Source of the DNA: Pseudomonas taeanensis MS-3 | GTDB taxonomy: Bacteria > Pseudomonadota > Gammaproteobacteria > Pseudomonadales > Pseudomonadaceae | Assembly: GCF_000498575.2 (NCBI RefSeq) | Contig: NZ_AWSQ01000002.1 | Coordinates: 775,600 to 839,599 of the forward strand | Direction: 5' to 3' | DNA: 64,000 nt | Shown: positions 1 through 64,000 of the stretch, piece by piece | Numbering within the stretch: position 1 is the stretch's first letter | How the letters are laid out: each line of letters starts with the position of its first letter | Made by a program: the position numbers and the translations under genes | The notes under the pieces: model-generated | The model's input: the letters and a program-made list of their open reading frames with translations, nothing else | What the model was told of the DNA's origin: nothing | Database searches by the model: none

Positions 1-25
1 AGAGCCGATCGAGCGCCAGCGCTAA
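1..25 (+). CDS. fliM: FliM C-terminal end (partial)
   Basis: The first bases read as a short open frame (codons from base 2) ending in EPIERQR and a TAA at 23-25, 39 bases before the fliN start. In Pseudomonas the gene directly upstream of fliN is fliM, the flagellar switch protein that binds CheY-phosphate. Only seven codons are visible, so the assignment rests on gene order. Confidence 0.5.
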
Positions 26-64
26 GCGTTCGCCAAACCCATACTAGCCAGCCGAGGACAAACG

Positions 65-554
65 ATGGCAGACGAAAACGAAAATACCTCACCCGAGGAG
101 CAGGCGCTGGCGGATGAGTGGGCTGCGGCGTTGAGCGAGGCTGGTGATGCCGATCAGGACGACATCGATGCCATGCTTGCGGCGGGGGGGGGGGGCGGGG
201 GGGGGGGGCGCGGCCGCGGCACCCGCCGCGCCACGGGCGCCGATGGAAGAGTTTGGCAGTGCCCCCAAGGCCAATCTGCCGGTCAACCTGGATGGGCCGA
301 ACCTGGATGTGATTCTGGACATCCCGGTGTCGATCTCCATGGAAGTCGGCAATGCCGATATCACCATCCGCAACCTGTTACAGCTCAATCAGGGCTCGGT
401 GATAGAACTCGACCGCCTGGCTGGCGAGCCGTTGGATGTGCTGGTCAATGGCACCCTGATCGCCCATGGCGAAGTGGTGGTGGTCAACGAGAAGTTTGGC
501 ATCCGCCTGACCGATGTAATAAGTCCGACCGAACGCATCAAGAAGCTGCGCTAA
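65..554 (+). pseudogene. fliN: FliN flagellar motor switch protein, frameshifted in a poly-G tract
   Basis: FliN forms the lower C-ring of the flagellar motor with FliM and controls rotation direction and export. The N-terminal part (MADENENTSPEEQALADEW, from ATG 65) and the C-terminal SpoA/FliN domain (about MEEFGS to the ending ERIKKLR, stop 552-554) are both well conserved but lie in different frames. The break falls in two runs of twelve G (184-195 and 197-208) separated by one C. The tract carries one G too many, or two too few, for a continuous frame. The tract codes for the Gly/Ala-rich linker, where length changes would be tolerated. The cause could be a sequencing or assembly error, a real null allele, or slipped-strand phase variation. 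It sits 4 bases ahead of fliO. Confidence 0.85.
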
Positions 555-558
555 GAGC

Positions 559-984
559 ATGGCTAAATTCCTTGCTCTGCTCCTGATGCTGCCACTCACT
601 GCCCTGGCCGCGGAGCCGGCGACCCAGGCGGCGGCCCCCATGACCACCAGCGCCGGCAGTCTGGTGCAGTTGCTGCTCGGCTTGCTGCTGGTCATCGGAT
701 TGATTTTTCTGTTGGCCTGGCTGATGCGCCGGGTCCAGCAGATTGGCCCGCGTGGTGGCCAGGTGATCAAGGTGGTGGCCAGCCAGGCCCTCGGTCCGCG
801 TGATCGCCTGGTGCTGGTGCAGGTTGGGGGCGAGCAGATTTTGCTCGGTCTCAGCGCGGGGCGCATCAGCCCCTTGCATGTGCTGAGCGAGCCGGTGCAC
901 TTGCCCGATGGAGAGCCGGCTTCGGCCGAGTTCGCCCAGCGCTTGATGGAGCTGCTAGGCAAGGATCAGAAGGACAAGTCTTGA
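559..984 (+). CDS. fliO: FliO flagellar export apparatus assembly protein
   Basis: FliO is an inner-membrane factor that helps assemble the FliP ring of the flagellar type III export gate. The 141-residue product starts with a signal-like hydrophobic stretch ([14 protein letters not shown]). One strong membrane helix follows at about residues 32-54 ([20 protein letters not shown]), then a basic cytoplasmic tail with the family's [20 protein letters not shown] segment. It lies between fliN and fliP, and its stop overlaps the fliP start (TGATG). Confidence 0.93.
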
Positions 985-1739
985 TGAGCGCGTTGCGCCT
1001 GCTGTTGGTTCTGCTGTTCAGCCTGCTGACACCCCTGGCGTTCGCAGCGGAAAGCCCGTTGTCGATTCCGGCGATCACTTTAAGCACTGACGCCGCAGGG
1101 CAGCAGGAGTACTCAGTCAGCCTGCAGATCCTGCTGATCATGACGGCGCTGAGCTTTATTCCCGCCTTCCTGATGCTGATGACCAGTTTCACCCGGATCA
1201 TCATCGTGTTCTCCATCCTGCGTCAGGCGCTGGGCCTGCAACAGACGCCGTCAAACCAGCTGCTGGTCGGCCTGGCGCTGTTTCTCACCATGTTCATCAT
1301 GGCGCCGGTGTTCGAACAGATTAACCGCGACGCCCTGCAGCCTTATCTTAACGAGCAGTTGCCGGCCCAGGAGGCCATCCTCAAGGCTGAGGGGCCGATC
1401 AAGAACTTCATGCTGATGCAGACCCGCGAGAGCGATCTGGAGTTGTTCGTGCGCCTTTCCAAGCGTACCGATATTGCCAGCCCGGATGACGCCCCGCTGA
1501 CTATCCTGATACCAGCATTTGTCACCTCCGAGCTGAAAACTGCCTTCCAGATCGGCTTCATGATTTTCATTCCATTCCTGATCATCGACATGGTGGTGGC
1601 CAGCATCCTTATGGCCATGGGCATGATGATGTTGTCGCCCCTGATCATCTCGCTGCCGTTCAAGATCATGTTGTTCGTCTTGATCGATGGCTGGGCACTG
1701 ATCATGGGCACCCTGGCCAGCAGTTTCGGCACCGTATGA
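984..1739 (+). CDS. fliP: FliP flagellar export gate protein
   Basis: FliP is the main subunit of the FliP5-FliQ4-FliR1 export gate in the flagellar basal body. The 251-residue protein has a cleavable signal peptide (residues 1 to about 22, ending LAFAAE) and four membrane helices. The family signatures [17 protein letters not shown] and the C-terminal [19 protein letters not shown] are present. I chose ATG 984, overlapping the fliO stop, over the TTG one codon earlier at 981. The fliQ start follows after 10 bases. Confidence 0.97.
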
Positions 1740-1749
1740 CGAGGCCCGC

Positions 1750-2019
1750 ATGACTCCTGAGGTGGTTGTTGATCTGTTTCGTGAGGCGCTCTGGCTGGTT
1801 GCACTGATAGTCGGCCTGGCGGTGATGCCCAGCCTCTTGGTGGGTCTATTGGTGGCCATGTTTCAGGCGGCGACCCAGATCAACGAACAGACCCTGAGTT
1901 TTCTCCCGCGTTTGCTGGTGATGTTGCTCACCATGATTGTCGGCGGACCTTGGCTGGTACGTGAGCTGATCGAATATACGCGGACCCTGATCATGAATAT
2001 TCCAACGCTGATTGGCTGA
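1750..2019 (+). CDS. fliQ: FliQ flagellar export gate protein
   Basis: FliQ is a small two-helix component of the flagellar type III export gate. The 89-residue length and the opening MTPEVVVDLFREALW, together with two hydrophobic hairpin helices (about 15-40 and 53-76), match the FliQ/SctS family. It follows fliP directly and ends one base before the fliR start, so it is part of the same transcript. Confidence 0.96.
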   Translation: MTPEVVVDLFREALWLVALIVGLAVMPSLLVGLLVAMFQAATQINEQTLSFLPRLLVMLLTMIVGGPWLVRELIEYTRTLIMNIPTLIG

Positions 2020-2020
2020 C

Positions 2021-2797
2021 ATGCTGGAACTCAGTGACGCGCAGATTGGCGGTTGGGTCAGCAGTTTTCTGCTACCGATGTTTCGGGTTGCGGCCTTGCT
2101 GATGGTGATGCCGATCATCGGTACACAACTGGTGCCAATGCGGATACGTCTGTACTTTGCCCTAGGCATCTGCGTGGTATTGGTACCCAATCTGCCGCCC
2201 ATGCCACAGGTCGATGCGCTCAGCTTGCCGGCCTTCATCCTGATCGCCCAGGAGGTACTGGTCGGTGTGATGCTCGGGTTTGTTCTGCAGCTGTTCTTCC
2301 AGGCGTTCGTGATCGCCGGGCAGATTCTGGCGACGCAAATGGGCCTGGGGTTTGCCTCCATGGTCGACCCGTCGAATGGGGTGTCTGTGGCGGTGATTGG
2401 ACAGTTTTTCACCATGCTGGTGACCCTGCTGTTTCTCGCCATGAACGGACATCTGGTGGTGTTCGAGGTGCTGGCTGAAAGCTTCGTCACACTTCCAGTG
2501 GGTAGCGGTCTGCTGGTCGATCATTACTGGGAGTTGGCCGGTAAGCTGGGCTGGGTGTTCGGTGCTGGACTGATTCTGGTATTGCCGGCGATCACCGCGC
2601 TGTTGGTGGTCAACATCGCATTTGGCGTGATGACTCGTGCGGCGCCGCAGCTGAATATCTTTTCCATCGGCTTTCCACTGACCTTGGTATTGGGCCTGGT
2701 CATCGTCTGGATCAGCATGGCTGACATCCTCTCGCAGTATCAGGTGTTCGCCACCGAGGCTCTGCAGTTCCTGCGCGAAATGGCGCGGGCGAGTTGA
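2021..2797 (+). CDS. fliR: FliR flagellar export gate protein
   Basis: FliR is the single-copy subunit that closes the FliPQR export gate. The 258-residue hydrophobic protein opens MLELSDAQIGGWVSSFLL and has about six membrane helices. It contains the family segment LATQMGLGFASMVDPSNG. ATG 2021 is preferred over TTG 2012, because the latter would lie inside fliQ and add only three residues. The flhB start follows after nine bases. Confidence 0.96.
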   Translation: MLELSDAQIGGWVSSFLLPMFRVAALLMVMPIIGTQLVPMRIRLYFALGICVVLVPNLPPMPQVDALSLPAFILIAQEVLVGVMLGFVLQLFFQAFVIAGQILATQMGLGFASMVDPSNGVSVAVIGQFFTMLVTLLFLAMNGHLVVFEVLAESFVTLPVGSGLLVDHYWELAGKLGWVFGAGLILVLPAITALLVVNIAFGVMTRAAPQLNIFSIGFPLTLVLGLVIVWISMADILSQYQVFATEALQFLREMARAS

Positions 2798-2806
2798 GCG
2801 CGGCGC

Positions 2807-3943
2807 ATGGCTGAATCGGAGAGCGGCGCCGATAAGAGCGAGGAACCCACGGAGAAACGTCTCCGTGAGTCCCGTGAGAAAGGCCAGATCGCTCGCTCCC
2901 GTGAGCTCAATACCCTAGCGGTTACGCTGGCCGGTGCCGGCGGATTGTTGGCGTCGGGTGGCAGTTTGGCCAATGCGTTACTGGAGATCATGCGCGGAAA
3001 TTTCACTCTGTCGCGCGAGGTGATCATGGACGAACACAGCATGGGCCTCTGGTTGCTGGCCTCCGGTCAAATCGCGCTGGATGCGCTGATGCCGCTGTTT
3101 TTTGCCTTGTTGATTGCATCGATAGTCGGTCCGATAGCCTTGGGTGGCTGGTTGTTCTCGGCCCAGGCGATGGCGCCGAAGATGAGCCGGATGAACCCCT
3201 TTGCAGGGCTTAAGCGCATGTTCTCGGCTAAAGCCTTGGTCGAGCTGGGTAAGGCGCTGGGCAAATTTATTGTGATTCTGGCTGTGGCCTTGGTAGTGCT
3301 GTCTATCGAGCGTGACGATTTGTTGGCTATCGCCCATGAGCCGCTGGAGTCGGCGATCTTGCATGCCAGTATGGTGGTTGGCTGGAGTGCCTTGTGGATG
3401 GCTTGCGGTTTGATTTTGATCGCTGCGGTGGATGTGCCGTTCCAGCTCTGGGACAACAAGCAGAAGCTGATGATGACCAAGCAGGAGGTGCGCGACGAGT
3501 ACAAGGACAGTGAGGGCAAACCCGAGGTCAAGCAGCGTATTCGTCAGTTGCAGCGCGAGATGGCCGAGCGGCGGATGATGCAGGCTGTGCCCCAGGCCGA
3601 TGTAGTGATTACCAACCCGACCCACTTCGCCGTGGCGTTGAAATACGACCCCAGCAAGGGCAGTGCGCCGGTATTGCTGGCCAAAGGTGGGGATTTCACT
3701 GCATTGAAAATTCGCGAGATTGCTCAGGAACACCAGGTCATGCTGCTGGAGTCGCCGGCGCTGGCGCGGGCAGTGTTCTACTCGACGGAACTGGACCAGG
3801 AAATTCCGGCCGGTCTGTACCTCGCCGTCGCTCAAGTGTTGGCATACGTCTACCAGATCCGCCAGTACCAGGCCGGCAAAGGCAAGCGTCCGGCGCCACT
3901 GCCTGATCTGCCGATTCCATCGGATCTGCGTCGCGACGAGTAG
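2807..3943 (+). CDS. flhB: FlhB export switch protein
   Basis: FlhB sets the substrate-specificity switch from rod/hook to filament export. The 378-residue protein has an N-terminal SGADKSEEPTEKRLRESREKGQ segment, four membrane helices (roughly 30-210) and a cytoplasmic domain. The self-cleaving NPTH motif is intact at about residues 270-273. The C-terminal tail is longer than in Salmonella FlhB and proline/arginine-rich. It is the last gene of the fliLMNOPQR-flhB transcription unit and is followed by a hairpin. Confidence 0.97.
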   Translation: MAESESGADKSEEPTEKRLRESREKGQIARSRELNTLAVTLAGAGGLLASGGSLANALLEIMRGNFTLSREVIMDEHSMGLWLLASGQIALDALMPLFFALLIASIVGPIALGGWLFSAQAMAPKMSRMNPFAGLKRMFSAKALVELGKALGKFIVILAVALVVLSIERDDLLAIAHEPLESAILHASMVVGWSALWMACGLILIAAVDVPFQLWDNKQKLMMTKQEVRDEYKDSEGKPEVKQRIRQLQREMAERRMMQAVPQADVVITNPTHFAVALKYDPSKGSAPVLLAKGGDFTALKIREIAQEHQVMLLESPALARAVFYSTELDQEIPAGLYLAVAQVLAYVYQIRQYQAGKGKRPAPLPDLPIPSDLRRDE

Positions 3944-3980
3944 GGTGGGGCGGGCCGCATAGGCTGAGCTGTGTTGGGTT

Positions 3981-4018
3981 AGCGGCGCCTGCTGAGGCCA
4001 AGCCCTTCGGGCGCCGCT
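3981..4018 (+). terminator. Hairpin downstream of flhB
   Basis: A perfect 9-bp inverted repeat (AGCGGCGCC at 3981-3989 with GGCGCCGCT at 4010-4018) flanks a loop of about 20 bases. It lies 37 bases after the flhB stop. There is no clear T-run, so it may be a weak terminator or a transcript-end stabiliser. Confidence 0.45.
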
Positions 4019-4137
4019 TAATCCATCATGGCGTCAGCAGACCCGGCGTCGCGATGGGTTGCGCCGCGCCCAGGCAGCGGTCTTGATCGAATATTGACTC
4101 GGCGGCTAACCCATCCGGCGAGTGGCGCAGGCAAAGT

Positions 4138-4153
4138 TGGACAGCTTCTTGCA
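4138..4153 (+). promoter_or_regulatory. Sigma-54-like promoter of flhA
   Basis: TGG at 4138-4140 and TTGCA at 4149-4153 give the invariant GG-N10-GC spacing of an RpoN promoter (GG 4139-4140, GC 4151-4152). It is about 60 bases upstream of the flhA GTG start. In P. aeruginosa flhA is known to be RpoN/FleQ dependent. The -24 half deviates from TGGCAC, so this is a prediction. Confidence 0.5.
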
Positions 4154-4179
4154 AATCCCACCGCAAAGGCGCGACAAGC

Positions 4180-4192
4180 GTCAAAAGTTTGA
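4180..4192 (+). promoter_or_regulatory. FleQ-like box in the flhA leader
   Basis: GTCAAAAGTTTGA is a near-palindrome resembling the FleQ target (GTCA...TGAC type). It lies roughly 15-25 bases downstream of the start site implied by the sigma-54-like promoter. FleQ is known to act from leader positions at flhA, fliE and fliL in P. aeruginosa. The assignment is inferred from pattern and position. Confidence 0.35.
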
Positions 4193-4210
4193 ATCGGCTG
4201 GGGTAGGGAT

Positions 4211-6340
4211 GTGGCAGTAGATCGCTCACAAATGATCGGTAATGTACGCAGCAATCTCTCGGGATTGCGCCAGGGCAATCTGGGCATACCGTTGATGCTG
4301 CTGGTCATGCTCGGCATGGTCATGTTGCCGATTCCGCCGTTCCTGCTCGACGTGCTGTTCACCTTCAGCATCGCGCTGTCGATCGTGGTGCTGTTGGTCA
4401 GTATCTATGCCTTGCGTCCACTGGATTTCGCGGTGTTCCCGACCATTCTGCTGGCGGCGACGCTGCTGCGTCTGGCGCTGAACGTGGCCTCGACCCGGGT
4501 GGTGCTGCTCAATGGCCATGACGGGCACGCTGCCGCCGGCCAGGTGATCCAGGCCTTCGGTGAGGTAGTGATCGGCGGCAACTACGTGGTCGGTATCGTG
4601 GTGTTCGCCATTTTGATGATCATCAACTTCGTGGTGGTCACCAAGGGTGCCGGACGGATTTCCGAGGTCAGCGCACGCTTCACCCTGGATGCCATGCCTG
4701 GCAAGCAGATGGCCATCGACGCCGATCTCAACGCCGGTCTGATCGACCAGGTTGAGGCCAAGAAACGTCGCTCGGAAGTGTCCCAGGAGGCTGACTTTTA
4801 TGGCTCGATGGACGGTGCCAGCAAGTTCGTCCGCGGCGATGCAATTGCCGGCCTGTTGATTCTGTTCATCAACCTGATCGGCGGCATCGCCATCGGTATC
4901 TTCCAGCACAACCTGAGCTTTGCCGACGCCGGCAAGGTGTACACCTTGTTGACCATCGGTGACGGCCTGGTCGCACAAATTCCCTCGCTGCTGCTGTCAA
5001 CCGCTGCGGCAATCATGGTCACCCGGGTGTCCAGCTCGGAAGATATGGGCGCCCAGGTCAGTCGCCAGATGTTCGCCTCACCGCGTGCCTTGGCTGTGGC
5101 AGCGGCAATCATGATCGCCATGGGCCTGGTACCAGGCATGCCACACTTTTCCTTTATCAGCCTTGGCCTGGTGGCTGCTGGCGCTGCCTACTGGATTGCC
5201 AACAAGCAACGCGTGGTCAAGGAGGAAGAGGTTCAGGAGGTGCAGCGCCAGCAGGAACTGCTACCGGCGCAGCGGGCTCAGGAGGTCAAGGAGCTCGGCT
5301 GGGATGACGTCACGCCGGTGGATATGGTCGGCCTGGAGGTCGGTTATCGTCTGATCCCGCTGGTCGACCGCAACCAGGGTGGACAGCTGCTCGCGCGGAT
5401 CAAGGGAGTGCGCAAGAAGCTGTCCCAGGAGATGGGCTTTCTGATGCCCTCGGTGCACATCCGCGACAACCTCGACCTGCAGCCGAATGCCTACCGGCTG
5501 ACCCTGATGGGGGTCAGCGTGGCCGAGGCCGAAGTCTTTCCCGACCGCGAGTTGGCGATCAATCCGGGGCAGGTATTCGGCACCCTCAATGGTGTCGCCG
5601 CCAAGGATCCGGCGTTCGGTCTGGAGGCGGTGTGGATCGATCCGAATCAACGCGACCAGGCCCAGTCACTGGGCTACACCGTGGTCGATGCCAGTACGGT
5701 AGTCGCCACCCATCTCAATCAGATATTGCACAAGCATGCCCATGAGCTGCTCGGTCATGAAGAGGTGCAGCAGTTGATGCAGCTGCTGGCCAAGAGCTCG
5801 CCCAAATTGGCTGAAGAGCTGGTGCCGGGGCTGGTGTCCTTGTCGGTGCTGCTCAAGGTGTTGCAGGCGCTGCTGCAGGAACAGGTGCCGGTACGTGACG
5901 TGCGCACCATCGCCGAGGCCATCGCCAACGTGGCACCAAAGAGTCAAGATCCTGCCGCCATGGTGGCGGCGGTACGAGTTGCGCTGGCTCGGGCAATCGT
6001 GCAAAGCATTGTGGGACTAGAGCCGGAGCTGCCTGTGATCACCCTTGAGCCAAGGTTGGAACAGATATTGCTCAGTAGTTTGCAGAAGGCTGGTCAGGGC
6101 TCCGAGGAAGGCATCCTCCTGGAGCCGGGCATGGCCGAGAAGTTGCAACGTTCCCTGGTGGAAGCGGCGCAGCGTCAGGAAATGCTCGGCAAGCCAGTGA
6201 TCCTGCTGGTGGCCGGTCCGGTCCGGGCCATGCTCTCGCGGTTCGCACGGCTGGCAGTACCGAGTATTCACGTGCTGGCATACCAGGAAATTCCGGACAA
6301 CAAACAGGTCACTATCGTTGCGACGGTAGGGCAGAACTAA
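4211..6340 (+). CDS. flhA: FlhA flagellar export gate protein
   Basis: FlhA forms the nonameric export ring that couples the proton motive force to flagellar protein secretion and docks chaperone-substrate complexes. The 709-residue protein has eight predicted membrane helices in residues 20-330. The conserved cytoplasmic FHIPEP loop includes GRISEVSARFTLDAMPGKQM. A large C-terminal cytoplasmic domain begins at about residue 360. The start is GTG 4211 (MAVDRSQMIGN). A downstream ATG would remove only seven residues. It begins a new transcription unit with flhF and fleN. Confidence 0.97.
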   Translation: MAVDRSQMIGNVRSNLSGLRQGNLGIPLMLLVMLGMVMLPIPPFLLDVLFTFSIALSIVVLLVSIYALRPLDFAVFPTILLAATLLRLALNVASTRVVLLNGHDGHAAAGQVIQAFGEVVIGGNYVVGIVVFAILMIINFVVVTKGAGRISEVSARFTLDAMPGKQMAIDADLNAGLIDQVEAKKRRSEVSQEADFYGSMDGASKFVRGDAIAGLLILFINLIGGIAIGIFQHNLSFADAGKVYTLLTIGDGLVAQIPSLLLSTAAAIMVTRVSSSEDMGAQVSRQMFASPRALAVAAAIMIAMGLVPGMPHFSFISLGLVAAGAAYWIANKQRVVKEEEVQEVQRQQELLPAQRAQEVKELGWDDVTPVDMVGLEVGYRLIPLVDRNQGGQLLARIKGVRKKLSQEMGFLMPSVHIRDNLDLQPNAYRLTLMGVSVAEAEVFPDRELAINPGQVFGTLNGVAAKDPAFGLEAVWIDPNQRDQAQSLGYTVVDASTVVATHLNQILHKHAHELLGHEEVQQLMQLLAKSSPKLAEELVPGLVSLSVLLKVLQALLQEQVPVRDVRTIAEAIANVAPKSQDPAAMVAAVRVALARAIVQSIVGLEPELPVITLEPRLEQILLSSLQKAGQGSEEGILLEPGMAEKLQRSLVEAAQRQEMLGKPVILLVAGPVRAMLSRFARLAVPSIHVLAYQEIPDNKQVTIVATVGQN

Positions 6341-6355
6341 CCGAGGTTACAGGCC

Positions 6356-7657
6356 ATGCAGGTCAAACGCTTTTTCGCCGCCGATATGCGTCAAGCCATG
6401 AAGCTGGTCCGCGATGAGCTGGGCGCGGATGCCTCGATCATCGGTAATCGTCGGGTTGCTGGTGGTGTCGAACTGACCGCCGCACTGGACTATCAGATTC
6501 CCGCTGCGCCCGCTCGCCAGGCCAATCCTGCGCTGGAAGCCGAACTGCGGACGACCCAGGCGCGCATCGCCTCGGCTCAGGCCGAGCTGGCCACGCGCGA
6601 GCAGGGCGATGCAGGTAAGGATCGCCAACTGTTTGGCGCCGAGCCGGATGCACCGACTGCTAGCCTGCCCGAGGCCCCGTATCAGCCGCGCTCCATGCCT
6701 GTTGCTGCCGCCGATCAGGGTGCCTTGGAAGCCATGCGTTTCGAACTGCATGGTCTGCGTGAGCTGATTGAAATGCAGATGGGCTCGATGGCCTGGGGTC
6801 AGCTGCAAAGCCGCCGCCCGGAACAGGCCACCCTGTGGCGTCGTCTGCAACGCATGGGCTTGCCTGCCGAGCTGTCACGCACACTGCTTGAACGTGTGGC
6901 CACTATTGCCGAGCCGCGCCAGGCTTGGCGCATGCTGCTGGCGCACTTGGCCCACTCGATTGCAACGCCGAAGCAGGAACCGCTGGAAGAGGGCGGGGTG
7001 ATTGCGTTGGTCGGGCCGGCGGGTATGGGCAAGACCACTACCCTGGCGAAGTTGGCGGCGCGTTATGTACTCAAGTATGGCGCGCAACAGATCGCCCTGG
7101 TCAGCCTGGACAGCTATCGCATCGGCGCCCAGGAGCAGTTGAAGACCCTAGGCCGGATTCTCAACGTTTCGGTGAGCCTGGTTGATCCCGGTCAATCCTT
7201 GACCCAGGCCCTGGCACCGCTGGCGCGTAAGCGGGTGGTCTTGATCGATACCGCGGGTCTCCCGGGCAACGATCCGGCTCTGCGCATGCAGTTGGAGACC
7301 TTGGCCAGTCGTGGGGTCAAGTCCAGGAACTACCTGGTCATGGCGGCGACCAGCCAGAGCCAGGTGCTCAAGGCCGCCTATCACAGCTACAAAGTTTGTG
7401 GTTTGTCTGGTTGCATCCTGACTAAGCTGGATGAAGCCACCAGCCTGGGCGAAGTTTTAGGCCTCGCAATTAGCCAGCGTCTACCGGTAGCCTATCAGGC
7501 AGATGGGCCGCGGATCCCGGATGATCTCCAGGTGCCGCGTAGTCATCAGTTGGTCAGTCGCGCCGTGGGTCTGCAAGCGGCAGAGACTCCGAGCGAAGAT
7601 ACGATGGCAGAGATGTTTGCCGATCTTTACCAACATCCGGCGCGCCGCGCCGGCTAA
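6356..7657 (+). CDS. flhF: FlhF polar flagellum placement GTPase
   Basis: FlhF is an SRP-family GTPase that places the flagellum at the cell pole. The 433-residue protein has a variable basic N-terminal B domain, a helical N domain, and a G domain. The G domain has the P-loop GPAGMGKTTTLAKLAARY at about 219-236, the DTAG motif at about 298, and a TKLDE guanine-specificity element near 361. It follows flhA by 15 bases and precedes fleN, its usual partner. Confidence 0.97.
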   Translation: MQVKRFFAADMRQAMKLVRDELGADASIIGNRRVAGGVELTAALDYQIPAAPARQANPALEAELRTTQARIASAQAELATREQGDAGKDRQLFGAEPDAPTASLPEAPYQPRSMPVAAADQGALEAMRFELHGLRELIEMQMGSMAWGQLQSRRPEQATLWRRLQRMGLPAELSRTLLERVATIAEPRQAWRMLLAHLAHSIATPKQEPLEEGGVIALVGPAGMGKTTTLAKLAARYVLKYGAQQIALVSLDSYRIGAQEQLKTLGRILNVSVSLVDPGQSLTQALAPLARKRVVLIDTAGLPGNDPALRMQLETLASRGVKSRNYLVMAATSQSQVLKAAYHSYKVCGLSGCILTKLDEATSLGEVLGLAISQRLPVAYQADGPRIPDDLQVPRSHQLVSRAVGLQAAETPSEDTMAEMFADLYQHPARRAG

Positions 7658-7764
7658 AGGCTGCTGCGGCAGCGGTTCAGCGACAGGCGGTAACGCCTGG
7701 CTCCATGGTGGGGCACAATCAGCCATGTGGCTCCAGTCGACGTTAGACAAGGTGTATAGATAAC

Positions 7765-8595
7765 ATGGGTATGCATCCCGTACAGGTGATTGCGGTGACC
7801 GGCGGCAAGGGTGGCGTCGGCAAGACCAATGTGTCGGTGAATCTGGCGCTAGCGCTGGCCGAACTGGGCAGGCGAGTGATGTTGATGGACGCCGACCTGG
7901 GCTTGGCCAACGTCGACGTATTGCTCGGCTTGACCGCCAGGCGCACCTTGGCCGATGTGATAAACGGCGAGTGCGACCTGCGTGATGTGGTGTTGCAAGG
8001 CCCGGGCGGCGTCCGGATCGTGCCGGCAGCCTCCGGCACGCAGAGCATGGTGCAGCTTTCGCCGATGCAGCATGCCGGCCTGATCCAGGCCTTCAGCGAT
8101 ATCGGCGAAAACCTTGATGTGCTGATTGTCGATACCGCCGCCGGTATTGGCGATTCGGTGGTCAGCTTCGTCCGCGCCGCTCAGGAAGTATTGGTGGTGG
8201 TGTGTGATGAACCGACCTCGATCACCGACGCCTATGCGTTGATCAAGTTGCTCAATCGCGACCATGGCATGAATCGTTTCCGTGTTTTGGCGAATATGGC
8301 CCACAGTCCGCAAGAAGGTCGCAACCTCTTCGCCAAGCTGACCAAAGTTACCGATCGCTTCCTCGACGTCGCGCTGCAATATGTCGGCGCCGTGCCGTAT
8401 GACGAGATGGTGCGCAAGGCCGTGCAAAAACAGCGGGCGGTGTATGAGGCTTACCCACGCTCAAAATGCTCACTGGCGTTTAAAGCGATCGCTCAGAAAG
8501 TCGATGCCTGGCCGCTACCGGCCAACCCGCGCGGGCACCTGGAGTTCTTCGTCGAACGCCTGGTGCAGCAGCCGATTGCGGATACGGCGGTATGA
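7765..8595 (+). CDS. fleN: FleN (FlhG) flagellar number regulator, MinD-like ATPase
   Basis: FleN limits flagellar number by binding and restraining FleQ and by stimulating FlhF GTPase. The 276-residue protein has the deviant Walker A motif KGGVGKTN near residues 13-20, the DADLGLANVD segment, and a C-terminal amphipathic region typical of MinD/FlhG. Its last codons overlap the fliA start (ATGA type), so the two are translationally coupled. Confidence 0.96.
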   Translation: MGMHPVQVIAVTGGKGGVGKTNVSVNLALALAELGRRVMLMDADLGLANVDVLLGLTARRTLADVINGECDLRDVVLQGPGGVRIVPAASGTQSMVQLSPMQHAGLIQAFSDIGENLDVLIVDTAAGIGDSVVSFVRAAQEVLVVVCDEPTSITDAYALIKLLNRDHGMNRFRVLANMAHSPQEGRNLFAKLTKVTDRFLDVALQYVGAVPYDEMVRKAVQKQRAVYEAYPRSKCSLAFKAIAQKVDAWPLPANPRGHLEFFVERLVQQPIADTAV

Positions 8596-9338
8596 CAGCA
8601 GCCTCTGGAGTTCGGATGTACAGCAAAACGCAAGCGCAGGACTCCCAACACCAGTTGATCGAGCGTTACGCACCCTTGGTCAAACGTATTGCCTATCACC
8701 TGTTGGCCCGTTTGCCGGCCAACGTGCAGGTGGATGACCTGATCCAGGCCGGGATGATCGGTCTGCTCGAAGCCTCGAAGAAATACGACTCCAGTAAAGG
8801 CGCCAGCTTCGAGACGTTCGCCGGTATTCGCATCCGCGGATCGATGCTCGATGAGGTGCGCAAGGGCGATTGGGCGCCGCGTTCGGTGCACCGCAACAGC
8901 CGCATGGTCAGCGATGCGATTCGGGTAATTGAAGCAAGAACCGGCCGAGACGCTAAAGATCAGGAGGTTGCGGCCGAACTCCAATTGAGTCTTGATGATT
9001 ACTACGGCATTCTTGGCGACACTTTAGGCAGCCGTTTGTTCAGTTTCGACGACCTGTTGCAGGACGGTGAACATGGCGAGCTGCGTGAGGACGCGAATAG
9101 CACTCACCTTGAGCCTTCACGTGATCTTGAAGATGAACGTTTCAAGTTGGCCTTGGCCGATGCCATCGCCCACCTGCCTGAGCGTGAGCGCCTGGTATTG
9201 GCGCTGTATTACGACGAGGAACTGAATCTCAAGGAAATTGGTGAGGTGTTGGGGGTTAGCGAGTCGCGTATCTGCCAGCTGCACAGCCAGTGTGCCTCGC
9301 GCTTGCGAGCACGCCTGAGCGAATGGCGGACTAGCTAG
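8592..9338 (+). CDS. fliA: RNA polymerase sigma-28 factor FliA
   Basis: FliA directs transcription of late flagellar and chemotaxis genes and is held by the anti-sigma factor FlgM until hook completion. The 248-residue protein shows sigma region 2 (QVDDLIQAGMIGLLEASKKY), region 3, and region 4 with a helix-turn-helix (LNLKEIGEVLGVSESRICQLHS). It overlaps fleN by 4 bases. A shorter start at the second Met (MYSKTQAQ) is possible but would lose the overlap. Confidence 0.97.
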   Translation: MTAASGVRMYSKTQAQDSQHQLIERYAPLVKRIAYHLLARLPANVQVDDLIQAGMIGLLEASKKYDSSKGASFETFAGIRIRGSMLDEVRKGDWAPRSVHRNSRMVSDAIRVIEARTGRDAKDQEVAAELQLSLDDYYGILGDTLGSRLFSFDDLLQDGEHGELREDANSTHLEPSRDLEDERFKLALADAIAHLPERERLVLALYYDEELNLKEIGEVLGVSESRICQLHSQCASRLRARLSEWRTS

Positions 9339-9417
9339 ACAGATACAGATAGAGCCGGTTTCACGATTAGGGGCGTACTCAGGTGCTGGGTAGGTTTGGG
9401 ACTGTACGGAGGTCGAC

Positions 9418-9804
9418 TTGGACAAGAACATGAAAATCCTCATCGTTGATGATTTTTCAACGATGCGACGGATCATCAAGAACCTCCTGCGTGACTTGGG
9501 GTTCACCAACACTGCGGAGGCCGACGATGGCACCACGGCGTTGCCGATGCTGCAGAGCGGCAGTTTTGATTTTCTCGTGACCGACTGGAATATGCCGGGC
9601 ATGACTGGAATCGATCTATTGCGTGCGGTGCGTGCGGACGAGCGGTTGAAGCAGCTGCCTGTGTTGATGGTGACCGCGGAAGCTAAGCGCGACCAAATCA
9701 TCGAGGCTGCGCAGGCCGGTGTGAATGGCTATGTGGTCAAGCCGTTCACCGCGCAAGTGCTAAAAGAAAAGATTGAGAAAATCTTCGAACGAGTCAACGG
9801 CTGA
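9418..9804 (+). CDS. cheY: CheY chemotaxis response regulator
   Basis: CheY is phosphorylated by CheA and binds FliM/FliN to reverse the motor. The single receiver domain has the acidic pair after KILIV, phospho-acceptor Asp in LVTDWNMPG (residue 56), Thr86 in LMVTAEA, and Lys108 in VVKPF. A GGAGG sits 5 bases before TTG 9418, so I favour that start (128 residues). The usual annotated start would be ATG 9430 (124 residues), which lacks a well-spaced ribosome site. It precedes cheZ. Confidence 0.95.
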
Positions 9805-9823
9805 TGTCTGCCGCGAGGGCGCT

Positions 9824-10612
9824 ATGGAACACAATGATTCCGAGCAGAGTGACCTCGAGTCGACTCTGAAAACCAATGCTCGCCAATTGGTGGATAGCCT
9901 CGAAAAAGGTGATTTTGGCGAAGCAGTAGAACTGATCAATGAACTTAACAAAGCGCGCGATCGTGGTCTGTACCATGAAGTCGGCAAGCTGACGCGTGAG
10001 TTGCATAACGCTATCGTCAATTTCCAACTCGATCCGCACATGCCGCATGCCACGGAGATCTCGCAAATCACCGATGCCACCGAGCGCTTGGGCTATGTGG
10101 TGACGATGACCGAGAATGCGGCCAATCGCACCATGGATCTGGTCGAACAGAGTGCCCCGATGGTCAATGACCTTGGCCAGGAAGCGCAAAGTCTGAGTGC
10201 CGATTGGGGATGCTTCATGCGTCGAGAAATGGGCGCTGATGGTTTCCGCGAGCTGGCCAAGCGAATCGAGTTGTTCCTCGCCCGCACTGAGCGCGACAGC
10301 AGCAAATTGTCCGGACACCTCAATGATATTTTGCTCGCTCAGGATTATCAGGACCTGACCGGTCAGGTGATCAAACGGGTGACACAGCTGGTCACCGAGG
10401 TGGAGAGCAATCTACTGAAACTGGTGCTGATGGCCAGCCAGGTCGACCGGTTTGCAGGCATCGAGCACGATCACAACGTACTGCGTGCCGAACAAAAACA
10501 ACAAAAACAGCCTTCCCATGGTGAAGGTCCTCAGATTCATGCCGATAAGCGTGATGACGTCGCATCCAGTCAGGATGACGTCGACGATCTGTTATCCAGC
10601 CTAGGATTTTAG
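9824..10612 (+). CDS. cheZ: CheZ CheY-phosphate phosphatase
   Basis: CheZ removes phosphate from CheY to end the reversal signal. The 262-residue helical protein contains the conserved catalytic segment DILLAQDYQDLTGQVIKRVT, with the Asp/Gln pair that attacks CheY-phosphate. It ends in a CheY-binding tail (DDVDDLLSSLGF). I chose ATG 9824 (MEHNDSEQ) over the upstream in-frame ATG at 9773, which lies inside cheY. The gene lies 19 bases after cheY. Confidence 0.95.
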   Translation: MEHNDSEQSDLESTLKTNARQLVDSLEKGDFGEAVELINELNKARDRGLYHEVGKLTRELHNAIVNFQLDPHMPHATEISQITDATERLGYVVTMTENAANRTMDLVEQSAPMVNDLGQEAQSLSADWGCFMRREMGADGFRELAKRIELFLARTERDSSKLSGHLNDILLAQDYQDLTGQVIKRVTQLVTEVESNLLKLVLMASQVDRFAGIEHDHNVLRAEQKQQKQPSHGEGPQIHADKRDDVASSQDDVDDLLSSLGF

Positions 10613-10622
10613 GAGCACGTCT

Positions 10623-12821
10623 ATGAGCTTCGGCGCCGATGAAGAAATCCTTCAGGATTTCCTGGTAGAGGCCGGCGAGATTCTCGATCTATTGTCCGAA
10701 CAGTTGGTCGAGCTAGAAAGCCGTCCGGACGATATGAACTTGCTCAACGCCATTTTTCGCGGATTCCATACCGTCAAGGGTGGCGCCGGCTTCCTCCAGC
10801 TCAACGAGCTGGTGGAGTGCTGCCATATTGCCGAAAACGTATTCGACATCCTGCGCAAAGGGGAGCGCCGCGTCGACTCCGAGTTGATGGACGTGGTGCT
10901 TGAGGCGCTTGATGCGGTCAATGGCATGTTTACCGAGGTGCGCGAGCGTGTCCAGCCAACGCCGGCTACACCGGAGCTGCTGGCTGCCTTGGCGCGTCTG
11001 GCCGAACCGATGAGTGACGATGAGCCGGTGCAGCCTGCCGCAGTCGCTGCAGCGCCAGAGTCACCTGCTCCGGCCGAAGAGCCGGCGTCTGCTGACATCA
11101 GCGACAATGAGTTCGAGCAGTTGCTCGACGCCTTGGGCGACCCACCTAACGTCGCCATTGTCCCGCCGGCTGCCGGTGACGAAATCACCGACGATGAATT
11201 CGAGTCGCTGCTCGATCAGTTGCATGGCAAAGGCCAATTTGCTGCTGCGCCTGTTGTGACGAACTCTGCCGTGGCAAGTGCTGCCGTGAATGTGGCGCCC
11301 ACTGCCGTCGGTGATGAAATCACCGACGATGAGTTCGAGTCGCTGCTCGACCAGCTGCACGGCAAGGGGCAATTCGCCCCGCCGGCAGCCGCTGAGCCGA
11401 AGCCGGTCGTTGCAGAATCAAGCGCTGCCGGTGGCGATAGCATTACCGATGACGAATTCGAGTCATTGCTCGACCAGTTGCATGGTAAGGGTAAGTTCTC
11501 GGAACCTGCAGAGACCAAGACGCCCGAGGTGCCTGCTCCGAGCAAAGCCGCTGCACCGGCCAAACCTATCGCCAAGCCTGCGGCGAAAGCAGAGCCGGTG
11601 AAAGCGCCAGCCGTGGCTACCGCAGTGGCCGAAAAAGCCGCGCCGGCTAGCGAGGCGGAAACCACGGTCAGGGTCGATACCGCACGTCTGGACGAGATCA
11701 TGAACATGGTCGGCGAACTGGTGCTGGTGCGTAACCGACTGGTGCGTCTGGGTTCGAATAGCGGCGACGAAGCAATGTCCAAGGCCGTTTCCAACCTCGA
11801 TGTGGTCACCGCCGACCTGCAAACGGCGGTGATGAAAACCCGTATGCAGCCGATCAAGAAGGTGTTCGGGCGCTTCCCGCGTCTGGTGCGCGATTTGGCG
11901 CGCAACCTGAAGAAAGAAATCAACCTGGAATTGGTGGGCGAAGAAACCGATCTCGACAAGAACCTGGTCGAGGCGTTGGCTGATCCGCTGGTGCACTTGG
12001 TGCGCAACGCCGTCGACCACGGCATCGAGACCCCCGAAGAGCGTGAGGCCAGCGGTAAGTCGCGCGGCGGCAAGGTGGTACTGTCGGCGGAGCAGGAAGG
12101 CGATCACATCCTGCTGTCGATCTCCGATGACGGCAAAGGCATGGATGCCGATGTACTGCGTGCCAAGGCCGTGGAAAAGGGCTTGCTGGAGAAGGATGCG
12201 GCTGACCGACTCAACGAGTTCGAGTGCTACAACCTGATCTTCGCCCCGGGCTTCTCCACCAAGACCGAGATTTCCGATGTGTCCGGTCGTGGCGTTGGCA
12301 TGGACGTGGTAAAGACCAAGATTTCCCAGCTCAACGGTACGGTCAACGTGTTCTCGGTCAAGGGTCAGGGGTCGAAGATCATCATCAAGGTGCCGTTGAC
12401 CTTGGCAATCATGCCGACACTGATGGTGATGCTGGCCAACCAGGCATTTGCCTTCCCGCTGGTCAACGTCAACGAAATCTTCCACCTCGATCTGTCGCGT
12501 ACCAACGTTGTCGATGGGCAGGAGGTGGTGATCGTGCGCGACAAGGCACTGCCGCTGTTCTACCTCAAGCGTTGGTTGGTACGTAATGCCGCCCATGAAG
12601 AGCAGGGCGAGGGTCATGTAGTGATTCTCACCGTGGGCAGCCAGCGCATCGGTTTCGTCGTCGATCAGTTGGTCGGTCAGGAAGAAGTGGTGATCAAACC
12701 CTTGGGCAAGATGCTGCAAGGCACTCCGGGTATGTCTGGCGCTACCATCACCGGCGATGGACGTATCGCCTTGATTCTCGACGTGCCGAGCATGCTTAAG
12801 CGTTACGCGCGGCGCATTTGA
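10623..12821 (+). CDS. cheA: CheA chemotaxis histidine kinase with repeated linker motif
   Basis: CheA is the central kinase of the chemoreceptor array and phosphorylates CheY and CheB. The order is an Hpt domain with phospho-acceptor His49 (FRGFHTVKGGAGF), a long acidic/alanine-rich linker (about 120-340), dimerisation and HATPase domains (ATP-lid motifs VRNAVDHGIE, DDGKGM, GRGVGMDVV), and a C-terminal CheW-like domain. The linker holds three near-identical copies of ITDDEFESLLDQLHGKG (about residues 187, 231 and 272) and a fourth degenerate copy (ISDNEFEQLLDALG) at about 158. A classical CheY-binding P2 domain is not evident between Hpt and the kinase core. Length is 732 residues. Confidence 0.97.
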   Translation: MSFGADEEILQDFLVEAGEILDLLSEQLVELESRPDDMNLLNAIFRGFHTVKGGAGFLQLNELVECCHIAENVFDILRKGERRVDSELMDVVLEALDAVNGMFTEVRERVQPTPATPELLAALARLAEPMSDDEPVQPAAVAAAPESPAPAEEPASADISDNEFEQLLDALGDPPNVAIVPPAAGDEITDDEFESLLDQLHGKGQFAAAPVVTNSAVASAAVNVAPTAVGDEITDDEFESLLDQLHGKGQFAPPAAAEPKPVVAESSAAGGDSITDDEFESLLDQLHGKGKFSEPAETKTPEVPAPSKAAAPAKPIAKPAAKAEPVKAPAVATAVAEKAAPASEAETTVRVDTARLDEIMNMVGELVLVRNRLVRLGSNSGDEAMSKAVSNLDVVTADLQTAVMKTRMQPIKKVFGRFPRLVRDLARNLKKEINLELVGEETDLDKNLVEALADPLVHLVRNAVDHGIETPEEREASGKSRGGKVVLSAEQEGDHILLSISDDGKGMDADVLRAKAVEKGLLEKDAADRLNEFECYNLIFAPGFSTKTEISDVSGRGVGMDVVKTKISQLNGTVNVFSVKGQGSKIIIKVPLTLAIMPTLMVMLANQAFAFPLVNVNEIFHLDLSRTNVVDGQEVVIVRDKALPLFYLKRWLVRNAAHEEQGEGHVVILTVGSQRIGFVVDQLVGQEEVVIKPLGKMLQGTPGMSGATITGDGRIALILDVPSMLKRYARRI

Positions 12822-12864
12822 TTGTTAGCGACGCGGGTAAAGCCCGCGTTGCTTAGGAGTGGTT

Positions 12865-13977
12865 ATGGTTGTAAAGGTGTTGGTGGTGGACGATTCCGGC
12901 TTCTTTCGTCGGCGCGTTTCGGAAATATTGTCTGCCGACCCGAATATTCAAGTGGTCGGTACTGCCACTAACGGCCGTGAAGCCATTGATCAAGCGCAGG
13001 CGCTAAGGCCTGACGTGATAACCATGGACTACGAGATGCCAATGATGGACGGCATCACCGCGGTGCGAAACATTATGCAGCGCTGCCCAACGCCGGTGTT
13101 GATGTTCTCCTCACTGACCCACGAAGGTGCCCGTGTCACGCTGGATGCACTGGACGCCGGGGCGGTGGATTTCCTGCCGAAGAACTTCGAAGACATCTCG
13201 CGCAACCCGGAGAAGGTCAAACAACTGCTGTGCGAGAAGGTGCACAGCATCGCACGCAGCAATCGGCGCAGCATCAGTGCGGCGCCGCTGCCGTCTGCCA
13301 CCAGTAGTGCGCTAAAAAAAACACCAGCGCCGACTAGTTCATCGACTCGCCCAGCTGTGGCGCCAGCTCCTGTCAGCGCTTCTCCAGCGACAAGCTCGTC
13401 AGCGCCCAAACGCAAAAATTACAAGCTGGTAGCCATCGGTACTTCAACCGGAGGCCCGGTCGCCTTGCAGCGTGTGCTGACGCAACTGCCAGCCAATTTT
13501 CCGACGCCGATCGTGCTGGTTCAGCACATGCCGGCGGCGTTTACCAAGGCGTTTGCCGAACGCCTGGACAAGCTCTGCCGGATCAACGTGAAAGAAGCGG
13601 AGGATGGCGATGTGCTGCGTCCTGGCTTAGCGCTACTGGCGCCTGGCGGTAAGCAGATGATGGTCGATAGTCGCGGTGCGGTCAGAATTCTGCCTGGCGA
13701 TGAGCGACTTAATTACAAGCCCTGCGTCGACATCACCTTCGGCTCAGCAGCCAAGTCCTATCACGACAAGGTGCTGGCGGTGGTGCTCACCGGTATGGGT
13801 GCCGATGGTCGAGAGGGCGCTCGTCTGCTCAAGCAGGGGGGCAGCCAAGTATGGGCGCAGGATGAGGCCAGTTGTGTGATTTATGGCATGCCGATGGCGG
13901 TGGTCAAAGCCAATCTGGCGGATGCCGTGTATGGGCTCGATGACATTGGCAGGCACATTGTCGAGACTTGCCTCTGA
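12865..13977 (+). CDS. cheB: CheB protein-glutamate methylesterase/deamidase
   Basis: CheB demethylates and deamidates chemoreceptors to adapt the signal. The 370-residue protein has a receiver domain (phospho-acceptor Asp55 in [11 protein letters not shown]), a Ser/Pro/Ala-rich linker (about 140-185), and the methylesterase domain. Catalytic Ser is in GTSTGGP, His in VLVQHMP, and Asp in [11 protein letters not shown] 12865 is 6 bases after AGGAG, so I prefer it to GTG 12859. Its stop overlaps the motC start (TGATG). Confidence 0.96.
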
Positions 13978-14717
13978 TGGATGTGCTGAGCCTGATCGGG
14001 GTCATCCTGGCATTTGTCGCGATTCTAGGCGGCAACTACCTGGAGGGCGGTCACGTCGGGGCCTTGCTCAATGGCCCTGCGGCACTGATCGTAATCGGTG
14101 GCACCCTGGGCGCCGCCTTTCTCCAGGCTCCGGTCAGCGTTTTCAAGCGTTCGCTGGTGATCTTGCGCTGGATATTACTACCACCGCGTATCGATTTGGC
14201 GGGCGGCATCAACCGTGTCGTCGGCTGGAGCATGACCGCGCGTAAGGAAGGCCTGCTCGGGCTGGAGGCGGTGGCCGATGCCGAGTTTGATCCCTATGCG
14301 CGTAAAGGTTTGCAATTGCTGGTCGATGGTGCGGAGCCAGAGGCCATTCGTAGCATTCTTGAAGTTGACCTCTACACCCAGGAAGGTCGCGATATTCAGG
14401 CCGCCAAGGTATTCGAAAGCATGGGTGGCTATGCACCGACCATCGGCATCATTGGTGCAGTGATGGGTTTGATCCATGTGATGGGCAACTTGGCCGATCC
14501 TAGCAAACTCGGCAGTGGTATCGCTGTGGCCTTTGTCGCCACCATTTATGGCGTCGGTTTCGCCAACCTGCTGCTGTTGCCGATTGGCAACAAGCTCAAG
14601 GCCATCGCCCAGCGTCAGTCGCGTTATCGCGAAATGCTGCTGGAGGGCGTGCTGTCTATCGCCGAAGGTGAAAATCCGCGCTCCATTGAACTGAAACTGC
14701 AAGGTTTCATGGACTGA
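13977..14717 (+). CDS. motC: MotC flagellar stator protein (MotA family)
   Basis: MotC is the four-helix stator subunit of the second, MotCD, proton-driven stator used for swarming and high-load swimming in Pseudomonas. The 246-residue protein opens [16 protein letters not shown] and carries the MotA signature PTIGIIGAVMGLIHVMGNL and the pore helices near the C-terminus (IAVAFVATIYGVGFANLL). Its start overlaps the cheB stop. The partner motD follows after 11 bases. Confidence 0.96.
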   Translation: MDVLSLIGVILAFVAILGGNYLEGGHVGALLNGPAALIVIGGTLGAAFLQAPVSVFKRSLVILRWILLPPRIDLAGGINRVVGWSMTARKEGLLGLEAVADAEFDPYARKGLQLLVDGAEPEAIRSILEVDLYTQEGRDIQAAKVFESMGGYAPTIGIIGAVMGLIHVMGNLADPSKLGSGIAVAFVATIYGVGFANLLLLPIGNKLKAIAQRQSRYREMLLEGVLSIAEGENPRSIELKLQGFMD

Positions 14718-14728
14718 TGGAGTGAGTC

Positions 14729-15646
14729 ATGGCCCGTCGACGCCACCACGAAGAGCATGAGAATCACGAGCGCTGGCTGGTGTCTTATGCGGATTTCATT
14801 ACGTTGCTGTTCGCCTTTTTCGTGGTGATGTATTCGATTTCTTCAGTCAACGAAGGCAAGTACAAGGTCCTTTCAGAGACCCTGACCGGGGTGTTCAGCC
14901 AACCGGATCGCTCGATCAAGCCGATTCCTGTAGGTGAGGAGAAGCCGCGGACTTCCGAGCCGGACAAGTCGATGGTCGATGAGGACCTCAGCCAGGCTAC
15001 TGCGGATTCTTTGCAAAGCATCGCCGATAGCGTGCGTGAAGCCTTCGGCGAGCTGATTAAGACGGACCAGCTCAAGGTGCGCGGAAACGAACTGTGGATC
15101 GAGATCGAGCTCAGTTCCAGCCTATTGTTTCCGAGCGGTGATGCGGTACCGAACAATGCCGCATTCGACTTGATTGAAAAGGTCGCCAAAATACTGGCAC
15201 CGTATGAGAATCCCGTGCATGTAGAAGGCTTTACCGATAATTTGCCAATCCAGACTTCGCAGTTCCCGAGCAATTGGGAGCTGTCGGCTGCTCGGGCGGC
15301 GAGCATCGTGCGCATGCTGGCGATGGATGGTGTCAATCCCGGGCGTTTGGCCTCGGTGGGCTATGGCGAGTTTCAGCCGGTGGCGGACAATGACACGATT
15401 GCCGGACGGGCGCGAAACCGTCGGGTGGTGTTGGTGGTTTCTCGTAATCTCGATGTGCGCCGCAGTGTCAGCGGTGTCGGCAGTGCCAATGCTCGGCCCG
15501 ACAGTGCATTGCGACGTGCTGGCACGCAATCTGCACCTGTGGCTGCAGCGCAGGTCCCGCACGCGGGTACCGTCAATCCCCCGCCGCCAAGCCCTGTGAG
15601 GGTGGCACCAGTCCTCGGTCAGGCCACGCCTGTGCCGGGAGGATGA
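14729..15646 (+). CDS. motD: MotD flagellar stator protein (MotB family)
   Basis: MotD anchors the MotCD stator to peptidoglycan. It has a basic N-terminus (MARRRHHEEHENHERWLVSYADFITLLF), with the proton-carrying Asp in SYADFITLL of the single membrane helix, a plug/linker segment, and an OmpA-like peptidoglycan-binding domain (VEGFTDNLPI, SAARAASIVRML, RNRRVVLVV). A proline-rich tail of about 55 residues follows. Length is 305 residues. Its stop is overlapped by the ribosome-site region of the next gene. Confidence 0.96.
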   Translation: MARRRHHEEHENHERWLVSYADFITLLFAFFVVMYSISSVNEGKYKVLSETLTGVFSQPDRSIKPIPVGEEKPRTSEPDKSMVDEDLSQATADSLQSIADSVREAFGELIKTDQLKVRGNELWIEIELSSSLLFPSGDAVPNNAAFDLIEKVAKILAPYENPVHVEGFTDNLPIQTSQFPSNWELSAARAASIVRMLAMDGVNPGRLASVGYGEFQPVADNDTIAGRARNRRVVLVVSRNLDVRRSVSGVGSANARPDSALRRAGTQSAPVAAAQVPHAGTVNPPPPSPVRVAPVLGQATPVPGG

Positions 15647-15651
15647 ACACG

Positions 15652-16440
15652 ATGAGAGTCTGGGCAGTAGCCAATCAAAAAGGTGGGGTCGGTAAGACCA
15701 CCACCTCCATCGCCTTAGCCGGCCTATTGGCCGAATCGGGCAAGCGCGTGGTCGTGGTCGATCTCGATCCCCATGGGTCGATGACCAGTTATTTCGGTCA
15801 TGATCCGGATGCCTTGGAGCGCAGCAGCTTCGACCTGTTCCTACATCAGGGCAGCGTGCCTCAGGGCTTGCCGCAAGAGTTGTTGCTGCCTACCAGTCAT
15901 GAGCGCATTGCCCTGTTACCGTCGAGCACGGCGCTGGCCACGTTGGAGCGGCAATCACCAGGGCAGAGTGGATTGGGCCTGGTAATAGCCAAGAGCCTGG
16001 CGCAGCTGTGGGAAAAATTCGATCATGCGGTAATCGACAGCCCGCCTTTGCTGGGGGTGCTGATGGTCAATGCCTTGGCGGCCAGTCAGCAATTGGTGAT
16101 TCCGGTACAAACCGAATTTCTGGCAGTCAAAGGCCTGGAGCGGATGGTCAGTACCTTGGCAATGATCAATCGTTCGCGCAAACAGGCGCTGCCCTACACC
16201 ATCGTACCGACCCTGTTCGATCGGCGCACCCAGGCCTCCATGAGCACCCTGCGCACGTTACGCAAGAGCTATCTCGACCATCTGTGGCCGGCTTATATTC
16301 CGGTCGATACGCGCTTGCGCGATGCCAGTAGGGCGGGGTTGACGCCCTCGCAGTTCGACTCCAACAGCCGGGGCGTGATTGCCTATCGGGCGCTGCTCAA
16401 ACATCTGATCGCACAACAGACGGCGGCGCAGGTGGCTTGA
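15652..16440 (+). CDS. ParC-type ParA-family ATPase for polar chemotaxis arrays
   Basis: The product is a ParA/Soj-type ATPase with Walker A KGGVGKTT near residue 10-18, VVVVDLDPHGSMTSYFG, and the switch region VIDSPPLLG. In this position (after motD, before a CheW-domain gene) the family is ParC, which localises the chemotaxis array to the pole and assists its inheritance in Vibrio and Pseudomonas. The start ATG 15652 is 9 bases after GGAGG. ATG 15643 abuts the ribosome site and is less likely. Length is 262 residues. Confidence 0.92.
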   Translation: MRVWAVANQKGGVGKTTTSIALAGLLAESGKRVVVVDLDPHGSMTSYFGHDPDALERSSFDLFLHQGSVPQGLPQELLLPTSHERIALLPSSTALATLERQSPGQSGLGLVIAKSLAQLWEKFDHAVIDSPPLLGVLMVNALAASQQLVIPVQTEFLAVKGLERMVSTLAMINRSRKQALPYTIVPTLFDRRTQASMSTLRTLRKSYLDHLWPAYIPVDTRLRDASRAGLTPSQFDSNSRGVIAYRALLKHLIAQQTAAQVA

Positions 16441-16468
16441 GATGACTCAGTATGCTGAACAGAATGGC

Positions 16469-16496
16469 TCAAGTCTGCCGCAACTGCGGCCGATAG
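16469..16496 (+). promoter_or_regulatory. Sigma-28 (FliA)-like promoter ahead of parP
   Basis: TCAAGT at 16469-16474 and GCCGATAG at 16489-16496 (14-base spacer) closely match the Pseudomonas FliA elements (TCAAG and GCCGATA). It lies in the 87-base gap between the parC-type gene and the parP-type gene, so parP-cheW may have its own late flagellar promoter. The spacer is slightly longer than usual. Confidence 0.5.
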
Positions 16497-16527
16497 GTCA
16501 TACAGGTTATTTTTGCGGATTCTATCT

Positions 16528-17316
16528 ATGAGCCGTTCCGTTGCTACCGCTACCCGACCCCAGCTGGCCTTGCAATCCTACCTGGATGGCTTGTTGCAAG
16601 AGGCTGCGCTCGAATTGGCCGATAGTGCCAGCCAGGATGAGTTCGAGGCCGCGGTGCTGGAAGAGAAGGTGCGTGACGCCCGTCAGGTGTCTGTAGCGCC
16701 GCAGCAACCGGAGAAATTGGCGCTCGTCGCAATGCCGCAGCCTGAGAGGGAGGCGTCGCCTGTACTGATAGAACCGCTGGCCGAGGTTCATCTCGCCGCG
16801 CCGCCGCCAACGCCTGCTGCCAAGCTGCATCTCGATGGTCGCCCGGAGTGGGCGCAGGAACCGTTCGAATGCCTGCTCTTCGATGTTGCGGGTTTAACCT
16901 TGGCCGTCCCGTTAGTGTGCCTGGGCTCGATTTATCCACTCGTGGGAGAGGAGCTGACGCCGTTGTTCGGTCAGCCGGACTGGTTTCTCGGCATACTGCC
17001 GTGTCAGGCCGGCAATCTGAAGGTTCTGGATGCCGCACGCTGGGTTATGCCTGACCGCTACCGCGACGATTTTCGCCAGGGTTTGCAGTATGTGATTTCC
17101 GTTGAGGGATATGAGTGGGGGCTGGCAGTGCATCAAGTCAGCCGTTCGATTCGCCTGGACCCTAATGAGGTCAAGTGGCGTAGTCTGCGCACTCAGCGAC
17201 CTTGGCTGGCCGGAACGGTGATTGAGCATATGTGCGCACTGTTGGATGTTGCAGCGCTGGCCGAGTTGATCGCCAGTGGTGCGGCCAAGCGCATGGTTAA
17301 TGGCCAGGTGCACTGA
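16528..17316 (+). CDS. ParP-type CheW-domain protein
   Basis: The 262-residue protein has a variable Gln/Pro/Ala-rich N-terminus (1 to about 115) and a C-terminal CheW-like domain (EPFECLLFDVAGLTLAVPL... to ...WLAGTVIEHMCALLDVAAL). Its place between the ParC-type ATPase and cheW identifies it as ParP, which bridges ParC to CheA and the receptors. I used ATG 16528 (MSRSVATATRP), as the earlier TTG at 16513 has no ribosome site. It could alternatively be called an auxiliary CheW. Confidence 0.9.
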   Translation: MSRSVATATRPQLALQSYLDGLLQEAALELADSASQDEFEAAVLEEKVRDARQVSVAPQQPEKLALVAMPQPEREASPVLIEPLAEVHLAAPPPTPAAKLHLDGRPEWAQEPFECLLFDVAGLTLAVPLVCLGSIYPLVGEELTPLFGQPDWFLGILPCQAGNLKVLDAARWVMPDRYRDDFRQGLQYVISVEGYEWGLAVHQVSRSIRLDPNEVKWRSLRTQRPWLAGTVIEHMCALLDVAALAELIASGAAKRMVNGQVH

Positions 17317-17420
17317 ATTTTGCTGATTCACGCTGTGAAGATGGCGCTGAAATACTAGTATCGACAGCGGGGTTATCACCCGCGCACGCCGCCGCAAGCG
17401 GTTTATGACGAGGTAGGGAC

Positions 17421-17900
17421 ATGAATAGAAGTTCTGCACAGGGTGCCGATGATCCCATTCTGCAGTGGGTGACCTTCCGGTTGGACAATGAGAGCTATGG
17501 CATCAACGTGATGCAGGTTCAGGAAGTGCTGCGCTACACCGAGATCGCTCCGGTACCAGGCGCGCCGAGTTATGTGCTGGGCATCATCAACCTACGTGGC
17601 AATGTAGTGACGGTGATTGACACGCGCCAACGCTTTGGTCTGGATTCCGCAGATGTGACCGACAACTCGCGGGTCGTGATCATCGAGGCGGACAAGCAAG
17701 TGGTCGGCATCCTGGTCGATAGCGTGGCTGAAGTGGTCTACCTGCGTCAGTCTGAAGTGGAAACCGCGCCGAATGTCGGCAATGACGAGTCCGCCAAGTT
17801 CATCCAGGGTGTGTGCAACAAGAATGGCGAGTTGCTGATTCTGGTTGAGCTGGACAAGATGATGAGTGAAGAAGAGTGGTCTGAGCTGGAGAGCATCTGA
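17421..17900 (+). CDS. cheW: CheW chemotaxis coupling protein
   Basis: CheW couples chemoreceptors to CheA in the array. The 159-residue protein is a single CheW domain (LQWVTFRLDNESYGINVMQVQEVLRY, GIINLRGNVVTVIDTR, GILVDSVAEVVYL). The start ATG lies 6 bases after a GAGGTAGGGA ribosome site. It is followed three bases later by a DUF2802 gene in what looks like the same transcript. Confidence 0.96.
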   Translation: MNRSSAQGADDPILQWVTFRLDNESYGINVMQVQEVLRYTEIAPVPGAPSYVLGIINLRGNVVTVIDTRQRFGLDSADVTDNSRVVIIEADKQVVGILVDSVAEVVYLRQSEVETAPNVGNDESAKFIQGVCNKNGELLILVELDKMMSEEEWSELESI

Positions 17901-17903
17901 TCC

Positions 17904-18302
17904 ATGCTTGAAATCGCGCTGATCGTGCTTGCGCTGCTTTGTCTGGGGCTGGTGGGCACTTGTGTCTGGCTGGCCTCACAGCAGCGGCACGCAGCGCAGT
18001 TGCAGGCCGAGCGTGGCGCGGAACGCGATCGGCGGATTAGCGAGTTGAGTAAGCGCCTTGATGCCTATCTGGCCGGCAGTGTGCGCATGGGCGAAGAGCT
18101 GCATGAACTGCGCCGCATTGTGGCGCCATTGCCTGACAAACTCAGCCAGATCGAACAGCGCGATCCCAGCAACTTGTCATTCACTCAGGCGGCACGTTTG
18201 GTGGGACTGGGCGCCAGCGTCGATGACTTGACTCAGTCCTGTGGCCTGAGCAAGGCCGAGGCAGAATTAGTCAGCAAACTGCATCAGCCCAAGCAGCGGT
18301 AA
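17904..18302 (+). CDS. DUF2802 membrane-anchored protein
   Basis: The 132-residue product has one N-terminal membrane helix (about 3-25), then a helical coil, then a DUF2802-type C-terminal segment (FTQAARLVGLGASVDDLTQSCGLSKAEAELVSKLH) with a helix-turn-helix look. The family is commonly linked with cheW at the end of polar-flagellum chemotaxis operons. Its function is unknown. It starts 3 bases after the cheW stop and has no obvious separate promoter. Confidence 0.85.
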   Translation: MLEIALIVLALLCLGLVGTCVWLASQQRHAAQLQAERGAERDRRISELSKRLDAYLAGSVRMGEELHELRRIVAPLPDKLSQIEQRDPSNLSFTQAARLVGLGASVDDLTQSCGLSKAEAELVSKLHQPKQR

Positions 18303-18463
18303 TCCTGCGTTTCCCTGGGACTGCTTACATTGTCCCTTGCCTTCTTGCCGGTCTTTAGTGCCGACGGTTCTTAGTCTGCGTCTCTCTTTGGCAATTCGTT
18401 CCTAGTCAGTAGTCGAGTGCTACCTAAGCTAAACACGAGGGTGTTTGGCCGAAGGTGTTTGCT

Positions 18464-18910
18464 ATGCGTGGTGTGATCATTCTGCTGCTGTGCGGGGTTG
18501 TCTGGCTGCCATTGACGCAGGCTCAGGAGGCACCCTTACGCGTGGACGGAGCGATCACTATCAATGCATGGCAGGCCAAGCGCCTGTACGATTTTGGGGT
18601 GCTGTTCATTGATGTGCGGCCCCGCAGAGAATGGGGTTGGGGGCATGTGCGTGGTGCTGTGCACCTGGATCTGGCCGACCGTTTTGGCGCGTTATCCCTG
18701 TCGCACTGGCCGCGGCAAGTGCCTCTGGTGATCTACTGCGATAGCGATGTTTGTCTGCGCAGTGCCTTGGCCGCGCACTTGGCCGTGAGCTGGGGTTATC
18801 GGCAGGTATTTTATTTCCGCAGCGGTTATTTCGCCTGGCAACTGCTCGATTATCCCTTGGGTAAAGGGGTGGACGGTGAGGTCGTAGCCTTTAGTGCTGA
18901 GGAGCATTAA
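18464..18910 (+). CDS. Rhodanese-like exported protein
   Basis: The 148-residue protein has a signal peptide (MRGVIILLLCGVVWLPLTQAQ) followed by one rhodanese domain. Motifs include the opening ITINAWQAKRLYDFGVLFIDVRP and an active-site loop with Cys in IYCDSDVCLRSALAA. It probably acts in the periplasm, in sulfur transfer or as a phosphatase-like binding domain. The substrate is not evident. ATG 18464 has GAAGG 8 bases upstream. It overlaps the end of the reverse-strand FlhB-like gene by 20 bases (18891-18910). Confidence 0.8.
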   Translation: MRGVIILLLCGVVWLPLTQAQEAPLRVDGAITINAWQAKRLYDFGVLFIDVRPRREWGWGHVRGAVHLDLADRFGALSLSHWPRQVPLVIYCDSDVCLRSALAAHLAVSWGYRQVFYFRSGYFAWQLLDYPLGKGVDGEVVAFSAEEH

Positions 18911-19217
18911 GGCGCGGCAGTGGAGGGGTGATGTCGCTTTCTTTCTCGAAGCCAGGCGGGCTCTTGCCCTGCAGATACCAGGCGAAGGCAATGATTTCGG
19001 CAATGCAGCGATACAACTGTTCGGGAATCGCATCCCCCAGCTCCAATCGCGCCAGCAGGCGCACCAGCTCGGCGTTTTCATAGATAGGCACTTCGTACTC
19101 GCGAGCGATCGCCAGAATGGCTTCCGCCAACTCATCGTCGCCCTTGGCGCTGAGCGTAGGTGCGGACTGTCCGTCATAGGTCAGAGCGATGGCTTGGCGC
19201 GGTGCTTGGCGTTTCAT
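18891..19217 (-). CDS. Orphan FlhB C-terminal-domain protein (FlhX/EscU-YscU-HrcU family)
   Basis: The 108-residue protein resembles only the cytoplasmic C-terminal domain of FlhB after the NPTH cleavage site (AIALTYDGQSAPTLSAKGDDELAEAILAIA..., VPIYENAELVRLLARLELGDAIPEQLYRCIAEIIAFAW). It has no membrane helices and no cleavage motif. Its start overlaps the stop of the upstream FliK-like gene, so both are co-translated. Similar proteins can replace the FlhB C-terminal fragment in Salmonella. Here a full-length flhB is also present. Confidence 0.85.
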   Translation of the reverse strand: MKRQAPRQAIALTYDGQSAPTLSAKGDDELAEAILAIAREYEVPIYENAELVRLLARLELGDAIPEQLYRCIAEIIAFAWYLQGKSPPGFEKESDITPPLPRLNAPQH

Positions 19218-20758
19218 GCGGTTTCGTCGACCCAGCGTTGTTCCAGCGTGGTTCGTGGCCCTTGCGGTGGCGTGCCTAGGCAGCAGGCTAGCTCACCGAC
19301 TTGCAGGCCAGCAGCGCTCAGGCGCTCACGTAAATTGCCCAGTTCAGCGTCAATCAGGCTCACGGTCTGGCTGCGCTCGGCCCATAGCTGGCTGGACAGG
19401 CTGCCACGGAGCAATTGCGCCTGTATGTGCAGCGGCCCCAGGGGCTCCAGTTCGAAGGCCAGTTCTACTCGCCAGAGCATGTCTTTTTGCTCCTGCTTGG
19501 CGTTTTTTTGCGATTCCTCGCGTTGGATCTTCAGCTGTAACGGCACCAGTTCCTGTTGCTGGCGCATCGGCAGTTCCAGTTGCCAGGTGGTGAGCAGGTT
19601 GCCGTCCGGGCCAACCTGGCTCTGGCTGAGGCTGGATAATTGATGGGTCTGCAGGCGCGAGATGGCAGCGGCTGCCAGTTTCAACAGGACCTCAAGATCC
19701 GCTTCTCCTTCCATTCCCTGGAGCAGTCGCGTAGGTAGGGGGAAGGTCAATGCCTGTTGCCGCGCACCAGTCTGGCCAAGGCTGCCCAGCATGTTGCGGG
19801 CGAATGCCGGCAGCGCCTGGGCCATTATCGCGCCGGCGTTTGCCGCGGCCAGCGGTGTACTCGCCGGTAGTGTGGGCAGCAGTTGAGTCACCAAGCGCAG
19901 CAGGTTAGCTTTCAGGTCCGTGGGTAATGCGCTGCCCTGACCGCTGAGCAGTTTGCTTTCAAGGAATAGTCCGCTATTTTCCAAGGCCTGGCCCAAGCCC
20001 TTGGCGCTGCTCAGCTGCGTGGCATCGGGCAGGCCCGCCAGCAGTTTGTCGATGCTGCCGCGTAGGCTGTCGGGCAGTGTTTCCTGGCTGCGCAAGCCTT
20101 GCAAGGCGCTGAACAGGCCGCCGAGCGAGCCTTGGCGACTTTGCTGTGTGGCCAGATGCTGAGTCAGTGCCAGTTGATCCAGGCGTCCACTGAGCGGCAG
20201 GAAGTTCAGCGCCTGACTGCCTTGCACCTGGGCGCTGAGCAAGCTGCCCAGCGGCAGCGGCAGCGGAGTCTCCACGGTCAACTTGCTGCCGGCGAGTGGG
20301 GTGTTCAGCAAATTCACCAGCACCTTGTAGAGGGTCTGCTGCGATTTCGCCTGCACCAGCTGTTCTCGCGCGACGACTTTACCCTGCAGCAGTGTTCCTA
20401 TGGGTAGCTGCTCAAGATCCAGGCTGCTCAGGGTTTTTTCGCCGCCGGTTAGCAGGGAAACGGCCAGACGGGTTTCCGAGAGTGCCGTGACTGCCACTGC
20501 CATGCCCTGAGTCAGCGGGCGCGAACTACTGGCTTGTAGCGTGGCCTGGCGACCATTTTCCAGGGTCAGTTTGAGCATGACCTGGAAGCTGTTTGCCACC
20601 TCTTTCAGGGCCACGACTTCGGCGTTTGCCGTTTCGCCGCTGTTCAGCAGGCCATGCAGTGGCTGCAGCAACTTCAGTGCCAGGTCATTGCTCAATGCAG
20701 TGGGGCGACCACTGGGAGGCGTCGGTGGAACTGGGCGGGAGCTGCTTATTTCGCTCAT
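19214..20758 (-). CDS. FliK-like hook-length control domain protein
   Basis: The 514-residue, Leu/Gln-rich protein has a low-complexity N-terminal two thirds and a C-terminal FliK-type domain (about 385-480: WQLELPMRQQQELVPLQLKIQ..., LGPLHIQAQLLRGSLSSQLWAE, LRERLSAAGLQVGEL). In Pseudomonas the canonical fliK lies upstream of fliLMN, outside this window, so this is probably a second FliK-family protein. It is coupled to the FlhB C-domain gene and divergent from ccmA, suggesting the two act as a pair on export switching. Confidence 0.85.
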   Translation of the reverse strand: MSEISSSRPVPPTPPSGRPTALSNDLALKLLQPLHGLLNSGETANAEVVALKEVANSFQVMLKLTLENGRQATLQASSSRPLTQGMAVAVTALSETRLAVSLLTGGEKTLSSLDLEQLPIGTLLQGKVVAREQLVQAKSQQTLYKVLVNLLNTPLAGSKLTVETPLPLPLGSLLSAQVQGSQALNFLPLSGRLDQLALTQHLATQQSRQGSLGGLFSALQGLRSQETLPDSLRGSIDKLLAGLPDATQLSSAKGLGQALENSGLFLESKLLSGQGSALPTDLKANLLRLVTQLLPTLPASTPLAAANAGAIMAQALPAFARNMLGSLGQTGARQQALTFPLPTRLLQGMEGEADLEVLLKLAAAAISRLQTHQLSSLSQSQVGPDGNLLTTWQLELPMRQQQELVPLQLKIQREESQKNAKQEQKDMLWRVELAFELEPLGPLHIQAQLLRGSLSSQLWAERSQTVSLIDAELGNLRERLSAAGLQVGELACCLGTPPQGPRTTLEQRWVDETA

Positions 20759-20812
20759 GAGTGGGTTACAACCTGTCGAAAATGCTCACTGCGGGGGGCA
20801 GGGTAGGGCATG

Positions 20813-20818
20813 TATAAT
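20813..20818 (+). promoter_or_regulatory. Putative -10 element for the ccm operon
   Basis: A perfect TATAAT at 20813-20818 lies 83 bases upstream of the ccmA start in the divergent fliK-like/ccmA gap. No good -35 box is visible at the proper spacing. Confidence 0.35.
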
Positions 20819-20857
20819 GCCGCCCCGTCCGGGTCGGCTGCGCATTCAACTTGCGTC

Positions 20858-20863
20858 ATTATA
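20858..20863 (-). promoter_or_regulatory. Putative -10 element for the FliK-like/FlhB-like pair
   Basis: On the reverse strand TATAAT reads from 20863 to 20858, 100 bases upstream of the FliK-like start. Together with the forward TATAAT at 20813 this would make the promoters face each other across the gap. No convincing -35 is visible. Confidence 0.3.
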
Positions 20864-20900
20864 GCGGCCGGGGCACTGCCGACTTGAACCGCTTTTAGGT

Positions 20901-21545
20901 ATGCATGCCGTGACCAGTCCCCTTCTCGAAGCCATAGCGCTCGCTTGTGAGCGAGATTGGCGCATGCTCTTCGAGCAGCTGCAGCTGCGCCTGACGGCAG
21001 GCGAAATGCTGCAAGTCTCAGGCCCTAATGGCAGTGGAAAAACCAGTCTACTACGCTTGCTCGCCGGGTTGATGCAACCCACCGCCGGTGAGATTCGCTT
21101 GAATGGCCAACCCTTGAACGGGCAGCGTGCCGAACTGGCGCGCAATCTGGTGTGGATCGGCCATGCGGCGGGCATCAAGGGCTTGCTCAGTGCCGAAGAA
21201 AACCTCGCCTGGCTCTGCGCCTTGCATCGCCCAGCCGAGCGCACAGCCATTTGGCAGGCACTGGGGGCGGTTGGCCTGCGCGGCTTCGAAGATGTGCCGT
21301 GCCATACCCTGTCCGCCGGTCAGCAGCGCCGGGTCGCTCTGGCCCGTTTGTACCTGGAAGGGCCGCCGTTATGGATTCTCGATGAGCCGTTCACCGCGCT
21401 CGATAAACAGGCCGTGGCCCAGTTGGAAGCGCATCTGGCGCGGCATTGCCAGCAGGGCGGCCTGGTCGTGTTGACCACCCACCATACGCTGTCGGTCAAG
21501 CCCGCCGGATACCGTGAGCTCGATTTGGGGCTGCGCGTCGCATGA
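20901..21545 (+). CDS. ccmA: CcmA haem exporter ATP-binding subunit
   Basis: CcmA is the ATPase of the CcmAB(C) complex that releases holo-CcmE during cytochrome c maturation. The 214-residue ABC ATPase has Walker [10 protein letters not shown] (about 38-46), the signature [14 protein letters not shown], Walker B LWILDEP, and the H-loop histidine in LTTHH. The start is ATG 20901. GTG 20910 is an alternative. It overlaps ccmB by 4 bases and opens the ccm operon. Confidence 0.96.
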
Positions 21546-22213
21546 GCAATGTCTTTAGCCTGTTACTGGTTCGCGAGGCGCGCCTGTTGTTTCGCCGTCC
21601 GGCCGAGCTGGCCAATCCGCTGGTGTTTTTCGCCATCGTGATTGCCCTGTTCCCGTTAGCCGTGGGCCCGCAGACGCAGTTGTTGCAAACCCTTTCACCC
21701 GGTTTGATATGGGTTGCGGCGCTGTTGGCCGTACTGCTCTCACTGGACGGCTTGTTTCGCAGCGATTTCGAGGATGGCTCGCTGGAGCAGTGGGTCCTTT
21801 CGCCGCACCCCCTGCCTCTTCTGGTGTTGGCCAAGGTGCTGGCACACTGGTTGTTTTCCGGATTGGCCCTGGTCCTGCTGGCGCCGTTGCTGGCTTTGAT
21901 GCTCGGGCTGCCAGGGCGCTGCCTGCCAGTTCTGTTGCTCTCGCTATTGCTGGGCACGCCGGTGTTGAGCCTGTTAGGTGCCGTGGGTGCGGCGCTGACC
22001 GTCGGCCTTAAGCGCGGCGGCCTGTTGCTGGCATTGCTGATCTTGCCGCTGTACATCCCGGTGCTGATTCTCGGCAGCGGTGCGTTACAAGCCTCTCTGC
22101 AAGGATTGCCGACGCTTGGCCACCTGTTGTGGCTGGCCAGTCTCGCCGTTTTGGCGGTGACCTTGACACCTTTTGCAATCGCCGCGGGTCTTACGATTAG
22201 CGTGGCTGAGTAG
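21542..22213 (+). CDS. ccmB: CcmB haem exporter membrane subunit
   Basis: CcmB is the integral membrane partner of CcmA. The 223-residue protein has six predicted helices, opening [25 protein letters not shown], typical of the family, with the [19 protein letters not shown] loop. Its ATG overlaps the ccmA stop. ccmC follows after about 80 bases. Confidence 0.96.
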
Positions 22214-22293
22214 ATAATAAGCCTGATGATGCAGGTGGCCCTGAGCGCGGGTGAAGCGTGCGGTGGTTAGCTGAACAACTGATGAGAGACCTG

Positions 22294-23055
22294 ATGAACT
22301 GGACGTGGTTTCACAAGCTGGGTTCGCCCAAGTGGTTTTACCAGATCAGCGGCAGCTGGTTGCCCTGGTTGGCCATCGCCGCCGGGGTGCTGTTGACTGT
22401 GGGTCTGGTCTGGGGCCTGGCCTTCGCGCCTGCCGATTATCAGCAGGGCAATAGTTTCCGGATCATCTATATCCATGTGCCGGCGGCATTTCTGGCCCAG
22501 TCGATCTACGTCATGCTGGCCGTGGCAGGTGTGGTGGGCATGGTGTGGAAGATGAAAATCGCCGATGTCGCCGTACAGCAGGCTGCACCGATTGGCGCCT
22601 GGATGACGGTGATCGCCCTGGTCACCGGGGCCATCTGGGGCAAGCCAACCTGGGGCACCTACTGGGTGTGGGATGCGCGTCTGACTTCGATGCTGATTCT
22701 ACTGTTCCTGTATTTCGGCGTGATTGCCCTGGCGCAGGCCATCAGCAACCGCGACAGCGCAGCCAAGGCCTGTGCGGTGCTGGCCATTGTCGGGGTGATC
22801 AATATCCCGATCATCAAGTACTCGGTGGAGTGGTGGAACACCCTGCACCAACCGGCCAGCTTCAGCGTGATCGAGCGGCCGACGATGCCGGTGGAAATGT
22901 GGCTGCCGCTGCTGATCATGGTGCTGGGCTTCTACTGTTTCTTCGGTGCCGTGCTGCTGCTGCGTATGCGTCTCGAAGTGCTCAAGCGCGAGGCGCGCAG
23001 TAGCTGGGTCAGGGACGAAGTGACGAAAACGCTGAACGCAGAGGTGGTGCGATGA
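22294..23055 (+). CDS. ccmC: CcmC haem-handling protein
   Basis: CcmC loads haem onto CcmE at the periplasmic face. The 253-residue, six-helix protein contains the tryptophan-rich WWD-type segment [15 protein letters not shown] and haem-ligating histidines ([19 protein letters not shown]). ATG 22294 ([14 protein letters not shown]) matches the family start. Earlier in-frame starts at 22258 and 22282 add no conserved residues. It overlaps ccmD by 4 bases. Confidence 0.96.
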
Positions 23056-23228
23056 GCTTTGCCTCCTTCGGTGAGTTTCTCGCCATGGGTAACCATGGCG
23101 CCTATGTCTGGTCCGCCTACGCCATCAGTGTGGCGGTGCTGGCCATCAACGTCGCGCTGCCGCTGATGGCGCGGCGCCGTTATTTGCAAGAAGAGGCGCG
23201 TCGTTTGCGTCGGGAGGCTCAGCAGTGA
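23052..23228 (+). CDS. ccmD: CcmD haem exporter small subunit
   Basis: A 58-residue frame from ATG 23052 (overlapping the ccmC stop) to TGA 23226-23228 reads [20 protein letters not shown] with one membrane helix and a basic, charged tail ([18 protein letters not shown]). This is the usual size and layout of CcmD, which stabilises the CcmABC-CcmE complex. It overlaps the GTG start of ccmE. Confidence 0.93.
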
Positions 23229-23692
23229 ATCCGGTGCGCAAAAAACGTTTATTCATCGTCCTGGCGATCCTCGCCGGCTTCGGCATCGCTCTGGCCCTGG
23301 CGCTCAGCGCCTTGCAACAGAACATCAACCTGTTCTACTCGCCGACTCAGATCGCTAATGGTGAGGCGCCACAAGGCACGCGGATTCGCGCCGGAGGCAT
23401 GGTGGAAATGGGCTCGGTGAAGCGTTCCGGCGACTCGCTGGAAACCGATTTCGTGGTCACCGACGGCGTGAAGAGCGTGACCATCCGCTACAGCGGCATC
23501 CTCCCGGATCTGTTTCGCGAGGGGCAGGGCATAGTCGCCATGGGCAAGTTGGATGCACAGGGGCTGCTGGTCGCCGATGAAGTGCTGGCCAAGCACGACG
23601 AAAACTACATGCCGCCGGAGGTCATGCAGGCCTTGGAACAGAGCGGCATGAAAGCGCAGTACCAGAACGGCAAGCAGGGGGGCGCAGAATGA
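23225..23692 (+). CDS. ccmE: CcmE haem chaperone
   Basis: CcmE covalently binds haem in the periplasm and passes it to CcmF. The 155-residue protein has an N-terminal anchor ([23 protein letters not shown]), an OB-fold domain ([15 protein letters not shown]), and the haem-binding His124 with Tyr128 in [12 protein letters not shown]. The start is GTG 23225, overlapping ccmD. It overlaps ccmF by 4 bases. Confidence 0.97.
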
Positions 23693-25662
23693 TTCCCGAA
23701 CTCGGCCATCTGGCGATGATCCTGGCCCTGTGCCTGACCCTGGTCCAGGCCACCCTGCCATTGATCGGTGCCTGGCGCGGCGACCGGCAGTGGATGAGCC
23801 TGGCGCAACCGGCGGCGTGGGGGCAGTTCGCCTTCCTGCTGTTCGCCTTTCTCTGCCTGACCTATGCCTTCATGGTCGACGACTTTTCCGTCGCTTACGT
23901 GGCCAGCAACTCCAACAGCGCTTTGCCCTGGTTCTACAAGTTCAGTGCGGTGTGGGGCGCCCATGAAGGCTCGCTGCTGCTCTGGGCGTTGATCCTGGCC
24001 GGCTGGACCTTTGCCGTCTCGATCTTTTCGCGGCAGCTGCCCGAAGAGATGCTGGCCCGGGTACTGGGGGTCATGGGCATGATCAGTGTCGGCTTTCTGC
24101 TGTTCCTGATCGTCACCTCCAACCCCTTCGCGCGTCTGTTGCCGAATACCCCGCTGGATGGTCGCGACCTCAACCCGCTGTTGCAGGACTTCGGCCTGAT
24201 CATTCATCCGCCGATGCTTTACATGGGTTACGTCGGCTTTTCCGTGGCCTTCTCGTTCGCCATCGCCGCGTTGCTCGGCGGCAAGCTGGATGCCGCCTGG
24301 GCGCGCTGGTCGCGGCCCTGGACCATAGTCGCCTGGGCCTTTCTCGGCATCGGCATTGCCTTGGGCTCCTGGTGGGCCTATTACGAGCTGGGCTGGGGTG
24401 GCTGGTGGTTCTGGGATCCGGTGGAGAACGCCTCGTTCATGCCCTGGCTGGTCGGCACCGCGTTGATCCACTCCCTTGCCGTCACCGAGAAACGTGGGGT
24501 ATTCAAGAGCTGGACCGTGCTGCTGGCCATCGCCGCGTTCTCCCTGAGCCTGCTCGGTACCTTCCTCGTGCGCTCCGGGGTGCTGACCTCGGTGCATGCC
24601 TTCGCCACCGATCCGGCGCGGGGCGTGTTCATCCTGGCGTTTTTGTTGCTTGTGGTGGGCGGCTCACTGACCCTGTTCGCCATTCGCGCGCCGGTGGTCA
24701 AGAGCCAGGTTGGCTTCGCCCTGAAGTCGCGGGAAACCCTGTTGCTGGTTAATAACCTGATTCTGATAGTCGCGGCGGCGATGATTCTGCTCGGTACCCT
24801 CTACCCCTTGGTGCTGGATGCGCTGACCGGTGCCAAGCTGTCGGTCGGCCCGCCGTACTTCAATGCGCTGTTCGTGCCGCTGATGGGACTGCTGATGGCG
24901 ATGATCGCGCTCGGTGTCATCGTGCGCTGGAAAGATACCCCGCTGCAGTGGTTGTTGGGCATGTTGACCCCAGTGCTGCTGGGTAGCGTGGCCTTGGCTG
25001 TGGTGGCGACCCTGATGGTTGGTGATTTCAACTGGGCGGTACTGGGCGTTTGTCTGTTGGCCGCTTGGGTGGTGTTGGCCGGCGTCCGCGACATCGTCGA
25101 CAAGACGCGGCACAAGGGCCTGCTCAAAGGTCTTCCGGGGCTGGGGCGCAGCTACTGGGCCATGCAGCTGGCGCATTTCGGTATGGCCGTGTGCGCTCTG
25201 GGGGTGATTCTCACCAGTATGGGCAGCTTCGAGCGCGACATGCGCATGGCGCCGGGCGATTCGGTCGAACTGGGCGGTTACCAGTTCATCTTCGAGGGCG
25301 CCAAGCACCGTGAGGGGCCTAACTTCACTGCAGACAGAGGTACGGTGCGCGTGCTGGAAGACGGCGAACAAATTGCCCTGCTGCACCCAGAGAAACGTAT
25401 GTATACCGTGCAGCAGTCGGTGATGACCGAGGCGGCCATCGACGCCGGTTTTACCCGCGATTTGTTCGTCGCCCTGGGTGAACCCTTGGATAACGGTGCC
25501 TGGGCCGTGCGCGTGCACATCAAACCCTTCGTCCGCTGGATCTGGCTGGGCGCCCTGCTGATGGGCTTAGGCGGCTTCCTCGCGGCCAGCGACAAGCGTT
25601 ATCGCATGAAAGTGAAGACCCGGGTGCGCGACGCACTGGGCATGGCCGGAGCACAGGCATGA
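23689..25662 (+). CDS. ccmF: CcmF haem lyase
   Basis: CcmF attaches haem to apocytochrome c together with CcmH/CcmI. The 657-residue polytopic protein has many helices and the WWD signature [18 protein letters not shown] (about 235-252), flanked by conserved histidines ([23 protein letters not shown]). The start ATG overlaps the ccmE stop and the end overlaps dsbE. Confidence 0.97.
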
Positions 25663-26195
25663 AACGACTGATCCTACTGTTGCCGCTGGCGATCTTTCTG
25701 GCCGTTGCGCTGTTTCTCTATCGTGGGCTGTTCCTCGACCCGTCCGAGTTGCCTTCGGCATTGATCGATAAGCCAGTTCCGGCATTTTCCCTGCCGGCGG
25801 TATTGGACGACGGAGTCATTACTCAGGATGACCTGAAAGGTAAGCCGGCGCTGGTTAACGTCTGGGCCACCTGGTGTGTGTCCTGCCGGGTAGAACACCC
25901 GGTGCTGAATAAGTTGGCGGAGCGCGGCGTGGTCATCCATGGCATCAACTACAAGGACGACAATGCCGATGCACAGAAATGGCTGCAGGAGTTCCACAAC
26001 CCCTACCAGCTGAATATCAACGACGAGCAGGGGAGCCTGGGCCTGAATCTGGGCGTGTATGGCGCGCCGGAGACCTTTCTTATCGATAAGGACGGGATCA
26101 TTCGCCATAAGTTCGTCGGAGTGATAGACGAGCGTGTCTGGCGCGAACAGCTGGCGCCGCTGTATCAAGGCCTGGTAGACGAGGCGGAGCAATGA
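25659..26195 (+). CDS. dsbE: DsbE/CcmG thiol:disulfide oxidoreductase
   Basis: This membrane-anchored thioredoxin reduces the haem-binding cysteines of apocytochrome c. The 178-residue protein has an N-terminal helix (LILLLPLAIFLAVALFLY), the active site WATWCVSCRVEHP (Cys at about 74 and 77), the family GVYGAPETFLID cis-Pro segment and an acidic groove. It sits between ccmF and ccmH with 4-base overlaps on both sides. Confidence 0.96.
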   Translation: MKRLILLLPLAIFLAVALFLYRGLFLDPSELPSALIDKPVPAFSLPAVLDDGVITQDDLKGKPALVNVWATWCVSCRVEHPVLNKLAERGVVIHGINYKDDNADAQKWLQEFHNPYQLNINDEQGSLGLNLGVYGAPETFLIDKDGIIRHKFVGVIDERVWREQLAPLYQGLVDEAEQ

Positions 26196-26677
26196 AACGC
26201 TGGTTGGCGGTCGCCATACTCGGCCTGAGTCTGATCGGCGTGACGCAGGCGGCTATCGATACCTATGAGTTCGCCGACGAGGCTGAGCGCACGCGCTTCC
26301 GTCAACTGACCCAGGAGCTGCGGTGCCCCAAGTGCCAGAACCAGGACATCGCCGACTCCAACGCACCGATCGCTACCGACCTGCGCCGGGAAATCTTCCG
26401 CATGCTCGGCGAAGGGCAGAGCAACGAGCAGATTGTCGAGTTCATGGTCGATCGCTACGGCGAGTTCGTCCGCTACAAGCCGGCACTGAATGCCCGCACC
26501 TTGCTGCTGTGGTACGGCCCCGCAGGCTTGTTGGTGGGTGGTTTCGTGCTGCTCGGGGTGATCGTGTTACGCCACCGTAGCAAGAAGACTAGCGGGGGCA
26601 GCGGTCTCTCGACAGATGAGCAGCAGCGCCTCGATGCCCTGTTAAAACAAGCGCCTTTGGATAAGAAAGAGCAATGA
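26192..26677 (+). CDS. ccmH: CcmH cytochrome c maturation thioredoxin-like protein
   Basis: CcmH (CycL) presents or reduces the CXXCH motif of apocytochrome c. The 161-residue protein has a signal peptide ([20 protein letters not shown]), the active [19 protein letters not shown] motif, the [15 protein letters not shown] segment, and a C-terminal membrane helix at about 106-126. It overlaps dsbE and ccmI by 4 bases each. Confidence 0.96.
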
Positions 26678-27885
26678 TCGAATTTTGGCTATCCGCCGGC
26701 CTGCTGTTGCTGGCTGCCCTGGCTTTTCTGCTGATTCCGCTGCTGCGAGGGCGCAACGCCCAGGCCGAGGAAGACCGCACGGCGCTCAATGTCACGCTGT
26801 ATCAGGAGCGTGTGCAAGAGCTGGAGGGCGAGCACCAGGCCGGCATCCTCAGCGCCGCGCAACTGCAAGCCGGTCGCGATGATGCGGCGCGCGAGTTGTT
26901 GACCGACACCGCCGGTGCCGAGGTCGGCGGCAAGGTCGGCGTATTGGGTCGCAAGGTGCCACTGACGGCCGCCTTGCTGATGCCGTTGCTGGGTTACGGG
27001 CTGTATCTGCATTGGGGGGCTATCGACGATGTCGAGCGTGCGCGCACCTTCGCCGAACAACCGCAAAGCATCGAGGAGATGACCGCACGCCTGGAGGCCT
27101 CGGTACAGGACAATCCCGAGTCCGCCGAGGGCTGGTACTTCCTTGGTCGCACTTATATGGCCCAGGAGCGTGCTGGCGAGGCGGCCAAGGCCTTCGAGCG
27201 TGCGGTGGGCATTGCCGGGCGCGAGCCGGAGCTACTCGGCCAGTGGGCACAGGCGCTGTATTTCGCCGGCAGCAAGCAGTGGACGGAACAGCTGCAGGCA
27301 CTCACCGATGAGGCGCTGAAGGCCGATCCGGCGGAAGCCACCAGCCTCGGTCTGCTTGGCATTGCCGCCTATGAAAGCGAACGTTTCGCGGAGGCCATCG
27401 GTTTCTGGGAGCGTTTGGTTGCCGTGCTGCCGGAACAGGATCCTTCACGTCAGGCGATTCTGGGTGGTATCGCGCGGGCGCGCGAACAGCTCGACCCGCA
27501 GGCGGCAACGCAAGCGCCGCCAGCCGCGACAAGCGCGCGTGGCCTGACCATCCAGGTCGATCTGGCCGCGGCGCTGAAAGACCAGGTACAGCCGAGCGAC
27601 AGCGTGTTCATCTTCGCCCGCGCCACCTCGGGGCCGCCTATGCCCTTGGCGGTCAAGCGTCTGACCGTGGCCGATCTGCCGGCGGAGGTCAACTTGTCGG
27701 ATAGTGACGCGATGATGCCGCAGTTGAAACTCTCGGGTTTCGCCCAGGTGCAGCTGGTGGCGCGTATTTCCCGTAGCGGCAATGCCACCGCTGGCGAATG
27801 GGTCGGCCGCAGCCAGCCGCTGGCCAGCAGCGTCACCGAGCCGCAGCAACTGACCATCGACACCGCGGACGGGCCTGCGCAATGA
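26674..27885 (+). CDS. ccmI: CcmI (CycH) apocytochrome c chaperone
   Basis: CcmI binds the C-terminus of apocytochrome c and delivers it to CcmFH. The 403-residue protein has two N-terminal membrane helices (about 3-23 and 92-112), a TPR region ([27 protein letters not shown]..., about 147-260), and a C-terminal beta-rich domain (about 280-400). Its stop overlaps the start of a small lipoprotein gene. Confidence 0.94.
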
Positions 27886-28211
27886 ATGCACTGAACAAGT
27901 TGCTGCCAATCGCCGCGGCCATTGCCCTGCTCGGTCTCGCAGGGTGCGCGGTGCAGAGCACGGCGCCGATCAGTCAGCCATCGGTGAGCAAGTCCCACCC
28001 GCGCTATGCGCCGCCACCCGGCGTGCAAAGCCACTGGGACGGCAGCCTGGGGGTGTATGTGGTGGAAGGCTCGCGTGACCTGTATTACCGCGAGCGCACC
28101 TACTATCGCTGGAGCAACGGCTGGAACTGGGCGACCAGTGCGCAAGGCCCCTGGCAATCGACCGACAGCGGCGGTGTGCCGCCGGGCCTGTATCGCCGCT
28201 ACGCGCAGTAA
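27882..28211 (+). CDS. Small lipoprotein coupled to ccmI
   Basis: The 109-residue protein starts at ATG 27882, overlapping the ccmI stop. It has a lipoprotein signal peptide with lipobox LAGC (lipidated Cys at residue 22). The mature part is rich in Pro, Tyr and Trp and carries [30 protein letters not shown] do not recognise a characterised family. Overlap with ccmI suggests co-expression with cytochrome c maturation, but a role there is unproven. Confidence 0.8.
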
Positions 28212-28257
28212 ATGCAGAGCCCTACAACCGGCTAATGCCGGTAAAGGTTCTCAGCGA

Positions 28258-28299
28258 GTAGCCCAGATGAAATCCGGGCCCGGATTTCATCTGGGCTAC
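28258..28299. repeat. 42-bp perfect palindrome, REP-like/terminator
   Basis: GTAGCCCAGATGAAATCCGG... at 28258-28278 is exactly mirrored at 28279-28299, giving a 21-bp perfect inverted repeat with no spacer. It lies 46 bases after the lipoprotein stop, in the 252-base gap before the convergent TmpB-like gene. Similar GTAGCCC...ATGAAATCCGGG palindromes are dispersed in Pseudomonas genomes. It could stop transcription from both sides. Confidence 0.7.
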
Positions 28300-28463
28300 G
28301 GTTTCTGTCGTGCCTCGATAATTCCTTTCGTCCTACCTGTGGCTCGCGCGCTGACAGTTGTTGGCAGATATAAGGGCTGCGTGGGTGCTGTGGGGAGCTC
28401 CCCGCCGCGAACCTCTCAGAGGCCACGTATTGGATGCGGGGTCGGGTCAGTCTGACGAGGTGC

Positions 28464-29048
28464 TCAGGTCAGTGAGTATTCCTCACCTATCACGGCCGGA
28501 TCGAACGGTTTTCTGCTGAAAATACGCCGCACCATGGGGGCGAAGTGCTCCAGGTTCGGTGTCGGGTAGGCGGGATCGAATGACGCCTGGTCCCACTTTT
28601 CGCAGAAATCCACGCATAGCTGGTAGGCAGGATGGTCCTTGTAACGATCCCGCTCGTTGCGATCGCCGTCGAAATGATGCGCGTAATAGTAATTCTGGAA
28701 TAGCCCGTGGTGATGCAGCACCCAGGTGACTTCGGAGCGGACATAGGGCCTGATGACCGAGGCCGCCAATTGCGAGTGGTTATAGGGCGCGAGTTCGTCA
28801 CCTATATCGTGAATCAAGGCCCCAACGATCATTTCCTCGTCCGCGCCAGCAGCCTCGGCTCGGGCAGCTGACTGTAGCGAGTGTTCCAGTCGGCTTAGCT
28901 GATAACCGCTCAGGCTATGTTGCAGGTCACTCAGGGCCTTGAGAATTCGCTCTGGCAATGCCTGGTTGAATTCCGATTCCAGACGGTCAAGGAAGTGGTA
29001 TTCCTCACGCGTGCCATCTTTCATCTGGGTAAATTTCACACTGTTCAT
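28464..29048 (-). CDS. TmpB/PhnZ-like HD-domain mixed-valent diiron oxygenase
   Basis: The 194-residue protein is an HD-domain oxygenase of the PhnZ/TmpB type. Predicted diiron ligands are in place: His56 (RLEHSLQ), His80-Asp81 (LIHDIGDELAPYNH), a His cluster at 112-114 (WVLHHHGLF), and an Asp near 153-158 (WDQASFDP). TmpB cleaves the C-P bond of 1-hydroxy-2-(trimethylammonio)ethylphosphonate, giving glycine betaine and phosphate. Overlap of one base with the TmpA-like gene argues for this pathway rather than simple phosphohydrolysis. The exact substrate is inferred. Confidence 0.75.
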   Translation of the reverse strand: MNSVKFTQMKDGTREEYHFLDRLESEFNQALPERILKALSDLQHSLSGYQLSRLEHSLQSAARAEAAGADEEMIVGALIHDIGDELAPYNHSQLAASVIRPYVRSEVTWVLHHHGLFQNYYYAHHFDGDRNERDRYKDHPAYQLCVDFCEKWDQASFDPAYPTPNLEHFAPMVRRIFSRKPFDPAVIGEEYSLT

Positions 29049-30175
29049 CAGGCTGGCTCCTCAAGCTTTTGTAGTTGGAATTGGGTGCTGGCGTAGCGCT
29101 CCCGTGGGCCATCGAGATCCAGGTAGCAGCCCTGAAGATGGCGCCTGCCTTGCGACTGGTCGAAACTCGTGCGGCCGTGCAACACGCGGCTGTTATTGAT
29201 CAGCATCAGTTCGCCTGCGCGCAGCGGGAAGCGAATCTCGTAAGCGGGGTCGCAGAACAGCTCGCCCAGGTGTTTACGGGCTCGGTGGAATGCTTTCATC
29301 TGCTCGACAGGCAGCAGTGGCAGGCCATCGAGCCGAGGGCTGTATTGCACGCCCAGCGTCCGTCCTTGGGCGTCTGTGTTAATCATCGGACGATTGGTGA
29401 CGAGTTCGGTGCCCTTGTCGATAAAGCGAAACTTGACCGGAATGTTTTTCAGCAGCTGGTAGCCTTCAGGGTCTTTCGCTGCGAGCTCACTGACCACGCT
29501 GACACTGTCGACAAGGGTCGAGAGTCCCCCGGAGGTTTCATTGATCAGACAATGCAGCAGTTGTATTCCCGGGACAGGGTCACGGTAGGGATTATCCGTG
29601 TGCGGCCCCAGATGAAAGCCGGTATAGGCCAGGTCGTTGGCATTGGGCTTTGAATACACTTCAAAGTAACGGCCGAAGTTGGTTTCTTTCAGGTAGCCAA
29701 ATTTCTGTGCGACTTCGAGAATTCTCTCGGAGTCCGTCGGCACGTTGCGCAGGATGATGATGCCGTATTTAAGGTAGGCGCCCAGGGCTGCTAGAAAGTG
29801 CTCGTTATCGCTCATCTCTGGCCATTCGAAGCGCAACGATGCCTGATCGATCTGGCTATTCCAGCCAACTACGTGTGGGAAGGCGCTGTCGTCATCCAGT
29901 TCATCACGCAGGAAAGAGAAATCGTACAGCGCGCGATGGCCGTCGTTGAATTCGAGCCAGGCCTGATTCGAAACCACGGGTTCAACTGTCAGCAACAGGA
30001 TTTCCGGATCAATGGCGTGAGAGTCGAACAGCCGCTGTTGCGTGTTGCTATCAAGTTGCAGAGGGTCTTGGGTTCGCTCTCTCAGCCACAATGCGGGAAG
30101 TTCAGTGACTGCATTGTTGGCGCGAATTTTTACGGCGGGTGGAGTCTGTTCAAAAATAACTTCGATTTTATTCAT
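29048..30175 (-). CDS. TmpA-like Fe(II)/2-oxoglutarate-dependent oxygenase (gamma-butyrobetaine hydroxylase family)
   Basis: The 375-residue protein has an N-terminal GBBH-type domain (about 5-95, with ELPALWLRER) and a TauD-type catalytic domain. Iron ligands are His192 and Asp194 (LGPHTDNPYRDP) and His333 (SRVLHGRTSFD), and the 2-oxoglutarate-binding Arg is probably in GRRHLQG. TmpA hydroxylates 2-(trimethylammonio)ethylphosphonate at C1, and the adjacent TmpB-like oxygenase would act next. The Cys residues that bind zinc in the N-terminal domain of gamma-butyrobetaine hydroxylases are absent. The start has AGGAG upstream. Alternatives are gamma-butyrobetaine or trimethyllysine hydroxylase. 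Confidence 0.75.
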   Translation of the reverse strand: MNKIEVIFEQTPPAVKIRANNAVTELPALWLRERTQDPLQLDSNTQQRLFDSHAIDPEILLLTVEPVVSNQAWLEFNDGHRALYDFSFLRDELDDDSAFPHVVGWNSQIDQASLRFEWPEMSDNEHFLAALGAYLKYGIIILRNVPTDSERILEVAQKFGYLKETNFGRYFEVYSKPNANDLAYTGFHLGPHTDNPYRDPVPGIQLLHCLINETSGGLSTLVDSVSVVSELAAKDPEGYQLLKNIPVKFRFIDKGTELVTNRPMINTDAQGRTLGVQYSPRLDGLPLLPVEQMKAFHRARKHLGELFCDPAYEIRFPLRAGELMLINNSRVLHGRTSFDQSQGRRHLQGCYLDLDGPRERYASTQFQLQKLEEPA

Positions 30176-30594
30176 CGCTTAACTCCTGTGAGCGCCTCTG
30201 CACGCATGGTACTCAAGGGGCTGATTAGCAGCACAGCAGCTGTTCTTGATACAGGGTCATGCATAAAATTTATAGTGGCGGATTCGAATGGTTGCCGTTG
30301 CCACGTGCTGGTGTTCATCGCTGGTCCAGCGTTGATATTGCCTAGCCACGGCTCGCCGATGACCCAGGCATGGCGCTGCGTTCTGGAGAGGTCGAACAGG
30401 CAAGTGCCCAGCTACGGCCGATGCGTCCGTCTGGGACTTAGCGGCCTGTGTGCAGGTTCAATGAGTCAATTTCGCCGTTTGAGGGCCCGATACTGCGTTG
30501 CCGTTCCTGCCATAGTCCGCTATGACTCGTCGCAGCGCCTGGTCTCGGGGCCTCAAGCATCCGAACTTGAGTTAACCAATTAACCTGCAGGCCG
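30176..30594. other. 419-base gap between FrhB-like and TmpA-like genes
   Basis: No convincing gene is present on either strand; open frames here lack ribosome sites and family features. Two small symmetric AT-rich elements, ATAAAATTTAT (30263-30273) and GTTAA/TTAAC (30571-30584), could be LysR-type T-N11-A sites. The first lies about 90 bases upstream of the TmpA-like gene, so this gap may hold the tmp promoter. Confidence 0.4.
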
Positions 30595-31872
30595 CTAGTG
30601 CGGGTCGGGGTTGACGGTGCGGGCTGTGCACTGCGGGTCGGGGCCGGGTTCACTCAGTCGTCCCATGGCTGCGCGCCGCCTTGTGCCACGGGCCTCGGCG
30701 AGATTTTCGGTTACCGAGTTGAGCTGGGCGCACTCGATCAGGCGCAGGTTATGCGCATCAGGGGTGGGCTTGCCGGCCGCTTTCATACCTACTAGTCGTG
30801 CCCACACCGCGCGCTTCTTGCGCACCTGATGGGGTTGGAATTCATCAAAGTCGCGGAAACTGACTGCAGCGGGTTCAACCTTGATTGCGCCGGCCGCAAG
30901 CGCCGCTTGATACAGCTCCAGCCCACGTCGGGTGCGGACGATGATGCCGTTGAAGCCCTCATCTTCACCTGTGGGACCGCCACCCGGCCAGACATCGGAT
31001 GCGGCCAGGTCGGCACATTCACCGATGGCGTCCGGACAGATCTTGCAGCGCGACTGAAGCATCCACTTGTCTTCGTTTTCCCACATCGCTTGATAATTCA
31101 ATTCGAAGGATTGACCGCCAAGGGTTTCCAGGCGAGTCGGTCCCGGATTGCCATGGCCCCGGTAGCGGAACAGGCTCAACTGGTCTTCCCGAATGCCAAA
31201 CTGAGCAAGCACGTCCTCTGATTTAGTTAGGTCCGAGGTCCCGCCACAGACCAGGGTGAGGGCATATTTCATGTACTGGTCTACACGCGGGTCGACTTTT
31301 GCCAAGTTGCGCACCGCCGCGATATCGCAAGGTTTGGCAATCAGGGCAAAGGGCTGACGACGCTCGAGAACGGCGGTGAAGTCGAGCAGCGGTGCGGCAG
31401 GACCATAACGCGAGCCGGCCGCCTCGAGGACCGAGGCGGCGTCAAAGCTGAGGCGGCGTTTGCTGCGCATGGGTTCTTCGCGCGAAGCGCCGACGTGCAG
31501 AATAAAGTCGACCCTGCCGCTGCTCAGCAGGAACTGGCCCAGTGCAGTCAGCACGCCGCCAGTGGACGCGCGAAATCGCACTTGCGGGTCGCCGGCGTAG
31601 CCAATCGCAAGCTGTTCGGCTGGCCCCCAGATGAGGTCATGTTCAACTTCGGCTGTGTGGCTTGCCGGGTGAGCGCCTTCGATACGCGTGCCTGGGCAAA
31701 CCGCGTTAATCCTGTTCAGGGTTGGCAGCCCCAGTGGGGCGTGTACCAGTGGCCGTTCCCTACCCTCGGGAGTGAGTACGATGCTGATCCGCTCGGCTCC
31801 GGCCACCGCTCGGCATAACCCACAGCCGCTACAGAGCCCGTTTTCGACAATTTCTTCAACGCTTAGGGTCAT
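30595..31872 (-). CDS. FrhB/FdhB-family iron-sulfur flavoprotein (F420-hydrogenase beta-subunit-like)
   Basis: The 425-residue protein has an N-terminal cluster motif (Cys14, Cys17, Cys20 in LCSGCGLC, plus Cys59 in NAVCPG), an FrhB-type N domain (about 85-160), and an FrhB-type C domain with SRCKICPDAIGECADLAASD. The family transfers electrons through FAD and Fe-S clusters. Many members in organisms without coenzyme F420 use other partners. It is divergent from the LysR gene and on the same strand as tmpAB-like genes, so a redox role in the same metabolism is possible. The Pro/Arg-rich tail is not part of the domain. Confidence 0.75.
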   Translation of the reverse strand: MTLSVEEIVENGLCSGCGLCRAVAGAERISIVLTPEGRERPLVHAPLGLPTLNRINAVCPGTRIEGAHPASHTAEVEHDLIWGPAEQLAIGYAGDPQVRFRASTGGVLTALGQFLLSSGRVDFILHVGASREEPMRSKRRLSFDAASVLEAAGSRYGPAAPLLDFTAVLERRQPFALIAKPCDIAAVRNLAKVDPRVDQYMKYALTLVCGGTSDLTKSEDVLAQFGIREDQLSLFRYRGHGNPGPTRLETLGGQSFELNYQAMWENEDKWMLQSRCKICPDAIGECADLAASDVWPGGGPTGEDEGFNGIIVRTRRGLELYQAALAAGAIKVEPAAVSFRDFDEFQPHQVRKKRAVWARLVGMKAAGKPTPDAHNLRLIECAQLNSVTENLAEARGTRRRAAMGRLSEPGPDPQCTARTVNPDPH

Positions 31873-32049
31873 GAACGCTGGCCTATATCAGTGGTGGGCT
31901 TACCCAGTGCTTGGACGCTGCCTAATGGGTGTGTAAGGATCTCCCTGCGAGATGCTTTGCGGACTGCATTGGATGCGCCGCTCAGCATAAACAACCCGTG
32001 TCTGGGTCGCCCAGCCGTTTCTCTTGATGCAGAGGCATGCAAAAAAATT

Positions 32050-32964
32050 ATGGGATCCGTTCGCCATCATCCCCCCTCAATGAAAGCGCTGATAGCGTTT
32101 GAGGCAGCCTTTCGCCTGGGTTCAATGACCGCCGCTGCCCAGGAGCAGGGCACCACGCAACCGGTGATCTCGCAGCGCATTCGCGTGCTGGAGGAGAGTA
32201 TCGGCCGAGTGCTGTTCGACAGGTCGGGTAACAGGCTGTCGCCAACTGACCAGGGACGCTTTCTCTACGGCGAACTGTCCAGTGCGCTTGCCAGTATCAA
32301 CTCGGCCGTGGAAACGCTACGCGACGAGGCCCTCGATGTGCAGCCGAACCTATTGATCGCGACCCATTTCGGCTTTGCCCATGCCTGGCTGCTCCCGCGT
32401 TTGGGCGATCTGCAGCAGGCGTTTCCTCGTTACAGTTTCGACATCACACCGGTGGACTCCGATTCCGCTCTGGATATGGTCGAGGCGGACATCAGCATTC
32501 GTTTCGGGCAACTGACTGGCGCCCGACAAAACGAGATTCAGCTTGCCCAGGAAGAGGTTTTTCCCATCTGTAGCCCTGCGTTCGCCCAGCGTTTTGGTTT
32601 GGCGGAGCGGATAAACGAGGACATGCTGGCGAGAGTGCCGGTTCTGCATATGGACCAGAATAATCCGCGCTGGCTCGATTGGTCTCGCTGGTGTTTGCTG
32701 GCGGGGCTTGCGCCTCTGCAGGGCGCGGCAAAATTCAAATTCAATAACTACCCGCTGTTGCTCGCTTCCGTGATGCAGGGGGAGGGCATAGCCTTGGGCT
32801 GGTCCGCACTGGTGCAGCAGTCGATAGCCGAAGGCCGCCTGATCGCTTTGCAGCCGCGGGTAACCCGGAGCGATCACGGTTATCTGTTGGCCAGCAGGCA
32901 TCGCAATAGCAGTCTGGTCCAGCCGGTCATCGAATGGTTCCAGAGAGAGCTGGCAGGAAACTGA
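32050..32964 (+). CDS. LysR-family regulator of the tmp-like cluster
   Basis: The 304-residue protein has a winged helix-turn-helix (about 10-68: KALIAFEAAFRLGSMTAAAQ..., TTQPVISQRIRVLEESIG) and a type-2 periplasmic-binding effector domain of the GcvA-like kind. It is transcribed divergently from the FrhB-like gene across 177 bases, the classical LysR arrangement. I chose ATG 32050; an upstream extension to 31891 would overlap the divergent promoter region and has no conserved sequence. Confidence 0.85.
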   Translation: MGSVRHHPPSMKALIAFEAAFRLGSMTAAAQEQGTTQPVISQRIRVLEESIGRVLFDRSGNRLSPTDQGRFLYGELSSALASINSAVETLRDEALDVQPNLLIATHFGFAHAWLLPRLGDLQQAFPRYSFDITPVDSDSALDMVEADISIRFGQLTGARQNEIQLAQEEVFPICSPAFAQRFGLAERINEDMLARVPVLHMDQNNPRWLDWSRWCLLAGLAPLQGAAKFKFNNYPLLLASVMQGEGIALGWSALVQQSIAEGRLIALQPRVTRSDHGYLLASRHRNSSLVQPVIEWFQRELAGN

Positions 32965-33061
32965 AAACGCTCTCAGGGTGAAGATTGGGGGAGGTGAGTG
33001 CTCTACCCTCAAGGCTGGGAGAGTCGGTTGAGTCTCGTCGATGTACATGTCCTGAAAGACA

Positions 33062-33095
33062 AGGGCCGCCGCAGGTCGAAGCCTTGGGTGGCCCT
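33062..33095 (-). terminator. Terminator of the MlaA-like operon
   Basis: On the reverse strand AGGGCCACC and GGCGGCCCT (33095-33087 with 33070-33062) form a 9-bp stem with one G-T pair, followed by TTGTCTTT. It lies 20 bases after the MlaA-like stop. Confidence 0.5.
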
Positions 33096-33114
33096 CAGTG
33101 GTCAGGCGAGTAGC

Positions 33115-33894
33115 TTATTCGGCGATCTGCAACTTGCGGGCTTCGGTATAGAAGTAGCGCAGCTTCTCGTACTCGAAGGGCGAGTTGAGCTGACCGTAGC
33201 GGAAGTTGACCGTGGAGCGTTGATCGACAACCTCCAACAGGATGATTTCCGGGTGGTGGGTACTGGCTTCTGCGACGTTGAGGAAGTTGACCTGATTCTT
33301 GGCTGAAAAATCCACCACCAGTCCGCCGGTGTCACGCAGGTTGGAGGGGCCGAGCAGCGGTAGCATCAGGTAAGGGCCGGCCGGCAGACCGTAAAAACCG
33401 AGGGTTTGGCCAAAATCTTCCTTTTGTTTGGGCAGGCCCATCTTGCTCGCCGGGTCCCACAGCCCGGCTACGCCGAGCGTGGTGTTGAGCAGCAGGCGGG
33501 CGGTTGTCTTCATCGAGCGCTTGCCCTTGAACTGCAGCAGACTATTGAGCAGGCTCGGAACATCGCCCAGGTTGCTGAAGAAGTTAGTCACGCCGCGTTG
33601 CACCAGCGTCGGGGTGACGTAACGGTAGCCGTCCACTATGGGCAGGAATACCCACTCGTCGAAGCGGTAGTTGAAGTGGTAAACGCGGCGGTTCCACGAC
33701 TCCAATGGATCATAGATGTTCAGTGCGGTTAGCGTTGCCCGCTCGAACTCCTCCTGATCCAGCCCCGGATTGAACTGCAAGTGCTTCAGAGGTTGTTTGA
33801 AGCCGTCTTCATCTACCTGATCATGTTGCGCCTGGGCCATGCCGCTGATGAGCAGGAGGGCCAGCAAGAGGGTTTTCTTGAAAGGCTTAACCAC
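33115..33894 (-). CDS. MlaA/VacJ-family protein without lipobox
   Basis: The 259-residue protein matches MlaA, the outer-membrane channel that removes surface phospholipids (NIYDPLESWNRRVYHFNYRFDEW, GVTNFFSNLGDVPSLLNSLLQ, GLWDPASKMGL, DFGQTLGFYGL, GPYLMLPLLGPSNLRDTGG). It has a signal peptide (LLLALLLISGMAQAQ) but no Cys at the cleavage site, so it is not a typical lipoprotein like E. coli MlaA. Its start overlaps the end of an alpha/beta hydrolase gene by 8 bases, suggesting a lipid-linked pair. It is probably a paralogue of the standard MlaA. Confidence 0.88.
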   Translation of the reverse strand: MVKPFKKTLLLALLLISGMAQAQHDQVDEDGFKQPLKHLQFNPGLDQEEFERATLTALNIYDPLESWNRRVYHFNYRFDEWVFLPIVDGYRYVTPTLVQRGVTNFFSNLGDVPSLLNSLLQFKGKRSMKTTARLLLNTTLGVAGLWDPASKMGLPKQKEDFGQTLGFYGLPAGPYLMLPLLGPSNLRDTGGLVVDFSAKNQVNFLNVAEASTHHPEIILLEVVDQRSTVNFRYGQLNSPFEYEKLRYFYTEARKLQIAE

Positions 33895-35185
33895 GGAAGA
33901 ACTCCAGCATGGCGTCGCTGTTGACGCGATAGTTGAGGTTGCCGCAGTGCCCGCCCAGCGGGTAAACGGTCAGGCGATCACCCAGGGTGCGGCGTAGAAA
34001 GCCAAGGTCGCCGGCACCTAAGATGATGTCGTCGGCGTTGTGCATCACCGCGATCTTGTCGCTGCTTTTCAAGTAGTCCTCAAGGGCATACAGACTGACC
34101 TGGTTGATCAGTTGGTTCAGGCTGGTGCCGTCATAGCGTGCGCGCCACATCGGGATCAGTTGCTCGGTGATGTAGCAATCGAAGTCGCACTGCAGGGCGC
34201 GCTTGAAAAAAGGCGTGAGGTTGGTGCCTTCCCCGATCGGGTAGCCCACAGGGGTAATCAAGCCGCGGCGGTTGATCAGATCGGAGGTGAAGGCGATATC
34301 GGCGGAAGAGAAGCGAAATATCGCGCCGATCAGCATGGCCATCTGCTCGTCGGTCAGATGTTCCCTCGATTGCTGGAAGTCGGCGAGGAAGGCGTCGTTG
34401 ACGTCGATGTAGCCCTTCTTCTGGAAGTAGCGAGTGAGCTTGGCCAGCATCAACTCGTAGAACGTCGTGCTGTTGTTGACGCCCTCGACCTGGGTTTGTA
34501 CCAGCTTGTTGAGGTTGCTTATCGAGGTATAGAGGTTTACCGGCGGATTGAGCAGCAGCACGCGTTTGAAGTTGAAGCTGCGACGAGTTTCGTCGAGCTT
34601 GCTGACGAAGGCGGCCTGCAGGGCGCCGAGGCTATAACCCGTCAGGTGGTACTCGCTGATCGCCAGGCGCGGGTGTTGCGCACGCACGGCTTGCATGACG
34701 CGGTACAGGTCATCGGCATCGTCGGGAGAAAAGCCCGGTGTGGCGAAGCGCGAAGCGGAGGTCATGAAGTCGTAACTGGTGGGCGAGGACAGCTGCACCA
34801 CGTGGTAACCGGCGCCGTAGAACAGTTTCTTCAAGTATTCCGGCGTGCTGCTGGCGTAATGCGCACCGGTACCGGCGATGATGAAGATCAGCGGTGCTTC
34901 ACCTTTCTGCTGAGCCAGGCGGTAACGCAACTTGGTCACCGACCAGAAGTTGTCCGGTACTTCGAACTCCCGCTCCGGACGCAGTTTGACCTGATAGTCA
35001 TCCTGATCGATATCCTCGTCGGCCGGCAGGGTGGGACGCAGTCCCTCTGGCGTTGTGGCGATGGTCGCCTCGAACGGGTTGGTCAATGGATACCCGTAGC
35101 TTTGCGCATCGATGTCGGCCGCCCATAGCGGCGCAGCGAGGACTAGGCCGCTAAGTAGAGCGGCAAGACGACGATAAAACGGCAT
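33887..35185 (-). CDS. Exported alpha/beta hydrolase coupled to MlaA-like gene
   Basis: The 432-residue protein has a signal peptide (RRLAALLSGLVLAAPLWAAD) and an alpha/beta hydrolase fold. The oxyanion region is PLIFIIAGTGAHYASS, the nucleophile elbow is LTGYSLGALQA (Ser), and a late Asp (HNADDIIL) and His (LGGHCGN) could complete the triad. I chose ATG 35185 (MPFYRRLAALL), which begins the signal peptide; an upstream in-frame extension lacks sense. Co-translation with an MlaA-family protein hints at an envelope lipid esterase, but no substrate is known. Confidence 0.82.
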   Translation of the reverse strand: MPFYRRLAALLSGLVLAAPLWAADIDAQSYGYPLTNPFEATIATTPEGLRPTLPADEDIDQDDYQVKLRPEREFEVPDNFWSVTKLRYRLAQQKGEAPLIFIIAGTGAHYASSTPEYLKKLFYGAGYHVVQLSSPTSYDFMTSASRFATPGFSPDDADDLYRVMQAVRAQHPRLAISEYHLTGYSLGALQAAFVSKLDETRRSFNFKRVLLLNPPVNLYTSISNLNKLVQTQVEGVNNSTTFYELMLAKLTRYFQKKGYIDVNDAFLADFQQSREHLTDEQMAMLIGAIFRFSSADIAFTSDLINRRGLITPVGYPIGEGTNLTPFFKRALQCDFDCYITEQLIPMWRARYDGTSLNQLINQVSLYALEDYLKSSDKIAVMHNADDIILGAGDLGFLRRTLGDRLTVYPLGGHCGNLNYRVNSDAMLEFFRG

Positions 35186-35228
35186 GACTGAGTCCCGTAA
35201 GAAGAGAACGTGCGGGTTGATACCCGCT

Positions 35229-35747
35229 TTATGACAACGGCAAGCGAGGTGAGTGCCGGTCAACTGACTGGGCCGCGAGATCCTCTAGCGCGGAGCCTGT
35301 CAGACGATACACCGTCCAGCCATCCTGTGGTTGCGCGTTTAGGCGCTGGTAGAAGCCGATCGCCGGCTCATTCCAATTCAGTACCGCCCACTCCAGGCGG
35401 CCACAACCGCGCTCCACCGCCAGGCTCGCCAAGCGGCCGAGCAAGGCCTTGCCCAGCCCGGTGCCGCGCGAGTCGGGGCGCACGTACAGGTCTTCCAGGT
35501 AGATGCCGGGTTTGCTCAGAAAGGTCGAATAGTTGTGGAAGAACAGGGCAAACCCGGCTGGCTGGTCATCCACCTCGCCAATCAGCACCTCGGCGTAAGG
35601 CCGTTCGCCGAACAAGTGCGCAGTCAGTTGTTCAGGCGTGGCCACTACCTGATCGCTGAGCTTCTCATACTCGGCTAGCTCGCCGATCAAGGCCAGGATC
35701 AGCGCAACATCATCGCGCTGCGCCGGGCGGATCAGTAGGCGGGACAT
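35229..35747 (-). CDS. GNAT-family N-acetyltransferase
   Basis: The 172-residue protein has a complete GNAT fold: an N-terminal LLIRPAQRDDVALILALI, motif A with the acetyl-CoA loop (IYLEDLYVRPDSRGTGLGKALLGRL), and motif B (LEWAVLNWNEPAIGFYQRL). It resembles the diamine (spermidine/spermine) N-acetyltransferase group, with an inserted FHNYSTFLSKPGIYLEDL segment. Substrate is therefore perhaps a polyamine or small amine. It stands alone upstream of the hydrolase pair. Confidence 0.88.
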   Translation of the reverse strand: MSRLLIRPAQRDDVALILALIGELAEYEKLSDQVVATPEQLTAHLFGERPYAEVLIGEVDDQPAGFALFFHNYSTFLSKPGIYLEDLYVRPDSRGTGLGKALLGRLASLAVERGCGRLEWAVLNWNEPAIGFYQRLNAQPQDGWTVYRLTGSALEDLAAQSVDRHSPRLPLS

Positions 35748-35881
35748 GCTCGCTCCTTGAGATGGTTAAGAGAGTGGGATCATGCCGGGTTGCAGTGCTT
35801 TTCGGCAATGTTTATAGGCATGGTTTTCTGTCGGGAGGGGCAGGATAATCGCGGGCGCTGTTCCTTTCTCCGGAGTCACCT

Positions 35882-36262
35882 ATGTCCCGTCGCTTGCCCT
35901 TGATCATGCTGCTGGTCGCGGCCGCGCTCTGTGTGGCTGGCAGTTATGGGTTACGCTTTACCCTGATCGAGAGCGACCGCTGGTTGGGCCTGTGTGTCGA
36001 GGCGCCGCAGCGTTGGGTGTGTGAGCTGCGGGCCGGGCTGGGATGGCTGATCCACTTCCGCTTGTTGGCTTGGGCGGCATTGCTGACTGCGCTGTTGGCG
36101 CAGGTGTTTCCCGGTCGTTGGGGCTGGTGGCTGGCGGTGCTGGGCTTGCTGTTGGGCTTGCCAGCGTTGGTGCTGTACAGCGCTAGCTTGGCGGTGTTTG
36201 CGGTGGTGTTGGCGTTATTACGTCTGGTACGTCGACCGCGGCTGGTGAGTGAGGATGTCTGA
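35882..36262 (+). CDS. Small hypothetical membrane protein
   Basis: The 126-residue protein has about three to four hydrophobic helices (7-25, 52-73, 80-100, 102-116) with an intervening polar loop (ESDRWLGLCVEAPQRWVCELRAG) that carries a conserved-looking Cys pair. I recognise no family. The start ATG is preceded by a CTCCGGAGT ribosome-like site. The last 80 bases overlap the end of the convergent GH17 gene. Confidence 0.7.
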   Translation: MSRRLPLIMLLVAAALCVAGSYGLRFTLIESDRWLGLCVEAPQRWVCELRAGLGWLIHFRLLAWAALLTALLAQVFPGRWGWWLAVLGLLLGLPALVLYSASLAVFAVVLALLRLVRRPRLVSEDV

Positions 36263-37838
36263 CGGTAGGCTGTGTCGCTGGGCACTGCTGGGTCCGTATG
36301 CTGCGCCATAGTGCAGCGACCAGCAGGCTGCTGACCAGCGCCCAGCCAAGCGCCTGCAAGTTGCCCAAGGTCTCCTGATACAACTGCGGCACGATGCCTG
36401 CGCCGATCAATAGGCCAAGCACGGCAATTTCACGGCGCGGGCCGCGGGCTGGCCGACACAGGTACACCACTGCGGGCAGAACGAGCGCCGCGCTGGGGAA
36501 GCTGCGGTAGCGTGCATCCACTACCAAGGCCAACATCATCACCGCCCCGGCAAACCCGGCGGCGAGCAGCCACCAGCCGCCACGCTGGTCAAGCCAGACG
36601 AATAGCCGGGCGCGCCAGCCAGGTTTGTCGGCCAGGGCCAGGATGGCATGGCTCAACACCAGCAGGTTCAAACTAAGCAGGGCGGCGGCCCACAACCATT
36701 CGCCAGCAAAGCGGCTGGTGACCCAGGCCTGTTCGCTCCATAGACCCATACAGGCGGCGCCGATGGTGGCTACCAGTGGTAGTAGCAGTGCCGCACTGCT
36801 GGACACCGGCCGGCCGGCGAGTAACAAGCTGCCGAAGAAGATCCCCGCGCTGATCACCAGCCAGAGCGGCCAGTACGGGAGATTGGAGACCGATCCGGCA
36901 AGGATGGACTTGTCGTTCCGGTCTGAATCGTACAAGCCCCAGTATCCGCCGACGGCACCTTCGCTGATGCGCTTCCAGGGTTGATCGAAGGCCTCGATCA
37001 GGTTGTAGCGCCAGCCCTTCTGTTCGGCCATCGCGACGAAGCCGCGGATGAACTTCGCCTGATTGACGCGGCTCGGTAGTGACGTCTCCCGTTGCCTGCC
37101 CTCGCTGGGCCAGCCGGTTTCACCAATGAGAATGTCCTTAGGGGCGAAGCGTTTGGCGAACAGTTGTTGAACCTGGGCAACCTGAGTCAGGGCGGCATCG
37201 ATGCCCGCAGGCTCATCTTCCCAATAAGGCAGCAGGTGAATGGTTAGAAAGTCCACTGCTGGCGCGACTTGCGGATGTTTCAGCCAGAACTCCCAGACAT
37301 CGGCATAGGTCACCGGTTGCTCGATCCGGTTTTTGACCTGCTCGATCAGCTCTACTAGCTGGGATGGGGTGACCTCCTTGCGCAACAGGGCTTCGTTGCC
37401 CACGATCACCGCCTCGACGACATCCGGGTAAGCGTTGGCGGTCTTGATCAGGCTGTCGATTTCAATCGCGGTGGCCTGTGGGTCACGGCTGACCCAGGCC
37501 CCGATGAGCAATTTGAGGCCATGCTTGCGGGCCAGTTCAGGCAGCGCTTCCAGGCCGGTCACGGAGTAGGTGCGCAGGCACTCGAAACGCTCGGCGAGGA
37601 GGGCCAAGTCGGCATCCATGCGCTCCGGGCGCAATGCCAGGGGTTGTTCGAAAGGCGATTGATGCTTGTCGAAGGGGGTGTACGAGGCGCATTGCAGCTT
37701 GTGTGCAGGCGTGGCGCTGTCTGCGAGGTGTATCGGCTGACCCAGGCCATACCACAGCCCGGCAAGTGCCAGCAGGCCCAGGCAGCAGGAAAAAAGATAG
37801 GCAACTGCAGTAAGGCGAGCGGTGGAAAGCATGGTCAT
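36183..37838 (-). CDS. GH17-family membrane protein (beta-glucan transferase/synthase-like)
   Basis: The 551-residue protein has an N-terminal anchor (about 9-32) and a glycoside hydrolase family 17 domain (about 48-310). The acid/base Glu149 is in VIVGNEALLRKE and the nucleophile Glu240 in ILIGETGWPSEG. About six to seven membrane helices follow at roughly 320-520, then a Pro/Thr-rich tail. Related Pseudomonas proteins are called beta-1,3-glucosyltransferase or beta-1,6-glucan synthase and modify cyclic glucans. Its end overlaps the convergent small membrane protein gene by 80 bases. Confidence 0.85.
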   Translation of the reverse strand: MTMLSTARLTAVAYLFSCCLGLLALAGLWYGLGQPIHLADSATPAHKLQCASYTPFDKHQSPFEQPLALRPERMDADLALLAERFECLRTYSVTGLEALPELARKHGLKLLIGAWVSRDPQATAIEIDSLIKTANAYPDVVEAVIVGNEALLRKEVTPSQLVELIEQVKNRIEQPVTYADVWEFWLKHPQVAPAVDFLTIHLLPYWEDEPAGIDAALTQVAQVQQLFAKRFAPKDILIGETGWPSEGRQRETSLPSRVNQAKFIRGFVAMAEQKGWRYNLIEAFDQPWKRISEGAVGGYWGLYDSDRNDKSILAGSVSNLPYWPLWLVISAGIFFGSLLLAGRPVSSSAALLLPLVATIGAACMGLWSEQAWVTSRFAGEWLWAAALLSLNLLVLSHAILALADKPGWRARLFVWLDQRGGWWLLAAGFAGAVMMLALVVDARYRSFPSAALVLPAVVYLCRPARGPRREIAVLGLLIGAGIVPQLYQETLGNLQALGWALVSSLLVAALWRSIRTQQCPATQPTVRHPHSPAAVDVPDVITPTPPQTPPS

Positions 37839-38077
37839 CTGCGTGTGATGGCAAAGCTTGGCATATTAGCGGATTGGCGGAATTGTGCTCTCTGTGTAAG
37901 TTGTTCATCCAGGCGAGAGTCGGAGCTGGGAGTGCAACCAGTGGTGCGGGCCGCCTGCCTGAGCAGCTGTGGGTTAATTTGACAGGGCGATGCTGGCGGC
38001 TAAGGTGAAATGCGCGGAGCAAGGAAGTACCGCGCCGGTCACATGGTGACTCGAGCTCACTACATGGAGTGTTTACA

Positions 38078-38401
38078 ATGCGTAAAAGTTATATCTCTTC
38101 TGTGCTTTTTGGCGTTCTGGCGGCTGCATCCTTGACGGTATCTGCCGCCGAAACTGCAAAGATGACGCCGGATAAACCTGCAGTTGTACAGGTCGCTGAG
38201 GCCGCCAAGGTCAATCTCAACAATGCCGATGCGCCGACCCTGCAGCGCGAGTTGAGTGGTATTGGCGAGGCAAAGGCCAAGGCGATCGTGGCTTATCGCG
38301 ATGCCAATGGTGCCTTTGCCTCGGTCGATGAGTTGCTGGAAGTCAAGGGCATTGGTGTAGCTATTCTGGAGAAGAATCGCGATAAGTTAAGTGTCAATTA
38401 A
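38078..38401 (+). CDS. ComEA-like helix-hairpin-helix protein
   Basis: The 107-residue protein has a signal peptide (SVLFGVLAAASLTVSAAE), a short linker, and a ComEA-type helix-hairpin-helix domain (KVNLNNADAPTLQRELSGIGEAKAKAIVAYR..., SVDELLEVKGIGVAILEKNRDKL). Such proteins bind double-stranded DNA in the periplasm and may act in DNA uptake. ATG 38078 lies 8 bases after TGGAG. It is followed directly by a strong terminator. Confidence 0.9.
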   Translation: MRKSYISSVLFGVLAAASLTVSAAETAKMTPDKPAVVQVAEAAKVNLNNADAPTLQRELSGIGEAKAKAIVAYRDANGAFASVDELLEVKGIGVAILEKNRDKLSVN

Positions 38402-38409
38402 CCTGCACT

Positions 38410-38452
38410 GAGCATGAAAAAGGCCGGTCACTGACCGGCCTTTTTCATGCTC
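38410..38452 (+). terminator. Strong hairpin terminator after the ComEA-like gene
   Basis: A 21-bp perfect inverted repeat (38410-38430 with 38432-38452) has a GC core GGCCGGTCA/TGACCGGCC and T5/A5 arms. It can act in both directions. It marks the left edge of the tRNA-Asn repeat array. Confidence 0.9.
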
Positions 38453-38455
38453 AGA

Positions 38456-39011
38456 AGTGGCGAGTAACCTGGTACGCAGTCGCAGGTGAGAGTCCGGCGG
38501 AAACAAAAAAGCCCCGGGATTAACCGAGGCTTTCGAATTTGGCTCCGCGACCAGGACTCGACAGCGCAGCTGAACGCGCTTTAGCGCGGCCCCGAAGGGG
38601 TGAGCCTTGGCGAATAACCTGGGAGGCAGTCGCAGGTGAGAGTCCGGCGGAAACAAAAAAGCCCCGGGATTAACCGAGGCTTTTGAATTTGGCTCCGCGA
38701 CCAGGACTCGACAGCGCAGCTGAACGCGCTTCAGCGCGGCCCCGAAGGGGTGAGCCTTGGCGAATAACCTGGGAGGCAGTCGCAGGTGAGAGTCCGGCGG
38801 AAACAAAAAAGCCCCGGGATTCACCGAGGCTTTTAAATTTGGCTCCGCGACCAGGACTCGACAGCGCAGCTGAACGCGCTTCAGCGCGGCCCCGAAGGGG
38901 TGAGCCTTGGCGAATAACCTGGGACGCAGTCGCAGGTGAGAGTCCGGCAGAAACAAAAAAGCCCCGGGATTAACCGAGGCTTTCGAATTTGGCTCCGCGA
39001 CCAGGACTCGA
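38456..39011. repeat. Tandem 150-bp repeats carrying the tRNA-Asn 3' end (rtT-like array)
   Basis: Units recur at an exact 150-bp period (the AAACAAAAAAGCCCCGGGAT block starts at 38501, 38651, 38801 and 38951). Each contains the last 22 bp of the tRNA-Asn gene (38540-38561, 38690-38711, 38840-38861, and 38990-39011 inside the gene itself). Read in the tRNA direction, the tRNA tail is followed by an 8-bp-stem terminator with six T, then about 90 bp of spacer that folds into further hairpins. Copies differ at only a few bases, suggesting recent or maintained duplication. The layout resembles the E. coli tyrT operon, where tandem repeats carry 19 bp of tRNA-Tyr and yield rtT RNA. No integrase or CRISPR gene is near. 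Confidence 0.9.
38954..38982 (-). terminator. Terminator of tRNA-Asn
   Basis: On the reverse strand AGCCTCGG, six loop bases and CCGGGGCT form an 8-bp stem (38981-38974 with 38967-38960) followed by a T6 run. It is the first of four copies, one in each repeat unit (others near 38504-38532, 38654-38682 and 38804-38832). Confidence 0.85.
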
Positions 39012-39065
39012 ACCTGGGACCCAATGATTAACAGTCATTTGCTCTACCGACTGAGCTATCGCGGA
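38990..39065 (-). tRNA. tRNA-Asn (GTT)
   Basis: The 76-base reverse-strand gene starts TCCGCGATAGCTCAG and ends with an encoded CCA. The anticodon loop is CTGTTAA (anticodon GTT), with the T-arm GGTTCGAGTCC. All four stems pair. Its 3' 22 bases are repeated three more times downstream in the 150-bp array. Confidence 0.97.
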
Positions 39066-39077
39066 ACAACGACGCGT

Positions 39078-39105
39078 ATCCTACTGATTAAAAAGGGGAA
39101 GTCAA
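39078..39105 (-). promoter_or_regulatory. Sigma-70 promoter of tRNA-Asn
   Basis: On the reverse strand TTGACT (39105-39100), a 16-base spacer and TAGGAT (39083-39078) lie about 12 bases before the tRNA 5' end, with a GC-rich discriminator (ACGCGTCG). The -35 region lies within the loop and stem of the tyrB terminator. Confidence 0.6.
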
Positions 39106-39124
39106 GTGTCTGCAGGCTTCCCCT
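39091..39124 (-). terminator. Terminator of tyrB
   Basis: On the reverse strand AGGGGAAG (39124-39117) pairs with CTTCCCCT (39101-39094), followed by a run of T. It sits 8 bases after the tyrB stop and overlaps the tRNA-Asn promoter. Confidence 0.7.
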
Positions 39125-39131
39125 GAATACC

Positions 39132-40328
39132 TTAGAGGACCTGGGCGATGGCCTGGGTCACGGCCGGTAGGTTGCGCTGGTTGAGCGCCGCGACGCAGAT
39201 GCGTCCGGTGCCGACGGCGTAGATACCGAACTCGCTCTTCAGGCGCTCGACCTGCTCGGTGGTCAGCCCCGAGTAGGAGAACATGCCGCGTTGCTGGGCG
39301 ACGAAGGCGAAGTCGCGCTTGGCGTCCAGGGCAGCCAGTTGCTCGACCATGGCCAGGCGCATACCGCGAATGCGCCCGCGCATTTCACCCAGTTCGGCTT
39401 CCCACATGGCGCGCAGCTCCGGGCTGTTGAGCACTGCGGCGACGACGCTGGCGCCGTGGGTCGGCGGGTTGGAGTAGTTGGTGCGGATGACGCGCTTGAG
39501 CTGCGACAGCACGCGGGAGGTTTCGTCTTGCGAACCGGTGACGATGGACAGTGCACCGACGCGTTCGCCATACAGCGAGAACGACTTGGAGAAGGAGCTG
39601 GAAACGAAGAAGGTCAGGTCGGACTGGGCGAACAGGCGCACGGCGGCTGCGTCTTCTTCGATACCGTCGCCGAAACCCTGGTAGGCGATGTCGAGGAACG
39701 GCACATGCTCACGCTCGCGGAGGATCTCGAGGATGGCTTGCCAGTCGTCCATGTTCAGGTCGACGCCGGTCGGGTTGTGGCAGCAGGCGTGCAGTACTAC
39801 GATCGAACGGGCTGGGAGGTTCTTCAGGTCTTCCAGCAGGCCGCCCCGGTTCACGCCGTTGCTGAAGGCATCGTAGTAGCGGTAGTTGCGCACCGGAAAG
39901 CCGGCGGACTCGAACAGGGCTCGGTGGTTTTCCCAGCTGGGGTCGCTGATGGCGACCGTAGCGTCCGGCAGCAGGCGCTTGAGGAAGTCCGCACCGACCT
40001 TCAGGGCGCCTGTGCCGCCCAATGCCTGAGCGGTGATCACGCGGCCTTCGCGGATCAGGGCCGAGTCGGCGCCGAACAGCAGGGTTTGCACGGCCTGGTC
40101 ATAGGCGGCGATGCCCTCGATCGGCAGGTAGCCGCGCGGCGCGTGTTTTGCTGTGAGCGCATTTTCTGCTTCAGCCACCGCACGCAACAGCGGAATTCGG
40201 CCCTCTTCGTTGGTGTACACGCCAACACCGAGGTTGACCTTGGAGGGGCGGGTATCAGCGTTGAATGCTTCGTTGAGGCCCAGGATGGGGTCACGCGGAG
40301 CCATTTCGACGGCAGAGAACAGACTCAT
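39132..40328 (-). CDS. tyrB: Aromatic/aspartate aminotransferase
   Basis: This PLP enzyme of the aspartate/tyrosine aminotransferase class transfers amino groups between Asp, Tyr, Phe and 2-oxoglutarate. The 398-residue protein opens MSLFSAVEMAPRDPILGLNEAF. It has the substrate segment NLGVGVYTNEEGRIPLL, the PLP region HACCHNPTGVDL, and the Schiff-base Lys in SSSFSKSFSLYGERVGAL, with conserved Arg near the C-terminus. I chose ATG 40328 as the family start. Neighbours (divergent uvrB) match the Pseudomonas tyrB locus. aspC is an alternative name. Confidence 0.93.
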   Translation of the reverse strand: MSLFSAVEMAPRDPILGLNEAFNADTRPSKVNLGVGVYTNEEGRIPLLRAVAEAENALTAKHAPRGYLPIEGIAAYDQAVQTLLFGADSALIREGRVITAQALGGTGALKVGADFLKRLLPDATVAISDPSWENHRALFESAGFPVRNYRYYDAFSNGVNRGGLLEDLKNLPARSIVVLHACCHNPTGVDLNMDDWQAILEILREREHVPFLDIAYQGFGDGIEEDAAAVRLFAQSDLTFFVSSSFSKSFSLYGERVGALSIVTGSQDETSRVLSQLKRVIRTNYSNPPTHGASVVAAVLNSPELRAMWEAELGEMRGRIRGMRLAMVEQLAALDAKRDFAFVAQQRGMFSYSGLTTEQVERLKSEFGIYAVGTGRICVAALNQRNLPAVTQAIAQVL

Positions 40329-40518
40329 GGTTGCGGCAGTCTCGAAGGAAGAGCGGTGGATGAGCACGCAACACCTTGCTACGACAGGGGCTAGGGGTTG
40401 CATAAAAGGGTCGTTAGTATAACCAGCCGGGTCGCGTGTCGCGACAACGTAGGCTCGCTTTTCACCGGGTTTGACGTAGGCTGTCAGGTTGCGTCACAAC
40501 CGCTTGTCGAGGTTAGTC

Positions 40519-42534
40519 ATGTCCGAGTTTCAACTGGTCACCCGTTTTCAGCCTGCCGGCGATCAACCGGAGGCGATTCGGCAAATGGTCGAGGGTCTGG
40601 AAGCGGGTTTGTCGCACCAGACCTTGCTCGGCGTGACGGGCTCGGGCAAGACCTTCAGCATTGCCAACGTGATCGCCCAGATCCAGCGTCCAACCCTGGT
40701 GCTTGCGCCGAACAAGACCCTGGCCGCGCAGCTGTACGGCGAGTTCAAGAGTTTCTTCCCGAACAACGCGGTGGAGTATTTCGTTTCCTACTACGACTAC
40801 TATCAGCCCGAGGCCTATGTGCCGTCGTCCGATACCTTTATCGAGAAGGACGCCTCGATCAACGATCACATCGAGCAGATGCGTCTGTCGGCGACCAAGG
40901 CGCTGTTGGAACGGCCGGATGCGATCATCGTCACCACGGTGTCCTGCATCTATGGTCTGGGCAGTCCCGAGTCCTACCTGAAGATGGTGCTGCACGTTGA
41001 TCGTGGCGACAAGATGGATCAGCGCGACTTGCTGCGGCGCCTGGCCGACCTGCAGTACACCCGTAACGACATGGATTTCGCCCGCGCGACCTTCCGCGTC
41101 CGCGGCGATGTGATCGATATTTTCCCGGCCGAGTCGGACCTGGAGGCCATCCGCATCGAGCTGTTCGATGACGAGGTGGAGAGCCTGTCGGCCTTCGATC
41201 CGTTGACCGGCGAGGTGATCCGCAAGCTGCCGCGTTTCACCTTCTATCCGAAGAGTCACTACGTTACCCCGCGCGAGACCCTGCTGGAGGCCGTGGACAA
41301 GATCAAGGTGGAACTGGCCGAGCGCCTGGAGTACCTGCGCGGCAATGGTCGTCTGGTGGAGGCGCAGCGCCTGGAACAACGTACCCGCTTCGATCTGGAG
41401 ATGATCCTCGAACTGGGCTATTGCAACGGCATCGAGAACTACTCGCGCTATCTGTCCGGTCGCGGCCCCGGCGAGGCGCCGCCGACCCTGTACGACTACC
41501 TGCCGGACAAGGCGTTGTTGGTGATCGACGAATCCCACGTCAGCGTGCCGCAGGTCGGCGCCATGTACAAAGGCGACCGTTCGCGCAAGGAAACCCTGGT
41601 CGATTACGGCTTCCGTCTGCCGTCAGCCCTGGACAATCGACCGATGCGCTTCGATGAGTGGGAGCATGCCAGCCCGCAGACCATCTTCGTCTCAGCCACG
41701 CCGGGTAACTATGAGGCGGAGCACGCCGGACGAGTCATTGAGCAGGTGGTGCGGCCTACTGGGCTGGTCGATCCACAGATCGAAGTGCGGCCAGCGCTGA
41801 CGCAGGTCGATGACCTGCTCTCGGAGATCCACAAGCGCGTAGCGATAGAGGAGCGGGTGCTGGTCACTACGCTGACCAAACGCATGGCCGAGGACTTGAC
41901 CGATTACCTGGCGGACCACGGGGTCAGGGTGCGTTACCTGCACTCGGATATCGACACGGTGGAGCGGGTCGAGATCATTCGTGACCTGCGCATCGGTGCC
42001 TTCGACGTGCTGGTGGGCATCAACCTGCTGCGCGAGGGCCTGGACATGCCTGAGGTGTCGCTGGTGGCGATTCTCGATGCGGACAAGGAAGGCTTCCTGC
42101 GTTCCGAGCGCTCGTTGATCCAGACCATCGGTCGCGCCGCGCGTAACCTCAATGGCCGGGCGATCCTCTATGCCGACCGCATGACCGGTTCGATGGAGCG
42201 CGCCATTGGCGAGACCGAGCGGCGGCGCAACAAGCAGATTGCCTTCAACGAGGCTAACGGCATCGTGCCCAAGGGCGTATTCAAGGATGTGCAGGATATT
42301 CTTGAAGGGGCCACGGTGCCCGGTTCACGCAGCAAGAAGCGCAAAGGCATGGCCAAGGCTGCGGAAGAAAGTGCGCGCTACGAGAACGAATTGCGCTCGC
42401 CGAGCGAAATCAGCAAGCGCATCCGTCAGTTGGAAGAAAAGATGTACCAGCTGGCCCGCGACCTGGAGTTCGAGGCGGCTGCGCAGCTGCGCGACGACAT
42501 TCACAAGCTGCGCGAACGATTGTTGCAGGTTTAA
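40519..42534 (+). CDS. uvrB: UvrB excinuclease subunit B
   Basis: UvrB verifies damage in nucleotide excision repair and recruits UvrC. The 671-residue protein has Walker [10 protein letters not shown] (about 39-47), the beta-hairpin with [10 protein letters not shown] (about 92-101), helicase motifs including DESHVS and the GRAARN motif, and the C-terminal UVR domain ([26 protein letters not shown]). ATG 40519 begins [10 protein letters not shown]; an upstream in-frame start at 40489 is non-conserved. I see no clear LexA box. Confidence 0.98.
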
Positions 42535-42552
42535 TCCGCGCGCCGAGTACTG

Positions 42553-44103
42553 TTAGTGCGCGGCGCCGCCCGTGGCGCCAGGGGGTAGGCGACGGGTCAG
42601 CAGTACGGCGAGCATGCTGATGCCGAGGGCGATGCCAATCCAGTGGAAGGCGTCGTTGTAGGCCATGATCGCCGCCTGCTGATGGGCGATCTCGCTGAGT
42701 TTGCCCAGTGCTGCCTGCTGGCTGCCGAGTTGCTCGGTCAGCAGTGTCAGGCGTTCGGCGACCTGCGGATTGCTCGGTACCAGCGACTCGCGCAGGTAGT
42801 CGAAATACACCTTGGCCCGGCTGTCGAGCAAGGTGGCCAAGAGGGCGATGCCGATGGCGCCCCCCAGGTTGCGCAGGATGTTGAACAGACTGGAGGCCGA
42901 GCCGGCGTCCTGCGGCTGGATGTAAACCGTGGCGATCAGCGAGATGGTCACCATCACCAGCGGTTGGCCGAGGGCGCGGATGATTTGGATATGGTTGAAC
43001 TGTTCTCCGGCGAAATCCGGGTTTAGCACCCCGGAGGCGAAACTGGCCGCGCCGAACAGGCCGAAACCCAGGGCGCAGAGCAGCTTGGGCGGCACCACCT
43101 TCATCATCAACGGCACCAGCGGAATCAGGAACAGCTGCGGCACCCCCATCCACATGATCACCTCGCCGATCTGCAGGGCGTTGTAACCCTGGATCTGCGC
43201 CAGATACAGCGGCAGCACATAGATCGAACCGTACAAGCCCATGCCCAGGCCGACGCTGGAAATACTCGACAGGCCGAAGTTGCGTTCGCGCAGCACGCCT
43301 AGGTTGATCAGCGGATTGGGGCGAGACACCTGCAGGATCACGAACAGCACCAGACTGATCGCCGCGATGCTGCCGAGTCCGGCGATCAGGCTGGACTCCA
43401 GCCAATCTTTGCGGTGACCTTCTTCGAGGAACACCTGCAGGCAGCCGAGCCCGAGGCCGAGGGTGAGGATGCCGGCATAATCGGTGCTTTTCAGCAGCTC
43501 CCAGTGCGGCGCCTTCTTTTCCAGGCCGTAGAGCAGGCCGGCGATCATCAGCAGGCCGGGCGGCACGTTGATATAGAAGATGTATTCCCAGCCGAAGTTC
43601 TCGGTCAGCCAGCCACCCAGGGTGGGGCCGATTGAGGGCGCGAAGGTCGCGGTCAGGGCGAACAGGGCCATGCCTTTGGCCCGATGCTGCTCCGGCAGCT
43701 TGATCAGCGTCAGGGTGAAGGCCAGGGGAATCAGCGCGCCGCCGGTAAAGCCCTGCAAGGCGCGGAACACGATCATGCTCTCCAGGCTCCAGGCCAGCGA
43801 GCAGAGCAAGGATGAGGCGAGAAAACCGATCGACACCCAGACCGCCAGGCGCCGCGCAGAGAGCAACTGCACCAGCCAGGCGGTCAGCGGGATCATGATG
43901 ATCTCCGCGACCAGGTAGGAGGTGGAGATCCACGAGCCTTCCTCCAGAGTGGCGGCCAGCGCGCCCTGGATGTCCTTCAGAGAAGAGTTGGTAATCTGGA
44001 TATCCAGCACCGCCATGAAGGCGCCGAGCATGGCGCTCATCACCGCAATCCAGTCGCGCCGGCTGGGTTCGCCGGTCGGACGGATCAGGGCATCAGCTGC
44101 CAC
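42553..44103 (-). CDS. DHA2-family (EmrB/QacA) multidrug efflux transporter
   Basis: The 516-residue MFS protein has 14 predicted helices. It shows the family motifs LDIQITNSSLKDIQGALAAT, WISTSYLVAEIIMIPLTAWL, and motif C (GPTLGGWLTENFGWEYIFYINVPPGLL). It would export drugs or organic solutes through a three-part pump with the adjacent HlyD-like protein, whose end it overlaps by 11 bases. A convergent hairpin lies between it and uvrB. Confidence 0.95.
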   Translation of the reverse strand: MAADALIRPTGEPSRRDWIAVMSAMLGAFMAVLDIQITNSSLKDIQGALAATLEEGSWISTSYLVAEIIMIPLTAWLVQLLSARRLAVWVSIGFLASSLLCSLAWSLESMIVFRALQGFTGGALIPLAFTLTLIKLPEQHRAKGMALFALTATFAPSIGPTLGGWLTENFGWEYIFYINVPPGLLMIAGLLYGLEKKAPHWELLKSTDYAGILTLGLGLGCLQVFLEEGHRKDWLESSLIAGLGSIAAISLVLFVILQVSRPNPLINLGVLRERNFGLSSISSVGLGMGLYGSIYVLPLYLAQIQGYNALQIGEVIMWMGVPQLFLIPLVPLMMKVVPPKLLCALGFGLFGAASFASGVLNPDFAGEQFNHIQIIRALGQPLVMVTISLIATVYIQPQDAGSASSLFNILRNLGGAIGIALLATLLDSRAKVYFDYLRESLVPSNPQVAERLTLLTEQLGSQQAALGKLSEIAHQQAAIMAYNDAFHWIGIALGISMLAVLLTRRLPPGATGGAAH

Positions 44104-45139
44104 GCTGATCAGCCGTGATATCGACCTTGACCTCTACCGACATGCCAGGACGGATCTGTCCCTTGAGCGGGTTGTCTGCGGAAAAGGTCAGCTTGACCGG
44201 AATGCGTTGCACCACCTTAGTGAAGTTGCCGGTGGCGTTGTCCGGTGGCAGCAGGCTGAATTGCGCGCCTGATGCGGCGAACAGGCTGTCGACCTGCGCC
44301 TCTATCGGCGTGTCGGGGAAACTGTCGAAGGTCAGTTCGGCTTTTTGCCCGGCCTGCATGCGACCGATCTGGGTTTCCTTGAAGTTGGCCTGGATCCAAA
44401 TGTCCTGGTCCGGCACCAGCGACAGCAGGTAGGCGCCGCTTTGCACGTATTGGCCCGTGCGCGCGGCGCGCTGGCCGATAAAACCACTGATGGGCGCATG
44501 GATCTCGGTGCGGGCAAGGTTGAGGTCGGCTTGCGCCAGGTCGGTGCGGGCGCTACTGATCTGCGCTTCTAGGCGCTTGATTTCGGCTTCCAGGGTGCTG
44601 ACTTGCTGGCGCTGGGCTTGCAAATCCGCTTGTGCCTTGGTCACTTGTGATCGGGCCACGCGGCTGTCGGCGGCGAGGGTGGTGACCCGCTCCTCGGAGA
44701 CATAGCCGGGCTTGCGCAAGGTTTGCGCGCGCGACAGATCGATTTGCGTGCGACCCAGGTTGGCCTGAGTCGCGGAAACGTCAGCCTGGCTCGCAGCAAT
44801 CAGGCTGCCCTGCTGATGCAGTTTGCTCTTTGCCTGAGCCAGCTCGGCCTCGCGGGTCGCCAGGATGGCCTGGGCGCGCTGGCGTGCCAGTTGAAAGTCG
44901 GCGGCTTCCAGCACGGCCAGCAATTCGCCTTGTTCTACGTGCTGGTTGTCCTGTACCAGCACCTTGTCGACGCGGGCGCTGAGCTGGCTGGACACTCGAG
45001 TGATTTCGCCTTGAACGTAGGCGTTGTCGGTACTTTCGAGAAAACGCCCAACCATCAGCCAGTGCGCGAACAGCGTTGCGGCGATCAGGCCGAGCACGGT
45101 TAAGAAGACAAACAGGCGGCGTTTCAGTTGGGCGGGCAT
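44093..45139 (-). CDS. HlyD/EmrA-family periplasmic adaptor
   Basis: The 348-residue membrane fusion protein has an N-terminal helix (RRLFVFLTVLGLIAATLFAHWLM), a lipoyl half-motif (NAYVQGEITRVSSQLSARVDKVLVQDNQHVEQGELLAVL), a long coiled-coil hairpin (about 85-195), and a beta-barrel domain (APISGFIGQRAARTGQYVQ...). It pairs with the downstream DHA2 transporter and is divergent from a LysR gene, a typical drug-pump layout. Confidence 0.94.
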   Translation of the reverse strand: MPAQLKRRLFVFLTVLGLIAATLFAHWLMVGRFLESTDNAYVQGEITRVSSQLSARVDKVLVQDNQHVEQGELLAVLEAADFQLARQRAQAILATREAELAQAKSKLHQQGSLIAASQADVSATQANLGRTQIDLSRAQTLRKPGYVSEERVTTLAADSRVARSQVTKAQADLQAQRQQVSTLEAEIKRLEAQISSARTDLAQADLNLARTEIHAPISGFIGQRAARTGQYVQSGAYLLSLVPDQDIWIQANFKETQIGRMQAGQKAELTFDSFPDTPIEAQVDSLFAASGAQFSLLPPDNATGNFTKVVQRIPVKLTFSADNPLKGQIRPGMSVEVKVDITADQRGS

Positions 45140-45244
45140 GGATGTGCTCAGGGCTCGGACAAGAGTGGCAGCGAATTTAGCAGTGTTCCTTTCGCACCTG
45201 CAGCCAGTAGACTTCGGAAACTTTGTTGCTTATAGGGAACAATT

Positions 45245-46165
45245 ATGGGGCTGGATGATGCGCTGATCTTTACCCGTGTGGTCGAATGCCACAGTTTTAC
45301 CCAGGCAGCCCAGGGCCTGGGTATGCAGAAGTCCACGGTCAGTCGACGGATTGCCTTGCTGGAGGAGCGTCTAGGTGTGCGTTTGCTTAATCGCACCACG
45401 CGCAAGCTGCGTCTGACTGAAGTCGGTCAAGCTTATTACGAGCGCTGTCGGCAGATCATGCTCGATTTCGCCGAGGCCGAGCAGGCGGTCATGCAACTGC
45501 AGCAGGAGCCGTCCGGTTTGTTGCGCATCACCGCGCCGATCGAGTTCGGCCAACTGTTTCTCGGCCGGGTGCTGGGCGACTTTATGCGCCAGTACCCGCA
45601 GATCAGCGCCGAAGTGGAGCTGACCTCGCGGCATGTCGATCCGGTCGAGGAGGGGGTGGATATCGTCATCCTGGTCGGCCAGCCGCAAGACTCCACCTTG
45701 ATCGCTCGCAAGCTGTTCGAGACGGGGCGACACCTGTGCGCCAGTCCGGCTTATCTGGAGGCGCATGGCTGCCCGCGTACGGTCGCCGAGCTGGCTGGGC
45801 ATAGGGCGATTCTCTTGCCGCAGGATTCGCCGCGTTACTGGCCGTTGCTCGATGAGCACATAGCCTGTCAGCGGGTACTGTCGTGCAACAACATCACTTT
45901 CGCCCGTGAAGCGGCCCTGGCCGGAGCGGGGATCGCCGGTCTGCCGATCATGATAAGCGAGCGCGCGGTGCAGGCTGGGCGCCTGGTCGAATTGTTGCCC
46001 GAGGCGCGTCTGCCGATTGGCGAGTTGTATGCGGTCTATCCATCGCGGCGATTCCAGGCGATGAAGGTGAAGACCTTCCTCGATTTCCTGATGAGCAGTC
46101 TGCCGGTCGAAGAGGGGCGCCTGCTGGAGCCCACAGCGGCGCGCCTGTTAATATCGGCGCCTTGA
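45245..46165 (+). CDS. LysR-family regulator of the efflux pump
   Basis: The 306-residue protein has an N-terminal winged helix-turn-helix ([53 protein letters not shown]) and a CrgA/YafC-like effector domain ([18 protein letters not shown]...). It is divergent from the HlyD/DHA2 operon across 105 bases and very likely regulates it. gltX follows after 31 bases. Confidence 0.9.
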
Positions 46166-46196
46166 TTTCACCTCGATTAGATTTTTGAGAGCTGCC

Positions 46197-47678
46197 ATGA
46201 CCACCGTCCGTACTCGTATCGCGCCGTCGCCTACCGGTGATCCGCACGTAGGCACTGCCTATATCGCTCTATTCAATTTGTGTTTTGCTCGTCAGCACGG
46301 TGGTGAATTCATCCTGCGTATCGAAGACACCGACCAGCTGCGCTCGACCCGCGAGTCGGAACAGCAGATCTACGATGCCTTGCGCTGGCTGGGTATCGAG
46401 TGGAGCGAGGGGCCGGATGTCGGTGGTCCGCACGGTCCGTATCGGCAGAGTGAGCGCGGTCACATCTACAAGCAGTACAGTGCCGAGCTGGTGGATAAAG
46501 GTCACGCCTTTCATTGCTTCTGCAGTGCCGAACGCCTGGATAAACTGCGTGCCGAGCAGATGGAAGCCAAGCAGACCCCGCGCTACGACGGTCATTGCAT
46601 GCACCTGCCGACTGCCGAGGTAGAACAGCGGCTGAGCGCCGGCGAACCCAACGTGGTGCGCATGAAAGTGCCGACCGAGGGTGTGTGTGTGGTGCCTGAC
46701 ATGCTGCGTGGCGAGGTCGAGATTCCTTGGGATCGGATGGACATGCAGGTGCTGATGAAGACCGATGGCCTGCCGACCTACTTCCTGGCGAACGTGGTCG
46801 ATGACCATCTGATGGGCATCACTCACGTGTTGCGCGGCGAGGAATGGTTGCCCTCGGCGCCCAAACTGATCCTGCTCTACGAGTACTTTGGCTGGGACAA
46901 GCCGCAGCTGTGCTATATGCCGCTGTTGCGCAACCCGGACAAGAGCAAGCTGTCCAAGCGCAAGAATCCAACCTCGATCACCTTCTACGAGCGTATGGGC
47001 TACCTGCCTCAGGCGATGCTCAACTACCTCGGACGAATGGGCTGGTCTATGCCCGACGAGCGCGAGAAGTTCAGTCTCGACGAGATGATCGAGCACTTCG
47101 ATATTCAGCGGGTATCGCTCGGTGGACCGATCTTCGACCTGGAAAAATTGTCCTGGCTGAATGGTCAGTGGATGCGCGAATTGAGTGTCGAAGAGTTTGC
47201 CGCAGGCGCGCAGCAGTGGGCATTCAACTCCGACTACATGATGAAGATCGCCCCGCACGTGCAGGGACGGGTCGAAACCTTCAGTCAGATCGCGCCGCTG
47301 GCCGGCTTTTTCTTCTCTGGCAGCCTGCCGCTGGATGCCAAGCTGTTTGAGCACAAGAAGCTCTCGGCTGATCAGGTGCGTCAGTTGATGCAGCTGATCC
47401 TGTGGAAGCTGGAGGCGTTGCGTCAGTGGGAAAAGAACCGGATCACCGGCTGTATCCAGGTGGTGGTCGAGCACCTTGAGCTGAAACTGCGCGATGCCAT
47501 GCCGCTGATGTTCGCGGCCGTGACCGGGCAAGCCAGCTCGGTGTCGGTGCTCGATGCTATGGAAATTATCGGCCCGGACCTCACCCGTTTCCGCCTGCGT
47601 CAGGCCATCGAGCTGCTCGGCGGTGTGTCGAAGAAAGAAAACAAAGAGTGGGAAAAACTGCTGGCGAGCATCGGCTGA
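46197..47678 (+). CDS. gltX: Glutamyl-tRNA synthetase
   Basis: GltX charges tRNA-Glu. The 493-residue class I synthetase has the HIGH-type motif [17 protein letters not shown] (about 9-25), the KMSKS-type motif [10 protein letters not shown] (about 255), and a C-terminal anticodon-binding domain. The HIGH position reads HVGT, as is usual for GluRS. I chose ATG 46197 ([14 protein letters not shown]). It is followed by an array that includes two tRNA-Glu genes, its own substrate. Confidence 0.98.
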
Positions 47679-47775
47679 GCCGGACGTTGCTCGGCTAGCG
47701 CCCGGTCTGTTCCGCCGGGGCGGGTAAGTGATTGTTCTATCAGCATAAAAAATATAGGCCTAACGAAAAATAATG

Positions 47776-47804
47776 TTGACAGGGGAGGGGCGCGCTTTTA
47801 ACAT
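47776..47804 (+). promoter_or_regulatory. Sigma-70 promoter of the tRNA-Ala/Glu array
   Basis: Perfect TTGACA at 47776-47781, a 17-base spacer and TAACAT at 47799-47804, then a GC-rich discriminator (GCGCCCCG) typical of stringently controlled stable RNA promoters. It lies 18 bases before the first tRNA. Confidence 0.85.
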
Positions 47805-47822
47805 GCGCCCCGTCCTTGAGAT

Positions 47823-47898
<76 letters not shown>

Positions 47899-47962
47899 TC
47901 TTCAAAGCCGAAAGGCTTGCCACAATCAGCTCTCGAAGCTGGTTGAGTTGTAGAAGGGTTAC

Positions 47963-48038
47963 GTCCCCTTCGTCTAGTGGCCTAGGACACCGCCCTTTCA
48001 CGGCGGTAACAGGGGTTCGAGTCCCCTAGGGGACGCCA
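47963..48038 (+). tRNA. tRNA-Glu (TTC), copy 1
   Basis: A 76-base gene beginning GTCCCCTTCGTCTAGTGG, with anticodon loop CTTTCAC (TTC), T-arm GGTTCGAGTCC and encoded CCA. It lies 64 bases after the first tRNA-Ala. Confidence 0.97.
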
Positions 48039-48089
48039 GTTTCAAAAAGCGGTGCTGGTATGGGCTGTGAGCCGAGAGGCGATAAATCC

Positions 48090-48165
<76 letters not shown>

Positions 48166-48242
48166 ATTTAGCGGTTCACAATCTGATGATTTGCTAACTG
48201 CCACGGGCCAGCGTAAAGCTGGCCTTGTTTTTCGAAGGTTTC

Positions 48243-48318
48243 GTCCCCTTCGTCTAGTGGCCTAGGACACCGCCCTTTCACGGCGGTAACAGGGGTTCGA
48301 GTCCCCTAGGGGACGCCA
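48243..48318 (+). tRNA. tRNA-Glu (TTC), copy 2
   Basis: A 76-base gene identical to tRNA-Glu copy 1, last of the Ala-Glu-Ala-Glu array, with encoded CCA. Confidence 0.97.
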
Positions 48319-48323
48319 TTTTT

Positions 48324-48379
48324 ACCCGTTTACGGGTTTTTGAAGGGTCATTCTTAACGGAATGGCCCTTTTGTTTTTT
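48324..48379 (+). terminator. Tandem terminators of the tRNA array
   Basis: A short hairpin ACCCG-TTTA-CGGGT followed by T4-5 (48324-48341) is followed by a second, 11-bp stem (48343-48353 with 48360-48370) and a T-rich run to 48379. Confidence 0.8.
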
Positions 48380-48445
48380 CTGCTTCCCCATTTCCTGATA
48401 AGAGTTCAGCCGACCAGTGGTAGGTATATCTGCTTGCTTAAATTT

Positions 48446-48473
48446 ATTACGAGCATAATATTTCAGTCGTAAT
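48446..48473. promoter_or_regulatory. Inverted repeat, probable TetR operator
   Basis: ATTACGA (48446-48452) and TCGTAAT (48467-48473) form a 7-bp inverted repeat with a 14-base centre, in an AT-rich region 18 bases before the TetR start. It probably serves autoregulation. Confidence 0.55.
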
Positions 48474-48491
48474 ATTTATCCGGAGGCGAGC

Positions 48492-49031
48492 ATGAACGAC
48501 AAGAAGGCGCAAACCCGTGCGCGGATTCTAAGTGCGGCCAGTTCGGCGTTGGTTCAGCGCGGTCCGGCCGAGCCGAGCGTCGGCGAGGTGATGGGGGCTG
48601 CCGGGCTGACGGTGGGCGGCTTCTATGCGCACTTCGAGAGCAAGGATGCCTTGATGCTGGAGGCGTTCAGGCAGCTTCTCGGTCGGCGCCGAGAGTTGAT
48701 GGAGCAGTTGGATGGCGATTTGCCGGCAAGCGAGCGGCGGGCGCTGATGGCTGCGTTCTATCTATCGCGCAAGCACCGTGATGCCACCGAGCAGGGCTGT
48801 CCGCTGCCCAGCTCATTGAGCGAGCTGGTACGGCTGCCCGAAGCGTTTCGCACGGCCTTGGCCGAGCACCTGGAGTTGATGGTGGCGGAGTTGGCAGCGA
48901 GTCCGGAGGAGGCCCCCAGCGTGCTCGCCGATATTGCATTGATGGTCGGTGGTCTGGCGCTGGCGCGGGCGCTGGGGCCCGGTGAGTTGTCTGACCGTGT
49001 TCTGCGTGCTGCCAAGTCGGCAATCGTTTGA
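48492..49031 (+). CDS. TetR-family regulator
   Basis: The 179-residue protein has a TetR helix-turn-helix (TRARILSAASSALVQRG..., EVMGAAGLTVGGFYAHFESKDALML, about 7-55) and a ligand-binding helical domain. It resembles the AcrR/NemR-like group. CGGAGG lies 5 bases before ATG 48492. The next gene, an alpha/beta hydrolase, follows 11 bases after the stop, so it is likely co-transcribed and controlled by it. Confidence 0.92.
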   Translation: MNDKKAQTRARILSAASSALVQRGPAEPSVGEVMGAAGLTVGGFYAHFESKDALMLEAFRQLLGRRRELMEQLDGDLPASERRALMAAFYLSRKHRDATEQGCPLPSSLSELVRLPEAFRTALAEHLELMVAELAASPEEAPSVLADIALMVGGLALARALGPGELSDRVLRAAKSAIV

Positions 49032-49042
49032 GGAGTATGGCA

Positions 49043-49882
49043 ATGAGCAGCTTGAACTGGGTTCGTGGATTCAACGCCACCGTCGGCTGGGTGGCCCCTC
49101 ATGCGGTGGCGAGCAAGATGCGCCGCGAGTTTATGACGCCGCGGACGTTGCCGCCGCGTGACTGGGAGCTGCCGCTGCTGGCCAGGTCGGAGCGGGTTAC
49201 GCTGCGCTTCGGGCTTTCGGCCTTACGCTGGGGCAGTGGCCCGACCGTGCTGCTGATGCATGGTTGGGAGGGGCGGCCGACGCAGTTTGCCGGGCTGATC
49301 GATGCACTGGTGCAGGCCGGTTACGGGGTGATCGCGCTGGACGCCCCGGCGCATGGCCATTCGCCGGGGCGTGAGGCGAATGTGGTGCTATTCGCTCGCG
49401 CTCTGCTCGAGGCTGCCGCTGAGTTGCCGCCGCTCAAGGCAGTGATCGGGCATTCGATGGGAGGTGCCAGTGCATTGTTAGCCACTCAGTTGGGGTTGCG
49501 CGCCGAGGCTGTGGTCAGCATTGCCGCGCCGAGTCGGATACTCACCATGTTGCGGCGTTTTGCCCGCTACATGGGGTTGCCGGAACAGGCGAGAGCACAG
49601 TTCATTCGCCTGGTCGAGGAGAAGGCCGGGATGCCGGCCGGGCAACTCGATGTCGCGCGTTATCAGTTGGATTTCCCAGGGTTGATCGTGCATGCCGTGG
49701 ATGATCTGGTAGTGCCGTTCAGTGAGGCCGAGGCAATTCATGAGGCCTGGTTCGATAGCCAGCTGTTGCGGGTAGAAACTGGTGGACATCGAAAGATCCT
49801 GGCCGACCCGAGTCTGCAGCAGGCTGTGCTGCAACTGCTCGCAGAACTGCGTCATGCTCCACTGAGTGCGGTGGCTTCCTAG
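49043..49882 (+). CDS. Alpha/beta hydrolase
   Basis: The 279-residue cytoplasmic hydrolase has the oxyanion segment VLLMHGWEGRPTQF, the nucleophile elbow IGHSMGGASA (Ser), an Asp in VHAVDDLVVPF, and His in TGGHRKIL. It probably hydrolyses an ester. The substrate is unknown. ATG 49043 is 7 bases after AGGAG, whereas ATG 49037 is too close. It forms a unit with the upstream TetR gene. Confidence 0.88.
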   Translation: MSSLNWVRGFNATVGWVAPHAVASKMRREFMTPRTLPPRDWELPLLARSERVTLRFGLSALRWGSGPTVLLMHGWEGRPTQFAGLIDALVQAGYGVIALDAPAHGHSPGREANVVLFARALLEAAAELPPLKAVIGHSMGGASALLATQLGLRAEAVVSIAAPSRILTMLRRFARYMGLPEQARAQFIRLVEEKAGMPAGQLDVARYQLDFPGLIVHAVDDLVVPFSEAEAIHEAWFDSQLLRVETGGHRKILADPSLQQAVLQLLAELRHAPLSAVAS

Positions 49883-50308
49883 CTGTTCGCTTGATTGTGT
49901 CCGGTGCAGCCGTTTCGTACTGTCCGGGTCGGCGCCAATGCTGCTACTAAGGCCCAGGCTGAGATGCTAATCGTCCAGGGGGCTGCCTGGGGGCGCTTCT
50001 GCTCGCATGGTTGCGGCGCTCCTGTATCGACCGGGCAAGGGCAATATCGACATGAAACCTTGCTGCATCTGCACGTCAACGCCAGCCTGGAGTTACTCAG
50101 TGGTTACGGCCTAGAATCGTCCGCGCGCAGTACTTTGCCGCGGATTATTCGAGGTTTCAGGGGCGCGTGCCTGAGCCTGACAACGCAGGCGTACAATAGA
50201 TGCATTCGCTTAGGCCGGTCGGCATGAGTGCCTGTCCGAGCTTGGGTTCGGATTTGCCTGTCGGTTGTGCAATCCCGCGGGTTGGTATGCAGTTTGGAGC
50301 AATCAGGA
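49883..50308. other. 426-base gap without a recognisable gene
   Basis: I see no conserved gene. A 110-codon frame at 49895-50227 has no ribosome site or family features. In related Pseudomonas a different gene set occurs here, so a gene may have been lost. Confidence 0.35.
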
Positions 50309-50758
50309 ATGAGTTGGGATCTTGCTAATCCATTCGTCATCGACCTCAGTGTCAGTGCCGATGACATCGATGGTCTGGGTCACGCCAATAACGCGGTGTA
50401 TGTCAGTTGGCTGGAGCGCTGCGCCTGGCGGCATTCGCAATACCTGGGGCTGGACTTGGCTGAGTATCGCCGGCTCGATCGCGCCATGGCGGTGCTTCGG
50501 CATGAGATCGACTATCTGGCCAGTGCCTATGAGGATCAGGAGCTGCAAATGGCCACCTGGATCGTCGAGTCCGATCAGCGCCTGAAAATGGATCGGCGGT
50601 TCCAGCTGGTGCGCCCGGAGGATGGCATGACCTTGCTGCGCGCCAAGACCACCTTCGTCTGCATCGAGTTGTCCAGCGGCAAGCCCAAGCGCATGCCGAC
50701 CGAGTTCATCGAAGGTTACGGGCCCGCCCTGCAACCGCCGTTTCCGATGGAGCTCTAG
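50309..50758 (+). CDS. Acyl-CoA thioesterase (4HBT hotdog family)
   Basis: The 149-residue protein is a single hotdog domain. It starts MSWDLANPFVIDLSV, has the active-site Asp/His region DIDGLGHANNAVYVSWLERCAW, and continues MDRRFQLVRPEDGMTLLRAKTTFV. This is the YbgC/FcbC-like 4-hydroxybenzoyl-CoA thioesterase family, which hydrolyses acyl-CoA or acyl-ACP. The substrate is not evident. ATG 50309 gives the family's usual N-terminus; the frame extends further upstream without conserved sequence. Confidence 0.88.
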   Translation: MSWDLANPFVIDLSVSADDIDGLGHANNAVYVSWLERCAWRHSQYLGLDLAEYRRLDRAMAVLRHEIDYLASAYEDQELQMATWIVESDQRLKMDRRFQLVRPEDGMTLLRAKTTFVCIELSSGKPKRMPTEFIEGYGPALQPPFPMEL

Positions 50759-50950
50759 TCCGACAGCAGGAGGTGAAGCAGCGCGTTGGTGTTGAATACC
50801 TCCCGCTATCCTTGGTGTGTCCGTGGCCTGCTAAGCGGCCTGTGCATGAGTGCGCCTTGATCGCAGCAGTGTGCGCCAGGCTCGTGCCGAGGATTTCATC
50901 CGCAGCGCTGCACCGCGTACACTACGCGCCGTTTTTTCGAGAGTTTAGCT

Positions 50951-51934
50951 ATGCAGATTGCCCTGGCACCTATGGAGGGTTTGGTCGACGAGATCCTCCG
51001 TGATGTGCTGACGCGGGTAGGTGGTATCGACTGGTGCGTGACCGAATTTATCCGGGTGACCGAGCGGGTGCAGCCGGCTGCTACCTACCAGAAACTCGCC
51101 CCGGAACTGTTCAGCTCAGCGCAGACGGCGGCCGGGACGCCACTGCGCGTGCAGTTTCTCGGTTCCGACCCGCAATGCCTGGCGGATAACGCGGCGTTTG
51201 CCTGCACCCTCGGCGCGCCGGTGATCGACCTCAACTTCGGCTGCCCGGCCAAGACTGTGAACAAGTCACGCGGTGGCGCGGTGCTGCTGAAAGAGCCGGA
51301 GTTGCTGCATGCCATCGTGCGTGAAGTGCGGCGCACGGTGCCGGCCGCCATTCCGGTCACCGCCAAGATGCGTCTGGGCTTCGATCATAAGGACTATGCC
51401 CTGGAGTGTGCGCAGGCCTTGGCCGAGGGCGGCGCCGGGCAACTTGTGGTGCACGCGCGGACCAAAGTCGAGGGCTACAAGCCGCCGGCGCACTGGGAGT
51501 GGGTGGCGCGGGTGCAAGACGCGGTCAAGGTGCCGGTGTTCGCCAATGGCGAGATATGGAGTCTGGACGACTGGCGGCGCTGCCGTGAAGTCAGTGGCGT
51601 CGAGGACATCATGCTTGGGCGTGGCCTGGTGGCACGCCCGGATCTGGCCCGGCAGATTGCCGCGGCGCGGGCCGGGCAGTCAGTCGCCGAGATGGGCTGG
51701 GCCGAGTTTCAGCCCTTGCTCGCCGATTTCTGGTTGCAGGCCCGGCGCAAGATATCGCCGCGTTATGCTCCGGGACGCTTGAAGCAATGGCTGGCAATGC
51801 TGACCCGCAGTTACCCGCAGGCGGTCGAGTTGTTCGGCCTGCTACGGCGAGAAAACGATTGCAGCCGTATCGATGCCCTGCTCGGCGTCGAGGTTCCGGT
51901 TCGCCCGGGCCGAGAACAGTTGGCTATCGCCTAA
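50951..51934 (+). CDS. dusC: tRNA-dihydrouridine synthase C
   Basis: DusC reduces uridine 16 in tRNA using FMN and NADPH. The 327-residue protein begins [20 protein letters not shown], with the catalytic Cys in [21 protein letters not shown]-binding VTAKMRLGF and [18 protein letters not shown], and a C-terminal helical tRNA-recognition domain. The EGLVDEILR opening and the KPPAHWEW segment mark the DusC rather than DusA or DusB subfamily. Confidence 0.95.
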
Positions 51935-52016
51935 ATACGGCTCTAGTTGCAGGCTGCAGGCCTTCAAGGTTGCATGCGCAAACTACTGGCGCCGCGCTCG
52001 GCGGCCGTGAGTAGGT

Positions 52017-52763
52017 TCAGCGCCCGCCGCTGACATCCAGCAGCGCGCCGCTGGTGTAGGAGGCGTGCTCGCTGGCTAGCCAGAGAATCGCCTGAGCGAC
52101 TTCCTCGGCGCGCCCGCCGCGCCCCATGGGGACGCTCTGGCTGACCCGCGCCACCCGTGCGGGCTCACCGCCACTGGCGTGGATCTCGGTGTCGATCACA
52201 CCGGGGCGTACCGCATTGACCCGAATCCCTTCTGCCGCAACTTCCTTGGCCAGCCCCAGGGTCAGGCTGTCGATGGCGCCCTTGGCCGCCGCGTAGTCGA
52301 TATATTCATGCGGGGCGCCCAGGCGAGCGGCAACCGACGACAGGTTGACGATGACCCCGCCGCGTCCGCCATGCCGAGTCGACATGCGTTTCACCGCTTC
52401 GCGGGCGCAGAAGAAACTGCCGAATACATTGGCGCCGAACACTCGCTGCAGGCGCGCGCCGTCCATTTGCTCCAGGCACATCTGTGGTTCCAGCATACCG
52501 GCGTTGTTGACCAGTACATCGAGGCGGCCGAAGTGTTGGTCGAGGGTGGCGAATAGGTGCTGCACCTGAAGTTCGTCGGCCACATCGGCCTGCACCGCCA
52601 TGGCGAGGCCGCCGGCGTCGACGATTTCCGCAGCCAGGGCCTCGGCTGTTTGCCGTTGCTGGCGGTAGTTAAGGCACAGGGCGTAGCCCTGGGCGGCGGC
52701 CAGCCTGGCGGTGGCGGCACCGATGCCGCGGCTGGCCCCGGTGATCAGCATGACTTTGTCCAT
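52017..52763 (-). CDS. SDR-family oxidoreductase
   Basis: The 248-residue short-chain dehydrogenase has the NAD(P) motif TGASRGIGAATA (about 8-19), NNAG at about 88, the catalytic Ser in VNLSSVAARLG and the YxxxK in YIDYAAAKGA. The RQQR segment after strand 2 suggests NADPH use. The product is unknown. It is convergent with dusC. Confidence 0.93.
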   Translation of the reverse strand: MDKVMLITGASRGIGAATARLAAAQGYALCLNYRQQRQTAEALAAEIVDAGGLAMAVQADVADELQVQHLFATLDQHFGRLDVLVNNAGMLEPQMCLEQMDGARLQRVFGANVFGSFFCAREAVKRMSTRHGGRGGVIVNLSSVAARLGAPHEYIDYAAAKGAIDSLTLGLAKEVAAEGIRVNAVRPGVIDTEIHASGGEPARVARVSQSVPMGRGGRAEEVAQAILWLASEHASYTSGALLDVSGGR

Positions 52764-52795
52764 CGACCTCTTCCTGTAAGCAAGTTTTTCAGGCG

Positions 52796-52823
52796 CTTGA
52801 AATCTTCTCGGCTAACCACATGT
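52796..52823 (+). promoter_or_regulatory. Sigma-32 heat-shock promoter of ibpA
   Basis: CTTGAAA at 52796-52802 (perfect -35), 13-base spacer, and CCACATGT at 52816-52823, one mismatch from CCCCATNT. The implied start is near 52830, giving a roughly 60-base leader to ibpA. Confidence 0.75.
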
Positions 52824-52829
52824 TCAGTC

Positions 52830-52893
52830 ATGCGGGACGCCGAAGTCGGGTCTCGCGATGAACCACTCGCTGCAATTCAGGAGACTACCCATG
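52830..52893 (+). promoter_or_regulatory. ROSE-like RNA thermometer in the ibpA leader
   Basis: The leader folds into two hairpins. An upstream stem pairs GCGGGAC (52832-52838) with GTCTCGC (52850-52856). The 3' hairpin pairs CTCGCT (52866-52871) with the ribosome site AGGAG (52879-52883), leaving G52869 unpaired. This UYGCU opposite AGGA with an odd G is the hallmark of ROSE elements controlling small heat-shock genes. Confidence 0.65.
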
Positions 52894-53337
52894 AGCACTG
52901 CATTTTCCATGACCCCGCTGTTCCGCCAGTCGGTTGGCTTCGATCGCTTCAATGACCTGTTTGAGTCGGCGATGCGCAACGAGTCCGGCAGCAGCTACCC
53001 GCCGTATAACGTCGAGAAGCACGCCGATGACCAGTACCGTATTGTCATCGCTGCTGCCGGCTTCCAGGAGGACGACCTGGAGCTTCATGTGGAGCGCGGC
53101 GTATTGACCATCAGCGGAGGCAAGCACGATAACGGCGCAGAAAACGTGACCTACCTATATCAGGGCATTGCCCGGCGAGCATTCAAACTGTCATTCCGCT
53201 TGGCCGACCATATTGAAGTCAAGGCTGCCAGTCTGGTCAATGGCCTGCTTAATATCGATCTGCTACGCATCGTTCCAGAAGAGGCCAAGGCCAAGCGCAT
53301 CCCGATCACGGGGCTGCGGCCGGCGCCGGTGAGCTAA
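52891..53337 (+). CDS. ibpA: IbpA small heat-shock protein
   Basis: IbpA binds unfolded proteins and aggregates. The 148-residue protein has an N-terminal region (MSTAFSMTPLFRQSVGFDRFNDLF) and an alpha-crystallin domain (YPPYNVEKHADDQYRIVIAAAGFQEDDLELHVERGVLTISGG..., YLYQGIARRAFKLSFRLADHI) with the hydrophobic LLNIDLLRIVPEEAKAKRI tail. ATG 52891 follows a GGAGA site by 7 bases. A sigma-32 promoter and a thermometer-like leader precede it. Confidence 0.95.
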   Translation: MSTAFSMTPLFRQSVGFDRFNDLFESAMRNESGSSYPPYNVEKHADDQYRIVIAAAGFQEDDLELHVERGVLTISGGKHDNGAENVTYLYQGIARRAFKLSFRLADHIEVKAASLVNGLLNIDLLRIVPEEAKAKRIPITGLRPAPVS

Positions 53338-53360
53338 GCGCGGGCGTTGAGCATAGCTAA

Positions 53361-53392
53361 GCATTCAGGGCGCCAAAAGGCGCCCTGAATGC
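53361..53392. terminator. Bidirectional terminator between ibpA and the GGDEF-EAL gene
   Basis: A perfect 14-bp stem GCATTCAGGGCGCC/GGCGCCCTGAATGC with an AAAA loop lies at 53361-53374 and 53379-53392, with TTTAT after it, midway between convergent genes. Confidence 0.8.
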
Positions 53393-53393
53393 T

Positions 53394-56300
53394 TTATGCG
53401 TTGAGCAGGCGCTGCCGAGTATGCGCCAGCAGGGCGCGGAACTCGGGGAGTGGCAAGGGTTTGCTGAACAGGTAGCCCTGATATTGGTGGCAACCTTGTA
53501 GCTCGAGAAAATCCAGTTGGTCCTGTTGCTCGACCCCTTCGGCGATCATCTCCAGGTCGAGGCTGCGCGCCATGGCGATGATGGCGCGAATGATCTCCGC
53601 ATCGTTAGGGTCGCAGGTGGCGTCGCGGACGAACGACTGGTCGATTTTCAGCACGTCCACCGGCAGGCGCTTGAGGTAGGTCAGCGAGGAGTAGCCGGTG
53701 CCGAAGTCGTCCATCGCGAAGCTGACGCCGATGCGCTTGAGGCGATTCATCTTGGCGATGGTGTCTTCGATATTCTGAATCACGATGCCTTCGGTGATTT
53801 CCAGCTTGAGCATGGACTTGGGCATTTTGCTATTGCGCAGGCTGCTTTCCACGCGTTCAGCAAGGTCGTTCTGGCGGAACTGTCGCGGGCTGATGTTCAC
53901 GCACAGACTGAAGTCCTGCTCGTTGATCAGGTTCTCATCGAGCAGCTGCGCGCAGACGTGGCAAGCCTCGGCAAGCACCCAGCCGCCAACTTCGAGAATC
54001 AGCCCGCTTTCTTCCAGTACGTGGATGAACAGCGCCGGTGATTGGGCGCCGAGGAGCGGGTGTTGCCAGCGCAACAGCGCTTCGGCACCGATAATCTTGC
54101 CAGTGCGGGCATCCACTTGTGGCTGGAAATACAACTCGAATTCGCCGCGAGCGAGTGCCAGGCGCAGGTCGTTTTCCAGGCGCAGGCGCTCGCTGGCGGC
54201 TTCCTGCATGGTGCTGCGAAATAACTGAATGGTATTGCGACCCGAGTCCTTGGCGCGGTACAGGGCAATATCGGCGCGCTTGAGCAGGTCGGCGGGGGTG
54301 CTGCCATGGTCGGGAATCAAGGCGATGCCAATGCTCGGCGTGACTTGCAGGCGATGGCCGTCCAGCAGCATCGGCTCGGCGAGCAGATGGCGCAGTTTCT
54401 CCGCCACCTTGCGGGCCTGGCGAGTGACTTCCGAGCGTTTGCCTTCCAGGCCCGAGAGCAGTACCACGAACTCGTCGCCGCCGAGGCGGGCGACGGTGTC
54501 TTCCTGGCGTACGCTGGCCTCCAGGCGGGCGGTCACCAGCTTGAGTACGGTGTCACCGACCGGGTGACCCAGCGAGTCGTTGATGTGCTTGAAATGGTCG
54601 AGGTCGAGGAACAGCAGGGCGCCGCGCAGTTCGTGGCGTTTCAGCAGGGCAATCTGCTGAGTCAGGCGGTCCATCAGCAGGGCGCGATTGGGCAGGTTGG
54701 TCAGCGAATCGTGATAGGCCAGGTGTTGGATCTGCGCCTGGGCCTCCTTTAACTGGCTGATGTCACGGGCGGTCAGCAGCAGGCAGTCGATGCCGTCCAG
54801 GTCGATTGGCTCGACCGAAACCTCAACCGTCTTGAGCCTGCCGTCTCGGTGCCTGCCGAGCATTTCCCGGTGCAGTACGCGGCCTTCGCGCTGGAGCTGC
54901 TCGATCATTTCCTGACGCTGCCCGGGATTGGCCCAGACATTCATGTCCAGGGCTGTGCGGCCTATGACCTCTTCCTGGCGGTAGCCGGTGAGGCGGCAGA
55001 AGCCTTCATTGACTTCGATATAGCGGGCGCTGTCGCGTTCGGTGATGGTGATGGCGTCGGGGCTGGAGTGGAAGGCCTTGGCGAATTTCTCCTGGCTGGC
55101 CTTGAGTGCGGTCTCGGCCCGCTGGTGCTCGGTGATGTCGCGAAAGGTGGAGGTGATGCACAGCTGGCGGTCGACGCGGATAAACCGGCTGGACACCACG
55201 CACGTCAGCTCCTGGCCGCTGCGGGTGAGAAAGTGCACGACCTCATTATTCAGGCCCTGGTCGCGGGTGAGCTTGTCGAACAACTGCCGACGCTGTTCGC
55301 TATCGACCCAGAACCCTACATCCGGGCCGCTGCGGCCGACGATGTCCTGTGGTTGCCAGCCAAAGGTTTTGCTGAAACTGGGGTTGATCTCAATGAACAC
55401 GCCGTCACGGATGCGCGAGACGCAAATCGGCTCGGGGCTGGCCTGAAACAGGGTCGAAAATTTCTCTTCCGAGGCTGCCAGGCGCTGTTCGCGCTGAACC
55501 CGCTCGCTGATGTCCATGAGCACGCCGGTCATGCGCAGGAGTTCACCCTGAGCGTCGCGGTAGAGTTTGGCGGTGCTTTCCAGGTAATGGATTTCGCCGT
55601 TGGCGAAGCGCGAGCGGTAGGTGACCTGGTAAACCTGCTGGCGACCTTCGAGCAGTTCTCGATAGGCCCTGCGCATGAGCCGTTGATCTTCCTCGGGGAC
55701 GTAGTGGAAGAATTTGCCGAAATCGCCGTGGTAGGGCTCCGCCGGGAGGCCGTGGAGGGTCGCGGCGCGCTCCGAGCCATAGAGTGTGTCGCTGGGAATG
55801 TGCCAGTCCCAGGTGCCCAGGTTGGCCGAGTCCAGGGCCAGGGTCAGGCGTTCCTGGCTTTCCTTCAGGGCCTGTTCCTGGATGCGTTGCTGGGTGATGT
55901 TGCGCACCGTCAAGACCAGGCAGGGGCGGCCGTCCAGTTCGATCTCGCCGCCAAACAGCAGGTTGTTGCTGACACTGCCGTCACGGCTGTGCAGGCGCAC
56001 TTCCAGTTGGTTCAAACGGTCGTGCTGCAACGCATCGAGCATGCGCTGACGGTCATCCTGGTCAGCCCAGATGCCCATCTCCAGCGAGGTGCGGCCCAGG
56101 GTTTCGGCATTGCTCCAGCCGAACTGGCGGACGAAACTGGGATTGACCTCGATAAAGCGTCCGCTGGCTTTGTCGGTGATCACCACTGCGTCGGGCGTGT
56201 GCAGGAAGGCCTGGGAGAATTTGTCTTCGCTGCTGCTCAAGGCCATTTCTGCGCGCTTGCGCTCACTGGTGTCGAGAAACGTGGTCAGCAGAAAGGCTTC

Positions 56301-57071
56301 TCCGTCCAGATCGATGTATTGGCTGGACAGCATGCCGTCGAGAACCTGCCCGTCGCGTGTGCGCAGTTGCACCTCCTGAACTACCGGATCGTGGCTGGTC
56401 GATGCATTGAGGCGCAGAAAGTCGCGTTGCCCGTTATCTACCCAGAGTTCCAGTTCGAGGGTCGAGCGACCGATGACTTCGGCTGCCGACCAACCGAAAG
56501 TGCTTTCGAAGTGCTGGTTGGCCTCGGTGATGACACTGTCGGCGAAGCGTACCAACAACACCGCGTCCGGGCTCAGCTGGAACAGGTTGGTGAAGCGCTG
56601 TTGAGAGTTGTGCAACGCCTGCTCGCGCTCCTGTTGTGCGGTGATGTCGCGAATGACCCCCATTACCTGCCGCTTGCCGTCGGCGTCCTGTTGCAGGCTG
56701 CCGCTGATTTCTATCCAGTGCAGGCTGGCATCCGGCCAGCGAATGCGATGGCGAAAGGCGCGTGTGCTTGGGTTGCCGTCCAGTACCTGCTGGAACAGTC
56801 GCAGCACTTCACTACGCTCCTCCTGCGGAATCAGCTCGATATAGTCGATCCGGGTGTGCAGGGGCTGTTTCGGGTCGAGGCCGAACAGCGCTTGCGCACC
56901 CCGTGACCAGCTGACCCGGCCGCTTTCGACGTCCCAGTACCAGGCGCCAAGGTGTGCTCCGTTCAGCGCCGCCAGCAGGCGCGGGGCGTCGTCCCAGGCT
57001 TTTTCGAATTCGACTGGATCAAGTGCCGGAACGTGCGGCAGTGGCGGTTGCCGGTCACTGGGGTTGGCCAT
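53394..57071 (-). CDS. PAS(x6)-GGDEF-EAL cyclic-di-GMP signalling protein
   Basis: The 1225-residue protein has six PAS domains in series (about residues 28-145, 155-270, 285-395, 405-525, 535-655, 660-780), then GGDEF (about 800-960) and EAL (about 975-1215). The diguanylate cyclase motif RLGGDEF is intact. An RxxD inhibitory site (RQED) lies five residues before it. EAL signature residues are present (GAEALLRW, and DDFGTGYSSL). It has no membrane helix, so it is cytoplasmic and presumably senses through PAS ligands. The net enzyme activity cannot be judged from sequence. It starts at 57071 and ends beside the convergent ibpA terminator. Confidence 0.95.
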   Translation of the reverse strand: MANPSDRQPPLPHVPALDPVEFEKAWDDAPRLLAALNGAHLGAWYWDVESGRVSWSRGAQALFGLDPKQPLHTRIDYIELIPQEERSEVLRLFQQVLDGNPSTRAFRHRIRWPDASLHWIEISGSLQQDADGKRQVMGVIRDITAQQEREQALHNSQQRFTNLFQLSPDAVLLVRFADSVITEANQHFESTFGWSAAEVIGRSTLELELWVDNGQRDFLRLNASTSHDPVVQEVQLRTRDGQVLDGMLSSQYIDLDGEAFLLTTFLDTSERKRAEMALSSSEDKFSQAFLHTPDAVVITDKASGRFIEVNPSFVRQFGWSNAETLGRTSLEMGIWADQDDRQRMLDALQHDRLNQLEVRLHSRDGSVSNNLLFGGEIELDGRPCLVLTVRNITQQRIQEQALKESQERLTLALDSANLGTWDWHIPSDTLYGSERAATLHGLPAEPYHGDFGKFFHYVPEEDQRLMRRAYRELLEGRQQVYQVTYRSRFANGEIHYLESTAKLYRDAQGELLRMTGVLMDISERVQREQRLAASEEKFSTLFQASPEPICVSRIRDGVFIEINPSFSKTFGWQPQDIVGRSGPDVGFWVDSEQRRQLFDKLTRDQGLNNEVVHFLTRSGQELTCVVSSRFIRVDRQLCITSTFRDITEHQRAETALKASQEKFAKAFHSSPDAITITERDSARYIEVNEGFCRLTGYRQEEVIGRTALDMNVWANPGQRQEMIEQLQREGRVLHREMLGRHRDGRLKTVEVSVEPIDLDGIDCLLLTARDISQLKEAQAQIQHLAYHDSLTNLPNRALLMDRLTQQIALLKRHELRGALLFLDLDHFKHINDSLGHPVGDTVLKLVTARLEASVRQEDTVARLGGDEFVVLLSGLEGKRSEVTRQARKVAEKLRHLLAEPMLLDGHRLQVTPSIGIALIPDHGSTPADLLKRADIALYRAKDSGRNTIQLFRSTMQEAASERLRLENDLRLALARGEFELYFQPQVDARTGKIIGAEALLRWQHPLLGAQSPALFIHVLEESGLILEVGGWVLAEACHVCAQLLDENLINEQDFSLCVNISPRQFRQNDLAERVESSLRNSKMPKSMLKLEITEGIVIQNIEDTIAKMNRLKRIGVSFAMDDFGTGYSSLTYLKRLPVDVLKIDQSFVRDATCDPNDAEIIRAIIAMARSLDLEMIAEGVEQQDQLDFLELQGCHQYQGYLFSKPLPLPEFRALLAHTRQRLLNA

Positions 57072-57162
57072 GGGCGGCTCTTCTACTGGGCGATGATGCG
57101 TGGGTGTTTGCGGCGTTTTGAGCGTGCTGGGGCATGCGGAGCCTTTCTTATAGTTATGTGGC

Positions 57163-58068
57163 TCACGTTAGCCTTTGCGCAGGCGCCTGCGCAAGGCTGT
57201 CGCGTTGAGCGTCGAGGAGCTGCATGAAAGCTCGCGCGGCATTCGACAGGGTGCGTTCTGTATGCAGGATATAGCCCAACTGTCGAGACAGCTGAATGCC
57301 GGGCAGTGGCAGTCGCGCGACCTGCTCGTCGAGCATGGTACGTGGCAGTACGCTCCAGGCCAGGCCAATCGACACCATCATCTTGATGGTCTCCAGGTAG
57401 TTGGTGCTCATGGCGATATTCGGCACCAGCCCTTGTGCTTCGAACAGGCGCCGAACGATGTGATGGGTAAAGGTGTTGCCGCCAGGAAACACCGCCGGAT
57501 GGTGCGCCACATCGGCCAGGCTCACCTCGCCATTGCTGGCCAGAGGGTGTTCGGGGGCGGCAACGAAGTCGAGCGGGTCGTCCCATACCGGCACCGCGCG
57601 GACCGGCTCGCGGGTTTCCGGGGCCAGGGTGATCACCGCCAGCTCGGCCCGGCCGTGGAGGATTTCGTCGTAGGCCACTTCCGAGTCGAGGAACTGGATG
57701 TCCAGCGCTACCTGCGGATGAGCGCGGGTGAAGGCCCTGAGCAGAGGAGGGAGTCGGTGCAGGCCGATATGGTGACTGGTGGCCAGCGTCAGGCGGCCGC
57801 TGATTTCGCCGGTTAGGTTGGTCAGGGCGCGCCGGGTATCCTCCAGCACATTGAGTATCTGATAGGCCCGTGGTAGCAGGGCGCGACCGGCTTCGGTCAG
57901 GCTGACTTCGCGCCCCAGACGGTCGAACAGGCGCACGCTTAGCTGGTGTTCCAGGCTGGCAATTCGTTTGCTCACCGCGGGCTGGGTCAGGTGCAGGCGT
58001 TCGCCAGCCTCGGAGAAGCTGCCAGTCTCGGCGATGGCAATAAAAGCATTGAGCGCAGCCAGGTCCAT
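57163..58068 (-). CDS. LysR-family regulator divergent from leuC
   Basis: The 301-residue protein has an N-terminal helix-turn-helix (MDLAALNAFIAIAETGSFSEAGERLHLTQPAVSKRIASLEHQLSVRLFDR) and a CysB-like effector domain. It is divergently transcribed from leuC across 132 AT-rich bases, so it probably controls the leu operon, as in other Pseudomonas. Confidence 0.92.
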   Translation of the reverse strand: MDLAALNAFIAIAETGSFSEAGERLHLTQPAVSKRIASLEHQLSVRLFDRLGREVSLTEAGRALLPRAYQILNVLEDTRRALTNLTGEISGRLTLATSHHIGLHRLPPLLRAFTRAHPQVALDIQFLDSEVAYDEILHGRAELAVITLAPETREPVRAVPVWDDPLDFVAAPEHPLASNGEVSLADVAHHPAVFPGGNTFTHHIVRRLFEAQGLVPNIAMSTNYLETIKMMVSIGLAWSVLPRTMLDEQVARLPLPGIQLSRQLGYILHTERTLSNAARAFMQLLDAQRDSLAQAPAQRLT

Positions 58069-58200
58069 TAGTATTCCTTTGGGTTATCCAATGGATGAAA
58101 AATATGAATTTGAGTAATTTAATGCAAGCCCATAGGATCATCCCATAAGCCGAAGGGCTATTCGCCTGGGCATAGAAATACGCTGACGAGGGATCCGCTG

Positions 58201-59628
58201 ATGGCCGGCAAAACGCTGTACGACAAGCTTTGGGATATGCATGAGGTGAAGCGTCGCGACGATGGTTCGTCGCTGATCTATATCGACCGCCATATCCTCC
58301 ACGAAGTGACCTCGCCCCAGGCGTTTGAAGGTTTGCGCCTGGCTGGGCGCAAGCCATGGCGGATCGACGCGAATATCGCCACGCCGGATCACAACGTGCC
58401 GACCACCAAGGCCGAGCGTCAGGGTGGGCTGGAGTCCATCGCCGATGAAGTGTCACGTATTCAGGTGATGACCCTGGATGAGAACTGCGATGAATTTGGC
58501 ATTCTCGAATTCAAGATGAATGATTTGCGCCAGGGCATCGTTCATGTGGTCGGCCCGGAGCAGGGCGCCACTCTGCCGGGCATGACCGTGGTCTGTGGCG
58601 ACTCGCACACTTCCACCCACGGCGCGTTCGGCGCCCTTGCCCACGGCATCGGCACCTCCGAGGTCGAGCATGTGCTCGCCACCCAGTGCCTGGTCGCCAA
58701 GAAGATGAAGAACATGCAGGTGCGGGTCGAGGGTACGCTGCCCTTCGGCGTGACGGCCAAGGACATCGTGCTCGCGGTAATCGGCAAGATTGGTACCGCC
58801 GGTGGTAATGGCCACGCCCTGGAGTTTGCCGGCAGCGCGATCCGCGATTTGTCGCTGGAAGGGCGCATGACCATCTGCAACATGTCGATCGAGGCGGGCG
58901 CCCGGGTCGGCTTGGTTGCTGTTGACGAGAAGACCATCGAGTACGTCAAGGGTCGTCCGTTTGCACCAAAAGGCGAGCAGTGGCCGCAGGCGGTAACGCA
59001 GTGGCGCGGCCTGGTTTCCGATGCCGATGCCCACTTTGACACCGTGATCGAGTTACGCGCCGAAGATATCAAACCGCAAGTCAGCTGGGGCACCTCGCCG
59101 GAAATGGTCCTTGCGGTCGACCAGAACGTGCCGGACCCTGCGGCTGAGGCCGACCCGGTCAAGCGCGACTCGATCATTCGCGCACTCAAGTACATGGGCT
59201 TGGCCGCCAATCAGCCAATCACCGATATCCAGCTCGATCGCGTGTTTATCGGTTCCTGCACCAACTCGCGCATCGAGGACCTGCGCGCCGCCGCCGAGGT
59301 GGCCAAGGGTCGCAAGGTGGCAGCGACAGTCAAACAGGCCATGGTAGTGCCGGGTTCGGGTTTGGTGAAACAGCAGGCGGAACAAGAAGGCCTGGACAAA
59401 ATCTTCATCGAGGCTGGATTTGAATGGCGTGAGCCGGGTTGCTCCATGTGTCTGGCGATGAACCCAGACAAATTGGGCAGTGGCGAGCATTGCGCCTCCA
59501 CCTCTAACCGTAATTTCGAAGGCCGTCAGGGTGCTGGCGGGCGCACCCATCTGGTCAGCCCGGCGATGGCGGCGGCAGCGGCGGTGACAGGCCGCTTTAT
59601 CGACGTGCGTGAATTGACCCGGCCTTAA
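58201..59628 (+). CDS. leuC: LeuC isopropylmalate isomerase large subunit
   Basis: LeuC with LeuD converts 2-isopropylmalate to 3-isopropylmalate. The 475-residue aconitase-fold protein has 4Fe-4S ligands in [10 protein letters not shown] and in [16 protein letters not shown]. The motif [32 protein letters not shown] is intact. It begins the leuCDB-asd unit, 11 bases ahead of leuD. Confidence 0.97.
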
Positions 59629-59639
59629 GGAGAGCGAAG

Positions 59640-60284
59640 ATGAAAGCCTTTACCCAGCACACCGGGTTGGTCGCGCCGCTGGATCGCGCCAACGTCGATA
59701 CCGATCAGATCATTCCCAAGCAGTTCCTGAAGTCGATCAAGCGTACCGGCTTCGGCCCGAACCTGTTCGACGAGTGGCGTTACCTGGATGTCGGTCAGCC
59801 GAATCAGGACTGCTCGACGCGCCCGCTTAACCAGGACTTCGTCCTGAATTTTCCGCGCTATCAGGGCGCCAGTGTGCTTCTGGCCCGGGAAAACTTCGGC
59901 TGTGGCTCCAGTCGCGAGCATGCGCCCTGGGCGCTGGAAGAGTATGGTTTTCGGGCGATTATCGCGCCGAGCTTCGCCGACATCTTCTATAACAACAGCT
60001 TCAAGAACGGCCTACTGCCGATCATTCTTGCGGAAAACGAGGTTGATCAGCTGTTTCAGCAGGCCGAGGCCAGTGAAGGCTATCAGTTGACCGTCGATTT
60101 GGCGGCGCAAACGGTGACCCGTCCGGACGGCACGCAGTACAGTTTCGAGGTGGATGCCTTCCGTAAGCACTGCCTGCTCAACGGCCTGGATGATATTGGC
60201 CTGACACTGCAGGATGCCGAGGCAATCAAGACCTTCGAGGCCAGCTACCAGCAGAGCAGCCCCTGGCTGTTCGGTGCGATCTAG
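59640..60284 (+). CDS. leuD: LeuD isopropylmalate isomerase small subunit
   Basis: LeuD is the swivelling small subunit of the LeuCD isomerase. The 214-residue protein has the family motifs [31 protein letters not shown] and [38 protein letters not shown] lies 7 bases before the start. It is 16 bases ahead of leuB. Confidence 0.97.
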
Positions 60285-60300
60285 TAATTAAGGACATTTC

Positions 60301-61383
60301 ATGAGCAAGCAGATTCTGGTTCTCCCTGGCGACGGTATTGGCCCGGAAATCATGGCCGAGGCAGTCAAGGTGCTGCAGTTGGCCAACGACAAGTACAGCC
60401 TGGACATCGAGCTGTCGTTCGACGAACTGGGTGGAGCGGCCTACGACAAGTACGGTGTGCCGCTGGCCGACGCGACCCTCGAGCGTGCCCGCGCTGCCGA
60501 TGCGATCCTGCTCGGAGCGGTCGGCGGGCCCAAGTGGGATACGATCGAGCCGGCCCTGAGACCGGAGCGCGGCTTGCTGAAGATTCGCTCGCAGCTGGGG
60601 CTGTTCGCCAACTTGCGCCCGGCTATCCTCTATCCGCAGTTGGCCGATGCGTCCTCGCTGAAGCCGGAAGTAGTCGCCGGCCTGGATATCCTCATCGTGC
60701 GCGAGTTGACCGGCGGCATCTATTTCGGCCAACCGCGCGAAAGCAAGGTGCTGGAGAATGGCGAGCGCATGGCCTACGACACCCTGCCGTACAGCGAGAG
60801 CGAGATCCGTCGCATCGCGCAGGTCGGCTTCGACATGGCTCGCGTACGCAACAAGAAACTGTGCTCGGTGGACAAGGCCAACGTGCTGGCCTCCAGCCAG
60901 CTGTGGCGCGCCGTGGTCGAAGAAGTGGCCAAGGATTACCCGGACGTCGCAGTGAGCCACATGTACGTCGACAACGCGGCGATGCAGCTGGTGCGCGCGC
61001 CCAAGCAGTTCGATGTGATGGTCACCGACAACATGTTCGGCGACATTCTGTCGGATGAGGCTTCCATGCTGACCGGTTCCATTGGCATGCTGCCCTCGGC
61101 CTCCTTGGATGCCAACAACAAGGGCATGTATGAGCCGTGTCATGGTTCGGCTCCGGATATTGCCGGGCAGGGCATCGCCAACCCGTTGGCGACCATCCTC
61201 TCGGTGTCGATGCTACTGCGTTACAGCTTCAATCTGAGCCAGGCGGCCGACGCTATCGAAACGGCTGTCAGCAAGGTGCTGGACCAGGGCTTGCGTACGG
61301 GTGATATCCACTCTGCTGGCATGACCAGGGTCGGCACTGCGGCCATGGGTGACGCGGTAGTCGAAGCGCTGCGTAGTCTGTAA
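60301..61383 (+). CDS. leuB: LeuB 3-isopropylmalate dehydrogenase
   Basis: LeuB oxidises and decarboxylates 3-isopropylmalate to 2-oxoisocaproate with NAD. The 360-residue protein begins [20 protein letters not shown]. It has the substrate Arg residues in [14 protein letters not shown], the catalytic Tyr/Lys pair, and the metal/nucleotide motifs [26 protein letters not shown] and [20 protein letters not shown]. Length matches the family. Confidence 0.97.
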
Positions 61384-61440
61384 CTTTTTTGGGTTTGCCG
61401 GGGAACGTTCCGGCGCCCTGTTTATATAGGTGTAGTGGTT

Positions 61441-62553
61441 ATGAAGCGTGTAGGTCTGATCGGATGGCGTGGCATGGTAGGTTCCGTGCTGATGCAGCGC
61501 ATGTTGGAGGAGCAGGATTTCGATTTAATCGAGCCTGTGTTCTTCACCACGTCTAACGTGGGTGGCCAGGGTCCCGCGATTGGCAAGGACATTGCCCCGC
61601 TGAAGGACGCCTACAGCATCGAAGAGCTGAAAGGCCTGGACGTGATTCTCACCTGTCAGGGCGGCGACTACACCAGTGAAGTCTTCCCCAAGCTGCGCGA
61701 AGCGGGCTGGAAGGGTTACTGGATTGATGCGGCATCCTCGTTGCGCATGAACGATGACGCAGTGATTGTTCTTGACCCGGTCAACCGCAAGGTAATTGAT
61801 CAGCAGTTGGACGCCGGGACCAAGAACTACATCGGTGGCAACTGTACCGTCAGCCTGATGTTGATGGGCTTGGGCGGTCTCTACGAAGCCGGTCTGGTCG
61901 AGTGGATGAGTGCCATGACCTACCAGGCAGCCAGTGGCGCGGGCGCGCAGAACATGCGAGAGCTGATCAAGCAGATGGGCTCGATCAACGCCTCGGTCGC
62001 CGATGAGCTGGCTGATCCGGCCAGCGCCATCCTGGATATCGACCGCAAGGTGGCCGAAGCCATGCGCGGCGAAAACTTCCCGGTGGATAACTTCGGCGTG
62101 CCCCTGGCCGGTAGCCTGATTCCTTATATCGACAAGGAGTTGCCGAATGGGCAGAGCCGTGAAGAGTGGAAGGCCCAGGCGGAAACCAACAAGATTCTAG
62201 GTCGCTTCAAGAGCCCGATTCCAGTGGACGGCCTCTGTGTGCGCATCGGCGCCATGCGCTGCCACAGTCAGGCACTGACCATCAAATTGAACAAGGACGT
62301 GCCGCTGTCCGACATTGAAGGTCTGATCAGTCAGCACAACCCGTGGGTGAAACTGGTGCCGAATCAGCGCGAAGTCAGCATCCGCGAACTGAGTCCAACG
62401 GCGGTGACGGGTACCTTGAGTGTGCCGGTTGGTCGTTTGCGCAAGCTGAACATGGGGTCGCAATATTTGGGCGCGTTCACGGTGGGTGATCAGTTGCTGT
62501 GGGGGGCTGCTGAGCCTTTGCGTCGTATGCTGCGGATTTTGTTGGAGCGTTGA
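61441..62553 (+). CDS. asd: Aspartate-semialdehyde dehydrogenase
   Basis: Asd reduces aspartyl phosphate to aspartate semialdehyde for Lys, Met, Thr and peptidoglycan precursors. The 370-residue protein begins [21 protein letters not shown], with the catalytic Cys in [16 protein letters not shown] (residue about 135) and the substrate region [18 protein letters not shown] 61441 is preferred to GTG 61435. It follows leuB after 57 bases. Confidence 0.97.
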
Positions 62554-62596
62554 TGCTCGGCGCCGGCCCGCTTCAGCGGGTCGTTCGAGTCGTGAG

Positions 62597-62657
62597 ATAG
62601 GAGCGAGCTTTGTTCGCGGTCGGCCCACAAACCGACCGCCTGCAGGCTCGCTCCTAT
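62597..62657. repeat. REP-like nested palindrome
   Basis: Outer arms ATAGGAGCGAGC (62597-62608) and GCTCGCTCCTAT (62646-62657) enclose an inner 8-bp hairpin GCGGTCGG/CCGACCGC (62616-62623, 62632-62639). The TAGGAGCGAGC core is a dispersed Pseudomonas repeat family. It sits in the 159-base asd-usg gap and may act as a terminator. Confidence 0.75.
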
Positions 62658-62712
62658 GCATTTGTAAGCCCCATCTATACAGTGCGGGACTTATTTCGTC
62701 TGAAGCACTTCC

Positions 62713-63723
62713 ATGACCCATACCTTTGATATTGCCGTTATCGGCGCCACTGGCAGCGTCGGCGAAACGTTGATGCAACTGCTCGACGAGCGTGAGTTTC
62801 CCGTGGCCAATCTGCATCTGATCGCCAGTGACGAGTCGGCAGGGCGCTCGCTTTCCTTCAAGAACAAGAGTCTGCGGGTGTCGGCGTTGGAGTCCTTCGA
62901 CTTTGCCCGCGTGCGCTTGGCCTTCTTCGCGGCAGGCGCGGCGGTGACTCTTGAGTACGCCGAAAAGGCTCGCGCCGCTGGCTGCTCGATCATCGATCTG
63001 GCGGCAGCGTTACCGGCGCAGCAGGCGCCACGCGTCGTGCCTGAGGTGAACCCCGAGGTGCTGGCAAGGCTGTCGGCGCCTTACCAGCTGAGCAATCCAA
63101 GTGCCGTGAGCATTGCACTGGCTAGCGTATTGGTGGTGTTGCGCGAACAGATAAGGCTGCAACGTGTGACGGTCACGGCGTGCCTGGCAGTGACCAGTCG
63201 GGGGCGCCAAGGCGCGGCCGAGCTGGCTCGACAGACTGCCGAGCTGCTAAATGCGCGTCCGCTCGAGCCGCGCTTTTTTGACCGGCAAATAGCTTTCAAT
63301 CTGTTGGCTCAGGTCGATACGCCGGATAGCGACGGCCATGGCGTGCTGGAGCGGCGTGTGGCCTCTGAGTTGAAGGAGTTGCTCGATGCGCCGGCATTGA
63401 AGGTCTCGGCAACCTGTGTGCAGGCGCCGGTATTCTTCGGCGACAGCATCAGCCTGTCGGTGCAGGCGGAGGAGCCGGTTGAACTGGCAACGATCTGTGC
63501 GGCTTTAAGTACGGCTCCGGGCCTTGAATACGTTGAGTCAGACGATTATCCGACGGCTGTGGCTGATGCAGTCGGCCAGGATGAGGTATATATCGGTCGG
63601 GTTCGGGGTGGGCTGGACGATCCGTCTGAGCTCAATTTGTGGATTGCGTCTGATAACGTAAGAAAAGGCGCCGCCTTGAATGCTGTGCAATTGGCCGAGT
63701 TATTGATAAAACACTATCTGTAA
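62713..63723 (+). CDS. usg: Usg-1 protein, catalytically degenerate ASADH homologue
   Basis: The 336-residue protein shares the fold and the NADP motif (IAVIGATGSVGETLMQLLDER) of aspartate-semialdehyde dehydrogenase. The catalytic Cys position is lost: the usual NCTT segment reads NPSAVS here. It is therefore unlikely to be an active dehydrogenase. Its role is unknown. The order asd-usg-fimV is normal in Pseudomonas. Confidence 0.92.
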   Translation: MTHTFDIAVIGATGSVGETLMQLLDEREFPVANLHLIASDESAGRSLSFKNKSLRVSALESFDFARVRLAFFAAGAAVTLEYAEKARAAGCSIIDLAAALPAQQAPRVVPEVNPEVLARLSAPYQLSNPSAVSIALASVLVVLREQIRLQRVTVTACLAVTSRGRQGAAELARQTAELLNARPLEPRFFDRQIAFNLLAQVDTPDSDGHGVLERRVASELKELLDAPALKVSATCVQAPVFFGDSISLSVQAEEPVELATICAALSTAPGLEYVESDDYPTAVADAVGQDEVYIGRVRGGLDDPSELNLWIASDNVRKGAALNAVQLAELLIKHYL

Positions 63724-63875
63724 AAGATACTTACCTAGAAATTTGAAGAATCTTTCGAGCTTGGCAATACTGGCTGAGTTGATTGCTGAATGGGGAGCCG
63801 CTTTCGAGTGGAGACAGGCAGCAATTATCAAGACCCTCTCGCATGCCGAGAAAAAAGATAAAAAGGGATAACGCT

Positions 63876-64000
63876 ATGGTTCGGGTTCGCAAACTGGTGC
63901 TGGCAATCGCAGCTGCTTCAGCACTGTCCTCCGGTATGGCGCATGCGCTGGGGCTGGGTGAGGTAACCCTGCAGTCGGCGCTGAATCAGCCTCTGGTGGC
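63876..64000 (+). CDS. fimV: FimV polar peptidoglycan-binding protein (N-terminal part)
   Basis: The window ends 42 codons into a gene starting MVRVRKLVLAIAAASALSSG with a signal peptide, continuing MAHALGLGEVTLQSALNQPL, which is the typical FimV start. FimV is a large LysM/TPR protein at the cell pole that organises type IV pili and c-di-GMP or cAMP signalling. It is incomplete here. Confidence 0.95.
   Translation, partial: MVRVRKLVLAIAAASALSSGMAHALGLGEVTLQSALNQPLV

Follow-up and report, generated by a model that had tools for sequence, protein, structure and literature searches.

The RNA rtT of Escherichia coli has so far been described, in the accessible portions of the literature, as a by-product of the tyrT operon or as a family of small RNAs encoded near tRNA genes. 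One study (PMC4986893) cites an effect of rtT on the stringent response in E. coli and reports Northern signals for RtT RNAs in A. pleuropneumoniae, where they are encoded upstream of Asn and Lys tRNA genes; another notes that rtT is similar to BIMEs (PMC2965389). In the E. coli sequence itself (L186), we counted six exact 19-nt tRNA tails in tyrT, two of which belong to the tRNAs, and three steps of 178 bp past tyrV. A unit here consists of a tail, GGGGAAGGAT, which is the antisense of the tail, a sense half of the T-arm, a block of hairpins and again a tail, and in the E. coli record the annotated rttR terminates at the CCA of a tail copy.

Other RNAs are likewise derived from the surroundings of tRNAs. 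The 3' external transcribed spacer (3'ETS) of E. coli leuZ is a sponge of other small RNAs. With such spacers of tRNA operons, the locus described in the following would share the production of RNA from tRNA-adjacent sequence during maturation, but it is a tandem array of tRNA tails, and a sponge role is without support here. In titles and abstracts, which cover the subscription literature thinly, we found no report of a Pseudomonas tRNA-Asn tail array or of tails matched to many tRNAs.

The locus lies in a 64,000-nt stretch of the Pseudomonas taeanensis MS-3 genome, which we refer to as the window. On its minus strand, at 38990-39065, ARAGORN and Rfam RF00005 predict tRNA-Asn(gtt), and Tandem Repeats Finder reports an array at 38458-39011 with a period of 150, 3.7 copies and 97% matches. 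The features of the locus are as follows:

39132-40403, minus strand: class I/II aminotransferase, conserved right neighbour (Pfam Aminotran_1_2, 4.6e-78; synteny)
39078-39105, minus strand: sigma-70-like promoter of the tRNA gene, TTGACT - 16 - TAGGAT (9/12, consensus scan only)
38990-39065, minus strand: tRNA-Asn, anticodon GTT, the parent gene, with its last 22 nt at 38990-39011 (ARAGORN, Rfam RF00005)
38840-38989, minus strand: unit 1, comprising terminator, antisense T-arm, sense T-arm half, hairpin block and tail (period 150; alignment of relatives)
38957-38984, minus strand: terminator behind the tRNA, with further copies at 38807-38834, 38657-38684 and 38507-38534
38929-38945, minus strand: antisense T-arm segment of unit 1, with further copies at +150, +300 and +450 bp
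38916-38925, minus strand: sense T-arm 5' half of unit 1, GTCCCAGGTT, which forms hairpin H1 with the antisense segment
38862-38915, minus strand: hairpin block H2-H5 of unit 1, of which 43 nt are similar to dispersed repeats of the genome
38840-38861, minus strand: tail copy 1, 22 nt, identical to the tRNA 3' end including CCA
38690-38839, minus strand: unit 2, with the anatomy of unit 1 (period 150; alignment of relatives)
38690-38711, minus strand: tail copy 2
38540-38689, minus strand: unit 3, with the anatomy of unit 1 (period 150; alignment of relatives)
38540-38561, minus strand: tail copy 3
38456-38539, minus strand: distal degenerate unit with terminator, antisense and sense T-arm, lacking hairpin block and tail
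38408-38454, no strand assigned: perfect 23-bp inverted repeat, terminator-like, between the ComEA-like gene and the array
38078-38401, plus strand: ComEA-like helix-hairpin-helix protein, left neighbour (Pfam HHH_3, 1.2e-21)

A sequence-only reading of this DNA had described three copies of the tRNA-Asn tail at an exact 150-bp period, each with its own terminator, and this description holds. The 22-nt tail at 38990-39011 recurs without a mismatch at 38840-38861, 38690-38711 and 38540-38561, and the region 38300-39200 contains four terminator-like sites against 1.3 expected from shuffles, every one of them starting 5 bases past the CCA of the tRNA or of a tail copy. Among the 41 distinct tRNA predictions listed for the genome, this tRNA-Asn alone has extra tail copies in its surroundings (up to 4 mismatches of 22, usually 1.5 kb per side, with the final stretches left out). 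A chance origin of the array is excluded.

The sequence-only reading had missed the antisense and sense copies of the T-arm as well as the degenerate fourth unit (~38456-38539) in which the array ends. In the direction of the tRNA, a unit is composed of the terminator, a 17-nt antisense T-arm segment, three variable bases, the sense T-arm half, the hairpins and the 22-nt tail. The antisense segment, GGACUC-UC-ACC(x)GGGAC, is the reverse complement of the variable loop and T-arm of the tRNA except for its two middle bases; in the window, one more base does not match, which leaves 14 of 17 matching positions versus 15 of 17 in most relatives. The sense segment, GUCCC(x)GGUU, copies 10 nt from the 5' half of the T-arm. 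A search of the genome of the window that allowed one mismatch located the antisense segment at its four places in the array only.

Two simpler descriptions of these repeats were rejected. A 189-aa open frame with a TTG start crosses the array on the minus strand (38387-38956), because 150 is divisible by 3; complete units in relatives measure 134 to 179 nt, so the frame is not conserved and the array is not a coding one. Likewise, although the sense T-arm and the tail are kept, the other T-arm piece is inverted, and therefore a simple decay of whole tRNAs does not explain the units. Elsewhere in the window we observed a run of tRNA-Ala, -Glu, -Ala and -Glu at 47823-48318, 9 kb off the array, apparently a tandem duplication of an Ala-Glu pair; a ROSE_3 RNA thermometer at 52831-52896 (58.2 bits), which overlaps the start of an open frame (52858-53337) that is presumably a small heat-shock gene; and, near the window start, a short tandem repeat of a G-rich 13-mer (181-210).

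In its design, the array closely follows E. coli tyrT. Both have tandem units behind a tRNA, an exact tail with CCA, an antisense T-arm, a sense half and GC-rich hairpins immediately before the tail, in the same order, so the likeness that the sequence-only reading had drawn is better supported than it could have known. Unlike tyrT, the Pseudomonas array is attached to tRNA-Asn, is built of 150-bp units and has an intrinsic terminator in each of them; its antisense segment corresponds to the T-arm and variable loop, whereas that of E. coli corresponds to the acceptor and T-arm. Its hairpin block resembles RtT weakly and on the opposite strand, with no match over the Rfam cut-off.

A covariance search with the RtT family model, which the sequence-only reading had put forward as a check, came out negative at this cut-off: with RF00391 (gathering score 45 bits) there is no match in the window, and none of eight array genomes contains a match over the cut-off. 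The best score over the eight array loci is 25.8 bits, on the units and on the opposite strand. At E <=1, the eight genomes yield seven RtT matches, of which four are array units and three lie elsewhere; these four comprise all three matches of the genome of L044 and the single one of that of L094. In the reverse direction, our model R1 of the Pseudomonas units finds the RtT arrays weakly, with two matches at E <0.02 and mostly on the opposite strand. We rejected an assignment of the array to any known Rfam family: RtT stays below its cut-off, and the sub-threshold matches to Phe_leader and SpF41 lie on the tRNA end and the terminator. Since the RtT model is blind to the Pseudomonas array, we file the array as an RtT-like variant and not as a member of RtT; it may be a variant that works like RtT.

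The hairpin block may, judged by its sequence, be similar to that of RtT in inverted form, or it may have been recruited independently from palindromic repeats. It resembles dispersed palindromic repeats, of the REP, BIME or MITE type, in the same genome. Unlike these, the array unit adds a tRNA tail, an antisense and a sense T-arm and a terminator, and it occupies one orthologous locus. Two such palindromic, MITE-like repeats lie in opposite orientation ~24 kb apart at C1:303394 (L006) and C1:327827 (L005) of the genome G000; they have 43 nt in common with the hairpin block, and one has the ends GGCCGTTGAAAAA, which, by eye, were not seen in the array units.

The architecture is found behind further tRNAs. 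In 229 genomes of the class, the RtT model gave matches at E <=0.01 in 52 and matches over the cut-off in 15. Among the 20 loci with the best matches, 18 contain a tRNA and 14 a copy of that tRNA's own tail (up to 2 mismatches of 19), and an own-tail copy was also present in 14 of 20 further stretches, which were picked as tandem-looking or strong and of which three overlap the first set. The tRNAs at these loci are Tyr, Gln, Ser and Arg. Many of the loci (L187-L226) share with the Pseudomonas array tails and antisense segments of their own tRNA, a hairpin block and a tandem arrangement of up to four copies, and sometimes also a terminator after each tail; unlike the Pseudomonas array, they sit behind other tRNAs (Gln, Ser, Arg, Tyr) and are found by the RtT model. 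Tandem arrays of own-tRNA tails with RtT-type blocks can be seen behind tRNA-Ser, -Gln and -Arg of gammaproteobacteria in this set, for instance in L210, L211, L212 and L213. At one locus (L207, tRNA-Gln at 1880-1954), three RtT-like units in 213-bp steps lie upstream of the tRNA, with weak R1 matches at 1281-1829; no tail copy was recognised there.

At these loci, the antisense segment is typically that of the adjoining tRNA. In a set of 30 units, made up of 25 units from RtT loci, the E. coli unit and four Pseudomonas units hand-picked from the 69 loci described below, the antisense segment fits its own tRNA best, among the tRNA types represented, in 24, compared to ~1.3 expected; the set excludes duplicates, units containing N (L194) and loci in which no tail copy could be recognised. 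The misses are L197, L200, L201, L214, L216 and the unit of the window, whose antisense segment ranks its own tRNA 4th of 27 because of its one extra base change. Across the first units of the Pseudomonas arrays, tRNA-Asn takes rank 1 in 55 of 68 when compared with 26 other tRNA ends, and the remaining 13 are mostly ties or near-ties, with L048 ranking it last. A narrower test of the acceptor-side antisense places the own tRNA first in 17 of the 30 units and failed for Pseudomonas and several Ser units, which indicates two registers: an acceptor-side one, found mostly in Gln and Tyr units, and one on the side of the T-arm and variable loop, found in most Ser units, the Arg unit and the Pseudomonas Asn units. 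Units that belong to one tRNA type are related to each other, so the independent cases number closer to five than to thirty.

The tRNA-Asn array was located in 69 distinct loci, the named ones nearly all from Pseudomonas or Stutzerimonas. Duplicates of one genome and loci that have no tRNA-Asn in the stretch or fail the match were removed from this set (left out are, e.g., L019, L023, L030, L052, L070-L072, L096 and L099). We thereby also carried out the comparison of unit numbers suggested by the sequence-only reading: there are 100 complete units in 68 of the 69 loci, with three units in 5 loci, two in 22, one in 41 and none in 1. A scan of named genomes returned 61 stretches, including ones from P. 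oleovorans, P. alcaligenes, P. anguilliseptica, P. straminea, P. nitroreducens and Stutzerimonas species; 55 of them contain tRNA-Asn, in 54 cases together with the same aminotransferase, and in the 55th (L053) the ComEA-like gene is present. On the far side of the array, this gene was found in 32 of the 69 loci only, partly because flanks are short, and lies within 500 bp of the last tail in 30 of the 32; the remaining loci have short flanks or other genes there. Two pairs of contigs deserve mention as assembly cases: in P. nitroreducens 381H, two contigs (L040 and L071) seem broken inside the array, so draft genomes may under-count units, and two array contigs filed under P. synxantha and Bacteroidota metagenome-assembled genomes (L068 and L072) are probably misbinned.

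Used as a query, the unit gave some match in 83 of 398 genomes of the genus, many of which consist of a tRNA end with terminator or of a dispersed repeat only. Exact tails that are not preceded by T, and hence lie outside tRNAs, occur at 48 places in 34 of the 398 genomes, and all 48 fall inside unit matches (compared by eye). The array is absent from the one P. aeruginosa record examined, pHOU1-1, an apparently chromosomal stretch with the same neighbours and one terminator. Given that exact tails are found in just 34 of 398 genomes and that this record has none, the array is dispensable. A P. aeruginosa sequence filed as a plasmid (L037, NZ_CP042268.1) carries polysaccharide genes, the ComEA-like gene, the aminotransferase and uvrB, and therefore looks chromosomal. 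Beyond the genus, R1 matched 10 of 293 genomes of the order, with full units adjoining tRNA-Asn in two further genera of the family (R1 matches, the lesser ones partly read). A mobile core elsewhere in the order was rejected, as the R1 matches that were read beside tRNA-Asn are all in the family of the window; those in another family (L183-L185) are dispersed repeats with no tRNA-Asn nearby.

To gauge constraint, we used the four-fold sites of the neighbouring aminotransferase in 61 genomes as a clock. In 31 pairs whose four-fold identity averages 0.48, close to saturation at 0.43, identity amounts to 0.93 for the antisense segment, 0.98 for the sense T-arm and 0.97 for the tail, and to 0.78 for the hairpin block (gaps counted) and 0.58 for the terminator region; in 348 pairs at a four-fold identity of 0.56, the corresponding values are 0.92, 0.95, 0.98, 0.81 and 0.63. 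The two middle bases of the antisense segment that mismatch the tRNA are conserved in 65 and 64 of 66 rows, and copying from or exchange with the tRNA thus does not explain them. By contrast, the tails, 87 of 100 of which are identical to that of their own tRNA (31 of 32 internal versus 56 of 68 distal ones), could be maintained by exchange with the tRNA gene. Units are also more alike within one locus than between loci, and terminator types have been swapped inside arrays. The earlier suggestion that selection or recombination keeps the copies alike seems to hold in both its parts, judged by the conservation across species and by the tails that equal their own tRNA.

The tRNA T-stem reads CCUGG/CCAGG in most species, and the flipped form CCAGG/CCUGG arose twice on the aminotransferase tree (10 of 62 rows); the tails followed both times, while the sense T-arm half did not in the 10 flipped rows. 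The antisense base facing the flip is A in every unflipped row counted; in the 10 flipped rows, the matching change is present in 4, from both lineages, the base is missing in 5 and unchanged in 1 (L011). Because there are two events and half of the flipped rows lack the base, this tracking is suggestive only.

In an alignment of 66 units (A1), a specified structure of the closing helix plus H1-H5 has 93.2% of its cells paired and 37 cells with double changes, compared to 10.9 in shuffles and at most 12 in slid controls. Repeated paired changes are found in two hairpins, H5 and H2. The H5 pair 88-97 is A-U in 47 rows, G-C in 19 and broken in 0, and an H5 pair occurs as U-A in the second unit of L085 and in L179; the H2 pair 42-52 is C-G in 44 rows, G-C in 14 and broken in 2. 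On the aminotransferase tree, each side of the H5 pair changes 7 times, and the two sides agree in all 5 of the independent pairs with good support; for H2 the figure is ~3.8 of 4, yet with so few events a sign test does not reach 0.05 for either. Template switching within the hairpins could be an alternative source of such paired changes. The closing helix between antisense segment and tail is paired in 96.7% of its cells, with no pair changed on both sides, the tail side hardly varying. Unaided, RNAalifold prefers another fold, in which CCGCG of the hairpin block pairs with CGCGG of the tail in an acceptor-like helix. A wobble-strand test shows no excess of G-U over A-C on the tRNA strand (7 vs 23; 7 vs 12 without the closing helix, inside which 11 of the A-C fall), and RNA-level pairing on this strand is therefore not a proven case. 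By duplex energy, the own tail ranks first in 10 of 30 units, and the four Pseudomonas units rank it 3, 3, 7 and 2 of 27. Among six units that we folded, L205, L212, E. coli and Pseudomonas L010 close the tail on the antisense segment, with five inner hairpins in the closed domain of L205 and L212, and L189 and L210 do not.

We give a probability of about one half to the reading that tRNA-Asn carries a long-standing array of RtT-like RNA units, with a released structured RNA, or its antisense, as product. The anatomy, the orthology, the constraint and the matching to the own tRNA are established observations, from which we infer read-through, release by tRNA-processing enzymes and an action of the product along the following lines. 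A unit would begin just past one CCA and end with that of the following tail copy. Transcription through the terminator that follows the tRNA would yield a precursor, in which folding predicts that the antisense T-arm of a unit pairs with the unit's own tail copy (GGACUC with GAGUCC, with a predicted extension by UCCGC with GCGGA in units 2 and 3 of the window). The predicted helix closes a hairpin domain that ends in a tRNA-like GCCA-3', and enzymes that process tRNA ends may free the unit, by analogy with what is reported for E. coli rtT. With a tail closed by the antisense strand and released in this manner, the tail copy would direct maturation of the 3' end, with the antisense strand as its pairing partner. 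The functional product may then be the released structured RNA, or its antisense may act on precursors or fragments of tRNA-Asn. As the tail counts suggest, recombination with the tRNA gene would keep the tails identical and renew the tRNA-proximal part of the array, while the far end decays. Several observations count against an RtT-like RNA: there is no G-U excess and no compensation in the closing helix, RNAalifold prefers its other fold, the duplex ranks are poor, the antisense follows the flip in 4 of 10 rows, the window ranks its own tRNA 4th of 27, and the distribution is patchy. Furthermore, with a terminator following the tRNA, little expression of the units is to be expected, which also speaks against this explanation.

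The serious rival is a neutral or selfish tandem repeat without an RNA function, in which the 3' end of the tRNA and its terminator were duplicated by chance and took up a piece of a dispersed palindromic repeat. Tails and hairpins would then be homogenised by unequal crossing-over and by conversion with the tRNA gene and the dispersed repeats, and the paired changes would come from template switching inside hairpins. We consider it rather unlikely on balance, although much fits it, namely the likeness of the hairpin block to dispersed repeats, a greater similarity of units within than between loci, the exchange of terminator types within arrays, the lack of a G-U excess, the restriction of exact tails to 34 of 398 genomes of the genus and the drop in tRNA-identical tails from internal to distal copies, a decay gradient typical of tandem arrays. 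What it does not explain are antisense and sense T-arm segments whose identity is still 93-98% when four-fold sites are almost saturated, with the two bases unlike the tRNA among those kept. Divergence between species is not slowed by concerted evolution, and the kept segments therefore speak against a neutral repeat. Nor does the antisense segment have another copy in the genome at up to one mismatch, and units with their parts in this order are also found behind tRNAs for Tyr, Gln, Ser and Arg. Neutral upkeep thus accounts for the tails and their decay, but not for the kept antisense segment or the recurrence behind other tRNAs.

The conserved parts might instead serve the tRNA-Asn transcript in cis, as a buffer for processing, termination or insulation toward the next gene, with the antisense T-arm capturing read-through transcripts and so preventing misfolding of the tRNA. 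A terminator behind the tRNA and each of the three tail copies, the complementarity of the antisense segment to the T-arm and the position of the array directly behind the tRNA in the loci read would agree with this. We nevertheless hold such a module to be improbable: one terminator suffices at the corresponding place in P. aeruginosa, the ComEA-like gene already has its perfect 23-bp terminator-like repeat, and the gene beyond the array varies between species. Less plausible still is a stack of scars left by integrases at the tRNA-Asn 3' end, which the sequence-only reading had named as its alternative. Transfer RNA tails are classic attachment sites, and in a plasmid region of P. veronii, a match to the tRNA-Asn end has a tyrosine recombinase and a MobH relaxase next to it; yet all 48 exact non-tRNA tails of the 398 genomes lie within unit matches, and the units are orthologous and conserved, unlike independent scars. 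Among the matches listed, 15 of 16 array genomes have recombinases on the array contig, the nearest 62 kb off, and the remaining one has none there. On the far side of the array, 15 proteins were compared with protein families: the insert genes of L049 and L059 plus, from each of 13 loci with no ComEA-like gene, the largest open frame on that side. None of them matches a recombinase family, and 3 match no family at all. We thus rejected the stack on the distance of recombinases, the flanking genes and the absence of exact tails outside units, and regard attachment-site scars as very unlikely.

The sequence-only reading had also raised the possibility of a family of small RNAs with tRNA tails; this stands as an architecture behind five tRNA identities, and not as a family of RNAs. 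Tentatively, and with more doubt than we attach to the reading for this locus, we propose a class-wide, tRNA-tethered type of RNA gene, in which a hairpin block, often derived from dispersed palindromic repeats, gains a tRNA-like 3' end from the tail of the own tRNA, along with a matched antisense segment. Genes of this type would have been assembled after tRNAs of no fewer than five identities (Asn, Tyr, Gln, Ser, Arg). Each would tie a small RNA to how its own tRNA matures, and perhaps to how much of that tRNA is present, and the tRNA-Asn array of the Pseudomonadaceae would be a branch missed by Rfam. Given the similar layout behind other tRNAs in E. coli and its relatives, this may be a widespread, poorly known kind of tRNA-attached small RNA. 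A tail and an antisense T-arm that match the upstream tRNA, in five identities and with long-term conservation in the Pseudomonadaceae, turn the arrangement into a testable general design, that of an RNA made with its tRNA and matured like a tRNA. The species and loci compiled here are a ready set for seeking the RNA product, and the arrays themselves would be a natural, repeated experiment on how cells reuse tRNA processing.
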